From Utricularia gibba (taxonomy: Eukaryota > Streptophyta > Magnoliopsida > Lamiales > Lentibulariaceae), in NCBI GenBank assembly GCA_002189035.1, contig NEEC01000018.1, positions 682,001 to 746,000 on the forward strand: a DNA stretch of 64,000 bases. The letters are read 5' to 3'. This document shows, piece by piece, positions 1 through 64,000 of the stretch (positions within the stretch are counted from its first letter, which is position 1; every line of letters starts with the position of its first letter). The notes below the pieces were generated by a model, which did no database searches, was not told where the DNA came from, and saw only the letters and a program-made list of their open reading frames with translations. The position numbers and the translations under genes are program-made.

Positions 1-729
1 ACAAGGAGACAAAGAAGGTGAGTCAGGAAGAAATGAAACATTGGAGTTAAAAGACTACGTTTGAGGTATGTCTATGTTAGAGGCATCGAGACATTGTGGG
101 GACGGTGAAAGTTGGAATGGCAGGGGGTAGGGGGATAGAGTATATGTCCAGAGAGAAATAAAGTAGCATTGCCAAGACAATGTCCTACAAGGGAGCGAGA
201 GGTGTGGCAATACTTGTAGCGGGAGACAATGAGCTAGGCATAACTTGATAGGGAGAGGATCAAAAGCACATGGAGTCAACATGAAAAAAGAGGCCATGAG
301 ATCAGGACAAGAAGAGATAATTGGGTTTAGAGTGGTAATTCGAGAGGAGGAAGAGGGGAACCATCAGGGAGTGAAGAGGGGATAGTATAGGTGATAGGTA
401 CTTGAGGAGGCAAGGGGAGAATAGAGCTAGGTGAAGGAGAGAGATGATGTAGAGGTGACCTAGATAGCAATGAGATCATGAGAGATGGATTAATAAAGAA
501 GGGAGTCCATAGTTGAGTAGTGGAGGAGAGATTGTTGAGGGTTGGGTGATAGGGTTTATCATTGTATAATTTGACAATAAGTCATATTTCTGAGCAAGTA
601 GGTGGTGGAAAGGAGGGACTAGAAAATTTAAATGGGAATGTATTTTAATAAAAAATAACATGTTGAGAAAATGGATTTTTTATTTAAAAATGAGCTACTA
701 TATATTACCTCTTAGTGAATCTAGAAAAT
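1..729. other. no recognisable gene
   Basis: Purine-rich, low-complexity sequence with short open frames only. I recognise no protein family, RNA gene or repeat family. It lies beyond the 3' limit of the copia remnant to its right and could include that element's lost RNase H end and 3' LTR, but nothing confirms this. Confidence 0.4.
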
Positions 730-3700
730 GGATTTTCATTTAAGAAGCGGATATAACTTGAAGTACTTTTGCTTCCCTTGCTATTTCCATAATCACTATC
801 CAAGTAAGTAGAAATCATAAGATAGCTAATTTCCAAAATAAACAAAGTGAATATCATAATCTAGTATCTCTTTTACATACTGTATATTCTTTTTACTACT
901 AGAAAATGACTGATTTTTGGGGCTTTCATAAATCTAGATAGAATATTGATAATGTACGTGAGATCAAGCATTGTATGACCGAGATAGATAAAATTTCCAA
1001 CTAAACATCTATAAATTGTCACATCACATTCTACTTCCTCATGTGACTTGTTGTTCTGCAATATTTCTTTTGGTAGATGAAAATTCCTTTTTTTCAGATT
1101 AATGAACTTCCAAGCCAAGATAGAAATTCATTAGTTCAAGATCGTTCATCTGGAATTCTGAATTAAGGTGCACCTTGAGATCAAAGACAAGTGGCTTATT
1201 ATTTGAGGTAATCAACAGATCTTCTACATAGATACTGACTAATATCTTAGCTCCTTCTACTACTTTAAAAAACAATGTTCGCCCAATGTAAGTTTGTGTA
1301 AAACCTTTTTTTAAAAAAAATTGATTGATTCTCTCATTCCAAGCTCTTGATGCTTGTTTCGAACTATAAAAAGCTTTCTTTAATTTCAACACTTTGTACT
1401 CCTATTCCATTTTAACATAGCCTTCTAGCTACTCACAATAGACTGTTTCATTAAGCACTCTATTTAATTTTTTTTTTAATATTCATATGATGAATCTTCC
1501 AACCTTGATTTGTAGCCAATGCTAGTAGTAGTTTTACAATATCAAACCTAGCAATTAGTGCAAATACTTTACTATAATTCACACCATAGATTTGGGTGTA
1601 GCTCTTTGCTACAAGTAACTTTTAGCTTGTTCATTGATCCATCAGTATTTAACTTTATTATATATATATATATATCCATTTTAGACCAATCAATGAAGAA
1701 CACAAGTCAATGGGTATATTTACAAGTTTCGAGGTATCATTTTCCATAATCGAGTTCATATTACTATCCATTGAATGTTTCCATCTTGCATCTTGATTTG
1801 CTTCCACAAAGTTTGTTGGATTAGTGAGAATTATACATGAGGGAACATCAACAAATAGGGAGATGGTATCATTTGTAGTATATGATGTGTGTTGAAGTCT
1901 TTTATGATTGTTATCTCTTATATCATATAGGAGTTTTTTTTTCTTTTGATGTTAGGATGCCTGTCATAATCATCAAAATCATTGCTATCCCATTCAGTTG
2001 AATTCATTATGGTTTCCTTATCTTTTTCATTTTTAAAATTTCCTTGTGCTTCTGTGTTAGTCTCAAGACTATGATTTGTGGGTGAAAGAGGTACACTATT
2101 ATTACCAACCTAAAATGCAGTTTCTGATCTTTCAACTTAATTTCCAAATTGATCTTCAACTGTGAATACATAGTTTTGTATATTTTTTTCTATTTTTCTA
2201 CTACATTAAATTCATAAGTATTGGTTTCGAGTGCTCCCGAGTTTCCATTTTGTCCACTTGAAGTTTTTGTTGTATGGTGACCATTTGAAACACTATATGA
2301 CTAATCATGTATTTGATTTCCGATAATTTTGTGATCTGCAGAAACAGAATTTTGATTATTCTAGATATATTTTAATTTTTCATGAAAAATAAAATTTCTA
2401 TTAATAATTAGATTATTTGTTTGAGGAAAAAACACCCTATATTCTTTTGTTGTTGGAGTATATCCAACAAAAATTTCCATTTGGGCACATGAGTCAAGTT
2501 TGCATCTCAATTCTACAAGTATATGAGCATAACATATTGATCCAAATATTTTTAGGTGCCTAATGGTTATCTTTCTACTAGTCCATAGCTTAGATGTTGA
2601 CGTGCCATTTCGTACATAAGAAGGTAAGAGATTCAATTAGTAAATAATAAGAGTTGAAGCTGCTTCAATTCAAAATGACAAAAGTGGATTTTTTCAAACA
2701 AAAGATATCTTATCATTTTAATTATCGTACAATTTTTCCTTTCACTTACTTCGTTCTATTCTAGTGCATCAGAGATAGTTAAATAGTGAATAATTCTCTC
2801 ATTTTTGCAGTATAAGTCTAGAGCTTTAATGATATACTCAACTATTTTCAATAGTTAAAGATATACTCAACTTCATTGTTTGAATTCAAAATTTTCAGTT
2901 TTGCTCCATTTTGTTTCTCCACCATAGCCTTGAAATTTTTGAAAATCTCAACTATTTCAGATTTCATTTTCATAAAGTATATCCAGAAAAACCTTGTGCT
3001 TTCATCAATGTAGATTAAAAAATACTCATGCTCATTTAATGATGGTTCTTTGAATGGACCACACAAGTCCGTATGAACCAAAGCAACTTTTCTTCACTTC
3101 TTCTCACACCAAGTATGATTGGTATCTTAAGTGAATTTCTCATTGAACATATATCACACAATGTTCTGAAAATTTGATGTCTTTCAATTCCTCAACTTCT
3201 CCCTCCTTATGCAAGAGTTTGAGATTTATTATGCTACAATGCCCAAAACATTTATGCCATAGTTTTGAGTTTTCTGAAACTGAGTAAGTTATCTCATGAA
3301 TTCCAGCAGGCTTTATTTGATATAAATTTTTGGACATCCTTTCAGCTAGTAGTGAGGTTTTTTTTTTTTTTTTTTACCTCAAATCAGTGATGTTGATCCC
3401 TTTGCTCAATAGTTGCACCTTGAGATTTTGCAACTATCGTTGTCTCAAACTCAATAAGTTTTGAACAGTTTTTGGTGCATAGAAAACATCTTTAAGGACC
3501 TAAGTATCCTTTTTTTTACAAGTAGGTGAATTGTTCCTTTTTCAATGATTCTTATAGCATGACCTGTGTATCGTCACATATTTCTATCAAAAATCTTGCT
3601 AAGTTCACAAAAGTATTTGAGTTCAGTATATACATGACTTGTAGCTCCACTCCCTAGATACCAACCTTTTGGTGTTGTAGTTTGATGGGCCATCAAGGTG

Positions 3701-4831
3701 TATTCGACATCACACGTATCCAACAAAAGATTTTCTTTTCTTCAAATGAGGTAAATGGTATACTTTGATTTTCCATGGCTTTCTTATCAATGTTTTCAAA
3801 CTCAGACTTTTTCTTATCTTTGTTTGGACATACTCTTTCAACATGTTCCTTGAGTTTGCAAAGTATGCTTACTACATCACGGTGATACCAACAAGCATCT
3901 AATTTGTGATATGGTTTTGAGCAATATTTATATAATGCAGCATTTTTTATCCAACAATTTTTAGATACATGATTTGACTTCCCACATTTGCATGGATCAT
4001 ATTTTGGAAGAACACTTAAACAAGGTTTTTGTTTTTCCTTTGAAGTATGGTCAGTTGATCCTTTTGAAAAAAAAAATGGATTCACTTTTGAAATCTGTTG
4101 TTCCACGCTTTTTCGTGATTTGCATCCTTCGCTTTGATGATTGCAGCTCACCAATAAATTCTAAGAACTTCATTTCCTCTTTAAAATAAGTAAGTCTCCT
4201 CATCTACTCTTCCAGCTCAGTAGCACAAAGCTTGGCCTCAAACCTCTCGGGTAAGCTCATCATGGCCTTTTCTATTACCTTTGAGTCAGACAAGTCCTCT
4301 CCCAAAGCATGAATATCACTTACTAGTTTTGAAGTTCAGTCAAAATATTGCTTGAGATTTTCAGAGTCTAACATCTCATTCCTTTCAAATTCTTTCATTA
4401 AACTCCTTGTATACTTTTGCATCATGTCACCACCAAGTCTTTGAGATTGTTCCATATTTCTTTAGGTGTCTTGCAATCCACAATCTTTTCAAACACATCA
4501 TTAGAGAGGGCTGAGTGTTGACCGCAATGGCATTATGCTTGCTTTTTTCAAAGGTTTCTAACTTCTTGAGTTCACTAATAGAAAGTTTATTTGAAATAAA
4601 GGGTTAAATTATTTCTTTTTCAATCACTGACCAATGTCTCTTGCACTTTAACACATGAATACTTTTTTTCACCCATTGAGAGTACTTTTCCCCAGTGAAG
4701 ATAGGAACTTGAGTCCTTGCTAGACCATAGTGTGCCAGCTTGAGGCAACAAAGAAACACAAAAAAAAAAAAAAGTTATAGGAAACTTAGCTACTTCTAGG
4801 TATAGAGAACTTTGATATGCTCCCATACCAT
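730..4831 (-). mobile_element. decayed Ty1/copia retrotransposon, minus strand
   Basis: Read leftwards on the minus strand, the pieces come in copia order. A primer-binding site lies at 4819-4830. Gag-like sequence with a Cys/His knuckle (CGKSNHVSKNC) lies at 3693-4154. A GAG-pre-integrase block (LWHKCFGH) is at 3140-3337, and the integrase core start (HTDLCGPF, then YIDESTRFFW) at 2848-3081. Integrase tail sequence is at 2361-2636. Reverse transcriptase follows: KKAFYSSKQASRAW and YVEDLLI at 1099-1392, then LVGNFIYLGHT at 873-1118. A short RNase H start lies near 730-860. Every block is broken by stops and frameshifts, so the element is dead. The order GAG-INT-RT-RH is diagnostic of copia rather than gypsy. 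I could not find a 3' LTR, and the 5' LTR outer edge (right of 4831) is unresolved. Confidence 0.85.
4819..4830 (-). other. primer-binding site of the minus-strand copia
   Basis: The minus strand reads TGGTATGGGAGC, close to the TGGTATCAGAGC that plant copia elements use to pair with the 3' end of initiator tRNA-Met. It is preceded by ...ATAACA, a normal LTR end in CA. This fixes the 5' LTR/internal boundary at about 4831. Confidence 0.65.
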
Positions 4832-5865
4832 GTTATATTACCAAGTATAAAACATTTGAAAAGGATTGATGAAAAAGATGAAAAAAGAAATGAATTTGAC
4901 CAATAAAAGTCACTACCTTCATAATATTTGTGAGAGTGTATAATTTCTTATAAAAATGACTATCTTTAAATTATATATATATTAAAAATTAAATTATATT
5001 TTTTTATTAAAATAAACTGATAATAATACTATTAAGTTTTATATATATAACAATCAAATTTGATAAGATATAATTTTTCGAAAACATCAATTACTACAAA
5101 AATATTTAAATATCTAAAAGTTTTCTATAACTTTTCATCTTAATATTTGTTTATAAAATATGATAAAGTCTTTCTAAAATATTAATTCGAATAAATTTGT
5201 TATTATGCATATAAATAATTATCAAACTTATGTTTTTTTGAATAATGAACGATGATTACATTATATTTTTAATCTGATTCTTTTTGTTAAAAAACATATA
5301 TTTATTAGAAATAATACAATAACAAAATATAAAATGCATATCTTGTGATACTTATATATATTGATATAATATAGAATATATAATAGAATGTTTATTAAAA
5401 ACTATTTATTTATGTTTATATATAAAATACAATAGAAAAATTGTATAAAAAAATTTATTGTTTTTTTTTTCTAAATTAGAGTATGGCCAATTTTTAACCA
5501 AATTCACACATGAAAAATTTTCTCACACACAACTGTAGAAGATCTAAGGTTCAGACAGACTGTTTGAACATGATCCACGTTTATTAAAATATATTTTTTT
5601 TCTAATGAATTAATTCCAAATGATTTGGGTTATCTAATTAATCATATAATTAAATTATTTACGTTCTGATAAAAAAAATATATTATATGATTAAAAATTA
5701 AAATATATTGATTGTTAAATGTCATTTTCTAGTTATTATGTGTTAATTATGTATTAAGTCACCCAATTAGGAATTATTGATGACAAATTGATTTTCCTTA
5801 GAAAATCTCTATTTTCCTATTTTGTATATATTTTCTATTTTTTTTCTCACAGTTTGATTGAGACA
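4832..5865. other. AT-rich intergenic tract
   Basis: Very AT-rich sequence with no coding signal. Its left part should contain the 5' LTR of the minus-strand copia element, but no second LTR copy is available to define it. Nothing else is recognised. Confidence 0.4.
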
Positions 5866-6708
5866 TGTAAGGAGACTGTCATGGAGTGTTGTAGGTGGTC
5901 AGACTCTGAGTTTTCGTGCCTTGTACGCGAGTTGGAACGATTGTGGGCGGAAGACTGACACTGGTCAAGGCCCTTGACTTACGGCATGTCAGAGTCTGCA
6001 GAAATGATTGGGCGCAAACTTGCACGCAAAGAAAAGCTGCTGGCGCACGTAAGACAGAAAGAATGATGGGAAAGGGACTCAAAGGAATTAATGCACGTGA
6101 GAAGTGATATAAAAGTCACTTGGAACACTTAGTTTCGGATTTTTGCCATTTCCTTTCTAGACTTAAAACTTTTGAGTTCTTCCTTCCCTTCAAGGAGGAA
6201 GAACACTTAGTTTCCAATTTCGTTTCTGTTTTAATGGCCCTTTGTGGCTAAAAACCTTTAGTTTTTGGGAAGTAGATGAGGTTTCCTTCCAAGTCCTGAG
6301 CAATACACTCGGTTCTTCGCTGAATTGATTTAGGATTCTGCATACTTCCATGCGCTTTGTTGCAGTCTTTCTGTAACGACTCCTAGTCAAGGTCCATGAG
6401 TAGCACGCCACTTCTCGCGGATTTTGATAAAGATCAAGGTGAATAGCACCAACTCCAACCCTGCTGGTTCGAGGGAAGTAGTGAATTGTTTGTGGCCTAG
6501 GTACCTGCCACTGGCCATTGGCAACAGCTGGGTACACGACTATTCTTTGCTCCTATAATCAGTTATTCGGAAGAAATCAGTGAAAACCGAGGAAAGGACG
6601 GACAAAGGAAGGAGATAGAATCTTATTCCCATGAACTGCGTACCGTAGTTAAGGCCATCACTTATGTTGTAACTTTTATTTTTGCATCTTAAAAACTCTC
6701 TTTTACAA
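5866..6708. mobile_element. candidate solo LTR or LTR-element fragment
   Basis: This block has clearly higher GC than the very AT-rich DNA on both sides, which marks it as foreign to its context. It can be bounded by TG (tgtaaggagac) and CA (cttttaca). It contains a TATA box (TATAAAA, 6108-6114) in mid-block, as LTR promoters do. A 14-bp direct repeat, GAACACTTAGTTTC, occurs at 6123-6136 and 6201-6214. The open frames in it do not resemble any family I know. No flanking 5-bp duplication is visible with these edges, so the boundaries and the class are uncertain. Confidence 0.35.
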
Positions 6709-8080
6709 AACCGTGACATTTTGTGAAAGTTTTTTTCAAACACTTTTCACGAAAAACAACTCCTTGAGATCGATAATCGTACTACGCTTTTTGTGTTTTA
6801 CGTTTTATATATATTTAAAATTTATTGAGAAAACGACACGCAACATGGATGTAACATTTTACAAATTTATGTCTAAAATAATATTATGTATTATAAATGC
6901 GTGGACTTTATGATAATTAATAATAAAAGTTAATTATATATTTTATTCTCATTTACATTTAATTTTTCAATGTTGAAAATTTTCCAAATCAATTGAAACG
7001 ACCTTCTCCTTCAAAAAACATGCAAAGATTCCAGCTTTTTTTATTTAGGTTGGAACATTACGATCTTTACTATTTTTACCATGTTTTAATCATGTTTTCT
7101 TGACAAGTTCATATTTTATGCCAAGATTTTATTATAGAATATCATGGCTTTAGTCTTTATATTTGTATTTTTGACATATGCTATTTTTTTTAATGCAATA
7201 TAGCTTCTATTTTGATGTACCATGAGTCGACGAAATAACGGGATAAGGCTCATGTCCATGTTTTCTCTAACAAATGCACCCATCTAGAGGTTAGGAGATG
7301 CTTATTTCAATATAATTGCAAGTATATCTATTGGAACTATTCTTTCATTTGATTTTGTGCTTCATGTTATCTAGAATAGAAATAATTTTGAGATTATGAA
7401 AAGGTTTTCTAAGAATATAAAATTATATTACAGAATTTCATATTTTAATTACATATTGTAAAGTTTAATATATAAAATTATTATAGAAGTTAATGTGATG
7501 ATATATATGTATATATATTTTAAGCATGTAAAAAGTGAATAATAACTTTTTAATGAATTACTATAATAAAGATTCAATAAATTTAAAATTTATTAAGTTA
7601 ATATCAGAATTTGTATTTTTTTATTTTACTATAAAACACGAAAAGATTAGAATTTACAAAAATTAAACCAAATTACTTCAATAATATACCCATGGTATTT
7701 TATCTTATTGTGATATTCAATTCAGAAATTAATCTACACAATTTTCAATAATAAACAAATCTTATTACTGATTGTCAATGAGAAACTTTAGTGCTCACTT
7801 GAATATGTGACAAAAAAAAGTCAACCACAAAAATTTCATGATCAAAAACAAAAATATCACTTGATTAGACAACTTCATGTGAAAAATTAGTTTCAAACAA
7901 TATATTGTTGAATGCCTTATTCTTGTTATGTGAACACGTATGTTGAAAAATATGCCTTTATAAAGTATACGTTGTTTCAAATAACAACATAATTAATATT
8001 TTAAACAAATTGTAGCATTAATGTTTTTATATGAAAATTCTTTTAAATGGCATTAAATGCATGCCATTTAATCAAGTAGA
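6709..8080. other. AT-rich intergenic tract
   Basis: No gene or RNA recognised. The only structure noted is a short perfect inverted repeat at 8045-8069 (aaatggcat / atgccattt with a 7-base loop) just outside the LTR that begins at 8081. Confidence 0.4.
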
Positions 8081-8283
8081 TGAGAAGACTAACATGTGGG
8101 CTTATGTTGAATCGTCTTTGTAATTATTATTTAGTGGGCTCTAGATTAATGTATAATCCCATAATGTAATATAAATGTCTTGACCCTTGCATAAAGGCAA
8201 AATAATGCGGTAGTATTATGAAGGTACAACAAAAATATCGTATTCTTTAATACTAGTATCTTTGCTATTTTTAATCTTCTACA
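8081..8283 (+). repeat. 5' LTR of copy 1
   Basis: It begins TGAGAAGACTAA and ends ...CTTCTACA. It aligns over its length with 9424-9645 and 16968-17190, sharing the start, TAATTATTATTT, AATGTAATAT and TTTTCTA...CTACA blocks. It is followed directly by a degenerate tRNA-Met primer-binding site, TGATTTCAGAAC (8284-8295). It is more diverged and slightly shorter than the two 3' copies. Confidence 0.7.
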
Positions 8284-8553
8284 TGATTTCAGAACAGATG
8301 ATTTGAAGTGTTATGTAAAAGAAATATAATAGAAAATGGCGATGTAAATGTAGTATGGGTCTATCTCATGTCATCTGATCTTTGTGGATCATTTCGGTGG
8401 AAAATCAATATGAGAATACATCTAAAGTCAAGGAACTAGTAAACTTTATCAAAAGAGAGGTACCGCAAACTATCCTTGGAGAAAACCTTCTCATGACATG
8501 ATCAAAGTACACTTTTTCTGAAAAATGTTCGGATTTGGATCAAGCTCAAAGAA

Positions 8554-8895
8554 ATGTATGAGGGAGGAGACAAGTTGAGGAAGATCATGTGCAGTAGTAA
8601 GCTTGAAGACTATGAAATGAACTTTATGTTGGAAATAGAAACAATACAAGAATACTATGAGAGAACGCTAAGACTTGTGAATGAAATTTTAGCCTTAGTG
8701 GGTGATCTATCTAACAACAAGATTATAGAGAAAGCTATTGTGAGTCTGCTAAGGAAGTTTGAAGCCAAATTATATGGAATGAAGACAGTTGGAACTGTAA
8801 TGAAGATGCTATCTAATTATGATGAAAAAGTTAAGAGAATGTCATTTTTTAACTTCATTATTGAACTGCAAGCACCAGAAAAAAAATATCTATGA
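8554..8895 (+). pseudogene. copia GAG (UBN2-type) fragment
   Basis: An open frame of 113 codons resembling the middle of a plant copia Gag domain: EYYERTLRLVNEI, then VSLLRKFEAKLYGMK, then LSNYDEKVKRM. In intact Gag this region is the capsid-like helical domain and is followed by a zinc knuckle and protease, which are missing here. The same stretch recurs with substitutions at 11178-11317, where it is cut by the MULE insertion. It is a relic and not expected to make a functional protein. Confidence 0.6.
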
Positions 8896-9118
8896 GAAGA
8901 AATAGCATCCATTAAAGTAAAACTATAGATTGAGGTATTTTTTATGAATATTCAAAAAATAAAGAAAAAAATGTAATCCTGGGAATATATTCAAATAGTG
9001 ACTACAACCAAAATTAAGATTCAAAAAGTACAATTAATTATACATGTTACTCAATAATTATCCCATTGCATAGTACATTAAAAAAATTTATAATAATACA
9101 ATCCACAACAGAACAAAA

Positions 9119-9330
9119 AAAAACCAATGTCTCTATATGTGGATAATCAAGCAGCAATTGCCATTGTAAAAGACATTTTGGAAGAGCAAAATACATTTGG
9201 ATTAAATATCACATGATGTGGGAGTATGTGAAAAAGAGAGATGTGATTCATTTTTGTAGAGAGTGGAAAACAATGAGCAGATGCTTTCACTAAGTCTTTG
9301 GGAAAATCAGAGCTTTAGATGTTCAAAATT
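9119..9330 (+). pseudogene. copia RNase H C-terminal relic
   Basis: Forward-frame translation gives SLYVDNQAAIAIVKD near the start, the usual copia RNase H stretch around the catalytic Asp (DNxAAI). It is followed by remnants of the ADAFTKSL motif that ends copia Pol. Several in-frame stops are present. It is followed by a purine run (gagggaga) before the 3' LTR, which is the expected polypurine tract. Confidence 0.7.
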
Positions 9331-9423
9331 GAGATTAGGTTGATAGATTTGCAAGAATTCAATTGAAACAACAAATAACGATAAGGGGACTGAAGGAGAG
9401 GATCCTCTAAATTATGAGGGAGA

Positions 9424-9645
9424 TGAGAAGACTAATATATAAGTTTGTGTTGTCTCATCTTAGTAATTATTATTTGATACACTTTAGATAGATGGACAAC
9501 TCAATAATGTAATATGAATGCCTTAATGCTTGTATAAATAAAAAATGCATACCCATGGTAAAACAATATGACAATATTATGAAGATAGAAGAAAAATATC
9601 ATCTTCACTAATATTGTTGTCTTTTTCTATTTTCAATTTTCTACA
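9424..9645 (+). repeat. 3' LTR of copy 1
   Basis: It starts TGAGAAGACTAATATATAAG and ends TTTTCTACA. It is preceded by a purine-rich tract and is very similar to 16968-17190. The 44 bases that follow it, up to ttaacacac at 9689, are also shared with the sequence after 17190, beyond the LTR end. Confidence 0.7.
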
Positions 9646-9689
9646 AACCGCACAATACCATGTGATTCCATCCCTCGTTTTTAACACAC

Positions 9690-9878
9690 TGTTGAGGAAA
9701 AGATAGAAGCCTACACTATCGGCTAATTCATTTATAAATATGTATAGATTGATTCATGGTCAATGTATGTGACTGTTGCAATTGAGGTTAGAGTAAGAGT
9801 CTCTCTGTATTATTCTCTGTAAGGATTTTAATTAAAGAATTACAAGTCTCTTCTCCGAACAGATCTCGCGTTCTAACA
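9690..9878 (+). repeat. 5' LTR of the truncated copia
   Basis: A 189-bp stretch starting TGTTGAGG and ending TTCTAACA, i.e. with TG...CA ends. It is immediately followed by the primer-binding site. Being the only LTR of this element in the window, its limits rest on the TG/CA ends and the primer-binding site. Confidence 0.65.
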
Positions 9879-9890
9879 TGGTATCAAAGC
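9879..9890 (+). other. primer-binding site (initiator tRNA-Met)
   Basis: The sequence TGGTATCAAAGC follows the LTR end directly and differs by one base from the common plant copia site TGGTATCAGAGC. Confidence 0.75.
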
Positions 9891-9949
9891 TTCTCATTTG
9901 AAATCCTCTTACTCCCTTTGCTGCTTTCTTCTCGTCTATTCATTTCTTC

Positions 9950-11165
9950 TTTTTGTGACTGTGATTGATGCTGCTGATTTTGCAAAGCAGCTAATTGCCG
10001 CTTTGTGTAATGCTAGCAGCCCATCATTGGCACTATCGCCTTATGAATCCCTCTCACGTCACTTCTCCCTACTACTTATCACCAGGAGATACATGAGAAG
10101 TCTTACTCACCACCACCCACCTTAATGGAGACAACTATGCTACTTAGGCAAAAAGTGTTCGCCTAGGGTTATTGACTCACAATAAATTGGGGTTCATCGA
10201 TGACACCATTCTTGAGCCTCCTCCCTCATATCCACTTCATCGCCATTGGGCTCGTTGTAACGATTTGCTGGTGGCTTGGTTTATTCATTGTATAGAGCTT
10301 ATGATCTTCTCCTCTATATTTTTCAAGACTAATGCCCATGACATCTTGGTTAGTCTTGAGAAGCGATGGTCGCATCCCTCATCTAATGGCATCTTTCAAC
10401 TTCAATAGGATCTAGATGTTCTCTCCCAAGACTTTAAGTATGTGGACATCCTTAATACAAAATACACAACTCTCTTGGCTGAGCTTGAGCACTATCATCC
10501 CCTACCTTCTTGTTCATGTGGTCAATGCACTTCTGAATGTTTTAAGAAATTTCATCACCAATGTAGGGATGATCAGGTCTATAAATTTCTTGCTATGCTC
10601 AATCTATAATACGGGGCAATCTATTCACAGATTCTTATGAACTCACTATTGCATTCATTGGAAGAAGTCTTCAATGTTGTTTATCAAGAATAAAAGTGCC
10701 TATCCAAACCGGTTTTACAACTGTCTAACTGCTCATCACTACTCGGCCAATCCCACATTCAATCGCCACCTGTTAAGCAGTCACACCAGCAACGCAAGAA
10801 GTTCAAGTGCATTCATGGTGACTTAGAGAACCACACCATCGACCAATGCTACAAGATTATTGGTTATCCTAAGAATCCGCAACTCAAGAAAGGTGCAAGA
10901 GCCCCTTCCAACAACATTGCTATTTAAAGTTCTTTGTAGGAGCAGTCTATAGATGACTCCTCTCTAGCAATGATCCTTAATGAACAATTAACTGCTCTTC
11001 TAAACCACTTCTAGCAGACATCATCCACAACCACCTCTACAACTTCACTGGGTTTGGATCAAACTACTGTGGATTTTTCTGGTACATACCTATCAGCGTT
11101 ACCTAAAGTTTTCATTATGAATTTATCTAGTAGCTCTTCTTCCACTTGGGTCATTGATTCGGGAG
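9950..11165 (+). pseudogene. copia gag and protease start, frameshifted
   Basis: Read through several frames, the translation shows the gag features of a plant copia element: LTHNKLGFIDDTI, then ILVSLEKRWS, then LNTKYTTLLAELEHYHPLP, then the region HTIDQCYKIIGYPKNP after a Cys-containing start (zinc knuckle HxxxxCYKIxGYP). It ends with STWVIDSGG, the protease active-site region with its catalytic Asp. Stops and frame changes interrupt it at least five times. Confidence 0.65.
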
Positions 11166-11177
11166 GAGTGAATATAT

Positions 11178-11317
11178 GTCTGGGAATTTGAAGCCAAACT
11201 ATGTGGAATGAAGGCAGTAGAAATTATAATAAAGATGTTATCTAATTATGATGAGAAAGTTAAGAGAATGTCATTCTTGAAATTGAGTATTGAACGACAA
11301 GCATCGGAAAAAAAATG
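11178..11317 (+). mobile_element. copia deletion derivative, copy 2, left piece
   Basis: This matches 8744-8878 of copy 1 (the gag fragment from GTCTG through TTTGAAGCCAAA to the A-run) with scattered substitutions. The match breaks exactly at an AAAAAAATG sequence where the MULE begins and resumes at 16444. The left boundary is where the truncated copia stops. Confidence 0.75.
11309..11317 (+). repeat. left 9-bp target-site duplication of the MULE
   Basis: AAAAAAATG at 11309-11317 is repeated exactly at 16444-16452. Nine bases is the target duplication length typical of Mutator elements. The A-run makes the exact edge uncertain by one to three bases. Confidence 0.6.
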
Positions 11318-14300
11318 GCTTCATTATCAAAATACATATTTGAAATATATATATTTGTAAAATGTCTAAGGTAATATAAAGGTTAATAAAATACATGTGT
11401 TCTATGGGTATGTCAATATTGCAGTAGAATCTTATCATAAGAGTGAATATGAGTAATAGTGAATTGAATTATAAAATCACTTTATCAACTTTTATTAAAG
11501 TTGAATGGAGTTATACCTCCCTCCTCCAATATCAATTCCTTCTTCCTACTTTCCTCTTCAGTAGCTTTTAGATTTCAGATTTCCTTCTTACTGTTTTCTC
11601 CCTCCCCCCCTCCTCCGGTATTCCTATCAATGCTCTTGTGATTCCTCCTCTTTCATTTTTCTTGTTTTCTCCACCTCCAATCCAAACATCACATTCAGTT
11701 ACCAGAATCTCAAACCAATGCCCAAAGCTACAATCAAATTCTACGTTGAAGGGCTCATATTGGGTGATTCAACAATGCACCATGCGTATCCTTCATAACC
11801 GGTAAAAATTTTAGTGGTGAAATGAAACAATTTTTGGAGTAAGCTAGGAAGACTATTGAAAGTGAGTTAGGAATCAAAGTGGATGGTGATAATGTTCAAT
11901 GATGTGCCAAGCCTCTCATTCATTATGGACTCCAATAGATCTGATTCGGTATTGAAATATTAATCTTGCAACATAGCTCAATAGGTTGTTTATCATTATC
12001 TTACGTAGGTTAGTATTTGATTTTGATTCCTATGAATTTTATATACTTTTTTATAAATTTGAAAAAAAACAACTAATTTGTATTTATAGAATTTTTTGTA
12101 GTATTTAACTTTTTAAATAATGACTATTTCACATGTATTTCTTTTTTATTGGTTTTAGTTGTAATACGAAAATTTAATTATTTCTTTAATTCATAATTAT
12201 TTAAAAATATTTTTACTCATTTGATTGGTTGTTAATCATAATAATATTTTTTTTAAAATTATAAATAAGTAGAAGTAGTTTAAATGCATTAATCTTATTA
12301 TAAACTTAGAAGCTTGATTATTATGATTTTTTCTACGATTGAAAATTAGCATATAACTTGTTATAATAAAATATTAATTATAAATTTATTGGTAATGATT
12401 TGATTACTTTCAATACTTTACAAATTGATTTAGAGGTCTAAACATTTAATATTTAACGATTATTCTTTGAAAAGATTGCAGTATCCATTCCTCGACAATA
12501 CACAATATCCACATTAATATGATTAAATACAATATCTTCAAAACTTCGACAATTGCAATTTTTAAAATCCGTAAGAAGAATTCAACCCATTTGAAATTCC
12601 TTATCAGCCCTATCATTTTTCGTAAGGTATAAAATGATTTTATACATAAGAATTATGAATTTGAAAGTATAATCTATATTATCGATTTCAAATCTTTCAT
12701 CGGTTTTAGGCTTGAGCCCTCAATTTTTGATTGATCCCAACTATTACACGTCTTCCAATATGAAACTTGACATGGACTATCAATATGAAACTTGTCATTC
12801 TAGTCATGATCATTTCTTTAATTATTATGACTAAGGTAGGGATTATGACTATCAAGATAACTCCCACGTCTTCCCAGTTGGAGATGACTATCAAGATATA
12901 CCTGTTAGCCTAGATTTTGAAGAGGCTGTTGCTGAATTAGCGGTTGAAGATTTACTTGACTTGCCTCCGAACATTGAAATCCATGGGACATATGTAGGAG
13001 CCCCCTTATTAATTCAAAAAGAGGACGAACTAAATGTTTATGTTGATTCAATGGATGCATTCATACCGGAGATTATTACGATGAGAGAACCTGAATTTTT
13101 CGGTAGGGTATGACACTAAAGGATCTTAACACTGCTCAGTGAAAATACAGAACATACAAAAGCGATAAGTATCAGTATGAGGTGATTTGTCTGCAGACTT
13201 ATAATGAGAAGGAGTATTGCATGTTTGAGCTCAAAGCAACTTATCAAAAGAGATTAGGGATATGGAAGATAACAAACCTGATAGCATCTACCCACGCCAA
13301 CCTAAACATCCAATATGTTGTCCTCGGCTTATTCCGTATCTAAGTCCAAAGTTAACGATTGTAGGTGTTCAATGTATCATTAAGGAACTATTCACCTATG
13401 ATATACCTAAGTGACATAGTTGGGCTTGCATGTATCAGGCCTATGAACTCCATTATGACATATGGCAGGCTTTTTATGCCCAACTACTTGTCTATCTTGA
13501 AGAAGTTTAGAAGCAGAATCCAAGAACACTGGTGATATGGGGATATGAGGCTCATTTTCATGATAATCATCTCTTGAAGTAGATTTTCTGGGCTTTTGAC
13601 TTTTCAATAAAAGCTTTCATGCATTGTCAACTAATCATGTACATTAATACTATGCACTTATATGGTAGTTATGACTACAAGTTACTTGTTGCAGTTGCTA
13701 TTGATGCAAGTAACCATGTAGTCCCATTGGGATATGCATTCGTGCATGTTGAAAATACTGAGGATTGGATCTGGTTTATGGAGCAATGGGTTTGATATGT
13801 AATCAATGGAAGAACAAGAGAATGCATTATTAGTGATCGTGGATCTGGATTACTTGCCCTACTGATTTCCCAATTTATTAGATGTGGGATCATGACTATG
13901 AATCATGTAGAGGCCTTGAATGGAGCATTATGAGACGCCCGTTGTTTGCCTCCAATGGCTATTGCAAAGGTGAAAACTTTTAACACTTATAGATTTATAT
14001 CAACTAATTAGCATGGCAAGTCACCTTGAAAAAGGATAGATATATTTTGAACAATACAGGGCAGAAGCACTGGCAAAGAGATCAGCTGACTGAACTTTTG
14101 ATGACAAAGTGATGAGGCCTACAAGACAGCATCAAGACTAGTACCTCAACTAAACTACACTATATATGATGAATGAATGCATAAGATAGATGTCAAATTA
14201 GAGACCAATTGTATCATTGAAACTTGAAGGCTAAGAGCTGAAGCCAACACTGCGATTGCAGTGTGTGGCAATTAGACTGATATCCTTGTAATCATGCCAA

Positions 14301-16443
14301 AAAATACACGAACGAGCTCTATCTACAATATAACCTTCAACTCAAACCTGTTAACCTTTTTTTATTAGGCATGTCACCAATTTCGAATGAGATTGGACAC
14401 CATCAGCTTTTCATCTTCTCGTTCATCCCTCTAGATGGCAAATCAAATTGGGTTGGCATAAAACAACAAGCATAAGGAACCTGTAGATTACGAACAACAA
14501 AACAAAAATAAATGTTGACCTAAGAAGATCTAGGCATATTGATTTGAATGCATCACCGCCTTCAAATCTCGATCATAATGATCAACTACTAGTCCATACC
14601 TCCCAGCTTTTGGTGAATGACTTCATCTTAGTGCGATCTTCTAGACGAGATAGTAATCTATTATCTATGGATTTCCATCCCTGGTCTTTTTCCAGTTTTC
14701 GACATTCTTCATCACCAGCAACATCCATCTAGCCTTCATATGCCCCTAATCGAAATTCAATATCACACCTCCATCCATATGATTTTACATCAAGCTGCAA
14801 GGTACAATCAAACAAGCAAAAGGGGAAATTAGCTAATTGGGAAAAAGCAATGGTAAATAAAAGTGTACCCTCCAAGAAAAAATGAAGCAATATTATTATT
14901 AATATACCAATTTTATAAATATTGTTTGCAAAGAACCAATTTTTTTAAAGTTTTCATTTTTTCCATATTTCAAAGTTATAAAAATAGTATAATTAAAATC
15001 CAATATTGAATAATACATCCCTTTTAATAAAATTTATAAATTGAAAAATATATATTTATAAACAAAAATTATTAATATATAGAAATTTAAACTCAATAAT
15101 AGAATAATAAAATCAAAAATATTTTCAAAAATAATTAAAACCCAATTATGAATGCTATCCGACTACATATAGTTTATAATAAAAAATGATAATTATATTT
15201 AAATTTTAATATAGTACAATGATATGTTTTTTATATGATATTTGATAATATAAAAATATTTGATAAGAAAAACATTATTTGCAAAACATGTATTTTTGCA
15301 AATGAATATGTCTCACACGTGTAAATATATTTTAATTATGCTGACAAGTCTATTTTATAAATATAGCCGGTATATGTATAAAACATGATGATTTGAAAAG
15401 TTGCAAACATAATTAATACCTAATAATGAATGATGCACCCTATTTCGTAGGATCATATAACCGAAAAAATTTACAAATATAATTAAAACCTAATAATGAA
15501 CATTGCATTCCATCCCGTAAAAGCATAAGACCAAAAAATTTATAAGCTAATAAATAATGATATATAAAATGAACAACTCATAAATAAAACATTACTAAAA
15601 ATCTAATACTGATCATTCGATTGAATTTATAACACAAAGCTTTTTAAGTAAATAAATAAATAATTTTTAAATAACATTATGCATTGAAAAATATTAGTGT
15701 GATTCATTTATAAACAACAATACACATTTTTATAACAATAATTTTTATAACAATATGCATTTTTAAACAACAATTTTTTAAGTTAAAAAATAAAAAAAAT
15801 TTAGGATTTGGAAATATGTATATAATATAAGAGATTCATTTATTTTTATCAAAAAGTTTATTTTAAAATATATTTCAATTTGATCATTGTGTTATTTGGT
15901 GTGATTGAAAAAAATGATGATTTATTTTTGGTAATGGTTTTCATATTCTCTTTTATATATAAAATTTAATGTGCAAAGTATTTTTAATGTAATTTTTTTA
16001 TTAAATATATAAAATATTTCAGTATTTATATTCATATTAATGAAAATACACCTTACATTTATTATTAAAAATTAATATATTCATTATATTATTAAAATTT
16101 AATATTTTAATTGATATTAATAATATTTAATATACTTTTTAAAGTTATAATATTTTGTTATTAATTTGGATTTGGACCAATCAAACTTGGGTTTTGAGCT
16201 AGATCAGCTCCATTCCAATCTAGTTTGAAATACCGATTTCAAAACAAGTTGTGAAAGATGATCGACGTATGAGAATACAGGGCGTATAGACTGTGATTGC
16301 ATTGGGCTTTGGGAGATCCACTCTTAATTTGCTGATAAGTATGCACAAACCATACAACACATGTATTTTACAAAGTATTTCACAAACATGGGTATTTTGC
16401 CAATTATTTTTTAAAAAATCTGTATTGTACTAATTTTTTTGAA
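11318..16443 (+). mobile_element. Mutator-like element (MULE) nested in copy 2
   Basis: A 5.1-kb insertion interrupts the gag fragment of copy 2. It is bounded by the AAAAAAATG duplication. Its two ends are diverged inverted repeats. The left segment 11327-11363 resembles the inverted complement of 16365-16401 (both read CAAAATAC...GAAATA...TTTGTAAAAT). The subterminal stretch 11388-11407 matches the inverse of 16350-16368 at 18 of 19 bases, and both sit 70-93 bases from their ends. Inside lies a dead MULE transposase. About 1.9 kb of very AT-rich sequence without genes (about 14,500-16,400) fills the right side. Confidence 0.8.
12700..14060 (+). pseudogene. MULE transposase relic
   Basis: Reading across frames gives the order expected of a plant MuDR-type transposase. 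First comes a zinc-binding/DNA-binding-like segment (KYQYEVICLQTYNEKEYCMF, then KRLGIWKIT). The catalytic core follows: LYGSYDYKLLVAVAIDASNH, the segment around the first Asp, then VPLGYAFVHVENTEDWIWFM, then ECIISDRGSG with the second Asp. The third acidic residue and the SWIM zinc finger are not recognisable. Many in-frame stops show it is inactive. A short stretch at 11715-11800 (MPKATIKFYVEG...) may be its first exon. Confidence 0.75.
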
Positions 16444-17232
16444 AAAAAAATGTCTATGAGAGAAGGAATAGCATCCAATAAAGTAAAACTGTAAATTTGG
16501 GGATTTTTTTATGAATATTCAGAAAATAAAGACTAAAAATGTAATCTTGTAAATATATTCAAATAGTGGCTACATCCAAAATGAAGATTCAAAAAGTGCG
16601 ATTGGTTATATGTGTTACTCAATAATTATCTCATTGCATGATACATTAAAAAACCATTTATAATAATACAATTCACAATAGAATCAAAAGAAACCAATAC
16701 CTCTATATGTAGATAACCGGGCCACAATTGCTATTGCAAAAGACATTTTGAAAAAGAAAAACACATTTGGATTAAATATCACATGATGTGGGAGTATTTG
16801 ACTCATCTTTGCAGAGATTGTAAAACAAAGATCAGATGCTTTCGAGAAAATCAGAGCTTTAGATATTCAAAAATGAGACTAGGTTGATAGATTTGAAAGA
16901 ATTCAATCAAAGCACAGAATGACGATAAGGGGAATGAAGGAGATGGTACTCTAATCTATGAAGGAGATGAGAAGACTAATATATAAGTTTATGTTGTCTC
17001 ATCTTAGTAATTATTATCTTGTAGGCTTTAGATAGATGGATAACTCGATAATGTAATATGAATACCTTAATACTTATATAAATAAAAAAATGCATACCAA
17101 TGATAAAACAATACGATAATATTATGAAGATTGAATTAAAATATCATGTTCTTTAATGTTATTATCCTTTTCTATTTTCAATTTTCTACAAACCACACAA
17201 TACCATGTGACATCCCTCGTTTTTAACACACT
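16444..17232 (+). mobile_element. copia deletion derivative, copy 2, right piece
   Basis: This continues copy 2 after the MULE. It matches 8870-9689 of copy 1 nearly end to end, including the gag-RNase H deletion junction, an RNase H relic (about 16695-16870) with its own losses, the 3' LTR, and 40 bases of shared non-LTR flank ending ttaacacac. In copy 1 the other copia is inserted right after this flank. Here the sequence continues tcatgtttatag, which is the likely original flank. Confidence 0.8.
16968..17190 (+). repeat. 3' LTR of copy 2
   Basis: It starts TGAGAAGACTAATATATAAG and ends TTTTCTACA. It is very close to 9424-9645 and less close to 8081-8283. Confidence 0.75.
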
Positions 17233-18490
17233 CATGTTTATAGATAAAACCCAGCTACTCAACATGCGCTAGTACAAAAAATTGAACCCCGCGTCGCGGT
17301 GATTCAGTTCCAGGAGAACCCGAGGAATGCGCACTTTGTGCTTGACGATGTGACATGCCGCAAAGGACGGACCATTTTTTTCCAGAGCAGGGAGATGCCT
17401 TGCCCATTCACATACTAGTGCTTCATCCCCATGTTTTTAATAAAAATAATAATGTTGATAATTATATATATACACACATATATGTATACAAAAGTAAAAG
17501 AAGAATAGCATTTCAAATATGTAGTAAGGCTTGGGAGCGGGACAGCCGATATGCAACACACAATTAAAATAAATAGCTGCTAACACATCAACATTAGTTC
17601 GATGCTTTGATGTGCGACCTCCCGAAAGAAAAGGATAAAAGAGCAAAAGCAACTTAGTGAAAGGGCAGAGAAAGGAATTACCTTTTATTTTATTTTCCGG
17701 ATAAAAGTCGGTTGCTAAAGGTGGGGACCCACAATCGGTTCTTCCTAAAGAGCATCTCAAAAACGAGTCTTGACGCCCACCCCCGAGTTCGAGGATTAGG
17801 GATGTATTTGTAATGTTCTATTAGCAAATAATTAATTTATCAAAATAAATATATTCCTCAGATAAAGTAAAGCTAAAGGGCATATTTGACACCTTTTTAG
17901 ATTGCATTTTGTATGTGACAGTTCATTTCCTTGTATGTATACACTTTCGCTTTATTCAATAAGATCAATACTTTGCAATCTCTTTTTGTGGCATATCTAG
18001 CCTCCTCTTGCAAGCAAGCACACGGATGGTCTTATCCATTCGTGTATGTAAACAAGAGTTTATTTAATATGATAATAATAAGATGTTTGACAATACACTA
18101 TACAAGACTAATATTTAAATTTATATATAAATCATCATTTAATTAACTAACATATATATATTAGTAGTACATAAATATATCATTCATATATTTATTTTTT
18201 GAAAATATAGATAATATATATCAATAAATAGGTAATCAATTATATTTATACTTATATTTTTGAATATTAAACATTATAAATAATTATATATATATATATT
18301 TATTTATTTATTTAATTATACTATATTTAAACATAATAATATCCTACTATCAAATAGCTACTTAATTTCATAATTCAAAATACAATACTGCTTTTCTTAT
18401 TCTAAAAGGATTTTGACTCAGTTATTAATTTTATTTGAGTAGTAATATTCTATATGACATTAGGTACGTTGCTATCGAGTAAATGAATAG
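17233..18490. other. intergenic; one coding-like scrap
   Basis: Mostly AT-rich. Positions 17280-17415 are GC-richer and give an uninterrupted plus-strand frame of about 42 codons (IEPRVAVIQFQENPRNAH, then FVLDDVTCRKGRT) that looks like protein sequence but that I cannot assign. It may be a gene fragment. The rest contains AT microsatellite-like runs (for example around 18285-18320) and nothing else I recognise. Confidence 0.3.
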
Positions 18491-18670
18491 GTGTGAATTT
18501 CCGTAGGCCAAAAAAGTCAGATAAAATTGAATGGAATAAAATAGGCGTCTTTTCGCTTTATGGTTACTTTAGTCCCTGTGATCCGATATCCCTCCCTCCT
18601 TTTCCATGTGACGCCAACCCTCCCCGCCGTCGCGCTCGCCGGTGGAGCTTGCGGAGTGGTCCATATCCCT

Positions 18671-18697
18671 TTGCCTTAGCACTCACCGCTAAGGCAA
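18671..18697. repeat. perfect 10-bp inverted repeat
   Basis: TTGCCTTAGC (18671-18680) and GCTAAGGCAA (18688-18697) are exact inverse complements separated by 7 bases. They lie in a GC-rich patch (18590-18700) downstream of the ATL gene. Its role is unknown. It could form a hairpin in RNA or be a palindromic binding site. Confidence 0.6.
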
Positions 18698-19012
18698 CAA
18701 TTAGAAGCGCACACTCACTCACAACTCACACACGACATTTTCAATTCACTAACTGTTTCCATACATTTTGATCACAAATAATTTATAGTCCCATACATAT
18801 CCGTGTTGCTTAACTTACAAGTACAAAATTGGGGGCGTTTTGGGTAATTGAAAAGTGGAGACGGCTACGCCACTGTAGATAGGATCATAGGAGCAGGTAA
18901 AGCCCAACAGCAGCAGATAACGATTGTGTTGTGGATAAGGGTACACCGCCTTAGCTATATCCACAGCATACGATCTCTGTTCCGTTGATTTCGCAGAGGC
19001 GGCCGCCGTTGT

Positions 19013-19567
19013 CTATGGCAGGAAGTGAATTACATGATTTTCTCGCCTCGCCGGCGCCAGATCAGCGGCGGAGCAGGGGACGGGCGGCGATTTACCGCAA
19101 TGGAGGCATCGCCTCGGCGTCTCCAGGATCTGTCGGCAAGAAGGGCATGACGAGTGTGATCCCAGCCAAGTATCGATGCAAATCACGTGAAACCCGTGTC
19201 CACACTGCGGAAGCACCCGCACCTCGTCCCCGGCGGCGAAATCGGTCAAGCAAATCGGGCAATTGGAGAGCTTCTCCGCCTCCGCGGTACCTTCCGCGAA
19301 GGTCGATTTCGGGAGAGAGTTCAGAACGTTCTTCTTCAGTCCTTTGTTCGCGGCGGCGGGAAGCGGAGGCGGCTGCGACTCCGATCGTCTGCCGGTGAGG
19401 CGGCGGATCCAAGCGCAGCGGGAGACGACTAACAGCCCTAGCACGCAGATAATTGCACAGCAGAAGGCGGTGACCAGGACGAGGAAGTCGGAGTTCATGT
19501 TGTGTGTCGCCGGAGAGTCCGATTGCTGAGGCGGCGCAGCGGCCCCTGAGAGAAGGCGGCGGTCCAT
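19013..19567 (-). CDS. ATL-type RING-H2 E3 ubiquitin ligase
   Basis: Intronless, 184 codons, as is typical for the ATL family. There is one hydrophobic membrane segment at about residues 27-48. It is followed by a basic stretch and the family's GLD-like motif (KGLKKNVLNSLP, residues 75-86). The RING-H2 finger comes next, with ligands Cys103, Cys106, Cys122, His124, His127, Cys130, Cys141 and Cys144, plus Trp134 after the DT pair. A short tail with two more Cys pairs follows. By family knowledge, ATLs are membrane-anchored RING ligases that pair with E2 enzymes and often respond quickly to stress. The sequence resembles the ATL80/ATL8 group, but I do not assign an orthologue. The first Met is used. 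A second Met at residue 24 would remove only a disordered start and leave the membrane segment. Confidence 0.9.
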   Translation of the reverse strand: MDRRLLSGAAAPPQQSDSPATHNMNSDFLVLVTAFCCAIICVLGLLVVSRCAWIRRLTGRRSESQPPPLPAAANKGLKKNVLNSLPKSTFAEGTAEAEKLSNCPICLTDFAAGDEVRVLPQCGHGFHVICIDTWLGSHSSCPSCRQILETPRRCLHCGKSPPVPCSAADLAPARRENHVIHFLP

Positions 19568-19652
19568 TGGATCAGCAGAGGAGGTGTGAAATGGTGGAAG
19601 AAAGAGAAGCGGCGCGAGTGAGCTCTGTCAAAAGGGGCGTTGAATTCTGTGA

Positions 19653-19720
19653 ATTTATAGGCGCGGTGTGTAAATCTTTGACACGTTCAACTGCCACGTG
19701 TTCACATTGCAGCCGACGTG
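19653..19720 (-). promoter_or_regulatory. ATL promoter: TATA box, G-box/ABRE, DRE core, W-box
   Basis: Upstream of the ATL start, on its strand, a TATA box (TATAAAT, 19653-19659) lies about 90 bases before the ATG. Beyond it are a TTGAC W-box core (19678-19682, plus orientation), CCACGTG, a G-box/ABRE core (19694-19700), and GCCGAC, the DRE/CRT core (19712-19717), overlapping a second ACGTG (19716-19720). Such motif clusters are known from ABA-, cold- and drought-responsive plant promoters. Regulation of this gene by those signals is inferred only. Confidence 0.5.
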
Positions 19721-19739
19721 TAGTGGATTTATTTTAATC

Positions 19740-21536
19740 ATTTTCTGGTAGCGTGTCTGCGTGTTCCATGTACGCCAATAAATACCCAGTAATTCATTGC
19801 TATAAGAATAAGAATATTAATAAATGTTGGCCAATTAATTGTTTTTATTACATAATTTACCAACCCACAAAATATATATTATTTTCAAAAAATAAAAAAA
19901 TACCCACATTTAATTAAAATACTCACTACTGCACACCATTGGGCCCCACAGAAACGAATTATAAGAAAAGATCTCCCACAGCCAAATTCCAACGATGGCC
20001 ACGATGTCTGCACGTTAAATAACATATATTGATATTTTTTATTAAGTTAATATTTGATTTAAGTAAATTGATATTTATCATATGAATGATTTATTAAGAT
20101 ATTTTTCTTATTTATTTCTTAATTTATAATGAATTTACAATGAATTACACATTTGTTTATTACTTGGGTTTAAAGCATAATTTAAAGTAAAATCGTACCT
20201 TTTCTATTCTAAAAAATTCATTTATAAATTTCATTTTATCAAACACACAATAATTAATATTTTTTAAATAATATGCACTATAAAGTACATTCAATTTTTT
20301 TAAACTTTTTTTTATTTTTGTTTAAAATAACCTTATCCACATTTATATTAAATAAATTAAAACTTTACCTTGTTTGGTAGTACATTAAACGCTACTTTGT
20401 ATTAAAAGACATATTAATCAATGTTTGGTGAGAAAGTGATATTTAATAAAATGAATTAGATATTTAAATAATTTTATTCGAAGGTATAATGGTTTTTTAT
20501 AAAAAATTACACTATACCCATTCTGATTACGTTATATATAACATTATCTTTTTTCAATTGCTTATAGGAAATGTTTTTTTATATATAGCAAATCTTTCTC
20601 TAAATAATAATGATACACGATATACTAATATTTTTTCAATCAATTATTTTTATGTACATTAATATAATCTATATTTAGTATGGAACGCTTTATCAAACAA
20701 ATTCACACAATATAATATCAATTTTCATGAACCGTTGGCGTACTGTTGATGCGACACAGTGTAAGCACGCGTTGACTCGTTGTACACGCTTTTAGTGTTA
20801 TGAATCATTGGGCGCCGCGGGGGATGGTTTGACCTAACGCGATATGCCAACACTCCAGTTTCCCATGTCTACTACTTGCAAAAGAATAATATTTGTGATT
20901 GGATTATTCCTCAGAATATAACTTTTTGATTTTTCTTTGTTGACTTCTTTAAGAGAAGTGGAGGTGGATAGTGGGAGATGAATATCGCACTTACATGGGA
21001 AGTTCAAATTTAATGGTTATATTATTATTTACTAGGTATGACTAAAAAAAATGAAAATTTTAATATGAAATTGTTGATTCAAAATTTATTTGAATAATAT
21101 GGAAGTGTTCTGTATTTTTGAATCGATCTCCAAATTATATTGAATAAAATCAATTTTGAGATAATATTAATAGAATTAATCTAATATTATAAAATTATTT
21201 TATAACTTAATATAAAATTTCATATATAATTTAATACTATAAAAATTAATAGATTTTTGAAATATATAGAAATTGAATAATATAATTTTTTAATTAATAT
21301 ACTATTTAATAATTTAAAATATAAATTTATAAAGTTTAAATTTGCTGATTTTATTATAGAGTAATTAAAAATTAGAATTTTTTAAAATTAAAATACTCTG
21401 ATACTACTCCCAAGTTCTACATTGCCCGCTCAAAATTAAGGGGAATACAATTACACCTAATTAAATATACACAAAAACTACGCGCTATGATTGAGGGTGA
21501 AATGGTGGTATACCTGATTTAGATTTTTCTTTTTCT
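19740..21536. other. AT-rich intergenic region between ATL and MLO
   Basis: Contains the ATL upstream region on the left and the MLO 3' flank on the right. A possible MITE lies at 20370-20700. No gene or RNA recognised. Confidence 0.4.
20370..20700. mobile_element. candidate MITE
   Basis: A 331-bp AT-rich segment bounded by TTGTTTGGTA at the left and its near inverse TATCAAACAA at the right (9 of 10 bases in inverted orientation), with ACGCT motifs just inside both ends. No convincing target duplication is seen, so the call is weak. Confidence 0.25.
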
Positions 21537-24047
21537 TTATATTCTTTCGACGGGGTTTTCCGGTTGCGGAAGACCTTCCGGGAACTCTGCTACTGATTTC
21601 TGTGGCGGTGCCGCTCCTTCCTTCTTCTTCCGCACATTCTTGTGCCAGATCACCAGTGCTTTCGATGTTTCTTCATCAAAGATCGCGCGCTTCATGTGCG
21701 ATCCCATCTGCAAGATTCTCTTCAGTTTTTTCAGCCGAGGTCGCGGCATTTGGCTTGTGAGTGAACTGTGTCGTACCTGTGTGACGAGGGCGTAGAGAGG
21801 AAGCGTTATGTAACTGCACAGGAACTGAATTCCGATCCTGAAAGGAAGACATTTCGATTTTAGATCTGCGAAATCGCCTCTGGTTATTGTACGGGAAATC
21901 TCACCCGATGCCGACTCGGATTACTGTGAGGACGAAGTAGCTGTGGAAGCACGAGTTCACGCCGAACTCATACTGCCAAACCACACTTCTTCAGGCGATG
22001 ATGAAACGGGAAATCAGAAGAGGAGACGGAGGCAGAAGGTAAACGTACCGTGATCCAGATTGAATACGTTATCTCGAAGGCATTCTGAAAAAATAAAAGA
22101 TCCACTTTGACCCGGGTTTCTAGCAAACAGGAATTGGGAAGATGAAGGCAGAATTGGAACCTGAAATAGCGTCAAATGAATGAGGCGAAGGACGAGTTCC
22201 GGTTGGTTGAACCAGAAATGTTGGTCGGAGAGCTGGACTAAGGGGATCCCTTGAATCACAGAGTGCTTTTCCTGGATTTCGAGGGCCATTTGAGTTATGA
22301 TGGATTGCAGCTTTGTTCCAACTGCTAAGGTCACCTTCAAAACCAAAAAACTTTTACCTGTTTCGTTTGTGGACATTAAAGTATTGGAAATTTCTCATCT
22401 TACCACCAATGGCATTATTGAAAGCCAATTCAGAGCTTGCCATCCTGAAATTGTGTGAGGGATTCAGTGGTATGAACAAGTGAAGTTGGGTTCAGTAGGA
22501 AGACGATCACACGTACCTTTTACATTCAGGAGAAGATACACCACTGCATTTGTCCATAGCAATGGCCTGGTAAACTCTTATAGTGATTACTTATGTATTT
22601 GAGACAACAAACACCTGAGTTCATATGTTTCGGTCAAGGAACAAGCTCACACGAGATTCCAACTATGAGTTTGAAATCATCTTGTAGTGACCTCTTGATG
22701 TACTTTTGAAAGTTGAATTTGGTTCCTGGGGCAAGGTGAACCTATAGAGAAGAAACTCATTGATATATTATCTTGTTTTTTCAGTATGTAGAGTGCTTGT
22801 CTGTATGGTATGGTCAACTGACTCACAGAGACGAATGCATGTCGGAGAGTTGCGTAGTCTGCAGGTTGAACTGATCGGAAAATATGGCGGAAGAAGCAGT
22901 TCTGATAATACAACAGCAACATGTAAGGCATCTCACTTCATATCTGAGATGTAATTTACTTGTTGAAATGCAAAGTGCAAGTGTGAATCTCGATTTCCTA
23001 ATCTTACAGCATAGAAAAGAACTGCAATTCGGTAAGTGAAGGAGCAGGTGTTCATCTGGCCTTTCACAAAACTTGTCTCATGTGTAAGGCGGTACGTTGA
23101 TGAATCTGAGGTTCACAAAGATCAGAAATGAGCAATGAGGAGAGACATGGTGGATGTTTTGGTTCAGGGAAACAACAACTTACCACTGATTGCATCTGCT
23201 TCATTCACAATCTCCTTTTCCCAGACTTTCCATTTTCGTATCTGAGGAGATTAAGGGAGGATGAAGCCTTATAAGGACATGCCAAGCATCCTCACATGGG
23301 ATTCAGACAATTTCGACAAAATCAATACCTTCTGTCGTGCAAGAATCATCACCGTGACACTGTAGATGACATGGAAAAGTGCCAAGAAGAATATGAATAT
23401 ATGAATCTGATGGAGCCCGTGAGCCGATATAAGAGACACATAGCCCTATATCGTTAGCAGAAAGGTTAGCATTTCCCATAGTTGATTGACAACAAAAGGA
23501 AGTGGTGGCTGGTATCATTGGTACATTTAGGCATCCTTTTGATGGGCTATCCATGGCCAGGAGCCTCCGGTGAGGATGATCACCGGCCTCCAAGGAGCCG
23601 GAATCTCTGTACTCGCAGGGAAGCATTGTGTTGCCAACTCTTTCAGGGATGCATATTCGAGTGATGTAGTTCTGGCCGAACGTCAGAATCAAAGAAATGA
23701 ACCCGAGAATCATAAGCTCTGCATACAAGTTTGCCAAGAAACACAGCAGCTGTAAGATGAGTACAAAGCCGCGAAGGAAACAGAAAAACCTACCAGCTTT
23801 GACCTTCTCAAGAGCATCGAGCAAAGCATTCTTCTTCCTCCTTTTGAATGTCTGCGAAAACCATGGTGCTGAAAGGATTGCTGCAAAAGGAGAACGAATG
23901 AAATGCTGATAACCGTACCTCGCCAACTTTATGAAGGGTTTCCTCCAGCAGTATCGAGATGATGATTATGATGCCGCAAACCAACGACACCGCCCATGTG
24001 GGCGTCTGGTCGAGCTCCCTTATGCCGTTTCCTTCATCACCACCCAT
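21537..24047 (-). CDS. MLO-like seven-transmembrane protein
   Basis: Fifteen exons close in phase: 23919-24047, 23794-23851, 23525-23718, 23329-23445, 23184-23241, 23008-23105, 22827-22901, 22653-22741, 22517-22566, 22404-22444, 22161-22334, 22049-22084, 21905-21972, 21777-21837 and 21537-21707. They encode 472 residues. Family landmarks are LDQTPTWAV near the N-terminus with the first membrane segment just after it, [29 protein letters not shown] in the Cys-bearing first loop, [45 protein letters not shown], and [13 protein letters not shown]. The calmodulin-binding helix around Trp437 ([11 protein letters not shown]) is present. The tail after it is only about 25 residues, short for the family. 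MLO proteins are plasma-membrane calcium channel-related proteins involved in powdery-mildew susceptibility, tip growth or root responses depending on clade. I do not assign a clade. Confidence 0.93.
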
Positions 24048-26642
24048 CGCCTCCCCCTCCCTCTCCTCCTCCTCCTGGATGATATATCTATCAGGGAGAG
24101 AGAGGTAGAAATGAGAGGAATGGAAAACAAGGGAAATGCAAAGGACGGAACTACAGCCGTGGATTCAAAACAACAGAAACTCTCATGGACTTTTGGTATT
24201 TCTGAAACTGGGCTCTTTTTTGAATTCGTGTTCTTGGGAAAACGAAGTTCCCTTTTTTCGAGGTGATATGTTAATGGCAAATGAACGTGTGGACATGGAG
24301 ATTAGACTATTACCATGGCGGGTGGATATGTGTTTGTCTTTTTGAAGGGTCGAAAGAATAAAATATAAATTGAGTTGTTGTAAAGTATTTAAAAAAATAA
24401 AAAAGAAAGAAAGAAATTGAAAACTATAGAAATTTTCATTCATCGTCATTCATCGCCACCTTAAATATTAATTTTTAAAAAAATTGAAAAATGATTGATG
24501 TAACCTAAAACCCACCCACTTCAGGATACAAATGATTGTTTTTGTAAGGATTGTAAAAATAAATGGACCATTGTTGTTGACCTGGACAATTAATTTCATT
24601 ATAAATAGTAATACTAATGATGATGGCATGCATTCATGAAAATAAAGAGAATAAATGGATATTAGCCCTAGCGGTGAATTTTTGTTTGGAATACGGAATA
24701 TTGTAGCGATTCTTTTATTATTTTGTATTTGATATTCGATATTCATGATTTAAAATGATATTTAATCTTATAAATTTTCGATTTGATTTCTGTTGGGGAT
24801 TAAAAATTTGGTATATGTAAAATATTAGAATTTGATCTTTTAAGCTTGAGATTTATTTCTTTATGTTTCGATATTCAGGTTGATTTTTGTAAGCTCTAAT
24901 CCTATGTAAATCTATGAAAGAGTCGAAGTAATAAAGCAACTATTTTCAAAAGGAATTTTTTATTTTTAATATTAATAAACAAAATAAAATTACACAAGCT
25001 ATATAAACAAAATAAAAAAAGCTAATTTCAAAAGAATTTCCAAACAAATTAAAACAAGGCTAGAAATAAGATTCAACAAAAGATAAATAGTTTGGTTTAA
25101 AATCACTGAGAATATTGGACGTAGATCTAAACTCTATTAATATTCTTTATATTTCGAAGTCCTCGTATATACAATTAAATCTCGACTGATTATTGTTTGT
25201 ACAAGTTTTGAAATTGTTATATTAAAAAATGCTATTTTTTGTTATCTATATAGTGTCGTCCTGATTAACTTAATATGCATTTTGGTTTTTCTTCAAGTTC
25301 AAATTCATGCACTTCCAATCTAATATTTTGTTGGACCTCAATTCATTTCTAAATTAGGTAAAATATTCTGAAATTTCATATAACACAATTATTTTTGAAA
25401 AAAAAATTAATTAGTGTAAAAATATAAATTCTACTAAATATCAAAGAGAAATATAAAATATGAAAGAAATAACCCTCAAGACCATAAAAAATGTATAAAA
25501 TAACACAAAATTGCTTATCAAATTAGAATCTCATTTTAGTTTTCTAATCATCAACATCTTTTTCGATCCTTTCTTATTTTTTCTTGTTTCTTCATTTGGA
25601 TAGTTCATTTTGCTTTTTTTTTTTCTATTTTTTTACTTAGAAGAGACAATATGAAAATGTCAATCATATGAATCACAATAACGTTGTTCCATATGTTATA
25701 CATTGATACTCCATAAATTTTAATCTATGTCATAACTAAACACCAACAATTCATGTATATCACACATTTCCACTATTTGAACAGCTTAAAGCATATATGC
25801 ATTTCATCAACATAATCATGACGATTGCTTTGCATTTTTTGGACAAATTAGCTCATGGAGAAAGAAGGAAAAGTTAGATTTCTTATTTTTATGCATGATG
25901 TTGTTTCTTATTTTATCATACAATATTTATATTGGAGTAATGCTTTTGAAATTGTTGTTCTTAATTATACATTAATGTTTTTTTATTTATGTATTTAGCA
26001 TTACAACCGAAATTCCAATATTATTTCTATATTTTAGGATTAGCGTCAAATAAAAATTGTGTTGAATTTATGCGAAATTTTTTATTTAATATTTTTATAT
26101 TCAGATATAACCCACACCTGTTAAAAAGTAGTGTGGAATGAGTAATTATTTAAAAATAGATACCAAATGAAAAATGAAATTAAATTTGATTTAACGGTTA
26201 TTTATAAATAAGATGAGATTTTATTTAGAGGATTTAATTTTAAATAATAAATTTATATAAATATGATGGTATTTGAGTTATTTTACTAAAAAATTTAAAA
26301 GATAGAGGATTTTTCATAATATTGAAAACCTGATGAAATCACCAAAATTCATTTTATGATAATTCAAATTCCAACACGATATATTTCAAACTACAACTGC
26401 ATAATAAACAAGATATTTCATTTTCTGTAATTTTAAATACCTTTAATTATATTTGGACACAGATCAAGCATGTTTTATACAATTTTCGCCAAATGAAAAA
26501 TAATAGTATTTCGTATGGCGTCTACGCGCGTGAAATCACGCGTCCGTATACATGATATAATTTTATTCGAAACCAAAAGACAAAAAAAAAAAAAAGGGAA
26601 ACCAATAAGGGGAACACTACTTCCCTGAGACCAAAGCACAGG
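24048..26642. other. intergenic region between MLO and the bromodomain gene
   Basis: Divergent promoter region (MLO leaves leftward, the bromodomain gene rightward). Mostly AT-rich. Close to the bromodomain start is a perfect 7-bp inverted repeat CGCGTGA/TCACGCG (26527-26542, 2-base spacer) that includes ACGCGT-type CGCG boxes of the kind known to bind CAMTA factors. No other gene recognised. Confidence 0.4.
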
Positions 26643-29600
26643 ATGGGTAAGGTAATTACTTCCCCGACGACGCCGGCGGAGGTGAACAGGACGCCGAAGG
26701 AGGGTCGTCCTTTCCACAATTCTCTTCCCATGTCCCATTCTCACAAGAGCCCTAATCCGAAATCCTTGAGCCGCCGATCCACGAGGCGGAACCCTAATCA
26801 TTCCGATTCACCCTCGGAATTCGACGACGACGACGATGAGCGAAAGGAGAAGAAGGTGAAGCTCGTTGTGCGCCTGCCTCAGTCGGATGATGATGTGAAA
26901 CTTGACGACAAGAACCGTCACCAGTCAAGCAAGCGGCATTTTCAAGAGTTGTGTTCGGGTTCGGGGTCTGGGTCTGACCGGGACTCTGAAAATCGGAATG
27001 GGTTCCCCAAGAATCGCAAAAGGAATGCCGTTGTCAGCGGATCTGTGGACGACGCTATAGATCGGGTGGGTGATTTTTTATGGGCGATTTGCGGGATTCA
27101 CTTCTGTAGCACGAGGAAGCTTGCTTTAGTTTGGTTTCTTGGCATGTGTTTGTTTAACTGGGTAGGATTTTTGGACCCAATTTTTCTATTTTGGGATGTT
27201 AGGTCGCGCCAATTTCAGGTTTTTAACGACCACAAATTCATGGGGGTTTGAATTTTGCGGGACCTCTAAACTGATTCACTCGTCTGCTTTTACTTTTTTG
27301 TTGTTATTAAGTTCTCTTCTTTTCTCTTCTCTTTGTTTTGGGGCTCTTGAGATCTGCGGTGGGTGCTACGTACATCTTTGACTCGGTCAAGTAATTGCTA
27401 CGAGGTTTTGAGTTGTATCTGGTGACCTTCTGCTACATGGGCTTCAGTTTTTTTCAGTTTTTTTTATTTTCCTACTTTTCTGTTTCTCATAAATACACGT
27501 AACATACGAACTCTCTTTTTCTTTAGATTCCTCACTGTTGTCTTAGGAATGATGCATTCAATGGAGTTTATTCGTAGCTGAAGTTCAGACCTTTTTTACC
27601 GTTACCTCGAGGTCCTTTTAACTGCTGATCATTTGAGTGAATTCTAAATGTTGGAACCTTTCCTTTTTCAGGATAAAGAGGTTGAGACAGCGACAGACAC
27701 TCTGATGCATGGTTACAGCCAAATCCACTCTTGATTTTTGTGATAGGATAATAATTTTCAATTTGTACAGTAACTTGTAAGGTTTTTTTAATTTTATTTT
27801 TGTGAACAGGTTCTTCTTTGGGTCCTGGTCCCGGTACTCCTTTGCCAGACAAGAAGATGTTGTTTTTCATTATTGATAGACTTCAAAAGTATGCTCATTA
27901 TCGCGTACAGTGTTCACTGGTGTTTATTCATCATTGTCGGTTCCTTTGGTTAGTTAATGTAGTTTGTGATGGTTCAGGAAGGATACATATGGGGTTTTCT
28001 CGGAACCTGTGGATCCTGAAGAGGCACGTTTAGGCACTCAAATTTTGTGTTTAGACATAAATACCTAAACTCAAACTTACGTTGAGATGGCGTTTGTTTT
28101 TTGTTTTCACAGCTGCCGGATTACTTTGATGTAATAAAACAGCCCATGGATTTTCGTACTCTGCGGCAGAAGCTTGACGATGGCATCTATAAAAACTTGG
28201 AAGGATTGGAGGTTCACTTTGATTATTTCATATTTGTAGTTGTTATTTCATTGCATGATTTCGAAACTTCATTACGCATCGATCCAACCTGATTTTTTTT
28301 TTCACTGAACTGGAGGATGTACTACCATTAGCTGGTTCAGCCAGTTGTCTGACTCATCGAACCAGCATTATAATTTCACTTGTATTTTAGCCTTATAAAT
28401 AAAGATGACCATGGTGGTTTGTGGGAAAACGTGAACCCGATGGGTTGAAGATGTGGCTGATGTGAACATTATTGCCTTTGTATCCCCAACTGTGTTTGGG
28501 AAGTCAGAACCTAAAACTGCGTACCCTAGTGGTTGTACTTTTAAATTTTTGCTGAGTTCAACTTTTGTGTTTGTCTTTGTTATCTTCACTAGCATCGGTA
28601 CACTGTTGTCATTCCCATTTAAAAAAGTTTTCTGTTGATCGATGCTAACTATCCATTGTTCTGATTTCAGGCAGATGTGTTTTTGATATGCTCAAACGCC
28701 ATGCAGTACAATGCTGCGGACACTGTCTATTATCGACAGGTTAGCTTTGTCTTTTGTCTCTCTTATGGATTTGAATTCCTTATCAGGTGCCATTCTGAAT
28801 GAAATAATGGATTTAATAGGCAAGATCTATTCACGACCTTGCTAAGAGAGACTTTGCAAATCTTAGGCACGAAGGTGAAGATGGTGCTCCACAACCCAAG
28901 GTTGTGCGCAGAGGCCGTCCTCCAAACAGCAAGAACCAAAAGAAGGCTGTTGAGACAGCTTTCGTGGATCGTCTTGCTCCCGAGCTCTCTTTGAGTGCAA
29001 CACTTGATAACGATGGAAAAACAACTGCGCCCCATACACCTTTGGTTGGCATTTCAAAAAATGAGAATATGACAGTTGGATCGAATTACCATAATCTTAG
29101 AAGAGGACCCACGTCATCTAGATTTCGGCCCACAGACATGCTTGGATCATCAAGTCAGCAGAGATACGGAGATTCTGAATGGTCTGCCACTTGGAATACT
29201 GAATTCCCAGGTACTTGTCTATCGTTTGATGCTTCCTTTGTTCTAGCAATTTCTCATGCATTCTGTATATGCAGCATCAATTCTACGGGCTGATATGAAG
29301 TATGGGAGTAAACAGTATGCAATGGATGAGAACAGGCGTGATACATACACAAAGCGTCCTGCTGATGGGTTCCGCGTTGTGTTGGACTCTGTGATTGATG
29401 CAAAGCAACTAGTTCCTGTAAGTGGTTTTTAAGGACTGTTTTCATATTTTGAGTCACATTTTCTTACTCTGGGTGCATGAAACTTGCAGGTGGGTGTTCA
29501 TGAGGTGCTGGGCTATGCCAGAAGCCTGGCTAGGTATGCAGAAATACTCGGCCCAGTCGCATGGAGAGTGGCATCAAAGAAAATTGAAGCCATCTTACCT

Positions 29601-29996
29601 ACTGGGGTGCAATATGGACCTGGCTGGGTGGGGGAAAGCCGGCCGCCATCCTTGCAGGGGCTGTCTCTCTCATCAGACATTCAGAAATCGTCTGATTCTG
29701 TCGCCGGAGACTGCAACTTAACGAGGCCATCAATATCCTCCTCTTTATTGACTGTGCCGGCCGAAGTCACAGGCAAAGCAGCTGAAAAATCGAGCATCTC
29801 ACCATACCTTCACACGCCCTACAGAAATGGCTTCACTAGAAGTTTCATGCAATCTCAGGGGCATGAGATGGCATTGCAGAAGGATCCAGTGCGGCAGGAT
29901 CATTTGTTAGATGAAGGCCATGTGATGATCAAACCGGGAGGGGATGATCATCATGAGAGGAACGAGAAGTTGATTCTTGAGTCGGAGAAATTTTGA
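26643..29996 (+). CDS. plant bromodomain protein (BRD1/BRD2/BRD13-like)
   Basis: Eight exons: 26643-27069, 27810-27888, 27978-28023, 28113-28211, 28671-28739, 28820-29210, 29275-29417 and 29490-29996, giving 586 residues. The N-terminal 140 residues are basic, Ser- and Asp-rich. A bromodomain follows: KKMLFFIIDRLQKKDTYGVF, then DPEELPDYFDVIKQPMDF, then LICSNAMQYNAADTVYY with the Asn that contacts acetyl-lysine. Downstream are an AT-hook-like RRGRPPNSKNQKK and conserved C-terminal blocks (LRADMKYGSKQYAMDENRR, then FRVVLDSVIDAKQLVP). The pattern matches the Arabidopsis At1g20670/At1g76380/At5g55040 group, which are subunits of BRM-type SWI/SNF chromatin remodellers and act in the nucleus. Intron 3 begins with GC (28024-28025) rather than GT; no GT nearby keeps the frame. 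Confidence 0.92.
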
Positions 29997-31449
29997 CATG
30001 AGGAGTCACCATTGCTGTTGGTGCAGCAATGGCCAGCCACCACCTGCATTAGGATGATTTCCCGGTGGATTTCTAACACAACCCGGGCTTTGCCTTTACA
30101 ACAATGTTAGTGGCGTGAGAGAGTGTAGGCGCTTCTGTGGTGGAGGATTCGGACAGCTGATAAAGAGTACTGCGATCCCCGCTGCGCGGCCATAGGAAGG
30201 TAGGTGTGTAAAGATTGCTTGTCTGGATGTTGATGAGCCTGTCTGTGCACCCTGCGGAAGTAGATGAATGTACACTACACTGATGCATACAAAGCACATT
30301 TCTATGCTACCTGTAAAAGGCACCTGTGCTAGCTATTTTTCCTACTTGAAAAACTGAACGCGAAACTCACCAGGAACCAACTTTCATGAGGAAACATCAT
30401 GTTAGAATATAATAATAGTGGCAATTGGAGTACTTAACTGCGATGCGATAATGTGTAAAAAAAGAAAGAAGAATTTATTCTTAATTTTTCTTTCGTCCCT
30501 AGTTCGCTATTGGATAATAATATGTATATTCTTATATTTTAATTTTTTTAAGTGTGATTTGAGAATATGTGTTCTAGCAGTCGAACTATACTAATGCATA
30601 TTGAGTTACCATCCCAAGGAGTGAAACTAGAAGATACTAAGAATTATTTAAGTTGAAAACATATTTTCAAGATTCTCTTATAAAACACACCAATGAAGTT
30701 TATGGAAGATGTGGAGTATCATAAATTCTTAGTAGTTTACTAGTTCAAACTTCCTGCCACATCACCTCAAACAAAATTTAAGTAAAACTAGATTAAAATA
30801 TTAGATAAAATATATGCATTAAGATAATTATGCTAATATAGAAAAAACTAAAACTTATATTGTAAATCCACAATTTGATAATTTTTATTAGATTTAAATA
30901 TATAAAATGATCTAAAAGATAGTAACAATATTGCACTTAACAAATAATATCACCAATATATTCTAAATCCTTTCCAATAGAAAATATAGGAAATGTCAAA
31001 GATAATCGCAATATTTGCAAATTGCAATTATCTACTTCAAGGTTATTCATATGTGTACTAATAATAATAATTATATATAAAAAAATAATTAACTAACTTA
31101 AAAGTTGAAGATTATATAGTAATACATCAATAAACTATAATAAATATAAAAAAAAAAAATTTCTGAATTTTTAGAATATTAAAAGTTGTTTGATATCTTC
31201 ATAATAGATTATTTGAGAAAAATTCCTATCGAAAACTAATGACTTTAGATGATATAGGAATGATGTCAAAAAATAAAGATGATGTGATTACTAAATCATA
31301 AGTACATTCAATACATATAAAAAAAAATTGTACCAAATATAGTTTATTTATGGAGGTTGTCAACTTGCCGTTGAGGATTTTCCAATAATAAATAAAGTTA
31401 TGATGCATAAAGCCCTATTCTTGAGTTGGACCTTAAGCTAATGGGGATT
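29997..31449. other. intergenic region upstream of RRP5
   Basis: Holds the 3' flank of the bromodomain gene and then AT-rich sequence. No gene, RNA or repeat family recognised. Confidence 0.4.
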
Positions 31450-31558
31450 TTGGGCCGCAAAGAGTTCGGACTTCAGGTTCAGAAAGCTCAATAAAATTTT
31501 GGGTCATCCTCATATAAGCTGAAGCCCGGTGTTTTTAGGGTTGGATTGGGCCGGCCCA
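31450..31558 (+). promoter_or_regulatory. RRP5 promoter: site II and telo-box motifs
   Basis: TGGGCC at 31451-31456 and the palindrome TGGGCCGGCCCA at 31547-31558 give three site II elements. TAGGGTT (31536-31542) is the inverse of the telo-box core AACCCTA. The cluster lies 90-195 bases before the chosen RRP5 start. In plants this combination is characteristic of ribosomal-protein and ribosome-biogenesis genes and of TCP factor control, which fits the gene's function. The transcription start itself is not determined. Confidence 0.65.
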
Positions 31559-31644
31559 CGGATTTAGCCTTATATTCTCTTCCCTAATTTCAAGCAATGC
31601 TAAATAGAAGGGAGGCATTGAGCGACCTCAACTTGAACAACGCA

Positions 31645-34600
31645 ATGGCACCGCATTCATCAAGGAAGCGGAAGTTCGAGTCTGAGTTGAAGCAGAATGG
31701 GAAACTGCCGAAGAAATCAGATGACAATGGCGAAACCCATGCTAGTGAATTGTCACTTCATGATGAAGATGAAGATTTTCCCCGAGGTTTTGATTCTTCT
31801 CACACCATCTCATTCTGTTTCTGTTTTAACAATAGTTCAGTTTGGGTTTCCTTCATGGCCCGCTGACATGCTAAGTTCTACCTGAGCATTTTCTTTGTAT
31901 CACCTTGATGTAGGTGGAGGCAATGTAATGAATAAAGAAAAGAGAGCTAAGGCAATGGAAGCAGGGGGATCAGAAATAAACCAAGGGGCATTTAAGAGAG
32001 TGAAGAAAGAGAAGAAGCCAAGAAATAGGAATATGTCTGCGGACAATGATAATGGCTCGCTCTTTAGTGATGGAGTTTTTGGGAAATTTCCAAGATTTGC
32101 CAATAAAATCACCTTAAAGGCATGTTCTGCTTCGTGTTTTTCAATCCTCATTGCAACAGGATTCCGCTTTTTCATTCTGATGAGCTTTGCCCCATATCAT
32201 TGGCAATAGGATTCCGTTTCTATTCTTTACCTCTCATGCTAACTACTTCCCAATGATTAATCGCTAATGTGTATCCTTCATTATTGACATCTCTCGCCCA
32301 TTGTCCCGGAAATGTGGCATTTTTGGTCCTTGCAATTATTATCTTTCCACTATTTATTGTATGGATTTTTGTAAGCAATTTTCGTTTCATTTTCAGAATG
32401 TGTCCCCAGGAATGAAACTTTGGGGTGTCGTTGCAGAGGTTAATGAGAAGGATATGGTAGTTAGTTTGCCAGGAGGCTTACGAGGAATAGTTCGTGCTTC
32501 TGATGCTGTTGATAAGTTCGTAGATGATGCACTTAAAGCAGTACTTATTCTCCTCCCTGATGCATATGGGATCTAGTTGCTTCTCTGTTGTCATAAGAAT
32601 GCATATCACTGTCGATTTTTTTGCTTTATGGCAGGATGCTGGTAATGACTTTCTGTCTAGAATATATAAAGAGGGGCAACTCGTGTCTTGTACTGTGCTG
32701 AAAGTTGATGATAGAAAGGATTCATCAAAACTGAAAATCTGGCTGTCACTGCGTCTATCATTGTTGTATAAAAGCTTACGGTTGGATGCCATTCAGGAAG
32801 GAATGGTAACTTATATTTCACTATATTTCTTTGATGTTATTAAATGAAATAATTTATGGGGCATTATGTTATTGCTCTGGATACCCTATGATCATGTGAA
32901 AGTTCAAAAATTGAAGTTCCAATGTTCTCTTATTCTTAAATCCATGGACTAATGGTATGCCATTGGATGTTGGCATTTTTGAGCTGGTGGAATTGATATG
33001 CTGTTTTTTTTTCTTTACTTGTGAAATTATGTGCTGTCAAGTGCTTGCTTTTTTTTGTTTGGATTTATCATATTTTCTTTGCACTATGAGTTGTCCTTGA
33101 TTTTATCATGGGTGTTGGTAAAGTTCTTAGTCTCATGTTGTGGCATGTGATATCAGGTGCTTAAAGCATACATCAAAAGCATAGAGGACCACGGTTTTAT
33201 TCTTCATTTTGGGTTGCCTTCTTTTACTGGATTCATGCCTATCCACAGTCTTTCAGGTACTTAATAATTATATTTCTTTGATATTTCTTCTGCTGAATTG
33301 AAGCCTCATTCAATTCATTTTTTTGGCTCTACTTTCTTAAGCAAGGATAAGTTTATTTGGATACTCATTCTAGTAGGTGCATCCCTCGTAAGAGGGTTTA
33401 ATTTTCTTCGCTATGTTAATGATTTCTAATTTTATACTCATTCAAGATAGGAGAAACGTTGAATCATGCGTGGGCGAAGTTGTACAAGGAGTTGTTACAA
33501 CTGTTGATAAGGCTCAGATGGTAATCCACTTGAGTTCAGACCCTGGTGTCATTATGAAGTTTGTGGTAAGATTTTTTCAAAAATAATGAGATGTGTTTTC
33601 CTGATATGGCACATTTTAACATTGATTTCATTATCTATTCAGACTAAAGAACTCAGTGGCATCTCGATAGATACACTCAGTCCAGGGATGATGGTCAGTG
33701 CTCGTGTCATTTCTGTGCTTGAGAACGGGATCATGCTTTCTTTCCTTTCATACTTTACAGGGACGGTATGTCTTTCCACCTTTGCATGCAAAAAATAGTC
33801 TCTTGAATTTTAAAGACAAGGGGACTTGTGCTCTTTACATGCAGGTTGACATATTTAATCTGAATAATACGTTCCCCCCTTCAAGTTGGAAGAATGATTA
33901 CCCGAAAAATGTGAAGGTGATTCCTTGCTGATGTTAAAGAAGCTATTACACATTTTTCTGATTAGCCAACTGTAGTAATTTGTTTAGGGTTTTGAAAGAT
34001 GGGGCTTTTTTGAACTCTAAGCATCTGCTGTTCAACAGTGCTCGTTTTGTTGTTCTGTGAACTGGTTAACTTCTTTTCATCTTGACGATTTGGTAATTTG
34101 ATGTTTAAAGAGTTATTCCTGATATTTCTACCTCACTTGTTTATCTGCAGGTCAATGCGCGCATTTTGTTTATTGATCCTTCAACTAGGGCTGTTGGTTT
34201 AACAATGAACCCTTACCTAATTGCTAACAAGGCGCCACAATGTGTAAGTATACCTTCACAAACTGTGTCTATCATATTATTGCAAATGCTGGTCTGCTAT
34301 TTAAGTATATGTTCATGATACTTTGGTAGAAATTTAGCTCATGCATGTGGTTTTCTGCCATCCGTAAAAGATATAAAACTGTCATTCTTCTTATTAGTAT
34401 GCCTTTTTTCCCACGCAGCTTGTTAAAATTGGTGATATATTTGATGAAGCCAAGGTAGTGAGGGTTGACAAGGCCTTTGGCCTTCTTGTGGAACTTCCTA
34501 CTGTGCCGTGTAAAACCCCTGCTTTTGTTAGCGTAAGGCTTATGCTTTTCCTAGAAAAAAAAAGAAAAAATATTTAGTCCTAAGATAACACCTCGAATTA

Positions 34601-37600
34601 TTTTATGGTGTCAAAAATTCAGGTTGCTGATCTTTCTGACAAGAGTGCTGTAAATTGGGATAAGAATTATAAGGAAGGAAGCATGGCTCGCCTTAGGCTG
34701 TTGGGTTACAGGCACTTGGAAGGGCTTGCTATTGGTGCTGCGAAGGTTTACTGATACTTATTTATAGTTATTTTTTTTGACCACACGCGCATGATAGGTT
34801 TAGGAGCATCTTGATGCGTGATTTTACTGCATTCTTCTGTATGATGAACGTATTTTTATATGCGTAAAAGAGAAAAAAAAATAGAGAAGGATAATGATAG
34901 GTGAGTGACTATTCGCTGTTAATTACGATGTGTTTCATTTCAATCATACGTTCCATATTGTCCAGGCTAGTGCTCTTGAAGGATTGGTTTTTACCCACGC
35001 TGATATGAAGCCAGGAATGATTGTGAAGGGTAAAATTGCTGCTGTTCAATCTTATGGCACAATCGTGCAATTTGATAGTGGAGTAAAGGCCCTTTGCCCC
35101 TACGTCATATGTCAGAGCTTGAAAGAATGAAGCCCCCTAAAAAATTCCAGGTTATTTAGTTGAAAAGTTGAAGTGGTCACCAGTTACATTTAAGCCGCAT
35201 ATAGTATCTTCATATCACATTTCAAATCTCACCTACTGAGTGTCTACAGGTTGGGGTTGAATTAGTTTTCCGTGTCTTGGGTTGCAGATCAAAGAGAATC
35301 TCTGTTACACATAAGAGAACTCTTGTAAGTTCAAGGCATCCTTTTGCTGCATCTACTTTGGATGTCACTCTTTTGCTTTTTCAAGTTCATTTGGTTTTGT
35401 ATTCTGTGCATTTCCACTCTGATTATAAACGTAAGATTTGTGAGACTAACAATGTATGCCTGTTCTAAATTGACCTAGATTTTAGATTGCTGTTCTGTAT
35501 TTTTTTTTACCCAAAATATGTTAGGATGGTGCACTGAGTAGAAAGTCATGAATCTATCACTTAATAACTTATGAAGCCCGGGAGGATTACATGTTTTTCC
35601 ATGCTATTCTCTTGTACCTGTAAATCCTATGTGTATTTCGCTCTGCCATTTGAAAATATTAAAAAGTGTTGATTTTTCAATCCCTGAGAGAAAGGGCTTT
35701 CGAGCAGTCTCATATCAACTTATCTTTTAGCTTGTACATGCTCAGATAGGTATGAGCTTGCTTATATCAGCAGACAGCTTAAAAATGTTTTCTAGTTCCC
35801 TTGAATACTGATCAAATGATATATAATATTATGATTATGGAGGAAGTCTTGTGGTTACTGTTGTTATATCATAAAGGTTCTACCTTGTTTTTAATGAAGT
35901 CCTAAAACATGATTTTTTTTGTTTTTTGGGTTGGTTACAGGTGAAATCTAAGCTTCCCATTCTAAGTTCGTATGCTGATGCAACTGATGGACTAGTCACT
36001 CATGGATGGATTACAAAGATTGAGAGCCATGGGTGTTTTGTTCGCTTTTACAATGGGGTTGAAGGATATGCACCAAGGTTCCAATTAAATTTTGTTAACT
36101 GGTGTTTTTTGTCCATGGTATATGTGGAACCGCCTATTTTCGCCTTCTAATGTGTCTTTGCTGATTGCATGTTTAGAAGATTGTCAATGATGGCGTCTTT
36201 TGATATGATGGTTTATTCAGTTCACATAATTTACTCTTTCCAGGTCTGAACTTGGTTTGGAACCAGGTAATGACATAGGTTGCAAGTACCATGTCGAGCA
36301 AGTTGTCAAGTGTCGAGTCATTAAAGGTCTTGCTACTTCTTGCCGGATAGGCCTCACATTTAACGTAGCACAATCAAGGTTGATTTTCATTGAAGAATTT
36401 GCACAATTAATTTTGTTCTTATGTAAAAGCTTTGGTATGATACTGGTTTCTTTGTTTTTAGCGTGTGGATCTATTGTTGAAAGTTGAAATGGCTTGCAGC
36501 TTCTAATTTTTTCTTGTAATTTGATAGGATGCCATTGATTGAGAGTCTGAAGCCAGGTTCTGTAGTTTCTGGAGTATGTGAGTACGTAACATCTCAAGCA
36601 GTTTCAGTAAGTATTGAAGTCCCAAACCAACCAAGGGGCACCATCACTATTGAACATTTGTCTGATCATCATGGTACTTTTTTTTATTGTTGGTATAATC
36701 TGCTTAATTTTATATGTTACATTTATCATTTTCTGTGTTATTATACACTGTTAAATTTGGTAATTGTTAAGATATTTGAACTTTTCCTGTTCATGGTTTT
36801 ATGTTGACTTGTTTCTTGTTCGTGCAACAGGCCTTGCCACAACGTTGGTGTCAGTTATGAAGCCTGGACATCATTTTGATGAACTGCTAGTTCTTGGTAA
36901 TGGGCTACCTGTGCTTAAGGAGATTTTATTTTTTATTTGATCATGTTCGTACCTGTCTAGATTTGTTAAAAATAGTAGGTTTCATGTGCAGTACAATGCA
37001 TAATCTGTTTGAGAAGAACAGATTTCCTGTGCCAAGTTCACCATTTTTTCAAATGCAGATTATCTTTTCTTTTCTATTGTACTGTTGTATTTCATAACCA
37101 TAATTTAGTGAGCAACTATTGGGGCGGGAATTTTAGAATAATACTCCTGTTTTTTTACAAAATCATCTTGCTGTACCCAAGGAATATCCTCAGGAAATGT
37201 CATTCAGTCTCAATTTGATATTCTGATTATTCGTCCTATCAATTTGATGTTGCAGATGTCAAAGGGAGCACAGTTGTTCTCTCAGCGAAGTATTCACTTA
37301 TCAGGTCATCAAAACAACTCCCTTCTGAAATTAGTGATATCAACCTCCAGTCAGTGATGCCGGTTAGAGTTCCATTACATCGTTTTCTGTATTCCATCAG
37401 TAAAATCTTGCAATCTTTTCTGTCCATTCTTGAAACGGGAACATGTAACGTTAGCTTTTATTCTAGCCTCTCATTTTTTGGGTCATGATGCTTTATCAAC
37501 TAGGGTTACATTTGCAACATAATTGAAGCTGGTTGCTTTGTTCGCTTTCTTGGAAATTTAACCGGGTTTGCTCCTAAAAACAAGGTGAGGACATAAATCG

Positions 37601-40600
37601 GCTCCTCTTTATTTTATTTTATTATTTTACATAGCAATGATTGAAGTTTTGATACTCTTTGTAGGCTACCGATGATAGGAGTTCAAGCCTTCTTGAGGTT
37701 TTCTATGTTGGACAGTCTGTTCGCTGCAGTGTTGTTAATGTAAGCATTGAAGTTAGTGGCACAGTTTAGAATACTGGCATTACTCTACTTTAATCATGCC
37801 CGAATCCATAGATGTTTCTTTTATATGAAAAATACAAGAATTGTTGTGAATTCATTCGACATTGAAAAAAAAAAATAGTATTTTTATTCCTTGGGTTGGG
37901 ATTTGTCCGATCTCTGTGGTAATCATTTTCCTTTGCATTATAGGTCAATACTGAAGTGGGAAGAGTAATGCTGTCGCTGAAACAATCATTATGCTGTTCA
38001 ATCGACACTTCTTTTATTCAGGAGTACTTTTTATTAGAAGAGAAGGTAGGACATAAAGCTCCCTTTGAAATTCAGTAAAGGGCATCAAATCTGATTGGTC
38101 TTCTTTCGCTATGTAACATTTTTCACAAACCTCAACAATCCAATCTTGGTGCCTAATTGATAAGTTTTCCTGCTTTGGAAAACCCTCTCGTTTACCTTCC
38201 TTTTCCCCTTCGACCTCATGGGCACATTTTTCTTGTAATTATAAATTAATAATTTTGTGTTGTTTACAGTTAAATCGGTCATTGGTATGTTTGCTGTTTA
38301 GAAATTGGTTGGGTCTTTCGTGATTGTTGATTATGGGATCATTGCTAGATTACAGTAAATGTCCTTTTCTTGGGGAAGGGGATAGTGGTAAGAAGATACG
38401 TGGTTTTGGTGGGGCTCTCACACTTGGCATGTTATGATTCACGGTTTTTAGTCTGTGCTCCTACTATTTTATTTCACACATGCTGCAGTTTGTGATTCTT
38501 TTGTTATTTTATTTTGTATTCTTTCCCCAGATTGCACAGATGCAAGCAATTGACACTAAAAGCTCTGGATTGAGCTGGAGTCAGGATTTTGGTGTTGGCC
38601 ATGTTATTAAAGGAACGGTTCATGAAGTCAAAAATGTTGGGTTGTTGTTAACTTTGAGAAATACAATGATGTCTATGGCTTCATCTCACATAACCAAAGT
38701 CAGTCACTTTTGCTTAAAGCATCAATAGTTCATTATTTTGATTTTATTTTTCTATGTATTCTATTATTTTCCAGTGACTGAAGCCAACCTGGAGGTTAAC
38801 TCTGTTATTGAAGCTGTTGTGCTTGACGTGTCAAAGATTGACCGCATAGTGGACCTGTCGTTAAAGCCAGATTTGCTTAGTGGATGTAAAGAAGAAAGTT
38901 CTCTACGAACTCCCAAGGTTTTCCGCTGTCTTATGAATGGTCATCTTGTGGTTTCCTGGTCCCTGCAACCTTCCTTATCCATCTGTCTCTAGTGGAAATG
39001 CATCATCATTTTTCACAATACTTCCTGCAAATTTCTGCATTAATTTTTGCATGATTTGGATATGGTTTTTATGTTAGGTGTTAAACCTTTATTTTGTTGA
39101 TATCCCTTTTTTATTGAACATTTTCATTTTTGTTTGCTAAACCTACTTGTCTGTGATTCTATTTTTCGTTCTAGAAAAGAAAGAAGGAAGCCTCTAGGGA
39201 TTTGGAAGTAAATCAAATTGTGGACGCAGTTGTTGAGATTGTCAAAGAAAACTATTTGGTATTTCTCGTTTTATCATGATAATGAAATCATATATCACCA
39301 GCATTTCGTTCTTCCCTTTTCTTACACATGCACAAATATTTTCTTAATAGGTCCTTTCTCTACCGAATCATAAACCTTCAATAGGCTATGCATCCAGAGA
39401 TGATTATAATACTCAAAAATTGCCTCCAAAACAATTTTCTTGTGGACAAAGGTAACTGTAATGTTGGTTCCAATCTAACTTCCGTCTATTTATGCATTAT
39501 ATATCCAGGTTTTCTTTTCCCCGTGTGTTTAAGCTGTCGCTGAGGTTTTTTAATATGAAGGGTCAGTGCCACAGTAATGTCTCTTCCGGCACCGTCAACT
39601 GGTGAGAGGTTGCTACTGTTGCTCAGCTATATGGGTGATGATATGGAAAATTCTAGATTGAAGCGGGCTCGGAAAAAAAGTTGCCATGATGTTGGATCTG
39701 TTTTACAAGTGGAGGTAAGGCTATATTCTATGTGGAGTGATGGTTTTTCTGTTATCATTGTACTAAACAGTTATCACTTTTTTTAATCCGTGGCTGTTTA
39801 TTTTTTTGCTTCTTAGATTACTGAAATAAAGCCACTTGAAGCCAGAGTAAAATTTGGATCAAAACAGCGTGGAAGAATTCATATAACTGAGGTATGGATC
39901 TGTTTGCTTTGTGCCGTTTATTTTAATTTTGTATCTTTGCTTACTCTTCATGCACATATGTGGTGTGGCGATCAGTAAGTGTGTGTATCTGCTGTACTGG
40001 CAGACTGCGGCTGAAAATTCTTGCGACAGCCCCTTTGGTGCCTACAAAGTTGGGCAAACAGTTAGAGCAGTAATTGTTTCAGGGGGGAATAAATCACATG
40101 AGGGTAGAGGAGGTTGTCAATGGGAACTATCTATCAAGCCTTCTTTGCTTGAAGGTAAGCATTTTCTTAGTTGGACTTCAATTCTCCAATGCATGGGTTG
40201 TTCGTGGTGTCCAAATGATTGTTGGGTGCAAGAGTTTCAGGATACCGATTTCTTTAATTTTTCCCTACTGTATTTCATTCACAGGATCTCCCTTGAATGG
40301 AAAGCTCCCTGAAGTTCCTGAAGACGCTAGCTATGTTTATGGGCAGCATATTGTTGGTTTCGTGTATAAGGTTGACACTGAGTGGGTTTGGCTGGCAATA
40401 TCCCGTGATATCAGTGCTAAGTTACATATCTTGGATTCTTCATGTGAGCCTGCTGAGCTTGCGGACTTTCAGAATCGGTTTTATGTGGGTCAAAGAGTTG
40501 ATGCCTACATAGCAAGTCTAAGTAAGGAGAAAAAGTTGATGCGTGTAACCTTGATTAGACCAGCTATTAATCCACCGAAATTTGGTCAAGATGATTCATT

Positions 40601-43600
40601 TTACCACATAGATGAAGGCAATGTCATTGGTGGGAGGATATTTAAGATTCTTTCTGGTGTTGGAGGAGTGCTGGTCCAAGTTGGTCCACACCATTACGGC
40701 AAGGTACATTTTATGGAGTTGGCTGATTCATGGGTGCCAAACCCTCTCTGTGGTTATCAAGAAGGCCAGTTTGTGAAATGTAAGGTTTTGGAAGTTTATT
40801 GTTCTGATAAGGGCACCGTCCATGTTGATTTATCACTGTGCTCAGCATCAGCCTCTTCACCTGACATGGAATCTACTGACCAAAGCAGCAATATGTAAGG
40901 ATATTTCCAAATTCTCTCATTGCAATTTAATATTGATAGGTCTACTATAATAGGGTAAACGTAACTTCTCTGTACCTCATACATGCATATCTTATCGTAA
41001 AGCATCCCACCTCTCAATATTAAAGCCCGCCTTTTTATCAGTTGGCACGAAAAACACTACAATTTTGGGCATTTCCATTATTTTTTCTGTTATATGAAAT
41101 ACTTTGCTTATTGAAAAGATGCTACCAAAGAAGATTTACTGAAACTTAATCCTTTGCAGGCTGGCCAGACGTGTCACTGATGTTAAAGATATTCTCCCCA
41201 ATATGGTTGTTAAGGTACCTAGAAATATGATTTATACTAGATATGCTAGTGGTATCCATGTTTTTTGTTTCTAAGCTTAATTTGATTTTTTCCAATGTTG
41301 CCCACGTGCAATTATAGTTTAAAGTTTCCATTCCCATCAATGTAACACTTTTTCCACCTACAGGGTTATGTAAAAAGTATCTCAAATAAAGGATGTTTCA
41401 TAATGCTTTCACGAAACATAGATGCCAAGATTCTCATATCAAATTTGTCGGACAATTACGTTGAACATCCAGAAAAGGAGTTTCCGGTCGGAACACTTGT
41501 GATGGGGAGGCAAGTCAATGTGTCCTTTTAATGTGTGGATTCTAGGGTGCTGATGTGACACATTCTCCATGTAGGGTTCTTTCAGTGGAGACATTGTCAA
41601 AACGTGTTGAAGTAACTCTTAGAACTTCAATTGGAATGTCTGGAAAAAGTTCAAATGCTGATTCCTTAGATGATATCCTCGTTGGCTCTGTTGTGTCTGG
41701 AAGAATCAAGCGTGTAGAGGCATATGGGTTGTTTATATTCATTGATGGAAAAAATGCAGTAAGTTAACTTCATGGGCTCATGATGAAATTTTAATTATCA
41801 AAAGTGGTAATGATTTTTTTAATCTATGATGTCAATCTTGAAAATGCTGAAGATTTGTCATTTCCTATAGTATGAATTTTCGTAATTAAAGAATCCACTT
41901 TGACTGAACCATGTGAGCTGAATTTTGTACTGTGCAGGTTGGATTATGTCATGTTTCAGAGATTTCTGATTGCCAAAGGGAAGATTTAGATGCAAAATAT
42001 TCTGTGGGACAAAATGTGACTGTTAAAATTTTGAAGGTAATTTTCGTCTCGCCTATTTAACACTAGTGTGTTTCATCCTAGGCCTTGAATAACTAAAGGA
42101 GCGCTTGAGTTGAATATTCTTTGTTCTAATATTTGGTCCTGCATTAATTCATTTTTTTAATCTAAGATTGGCACAGTTTTTCTTTCTTATTCCTTGTGTA
42201 TTAGCATGAAATAAGTTGTTCTAATTCCTATTTCAGGTGGACAAGGACAGAAATCGAGTTTCTCTTGGGATGAAGAGTTCATATCTGATGAACGAGGAAG
42301 AATTTTCGGTTTCTGAAGAACAAATTCGTGATCCATCCTTTACTAAGAAGGATTCTATTTCTTCAGCTGACATAGCTTTGGAAAACGACTACAGTGTTGC
42401 TTGCATTGGCGATAGTTCTCATGATATACCAGCAGTTTCTGAATCTAGGGCTCTTGTGCCACCTCTTGAGGTTCCTCTTGATGATGTCGAAGACCGTACT
42501 GCTGAAGGTGCCGCTGATGAAGAAATTTTGGTAATTTCTGCTGGCAGTAGTGAAGAGAAGACGCCCAAAAGAGGAAAAAAAGGAGCTAGATCACAGAGGT
42601 GAAAACATAATCTAATATTGCTTTAGTTTTATATATAACATGGTACTGCTAGTTTATGTCATGGTTGCTGCCTTGTGGATTATTAACTGAGGTTTTCTCC
42701 GTATGAATAGAGAGGTAGAAATTAGGGCTGCAGAGGAGAGGCTACGAAAAGATGGTATCCCAAGAAATACTGATGAATTCGAGAAACTTGTACGAAGTTC
42801 ACCAAACAGCAGCTTTATTTGGATAAAATACATGGAATTTATGCTATCTTTGGCGGATGTTGGTAAAGCTAGATCCATCGCAGAAAGGTAGGTTAAGTGT
42901 TTATTATTTACTCATGGCTTCCTTTTATTTTACGTTGCCTATTTTTTTATCCTCATATTATTGGCTTGTATGAGTTAGTCTGCGTAAAGCTTGTTGATTT
43001 TATGTATAAATCGTTCTGTAATCTGAATATATGTTAGATATCCATTTTCAATGAGGGGGTGCATGAAAACTCTGCATGTCTGGTGTGTTGAATGTAGAGA
43101 TTATTTTTATGGAGTTATTTAACTGTAAGATGTAAGGGCAGATGAATCTAACAGAACATCTCCTTTTGAATTCCTCTTTATAATAGTCGTACTTGGCTTG
43201 GATCCCTTGCAAGTTGCATGAATTGGTACCTCGATCCGGCCCCAGTAGGCCCATTTCCATGCGTATTTTCATTTTTGATAGTAGCATCCTGTTGCATTTG
43301 CTCAGTGGTCTGTAGTCACCTTGATTTGCAATGATAATATTTTCATTTTTCATTCTACCAAGTCATTTGTCGATGTTTCATTTTTCTTCTTCCTCGTTTC
43401 ATCTATTAGCTCTACGGTGTCTCAATTGATTCCAATGTTTTAGGGCATTGCAAACAATAAATATTAGAGAGGAGTCAGAGAAGCTTAACGTCTGGGTTGC
43501 TTATTTCAACATCGAAAGTGAGTATGGCAGTCCTCCTGAGGTACTATTACAATTATATGATCCATTTCTCGATGTAACTTGTCAGTGCAGATTTGTCATT

Positions 43601-44469
43601 TTGGGGTTTCTTTACCTGAGTGCCATGTTTTAAATCTCCAGGAAGCAGTTAACCAAGTGTTTCAACGAGCATTGCAAACTTGTGATCCCAAGAAGTTGCA
43701 CCTTGCTCTTCTGGGCATATATGAGGCCACAAAGCAGCATGACCTGGCTAATTGTCTTCTTGATAAAATGAAAAAAGCTTTCAAGCATTCTTGCAAGGTA
43801 CCAACATTTTTTCAGGTGGAAATTTTTTTTCCTGTGCTTACCAACAACTATTCTCCATAATGCCGCTTAGGTATGGCTGAGAAAGGTGGAATATCTTCTG
43901 AAAACGAACTCAAACGAGATTGAGTTGGTTGTAAAACGTGCAGCTGAGTGCTTGCCCCATCATAAGCAATTGAAGTTCAGATTGCAAACTGCCATCCGTG
44001 AATTCAAACTTGGAGTTCCAGACAGGGGTAGGTCAATGTTTGAGAACATTCTCAAGAACCATCCCAAGAGGACTGACGTATGGAGCATATATCTGGATCG
44101 GGTAAGCCCAGAAAATAACCCATGTTTTTTTTTGTCTCGATTGCCAAAAAGGAGAGATGCATTTGAGTTTGTACTGCGCTTAGTAAGTTGCCCTGATGTC
44201 AACAGGAAATCCACCTCGGCGACCAGGATCTCATTCGATCTTTGTTCGAAAGGGCAACAAGCTTGAGCCTTCCCCAAAGAAAATGAAGGTCCCGTGTTCC
44301 CACTTATGCTCTTGTGTTGCTCTCTGTCACTCGCACAACTCACATCTTCTCTGTGATTCAGTTTCTATTCAACAAGTATCTGAAGTATGAACAATCAGTG
44401 GGCGATGAAGAGCGCGAGGAGCTGGTGAAGAAGAAGGCAATGGAGTATGTGGAGAGTAGACTCACTTAG
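31645..44469 (+). CDS. rRNA biogenesis protein RRP5 (three frameshifts in this sequence)
   Basis: Forty exons can be placed by splice sites and phase. Examples are 31645-31786, 31914-32119, 32397-32540, 34966-35150, 38531-38698, 40285-40894, 41364-41509, 42237-42598, 43871-44101, 44206-44288 and 44362-44469. Together they total 5,700 bases, three short of 1,901 codons. The protein has many tandem S1 RNA-binding repeats (for example [47 protein letters not shown]) followed by HAT/TPR-like repeats from about 42,700 ([46 protein letters not shown]). RRP5 is a nucleolar factor needed for both 18S and 5.8S/25S pre-rRNA processing. The length equals the Arabidopsis protein, as I recall it. Exons 12, 22 and 39 each lack one base in a C or G run, so the frame as written is broken. 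ATG 31645 has a good context (GCAATGGCA); 31597 is an in-frame alternative. Confidence 0.93.
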
Positions 44470-44586
44470 AAAGCCAACCGCAGGCCGCAGTTTTGTAGAT
44501 CAGTTGCCAAGTTAAGATTATAAACTTTGAGAGTCCTGAGTCGGAAATGCAAAAATGTTTCCTTCCTGCTCAGGTAAACGATATGG

Positions 44587-46804
44587 TTATGAAGGAAGAT
44601 AGCCGGATTTGGCCATGAGCTTGAGAAGGGAGTGGGCTTTTCTCTGGCCTCTCTCCGTCCCATTCCTCGACACCTCCACCACACTATCATACACTCCGTA
44701 TTGCAGCGCCGCCAGTATCAGGTTCCGGTTGCCGGTGCCCAGCGCCACCAACACTGCTGCCGCGCATTCTTGGTTCTTTTGGTTCCCCTCGCGGATCAGA
44801 TTCACCAGCGTCTCAATCATGTGAAGCTGCCCCACCTCTCTTCTCCCTTCCGTCGACTTCGCTAACACAAGCATCATCGACAGCGCTTCGTCCACCATCT
44901 CGTCTTGGTTTCTGTCGGTGATCACAGATTGGAGCACCGCCGCTATTCCGGCGTCGATTGCGTGGGATGTGTTGGTGCCGTCGTCATGGCAGATGTTGAT
45001 TAAAGCGGTCATCGCGTCTTTCTTGCCCCGTATTGTTCCCGTGCGGAGGAGATTCACCAGCGGTGCGATTCCGTTGAGGGCTGCGATTTTGACCTTGTTT
45101 TCTTCGAGCATCGAGAGGCTGAACAGCGCCGCCGCTGAGTTCCCCTTCGCGTCGATTGTTCCGTTCTCCAGGATCTCGATTATCGCGGGGAATGCTTTTT
45201 CTTGGGAGATAAGCTTCTTGTTCGATTGTTCAATCGACAGATTCAGAACAGCTGTCACTGCTTGTTCTTGGATTCTAGGATCCGGATACGAGAGGAGCTG
45301 CACGACTAACGGAATCCCGCCGGCCTCCGCGATTAGAGTTCTGTTCACGGCGCTTTCTTTTGACAGCTTCCGAATCTTCTCCACCGCTTCTCGCTGCTCA
45401 TCCAGCTTGCTTGAACTCAGGCTCTGAACCAGTGTCGATATCTCCTCCCTGTCTGCCGCCGTTGCCTCCTCCGCCCCCGCAACCGCCGCCGCGGCCTCTG
45501 AATTGTCCTTCTTGACAATCGGATAGTTGTTTTTTTCACACCATTGAAGAATCAGATTCTTGAGAGCGAAATTAGGCGCCAATGACAAATGTGATAGAAA
45601 TTGCCCTGTTTTGGGGCATGTCCTATTGGTATCCAACCAGTTCTGTATGCTCTCCCTCTCGTACGTCTGATGAGTGTGACATCTAGCATGAGTCTCTTAC
45701 CTGAAGAACAGAAACCATGATCGGAGAAACGAACCTGTCCGGTGGCAACGATGACAGGGTCCGTCATGATCTCCAATGTGATGGGGCATAGGAACTCATT
45801 GGGCACTCCCAAGTAGGCGCACTTGCTGGGGGATTTAGGCACATTGGAGTCATTAGCTTCGCCTGGGTTTTCGGCGGCAACCCCGGCGAGCGTCTTCAGC
45901 TTATTAAGCAGATTGACGATCTGCTGCGTAGTTTCCGACTTGGTGCCTTGACGTTCCTTGATGAGCTTGTTTATTGCCAGAGTTTCTTGGGTCAGTTCTT
46001 CAGGTGTTTGCAGTGAGAGCTTACTTGCGAGCCTCTCAAAACTTGCAATGTCTGCGTTTCTGTTGTCTTCGTTCGTGGTTGCTGCTGACGAGGCTACCAT
46101 CAGGTCCATTGTCAGTTCAATGTCTTGCGATTCTATTCTCTTCCTTGCTCTTCTCAGCTGCACTTGCAGCAGCTCTACCTTTTCAACCAGCCATTTGGTG
46201 TGCGTGAGGTGAAGTCATTACATGTTGGGAAAAACATTTCTTCAAACATGTTACCTGCTCTTTCTCTTCTTGGGAGATCTCCATTTCCTCGTAAGGCATT
46301 CCTTCAACAGCTTGACTTATCTTGTCGTAAACTGCTTTGAATCTCAGCATCATGGACTCGCTTTCTATCGCCTTGAATTCCAAACGCCAGATCTGAGAAG
46401 CCTGGTCGCAAGAAGCCAGAAGGATGGGGGAAAAAAAAGAACATTCTAACCAGAAAAATCTTGCTGCCGCCATGGCAAAGCTTCAGGAGCTTCTTTGCGG
46501 ATTGGAACGCTTTTATCAGCTTCTTCAAACATGCAATCGCCGAATCCGGCAAACTCGTCGACTTTTCGACGTCTCTGATCTCTTCCAACAATGGTGAAAA
46601 AAGCTTCATTCTCCTCACCAAGCTCTGGCATTCTTTCCTCTGCGTTCTCCTGAAGTCTCCTATCGATCTCAACGATTCGACGATGGCGATGGCTTCTTCC
46701 GCGAGAGTGTCATCCCCATCCTCCCTACGCGCCGGGATCGCGGATTCCTTCCTCTTCTCATTCTCGACGTCTTCCGAGACCCTCGTCTCTTGATCCGTAG
46801 CCAT
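44587..46804 (-). CDS. U-box/ARM-repeat E3 ubiquitin ligase (PUB15-like)
   Basis: Four exons, 46451-46804, 46255-46392, 45735-46178 and 44587-45666, encode 671 residues with all phases closing. The first about 260 residues form the helical UND region (LAEEAIAIVESLRSIGDF and following). The U-box spans about residues 289-360: VPNEFLCPITLEIMTDPVI, then TYERESIQNWLDTNRTCPKT, then LAPNFALKNLILQWCEKNN. Armadillo repeats fill the rest (GGIPLVVQLLSYPDPRIQEQ, AALFSLSMLEENKVKIAALN, GTIRGKKDAMTALINICHD). The U-box recruits E2 enzymes and the ARM region binds substrates. The family acts in immunity, flowering and cell death. The U-box wording looks closest to Arabidopsis PUB15 rather than PUB13/SPL11, but this is from memory. 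It converges with RRP5: the two stop codons are only 117 bases apart. Confidence 0.93.
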
Positions 46805-47389
46805 GGGATCGACAGCCCCCACCCCCCGGAATTGGATGTGGATCAAGAAAAGAATGAATTGATGGATGGAATGCGTCTGCTCAAAAACACACGGTGGTGC
46901 TTGAGAACGCGGCCACCAACACAATCAGTCGTCCAATTATCTATAAATAAGGAACCCCGGTTCCTGAGACCTCAACAATAAATAGTTCATTCCACTTTTT
47001 TTTGAAGACAGATGCTGCTTAATTAACTGTTTTCTGCCTTGCAGCCCTTCTCCCGCACCTGGGCTTCGCCTTCTTCTTGGTGTGCCGAGATGTTGTCTCA
47101 TGCAACATTTGGCATGGTTTTACAGGTAGAGTGATTTGGGTGCACAGTAAGGCGCTAAGAGGCATCATCAATATCCAGTAAGAGAACGGACACAGGATCA
47201 TTTACATTAAGGAACTGAAACACAAGGACTTGCAGTGAGAGGGTAAGAGCAGCAGCAGAGGCAATGCAACCCCTCTCTGAGATGACTTTACATGCAAAAG
47301 AGGTCCCAGTTGGGACTCTGGATTGCATTATAGGGCAGGGGATATCATGACGCTGACACACCACATTTAGCAGTAGTCGTCCATGGGGA
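46805..47389. other. U-box gene 5' flank and 3' flank of the next gene
   Basis: A palindromic GGAACCCCGGTTCC lies at 46951-46964 in the U-box gene's upstream region. The remainder should be 3' untranslated sequence of the Ser/Pro-rich gene. No gene recognised. Confidence 0.35.
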
Positions 47390-49148
47390 TTAGCTAGGGA
47401 TCCTCATGGGTTGGTTGAGACGTTCGCGCAAGCTTCGTGCTCTCCTGTATTCGATTTCTGCATCGGAGTTTGATGAGCCAAAAGGGTACTTCCGGGCAGA
47501 TCTTGAAGCTTGCATCCTGGAAAAGATGCCCTCATCATCACTCAGAATACGGCCGTCATGAACTATTATTCTTGGAGCATGTCCATGCTGCTTCTCCCCG
47601 CCATTATCTGAGGCATATAAAGCTTCAGTTTTCAACTGGATAGAAACCAAAATACCAAACAGCCATAGCACTAAAACTGTTTCCTTCTTTACCTTCAGGG
47701 GCAATAGTGTGACCAAGTCTGGCTTCGATGAGGTGTGAATCGAAAAGATCATGCCTTCTCTCCTTCACAACTGCTGATATAGAGGTTGGAGCTGAGTTGA
47801 GGTCTGGTTCAGCAGGATTCACAGAGTTCAACAGTGCCATGCTGAAGGAATCATCAGATTTTTCAGACATCTCGACATAATTAGTAGTTATGAGTTCATC
47901 TGCACTGAACCCAAAGGAAGCCCTGTATGCTTCAAGTTCCTCAGCATCTGGTTTGCAACTTTTATTCTGCTTGCTCTGGTAAGCATTACCGCCATTTGGA
48001 TAGGCATCCGATTCCTTGGAGATGCTTAGCCTTCCACCAGAATTAGAGAACGACGACAGGTCGTAGAACTGTGCAAATGTCTCTGGGCAGAAGAAGTTGG
48101 AATCTTGACGTGACTTGGAAGCACTATTAGTCTTGACCCCAAGAAACCTGCCCGAGTTGGATTTCATGTATCCTGAACCTTGAGAAATATCCCACTGAGA
48201 TGGAAACTCCCTTTCCCCACAGGATGACGGTGATAGACAATGACCTGGTGTTTTTGAAACAGGTGATCTAAGAGTGCTAGCCGGGCTTTCTGGATAGGGT
48301 GAGTAAGTGGCCGGAAAATCACTCCCAGAAGCATAACCACTTTTATCAGTGCCTTTGATTTTGGCAGATGATGAGAGGAAGCGTGCATATGGAACGTCAG
48401 GTGAAGATGGGGTTGTCAGGTGGGCCAGCTCCGGCGGAGGGGTCAGAGGAGCTGTGGATGGCTCAGTTGTGAATGTTGAGAACACAGGTGGAGATACAAG
48501 CTGAGTCTCATGGGCATATGGACCAGTGACAAACATGGTAGAGGAAGGTCCTCCAGGAGAACTGGCAGAAAGAAAGCAGCTGGGGGACTGAACAGTTGAT
48601 GGAATAGCAGAATTTGAAAATGATGCTGGAGATGATGGAGGGGCAAAAATAGACAAAGCAATTCCAGTAGGCTGATTTGGTAATCCACCAATACGAGGAC
48701 CATTTGGTTGATTAGACAGAGCATTGGCTTCAGGAACGCGAGATGCTGGAACAATTCGCTTGCCACCCTTTTGTTTATGGAAGAAGGATAGACCACCCCA
48801 ACAGCCTCCCCACCTCTTGCGCTGCCAATGTATCAGAATCACATAAGGATACTGAGCAAGAAAATACAATGTAACAGAAAGATTGACAAAGAACCCAAAA
48901 GGGAGAGTGAAACCCTTGGAGCATGAACTGAAAAACACCAAAAAACTTGAAAACACACGCAGATATTCATGATATGCCTATTCTGTGGAGCTTAATGCAG
49001 TATCATTATGCTGCCTTGGTGAGTAAAGACATGTAAAAAGGGAAAATGTATGCATCACCAGATAAGAGCGTAAGAGTTATCAAAATCTGCATACCCGAGG
49101 TGCTGGTGGATCTGGTGGCTGCAGAAATCGATTCCGCTCCAATGCCAT
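47390..49148 (-). CDS. plant Ser/Pro-rich protein of unknown function
   Basis: Three exons, 49095-49148, 47693-48821 and 47390-47607, close in phase to give 466 residues. The core matches a plant family annotated as hydroxyproline-rich glycoprotein family protein (Arabidopsis At5g52430/At4g25620 type). Diagnostic pieces are KRWGGCWGGLSFF near the start, IALSIFAPPSSPASFSNS, FVTGPYAHETQLVSPPVFS, TPPPELAHLTTPSSPDVPYA and a late EELEAYRASFGFSADEL block. I see no signal peptide and no extensin-type SPPPP repeats, so the family name is misleading; a cell-wall role should not be assumed. The first exon (MALERNRFLQPPDPPAPR) is chosen because it has an in-frame ATG, a GT donor and the right phase. Another upstream start is possible. 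Confidence 0.75.
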
Positions 49149-50999
49149 ACAAAGTTGACTTTCTGATGCCCCAATATGCTCTTTGCACTTTCAAGTTGTT
49201 TCAGAGAGCCAGAATCACAGTTGAATCAGAGAGACTACTCCAACTCTCAACCTATGTGCCTTTAGAACTGAAAATATTAAAGAGAAACATTTATAGGAAT
49301 AAATCAAGCAATAAGAACCAACGCAAGGACTCAAACGTGAAACAGCAACCGAACAAGTCCTCTGTACCCACTAAAGATATCAAGTAAAAGGGGTTTCTTT
49401 CGTGCTTCTTCTCTAGAATCATGAATTTTTCAATCATAATCTGCTTTATGGACATGGAAAAGTAAAAGTTGGAGCGCTAGTTCCAATCACTCAACATACC
49501 CATTCCTAGATCAACACGATCTTGAGTACACTTTTGCATTTCATTTCGACGCTTGAAATAGATAATACGATCTTACCAAGCTACTAAAACATCATAGCAT
49601 TCCATTTCTTGTAACACTGTAAAACAAAAACGGGGCCCTAGAGAAAGTGGGGGGAAAAAACACACTGTAAGCACATGATTTTTGCAACAAAAATAAAATC
49701 TATACAAGCTTCAAACACACTTGTCCCCAAGTCAACCAACGTTGGCAAGAAAAAAGCTTGAGTGTAAACAAGTAAAAACTCGGCAGCCCAGGAAACGCAC
49801 AAGAAAAACAAACAAGAAAATCAAGGTGACTAAAGCAGGCAGACAGATAAGGAAAATGCACAAGTACCCACACTTAAAGTGATCCCACGCTTCATGAAAC
49901 CAGCAATGAGATCTGCAGAAGCGGAGTGATATCATCCATCCAGCAAAGTTTTTGGGAGCAAGAGAAAGGCAGTTGTTATAGCGTGTAAAAGGGAAAAATA
50001 AAGGCGAAGGCCCAGATCCAATCCTCCGAGCCGACCGCTCCCCTGGGTCTTTGTGAATGATCGAAATGGCCGTGAAATTAGGCCCCTTATCGCTGCTTTT
50101 CGTAAACTGAGAGTGGCCTAAACCCAGCCTCGGCTGTCTCTTAATCACTTGTTCACCCTCCCCATAAGAAATCACTAACCACCACTCTTGGATCCCGAGA
50201 ATGACGCTGCTGCTTCAACTTCTTCACAATCTGACAGGTTATATGAAAAGATGGCGACTGAAATACCATTAATATCCCACCACCGTCTTTGTACGGCTCC
50301 ACAAAAACGTATTGTATGTGATAACAAGAATGGCATCTTCCATTATTCCCCGGCACCCCTCCACGCCCCCTTCTTTGTCATCCTGACTGCTAAATACAGA
50401 CAACACACATCTGTTAACAAATCTGATTTCCGACTTTGCTGACTCATTCTTAGAAGTAACCACAAGTAAATAGGTTAATTGGTTATTGAGAATCTTACAA
50501 CCCATAGTACATGAAATATCTTGTAAATTTGTCCGAACCAGTAGAATTGTAAGTTCTTGAATCAAATTCCGATAAAATTCTTGTTCTTAAACTTCATAGT
50601 TTTCGACCCAAAGAAGATAGAACTGCATTGGCTGGGGAAATACTCATCTATCGGTGTAGGAGATTTCATTATAATTTACTTGAAAATGATGACAATCACA
50701 ATCCTTGGTAGGTATGGAGATAGCATCATCAGGTACTCTTACAACTACAGGTATTTATTACTCAGCTTCAAAGGCACTGCTACAGATCCCAGCCCACCAT
50801 ACAACTTGGTTAAAATACAGGGACAAAAAACAATAAGCGTGAAAAAACAGACGACCAAATCTTAATGGTATGTCCAACCAAATTCATGACATATTATTAA
50901 TGAAAAGGCAGGCTTTCTAGGTTTTAGGGATAGAGGCGTCTCCTCTAATCCCATGCAACAATTGTTATGGGGCATATCCATACGTAGAGAAGGTGGAAG
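49149..50999. other. intergenic; possible 5' leader exons of the Ser/Pro-rich gene
   Basis: On the minus strand, 49880-50130 is GC-richer and ends in a possible donor near 49870. It may be a non-coding first exon of the gene to the left. No conserved protein frame was recognised here. Confidence 0.3.
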
Positions 51000-52841
51000 C
51001 TAAAGGAAGTTCCGGATGTCCAGTGACTTTACATCAGGCATTTCTTCATTCTTGAAATCTTCCCTGCACAGAATATGGAAGTAAAAAAAAAAAGGTCTGC
51101 ATCGAGTAAGCTGTTATAAAAAATGGAAGTCAGCGCGTGCAGTGTGCTAGGATGAGCACAGCGTTGGTGTGGGGGCTAAAGGCCTACCTCTTCTTTTGGG
51201 TTTCCATTGCCTGAACAGCGTCCTCCTTCAGTTCCTCGAGTTGAGCTTGTGCGATTTTGAGTTCCAGTTGTTCCTCATATTTAGGAAGATCCGCAGGGCG
51301 AATGCCAAGCCTGGATGAGGTTTAGCAGGCAGTTAAACAGGAAAAAATAAATCAATAAATTTAGATATCCATGACCATAACATCATAATGAACCAAATTT
51401 AGTGGATTTTCGCAGACATTCATGAAGTAAAAAGAGATGTTCTCCTATGAAAGCAAATCACAATTTCCTTAAACATACTTTTGGTTGATCTTATCAAATT
51501 CTCCCTTGAGGAGGGTCATTCCCTTCTTATCATTTCTCAGAAGTGGCTTTTTCAACTCTTTCTCGATTTTATCCAGCGCCTCAATAATCATATTTTCTGC
51601 ACCCAATTCATCAATAATGCCCCTCCCATCACATTATGGATATCACATTATGTATATCAATCATCATATACAGATCAAATCCTATTCTAAAATCAATTTA
51701 CAAGATTGAGATACAGCATACTTGACTCTTATGTCTTTTAAAGCTAGCAGATAGGATCGGGCATCAGGAATATCACGCGTTTGGGTTTCAATGGTTTTTT
51801 TGATCCTCTGTGACTCGGAGAGAAAGCCAGCCCTGGAAATACGTGGACCCAAGTTGAACATCATCATATTTAGTTACTAAGAAGTCGAGTGGCAACAAAC
51901 ACTAGGTAATGAACATGAAATTACTTAATAAATGATAGGATGACATGAAAACATAATAAGTAATTGCAACCAAAAGTTTTATAGACTTATGTTTATTCCA
52001 TAAAAAGATAAAGTAAAACTTCAGAAAAAAAAAAAAAAAAAGAAGCATAAGAAGAAGAGTAGAACACGTTACTTTTCTCTTACAGTCTTCATGACCTTGG
52101 CATACTGAGCCACGGCACTAGGATCCTCAGGATCTATAGTGATCTTCTCTTTGCGTAAGACCCCCATGGCTGCCTCAAATTTATTCTTCACTTCGACAAA
52201 AATACCCTTCAAAATTTCTTTAGAAGTACACACTAATGGTAAGAAGCTAGAACCCCAGGCTTAAAATCAATTCCTAGAGCTCAAATTAGGATATTCAAAC
52301 TAACATCACAATATGCATTCTTCTTGCCATCACCGCGTATCAACAACCAAACATGAGAACCAGAAAATCAGAAAACACCTGGTATTCAAATCCATCAAAA
52401 CTCTTCCACCAACAGCATTCATTTACCGACCAGACCATATAAATCAAATCAACAAACTAACAACTTTTGACAGAAATCAAGGCTTACCATCGCTCTTCAA
52501 CGCAGAGGATGCACTGGCGGCTCCTTTCGAGAAGGAACGAGTAGATGCATAACATGTCGACCCCAGAGTACGTTGTCCAGAACATAACTGAAACGAGATT
52601 TCGAAGAATAAATACTCAACGATAAAAAAAAAAAAAAAGAAAAAAAAACTCAACTCCATCCATTTGAATACTAAGATAACCCATAAAATGACTACCAATG
52701 CCCGAAAAACGTCCGTAGTCACTCGACTGCTGCAGTTAGCAAACCGAATGCAGCAACAAAAAAAGAGAGAGAGAGAGAGACGGCGACTGAAGAATCAACC
52801 TGTCCCTTAGATCGGGAGAGCAAACGAGCGGCGAAAGCCAT
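51000..52841 (-). CDS. mitochondrial ATP synthase 24 kDa subunit (FAd/MGP1)
   Basis: Seven exons: 52800-52841, 52488-52587, 52073-52190, 51722-51832, 51479-51622, 51188-51310 and 51000-51063. They encode 233 residues with all phases closing. The N-terminus MAFAARLLSRSKGQ, rich in Arg, Ala and Ser, fits a mitochondrial presequence. Diagnostic blocks are VKNKFEAAMGVLRKEKITID, SESQRIKKTIETQTRDIPDA, DELGAENMIIEALDKIEKEL, KKPLLRNDKKGM, LGIRPADLPKYEEQLELKIA and the C-terminal EEMPDVKSLDIRNFL. This is the plant-specific 24 kDa (FAd) subunit of the F1Fo ATP synthase, product of Arabidopsis At2g21870, whose loss affects male gametophytes. Intron 1 carries an (AG)n microsatellite. Confidence 0.95.
52764..52780. 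repeat. (AG)n microsatellite
   Basis: About eight AG units within intron 1 of the ATP synthase 24 kDa gene. On the coding strand this is a CT-rich tract close to the first exon. Confidence 0.8.
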
Positions 52842-53879
52842 TTTCCGAATACGAGAAACGATGCACTTTGATTTCTTCGGATTTCTCCGTCTCCAATTGC
52901 CTCTCTTTCTACGTGTAATTTGTTCTTCTGTTCTAATTTCTGTCCCTTGATAAAAATTAAAATAAAAAAGGCGCACAAACGACGTCGTTGCGGGTCGGGG
53001 AGCTACGGTTCAAATAATTCATGTCATATAAAAAGGAAATACATATGTTTTCCTGTGTATTAATTACAACCTCCGGTGCAACTATGCATTTTTTATGAGG
53101 ATTTACCAAACGTGCCTGCCAATACATGATTATTATCTCCTTCAAGCTAGATAATGATTATGTGGTGAATACCAAGCTGGAAAAAAAATACATGGTATAT
53201 ATGGTGAAATTGCTGTTATTTTGAACACATGCATACAATCCTACACAAATTGTTATGTAGACTAACTTATGTAAAGAGCAAGGAAATTGGATTACTTCGC
53301 GTTAAGTTAACACCAATAATAAGATATGCTCTATGTAAGTAAGAGTCTTATTTAATAAGCGATATATTTATTCACTAAACAAAATATATATATTTTTTCA
53401 GATGTAGAGTGAAAGATTTTAACGATATTTAGGTGAATCTTCTATAAATATCTTTCATATTATTGTGAGTTCAATGATTATAACTTGTGACAAATTCATG
53501 TTTAGTTTTTTTGTTTTTTGTTTTTTTTTTAGAATTAATTGTTTACTTATTAATTTTTCTGTAAAATTTATATATAAATAATTGAAATTATGTTTTAATA
53601 TTTCTTTTTATTTAAAATATTCATTAATTTTATATTTTGTATTTTTTTTATTTGCTTAATATATAATTTTATTTATTTATGAATTATTAAACATGTTGTT
53701 ATTTATTTATGCTTATTTTTTATTTGTAATATGTTTATATAATTTAGTTATGTTTTTAATTTAATTAATAATTGTAATTCTTATAATAATTTCAAATTGT
53801 AATATTTTATTTCTCTAAAACTTTGTTATGATTTTAGCACATAAACTTATAAAATCTTGTAAAGTATATTGGAATAATG

Positions 53880-54260
53880 TGTATTGAAGAAGTCAACCTC
53901 TATCCCACATTATTAGTTTATATGAAAAGTCAACCTAATATCTATGATGGACGTGAAAGTGAGTTGGGACTCGTGTGCACTCAGTGTCTTAATTTGTTAG
54001 ATTAGGTTGAGCCCTCGGAGAGCCCCGAAACCCAGAAATGGCTACACACAGTGGGGGAGGGGTGCAAACCCACCCCAAAAGCCTCTCGCATGTGTGCATC
54101 TTGAGCCCACGTTTTGCTACGTTTTTGTCTCGGGCCCATTAGAGTTTATGATTCACGTATATATTCAACTGATTTCTGAGATTGAGGAGAGTAGTTATTG
54201 AATAGTCTCTTGAATCCTGAGAGATCATGAAATCTTTTAATACAGTGTTTACATGCCTTA
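53880..54260. mobile_element. candidate solo LTR or small element
   Basis: A GC-richer block inside a very AT-rich tract. It begins with attgaagaagtcaacc...tatcccacatta, wording often seen at the start of plant LTRs, and ends near ctcttgaatcctgagag. No paired copy or target duplication is visible, so the class is a guess. Confidence 0.25.
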
Positions 54261-56186
54261 GATTTTTCTTCTTCTTTTATGTTCGATTTATGTGAAAATT
54301 TAATATAACTTGATTTATTTAATTTGATTTTTTTGTAAATTTTTCATATACTTTTTTTGAATTTTAATTATGTAATTTTTAAAGAAAAGTTTTAAAAAAT
54401 TCAAATATTCTAATATATTTAATTTTAATGTGATTTGAGAATATTTTATTATTAGATTTGTTTTAAATGATTTGTTAATAGATATTCAATAATTCATTTA
54501 TTTTAGTTTTGTAAATCAATAGATATTTTAAATGTTCCATTGGATTGTAATTTATTCAAAATGCAATATTGACATATTTTAAATCAATTTTTTTTACTGA
54601 CTTGTTAAAATTAATCACAAAATGTATGAAACATTATCAATCATGAAATCTACCAATAATGAATATCTCTTTAGAACTCAAAATGCCTAGCATAACTACA
54701 TGTATATCAAAGATAATTGTATTGACTTGTCGTTAAATAATGAAAGAATCCAATTGTTCAATAAATCAAGAAAAAAATTTAGGATGTTCATCATCCACAA
54801 AAACAAATGTAACCAATATAATATGACCACCACCATCATGAAAAATAGTAATTAATAATTTATAATTATACCGATATATAAATTAAATTTAGACAATAAA
54901 AAAAACATTACATTATTTTAAAATAAAAATATTATCATGCATAAAAATATATTGTATTAATTGAAAAGATCACAACATTGATATACTTCTATACAAGACT
55001 TAAAAACCCAAAAAATATATCTAAATATTTTATGATTTTGATCTAATTGCATATCATAAACTGACTATTCTACAATTGTTCCTAAATTTATTACTTAAAG
55101 TACAAACATATGGTGCGGCAATTTATTCATTGATGATTCCCAAAATCTATGAACAAGTTTAAATGCATGTTGAACACCAAACCAAGCTTGTTCATAATCA
55201 ATGATATAATTATACTTAATTTGTATCTCAACAATTGATTTACAAATCGTTAACTCTAAAATAAATAAATAAAATTTAAAAAATAATACTAATTGAACAA
55301 AAAATAAATAATCAATAGTTATATTACATTGCATATTCCAAATGCAATTAATCAAATCTCGTCCAATGAAATTTATAAAAATGTTTTTATGCTTGCTTCC
55401 CTCAATTTCATTTTTACAAGTATGAGAATAAAAAATTTTAAATTATTAGATCTCAACTCTCTTCAATTCATAGAGACATATACAAAACTCTCAATTATAG
55501 GATCACAAGTATCAAATTTCATGCATGATTGTTGGATCTTGTTGGAGTAAAGGGATGAACTCTCACCTACATGGTGAGAGTATTGATTACAAGGATAATT
55601 TCTCGCTTAGTTGGTAATAGTCTTGTTTCGTTTACTTTCTCTACACATAAACGCAAAAAAAAAAAAAATCCAATTTCCACATCCACGGCATAAAATAACT
55701 TACATAATCGATTTTGTCTATAAAATCATACTACTTTGTAGGATTATAAAAATAGACAAATGGACAATAAAACAAAGAAAATAGTCAAATATGATGATAG
55801 TGACAAGTAAATGACAAGAGATGAGAGTTGAAATTAAAGAAAACAATAAAAAATAGGTTGCTTGATAGAATGAGTGAAATAAAGTAATAGATAATAGACA
55901 AATAAAGTTCAATAATTGATGATATTGATAATTGATAATTGTTCAACTTCACACTTCTTCTCTTTTCACACCCTTGAAGTTAATATTTAAGGTTTTTTTG
56001 CTACTCAATTGAAATTAAATTTCAAGTTTTTCCTTAATAGACTTCTTTTGCATTCTTTTTTTTTTTGCCTTGTCAAAACCTAAAATATAGAGAAGTACAT
56101 GACTGTTTTTGTTTTTTTTAAAATATTAAAGAAGAGAAAAAAAACAAAATAAGTAGAACAAGATATTCATAAAGAGAAAAAAATCT

Positions 56187-56199
56187 GGTTCTGATACCA
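56187..56199 (-). other. retroelement primer-binding site relic
   Basis: The minus strand reads TGGTATCAGAACC, matching the tRNA-Met-complementary site of plant LTR elements, and is preceded by TTACATCATT, a plausible LTR end. Only this junction is recognisable. No coding domain was found to its left, so the element is either a small non-autonomous one or heavily eroded. Confidence 0.45.
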
Positions 56200-57691
56200 A
56201 ATGATGTAACCCTATAATCTAAAAAGATTAGCAACCCATGAATATGAGGTGATTTTTATGTTTAGAAAAAAATCCACCCAAATCTATTTTCAAGAAAATG
56301 AATTTCTTGTAATTAGACTATGAAAGAAATAGAAATTAGGAGTCATACTTTAGAAAGATGAGAGATTGTATATGATAATCCTTAGATACTACAAGCTCTA
56401 AAGTATGATAAGTCAATAGTGCTCAAGCATTCAAAGAAGAGAAAATTCGTCATAAAATTTATGAAATGAACTAAAGATCCTTGAAGAATACATGTTTAAA
56501 GTATTTATACTCTAGAATGAGTTTCTAACATTACTAGGACCAAATTAAATAAAAAGAAAACTTTAACAAATCCAATAACAATTGAGTTCTAAGATAGATC
56601 CAACTTAAAATAATTGAACTCCTATGATGAAAAGTCTTCAAGTTTAAATTTAATTTCAACAGTGTTGAGTAAAGCATTGAGTGTAGCTTCAATCATCTTA
56701 TTCTTGCTCATTGTCATTGATCTTGGTGGAATAATACTATCCAAAGTGTTCATTTGTGCAACATTTTTATCATTTTTCAAATACTATTCATCATCTTGCT
56801 AAAGTTCATTATTATGATTTAAAATCGGTTAAGGGGTAGGGACCAATTTATGACGCCAAAATCGAGTATGTTGTTTGATCAGTTGATTAGTATAAAAAAA
56901 AAACACAAAATGTCAAGATTTTTACATGGAAAGTCTCATGAGGAAAATCACGAAGACGAGGAAGCTCACGAGAGTAAATGAGTTTCACTAAAAGAAAAGG
57001 AAATGATTATAAAGAATGTAATGGATGTAAAAAATGTAGAATTTCTATTCTTCAAATCTATATTCATATTTACAAAGAAGTCTTAAACAATAAATTTTGG
57101 ATGGATCAACTACTTTCTATATTTGGCATGATATGTTTGATCTTGTCTATGGTCTTATTGACAAAAAACCTTCACTTGCTCTAAATTCCTATAGGTTCAC
57201 TACTTTTTAGATTGTCTTAAAAAGGTTGAGTTGCTTCACATGAAAAAAAAGAGTTTGAGGACTTTATCATTTTAAAAGAAAATTTGAACACTCAACAAAA
57301 TAAAAGCACTACATAGAAGAACAACAAAAAATTCTAGAAAACTAAAAAAAATATAACAACAACACTACTTTATAATTTAAAGCAATCAAAAGGAGATAAT
57401 GGTCCAATAATATGATAGAAATCGAATCGGCAAGCAAAGCATTGTAGCACTCAACATCATTGTAGCCCAACTAGTCTCATATGATGGCAAGAATGAAATC
57501 GAGCATTTGAAAAATGAGACTTCGAAAACACCATAAGAAGAAATAGCGTAAAATAAAAAAAATGAAAGATGATATATTATTTATTTATTTATATACTTTA
57601 TATATTTTTTAAAAAAAAAACTTAAATAGATGGATACAAGTCGAACCCATACCCATCCATCTCTACTCATATCATACTCATGTAGTGACAA

Positions 57692-57723
57692 GTATGAGTC
57701 ATGAGTCATGGGTTGACTCATAC
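57692..57723. repeat. inverted repeat GTATGAGTCA/TGACTCATAC
   Basis: Two exact 10-bp arms (57692-57701 and 57714-57723) with a 12-base loop, inside a stretch rich in repeated ACTCAT/ATGAGT words (57660-57735). TGACTCA is also an AP-1/GCN4-type word. No function can be assigned. Confidence 0.55.
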
Positions 57724-58399
57724 TCATGACGGGTTATGGATAGGAGTCCAATATCACTTTTTTATAATCTTTAGGTGAACTTTTGTTTTTGAATTTTTCA
57801 ATAACCAAAATTCTATGTTTTTCCTTTCTAATGAAAACATGAAATCCATCTAAAAAAATCTAATTAAAAATTTGACTGTTTGTGAAGAGAGTTTTTTGTG
57901 ATTTTTTTATCACAATATGTGAATTTAATAATTATTTGTGTTACTTAGGTTGCATTTATATTAATTTTATCCATCTGTTTAAATAAATTAAATAGAAACT
58001 TACAAATATGGATAAAACCAGGCAGAGAAGGGGAAGAGGAAGAGGGAGAAGGGGTCAGATTCGTTTTTGTTAACTTAAGAAAACATTTTCGATTTTATCC
58101 TCGAATATATGTGGTGCAGACACCGCACCGTGTTCGTTTTTTTTTGTTTTTTTCACATTGTAGGATGCATATTTTGGTGATCTTCCTCTTTATCTTGAGT
58201 ACTGAAACGGACAATGCACACATTTATGAGGGAAATCTGTGTTAAGAAGACAGATGTAGGCAAGGCTTTTGATAGCACAACTCATTCACCAGCAGAACTA
58301 GAAAACACTCATGTCACGGCAGTCAGATTGTCGGTAAGGCAGGGCCCTCGCTCAAGCGCACAGGATAGCATAAAAAAGCACAGTCCAGGGAGAGGTTGA

Positions 58400-59659
58400 T
58401 CAGCATGCACATCCACCTGCTTGCTCTGTTCCTGAGACAGCCTCTGGAATGCTCTGGAAGTATCTGCATAGGATTTATAAGAAACACACAAACTTATGCA
58501 GTGCAAAATGATTCATCCAGGATCTAGAATGTGAACGCTTTTCTGCTGAAATGGCCATTTCACTTCAAATGCAAGCGTTACTCACATATCCTGGTCGTGG
58601 TCATTGGCTAAAGCAGCCTTTGCTATGCACAAAAAAGCGGGATCTACGTTGTAGTCTTCTTTAGCCGATGTTTCAAAGTAAGGAATATTCCCCTTCGAGA
58701 CGCACCATTCCTGTGCCTTCTTGTCAGAGATCTGAATGGATCTTGTTTCAGTCAGAGGTCAATATTAAAGGTTGTCAACTTGTTCACATCCACTAATCAA
58801 CTTACCACCCTACTGTTTCCACCATCTACATCAATCTTGTTACCTAGTAACATGAAGGGAAATTTCTCTGGGTCCTCTGGGTTAGCCTGCACAGAAACTG
58901 CACTACATTACTCTGAATACGAAAGACCATCTGAAATATGAAAGTCGCCTAGATTATCGAAGTCATCAAATGACAACTCTTTAGCCTATGACAATAAAAC
59001 ACAACCCCACATGTAACATAAAACATCAGATAAGAGAATGCTTAACAGAAATCCGGTTTTCAGACCACAAAGCCTTACCTGCTTGAGAAACTCTTCATGC
59101 CAGTTATCAAGTGTATCAAATGACCTCTTCACATTCACATCGTAGACCAGTATACAGCAATCAGCCCCTCTATAGAATGCAACTCCAAGGCTCTGAAACC
59201 GCTCCTGGCCAGCAGTATCCCAAATCTAGCAAGCACAAATGCAAATTCAATAGATCAAGTAACCGCTCTAGGCTGATATGGAAAATACAGAAAACAAACC
59301 AAAGAAAACACATACTTGAAGAGTAACGAGACGATCATCAATTTGGAGTTCCTTGGTCACAAAATCAGCACCAATTGTAGCCTTGTACTGCTGGCTGAAT
59401 CTCTTATGCACATATCTAGATCAGGAGCATCACGAATACCACAAATGCAAGAAAATCATCAATCTCATTCAAACCACACCCGATAACATACATAAAAAAA
59501 AGGATACCGATTCATCAGCGACGTCTTCCCCACCCTGTGAAACGTACGAATGTCAAAACAAGAAAACCCAACAATAGACACATACAAATAAAGGAAAAAT
59601 CAGAACCCGCTGTCGCCGAGGACGATGACCTTCAGCAAGGCTCGCCTGCGCACTGACAT
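58400..59659 (-). CDS. RAB7/RABG-type small GTPase
   Basis: Seven exons: 59607-59659, 59508-59534, 59316-59415, 59079-59225, 58806-58886, 58586-58731 and 58400-58463. They encode 205 residues with all phases closing. All G motifs are present: GDSGVGKTS (15-23), the effector region around [33 protein letters not shown] and FETSAKE. The C-terminus ends GGCAC, the CxC double-geranylgeranylation signal of RAB7. RAB7/RABG proteins control traffic to and fusion with the vacuole. The body and the divergent tail ([12 protein letters not shown]) differ from the RABG3 consensus, and the gene neighbours the ATP synthase 24 kDa gene as RABG2 (At2g21880) does in Arabidopsis. A RABG2 assignment is therefore likely but rests partly on that context. 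Confidence 0.95.
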
Positions 59660-61831
59660 CCGTCAAGAATTGGTTAGGGGAAAATGCGTAAAATTCACTG
59701 CGGCTCCTCCTGCAGATTGGGCGGGGCGGGGCCCGAAGATGAGGCAAACGAACGAAGCAGAGTACGCGGAGTGCGCGAATTTCGATCTTGGTGGCCTTCT
59801 ACTTTCTGCGCCCACCGGTCACGGTCAGTTAATTGCAAATTTATTGGCAAAATATTATATTTATAATTTATAGCGCATCTATGGGGTTGTGTTTTATTAA
59901 TTTATCGAAATGATTTTATATAATTTTTAAAAATTCTAATTAGTAAAATAAAGAATTCAGATTTTGTAATTAACTTCAATAATTACTAAATATCTGAAAT
60001 CTATATTTCAGAGATTAAATAAAAGATTACTTAAAAAAATTATACAATTTAATTTTTATTTATTTTAAAATATATATTTATATCATAACATTAAATTATA
60101 CAATAATTTAATATATTAAAAAAATCAACTATCCAATATAAATTACCCTAAGAAGAACCCCCATCCCACCCCATTCCTGCATAGTCTTCCTACAGCGCAT
60201 CAACTCTGCGCAATCGAAAATCTTCCACGCCTGCGAGTTAGTGGTGACCACACCTATGGGATAATGGCTAACTGATAACGTATGTATTTTTTAATACTTT
60301 TAAATTTTTAAATTAATATATTTAGTAATGAAATTAGATATTTTTAATATGGTTTTGAATTTTTTGATAATTTTAATATTATCTTCTTTTTTATTACAAA
60401 AGTATATGATTTAGCCTACATTAGTTTTAACGTCTTATTTAATAAATTTTGCAACATAGTTTCTTATCAAAGAATTATCAAATTCTACACCCAAAATTGA
60501 TGATATGTAATACAAGGAAAAAGTAAAATGAATCATTTACTAATAAGAAATATACATATAAAAGAAATATGATTTTTCTTGTAAAAAGGTACCCGCAGCT
60601 TTGACAAAGAAAGATATAGAAGAAAATAGAAAAAAATAATGAATTAAAAAGATGGGGAAAAAAAAAAGGAGACCATAGATGTTTTGAACAAACCAGAAAT
60701 ATAGAGGAAGAGGACACAAACCGAGAAAAAGCAACTTCATTCCAAGGGAATGACCAAAAAATTGCTTCTAGCCAATATTGCTCCAAATTAGGAGTAGTAT
60801 TGTATAGAAGACTTCACTCATTTACATTTCGGAATTTGAACATTTTATTTTTTCTTGTCGCTTTAATTTTTTACTGTAACTATGAATTTGTTTTTGATGT
60901 TCATTTTATGAAGTTGATTTGTTTTATTTTGACATTAGTGGGTACATTTTAAAGTGATGCCCCACGAAAAGAAGGGATATGTGTAAACTTTGGCCTATAG
61001 CCTGAAACTTATGAGTGTTCATGTAACATTTGTCTCAATATTAGATGATCGATCCAAGATGGGGAAGGGGGAGAATAACTAATTTAAAGAACTCAACTTA
61101 GAAATAGATCAAATGGTTGAAATACAAGTACAAGATAGATTTTTTTTAGATAAAAACTAAGAAAATTAGATAGGGCTAATATTATTTGCCTTATGAAATG
61201 ATAAATCTAAGTGTTAGATAATCTAGAAAACCTAAAAGGATTTAAACCGAAAAAACACAGAAATGGTTCAAATAGACTCAAACCATTTTGAGTTAGTAAC
61301 ACTTTATTATTTTAAAATCAAAGTTTAAATGATTACACTCTCCTGAAGTTGGTAAATCTAGAATTAAAACCTTATTGTATTGGCATATTTAATTTAGTAT
61401 ATTGATGTTGAGTTGTTATTAGTTTTAATTAAGAATTATTATCGAAATTGATATTTCAAAATTTTTATTTACCAAATTGACACTATTGTCGATGATTGAT
61501 ACTTAATTATTGTGCATTTTCAGTTAATGCATTTGGATTCTATCGATGCAGGTGAACTCTAGTTTTCGTTTCTCTCTACGAATCTTCAGCTCACCGGATT
61601 GCACTCTCAATTCGTCCAGTGTTTCTGCCAAGCTTGTGGATTGCACTTGGTTCCAGCATAAACCATTTCTACCGTATAAATATATACCTGTAATGTGGTT
61701 TCCAACATCGCGAATGACAACATTGCGTGGTGAATCTTCCACACAGGATTGTGACACGCTGCATCACCGCTTCAACGCTTCACTCGCTCCTGCGTTACTG
61801 ATGATGGAGCACACAGGAGGTATGGTTGTGG
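59660..61831. other. intergenic region between RAB7-like and ABC1K-like genes
   Basis: The first 170 bases are GC-rich (including gggcggggcggggccc at about 59717-59733) and are the likely RAB7-like promoter and leader. The rest is AT-rich without recognised genes or RNAs. The 3' flank of the kinase gene lies at the right end. Confidence 0.4.
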
Positions 61832-64000
61832 TCATAAGAAGACCCGCATGATGGTCCTGGCGATAGCACGAGACACCAGTTTTCCAGCCAAATCTGCAGG
61901 CAATCTCAGTAACTGCTGCCGTGAATCTTGTGGGAGCTGAAAAAATTTGCATGATGGGCTTCGGTTACGAGAGCAACAATACCACGACCACTAGGAACAA
62001 GTACAGTAATTAAATGGTAAGTTTCATGCTCTACCTTGGCAACTGAGGAAAGAAGGGACAGTATTTCTTGACCAGACGCCAAAGTAGAGGGAACCAGTCC
62101 AGCTTCGTTTGCAGATGGCTGCTGAATGTAGCCAACAAGATATTAGCACCCAAAATAAGATCTCTAAACATAATATAAGAGCTTTTTCTCTTTCGTTGCA
62201 CAGCTTTTTTATTTTTGTCGGCTGGTGTGGAACTACTAGTAGCTATAAAACATGATATATCTGTAGGCAAAGAAAATATTACATCCTGAACGAAGGGCCG
62301 GTGAGAGTTATTACCATTTCAAGAAACTAATATGGAACTCAAGTATTTGCATTACAAGGTTAAAAAGATGGCAGGCATATCTTGATGGATCAAGAAACAG
62401 GTATAGTTGACAAAAAGCTTACCGATGTAGAAGATTCCTTCTGTTGAAGTTTGGAAAATAACACTATAAGACGTTGCAGGTTTCTTAGGTGTGTGAGATC
62501 TTCGTCAGTAATTGAAGAGGAATTAGGTTCGAAGGGCAGGCTGCCAACCAATGGCAAAGCTATTGAATCTAAGGTTGCTAGGCCAAGCGCATCCATCCCC
62601 TGTCAACACACAGAATCAGAGGATGAAATAACCCAGAGAAGTCACACAATATGATGAATGATTCCGAACTGCATCAAAGGACAAGTTACGGAAAATTCCA
62701 CGTACGGCAGAGTCAAAGAAAGAAAGAAATTGTACTCTTACCTTCACTATTTCATCAAGTATTAATTCCCGCACAAATGCAACCTGTGAAACAGGAGAAC
62801 ATATAAGACATTTAATTTGTTGACGACGTTTTGCCAAATAATGGCATATAACCTTCTCATTCAATGCAAAAGCCAAAATTTGTTCGATGTCAAACTCCAA
62901 GGATCCTTCTACCGGTTCTTTGGAAGTCAATCGTTCTGTCCTTACACGTAGTGACTGTCCAGAAGGGAAAACACGTCAGAAATGTAAAAAAAATGAATGG
63001 TGAAAAAACGTTTGATAACAGATGCTGACTCTGCATATTTAACACACGGAAGAGAAGAACTGAAATGCAGCTCCAGGAGCAGATAACAAATATGTTATCG
63101 AGACAAAACTGAATTTTCTGATTTCAAACTTAAGCCTATTCTTTCCATTTTTCATTTCAGTAATAGAAAAAAAAATAAAGAAAGAAACACAAGTATCTCA
63201 CCTCGTATACCAATGACTCCAATCTATCAATCCTGAAAACCCCGTCCTATTGAAAAGAAGAAATCAGTGCTTCATAGTGGCGGGTGAAAAATTGAGAAAG
63301 TCAAGTATATTAATTTGGCTCACCTTATAGAGAAGCGCTTTTAGAGACGAATTCAATGTTGGGGAAGTGTCTGTAAGTACCTTCCGGGCAATCCAGGGAT
63401 ATGCACTGCTCAAAACTTTGTAATCAGGATCAAAGCTAACGGCAATTCCCTCCAACACGGCGAGACTACATTATGCAGAAGAAGAAAAAATAATCAACTA
63501 AAGAAGAGCACATGCACCATATCATAAATAATTTTATGGCAGAAACTGAAAACAAAATAGCACAAAAGTTTTTTTCACCTTCTAATAACAAGAGAAAAAT
63601 AAGATGGAATTCTAAACTTGAATCTGTACCTGCAGAGATGAAAAAGAGCAACCCAGTGATCTAAGAAATTGACAAATTACAGGAACTAAGAAGATAAAGA
63701 ATAAAAACACTCAAAGCTCACATATTGGAATGGATATTTTCTGGCTAACTATACATTTCTTCATTAAGAGTGTTTCTAATAATGGCAATCGCAGATAATT
63801 CAACAAAGCTAAAGTCATTTACAAAAATGAAGAAAGGAAAAGAAAATATTACATGGTAGTTCCCAAATTCCCCACCAAGTCTCCAAAACTTATATTACGA
63901 ACTCCCTTGGAAACAGCATTGCGAAAAACGCCTACAATGAGAGATAATATGGATAAAATAACAATGCCTTTCTCTAGATCAACAAGCAGTTTAAGAAAGA
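61832..64000 (-). CDS. ABC1-type (aarF/ADCK-like) kinase, C-terminal part; 5' end off window
   Basis: Nine exons are visible: 63853-63931, 63579-63629, 63324-63465, 63202-63246, 62853-62954, 62742-62783, 62423-62599, 62035-62121 and 61832-61936. They supply about 276 C-terminal residues; more 5' exons lie beyond position 64000. The reading starts at GVFRNAVSKGVRNISFGDLV, goes through RIPSYFSLVIRSLAVLEGIA, FDPDYKVLSSAYPWIARKVL and DGVFRIDRLESLVYE, and ends AGKLVSRAIARTIMRVFL. This matches the C-terminal half of plastid ABC1K proteins; as I recall it is closest to Arabidopsis At1g71810. The kinase catalytic motifs (the KxGQ motif and the Ala-rich loop) are not in the window. ABC1Ks of this group localise to plastoglobules and affect prenyl-lipid metabolism. 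The exact paralogue is uncertain. Confidence 0.9.

Follow-up and report, generated by a model that had tools for sequence, protein, structure and literature searches.

In the Utricularia gibba assembly the gene for the rRNA biogenesis protein RRP5 is interrupted by three one-base losses, each lying in a short run of C or G. We consider these losses to be almost certainly uncorrected homopolymer consensus errors in an intact, single-copy gene, a strong inference rather than a demonstration, and we conclude that the gene is neither a pseudogene nor recoded. Unrelated gene families across the assembly show the same class of lesion, and so do redundant contigs of a single locus when they are compared with each other.

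The RRP5 gene and its frame breaks

The window analysed is a stretch of 64,000 nucleotides (contig NEEC01000018.1, positions 682,001 to 746,000; our C409), and by homology it contains a complete plant RRP5 gene on the plus strand. The gene runs from a start codon at 31645 to a TAG stop codon at 44467-44469 (31645-44469 overall), and the exon model, based on GT/GC-AG introns, open frames and homology to yeast and Chaetomium Rrp5, holds 40 exons, 39 introns and, as assembled, a coding sequence of 5,700 bases. All 39 introns have accepted ends, 37 being GT-AG and two GC-AG (intron 2, 32120-32396, and intron 31, 41510-41574). Intron 20 also holds a piece of ~92 bp (37798-37889) with 85% identity to the region of a plastid-like trnL intron. 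Its match on contig C515 has tRNA-Phe, tRNA-Thr and a group I intron beside it, so that plastid DNA appears to have been inserted here into the nuclear genome.

Chaetomium and yeast Rrp5 were matched from near the N-terminus to the C-terminus (phmmer E values of 3e-137 and 4e-137, respectively), with one stretch aligned poorly, so that the likeness to RRP5/PDCD11 covers almost the whole protein. As in yeast YMR229C, PDCD11 and Arabidopsis atRRP5, N-terminal tandem S1 RNA-binding domains (PF00575, E 7e-10 at exon 12 and weaker at exon 22, together with S1-repeat alignments) are combined with C-terminal HAT/TPR, Suf-like repeats (PF05843, E 5e-8; yeast Rrp5 C-terminal domain, E ~1e-29). A role in pre-rRNA cleavage, the function addressed in work on plant RRP5 (PMC3559688), is therefore probable from homology. 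The window gene differs from known RRP5/PDCD11 in the three apparent one-base breaks of its assembled DNA, which we judge to be artefacts.

An earlier note made from the letters alone had described three one-base losses in C or G runs of this gene, and its coordinates and run lengths proved exact, the frame shifting by one base at each site. The first break, the loss of one C, lies in CCCC at 35097-35100, in an S1 domain encoded by exon 12 (34966-35150, 185 nt). The second, the loss of one G, lies in GGG at 38639-38641, in an S1 domain of exon 22 (38531-38698, 168 nt), and the third, again a C, in CCCC at 44272-44275, in a C-terminal HAT repeat of exon 39 (44206-44288, 83 nt). Frame 0 is read up to ...VKALCP in exon 12, ...EVKNVG in exon 22 and ...RATSLSLP in exon 39, after which the reading continues in frame 2 (for 16 residues, for 18 residues and as KKMK, respectively). 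Each of the stretches 31645-35100, 35101-38641, 38642-44275 and 44276-44469 is read in one open frame, and from one stretch to the next the frame shifts by one lost base. Outside the three runs, no further stop or splice lesion was found in the 5.7 kb of coding sequence and 39 introns.

The note had also held that one added base restores the reading at each site, and homology bears this out, weakly in the case of the second break. The S1 domain of exon 12 is matched at E 7e-10 when read across the break versus 1.5e-3 in the uncorrected frame, and the Chaetomium Rrp5 alignment continues through this site. The exon 22 read-through peptide gives a weak S1/S1_RRP5 match (E 5e-4) where the uncorrected frame gives none; the exon 22 region alone returned nothing significant as a PDB query, and Pfam S1 was used instead. 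The C-terminal read-through aligns with yeast Rrp5 directly across the third break (E ~1e-29). Judged by these alignments, the frame that continues after each break is the homologous frame. A frameshift-tolerant ab initio decoder, which favoured cryptic introns over frameshifts, was rejected as a judge of the breaks, and homology decided.

All three breaks are single-base changes of length within a homopolymer. Because C/G runs of three or more bases hold only 4.9% of the observed RRP5 coding sequence, the placement of the losses is non-random (p ~1e-4 for three random one-base losses all falling in such runs).

A relic but no second RRP5 found

A sole RRP5 that is broken three times is not credible, because Arabidopsis rrp5 insertion alleles hardly pass through the female (transmission 0.00-0.02, that is, 0-2%; PMC3559688). 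The earlier note had proposed, as one of two readings, that this copy is decaying and that an intact paralogue lies elsewhere, and had called for a genome search. Neither the whole gene as a DNA query nor a protein query of 704 residues found a second intact RRP5 in the 100.1-Mb, 516-contig assembly, in which a gap could hide one, and the remaining matches, at 30-39% identity, belong to generic S1/HAT genes. This part of the note thus found no support beyond a short relic.

The relic lies on contig C98 (1532665-1533013; L010, 1501-1849). It is ~350 bp long, ~76% identical to the window gene and interrupted by stops in all frames, and of the gene only parts close to exon 34 and to the last exon remain in it; its flanks show no copy of the U-box gene that neighbours RRP5 in the window. 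This is how true gene decay looks in the Utricularia gibba genome, and the fragment belongs with the unprocessed pseudogenes that follow gene or genome duplication. The window RRP5, unlike an unprocessed pseudogene, has lost none of its exons or introns, and its frame is open between the breaks. The mixed lesions that mark pseudogenes (stops, splice-site loss, larger deletions) are absent from it outside the three runs, and the intact functional copy that would accompany a pseudogene was not found in the assembly searched.

The same lesion in other gene families

The class of lesion seen in RRP5 recurs across the assembly in unrelated families. Scanning 30 UDP-glycosyltransferase loci for frame switches revealed five breaks, all five being one-base losses in C/G runs with an expected length of 4-6 (p ~3e-6 under random losses). 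In HSP70, where breaks within the coding sequence were located against intact paralogues, four of five are one-base losses within or beside a C/G run (C451, C496 and two in C255). The fifth, at L029 (C304:2.236 Mb) and L028 (C241), is a one-base loss that cannot clearly be assigned to a C/G run. It is common to C304 and C241 and adjoins an intact tandem copy, and the HSP70 copy that carries it may be a real pseudogene. Since two contigs share this break and its placement in a C/G run is not clear, some breaks elsewhere may also be real. Comparison of C241 with C304 as a test for error was rejected, as the two are diverged copies (16 mismatches).

At least two P450 breaks are of this class, with single losses at a C/G run in the genes at C413:1.83 Mb and C1:2.39 Mb, and the P450 at C412:1.91 Mb has lost one base in a G run or in the adjoining A run. 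Four further P450 candidates (L083, L085, L086 and L087) were taken to be ordinary introns and, like L084, were not counted. Every break localised in the HSP70, UDP-glycosyltransferase and P450 families loses a base, and none gains one. The error is not uniform, since numerous long frames, of P450 genes and others, are intact. Of the sequences tried as single-copy yardsticks, the PROCN domain of PRP8 is intact in one frame, and matches to the RNA polymerase families are split by introns.

Redundant contigs, compared over short pieces, provide an instance of the lesion beside its intact counterpart. C376:11,700-13,890 and C413:5.391-5.393 Mb represent one P450 locus, and their only differences across 2,166 aligned bases are one mismatch, T8/T9 in an intron and GGGG versus GGGGG in a P450 coding exon; the frame is broken in C376 only, by the shorter run. 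Near-identity extends over ~2.2 kb; the compared pieces then cease to align, which suggests an insertion or rearrangement. The difference in run length could in principle be allelic, but it points to consensus error because changes of run length make up two of the three differences. This P450 lesion is the same as that in RRP5. Matching lesions in unrelated families and between redundant contigs thus support the other reading of the earlier note, that the assembly drops bases in C/G runs, and leave its interpretation as a whole partly supported.

With denominators that are estimates, there are five breaks in ~42 kb of UDP-glycosyltransferase coding sequence and nine in ~62 kb when HSP70 is included. 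At the resulting ~0.12-0.15 breaks per kb of coding sequence, 0.7-0.8 would be expected in RRP5, and three or more would have p ~0.03-0.05, given the rough denominator. This excess is unremarkable, because RRP5 was singled out for being broken. The rate also answers a doubt raised in the note, namely that neighbouring genes have no such breaks: the U-box gene (44587-46805, minus strand), the sole neighbour checked, is indeed open in its four approximate exon segments, but at 0.12-0.15 breaks per kb this does not speak against error.

Weighing the explanations

The three frame breaks could mean that this RRP5 copy has truly, and recently, been inactivated while an intact paralogue elsewhere supplies its function, and the decayed fragment on C98 indicates that the genome once had a second RRP5. 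We regard this as very unlikely, as neither query recovered such a paralogue (gaps leave a small doubt), the relic retains only two parts of the gene, the window RRP5 is without stops or splice lesions, and the lesion class is genome-wide. It is more improbable still that RRP5 is intact as assembled and that alternative splice sites keep its frame open. An ab initio path of 41 exons does avoid every frameshift, but in exon 12 it removes 86 bases from the S1 domain, exon 22 then closes with 19 non-homologous codons, and most of the exon at 37944-38045 is lost, as are 47 bases of exon 39. What it omits from exons 12 and 39 matches Rrp5 or S1/HAT models, and one gene would need three unrelated rescues.

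Real breaks that the cell overcomes by RNA editing, by slippage in transcription or by ribosomal frameshifting would be compatible with a gene that is essential in Arabidopsis and otherwise conserved, and with the location of all three sites in homopolymers. However, at 3-4 bases the runs are short for slippage, the HSP70, UDP-glycosyltransferase and P450 lesions would demand a genome-wide mechanism, and run length itself varies between redundant contigs. We know of no plant nuclear precedent for three bypass sites within one gene, and give this explanation scarcely any credence. The same negligible weight falls on a single RRP5 that truly has three losses in the living plant and is recoded or functionally replaced by a diverged factor.

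Consensus error is thus the explanation we adopt. Homopolymer length would be poorly resolved in PacBio continuous-long-read data, consensus calling would tend toward one base too few in short C/G runs, and the lost base would never be restored at a later step. We infer that the assembly analysed is the PacBio/HGAP long-read assembly of Utricularia gibba (88x, N50 3.4 Mb; PMC5793159). The match to published descriptions (Unitig_8 of 6.8 Mb and 18 contigs over 1 Mb; PMC8333044) is imperfect, as the coordinates met here imply somewhat more contigs over 1 Mb. Homopolymer indels dominate long-read errors (PMC12007338), and the errors of long-read-only assemblies resemble the RRP5 breaks in being single-base homopolymer losses that fragment genes and mimic pseudogenes. 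The Utricularia gibba breaks differ in that nearly all lie in C/G runs of only ~3-6 bases, whereas that report concerns mainly nanopore bacterial assemblies. Against assembly error stand the number of breaks in this one gene, somewhat above the estimated genome rate, the HSP70 break shared by C304 and C241, and the many long P450 and other frames that are intact. If consensus error is the cause, exons 12, 22 and 39 would measure 186, 169 and 84 bases in the living plant, and the protein would be full length.

Were the breaks true, the outcome would be remarkable, namely an essential factor of ribosome assembly that does not function, but this is not where the evidence points. The RRP5 case matters solely as a caution. 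Approximately one-sixth of the UDP-glycosyltransferase loci examined have an apparent frameshift from an under-called C/G run, and claims of gene loss or pseudogenes in the compact genome of Utricularia gibba need read support.
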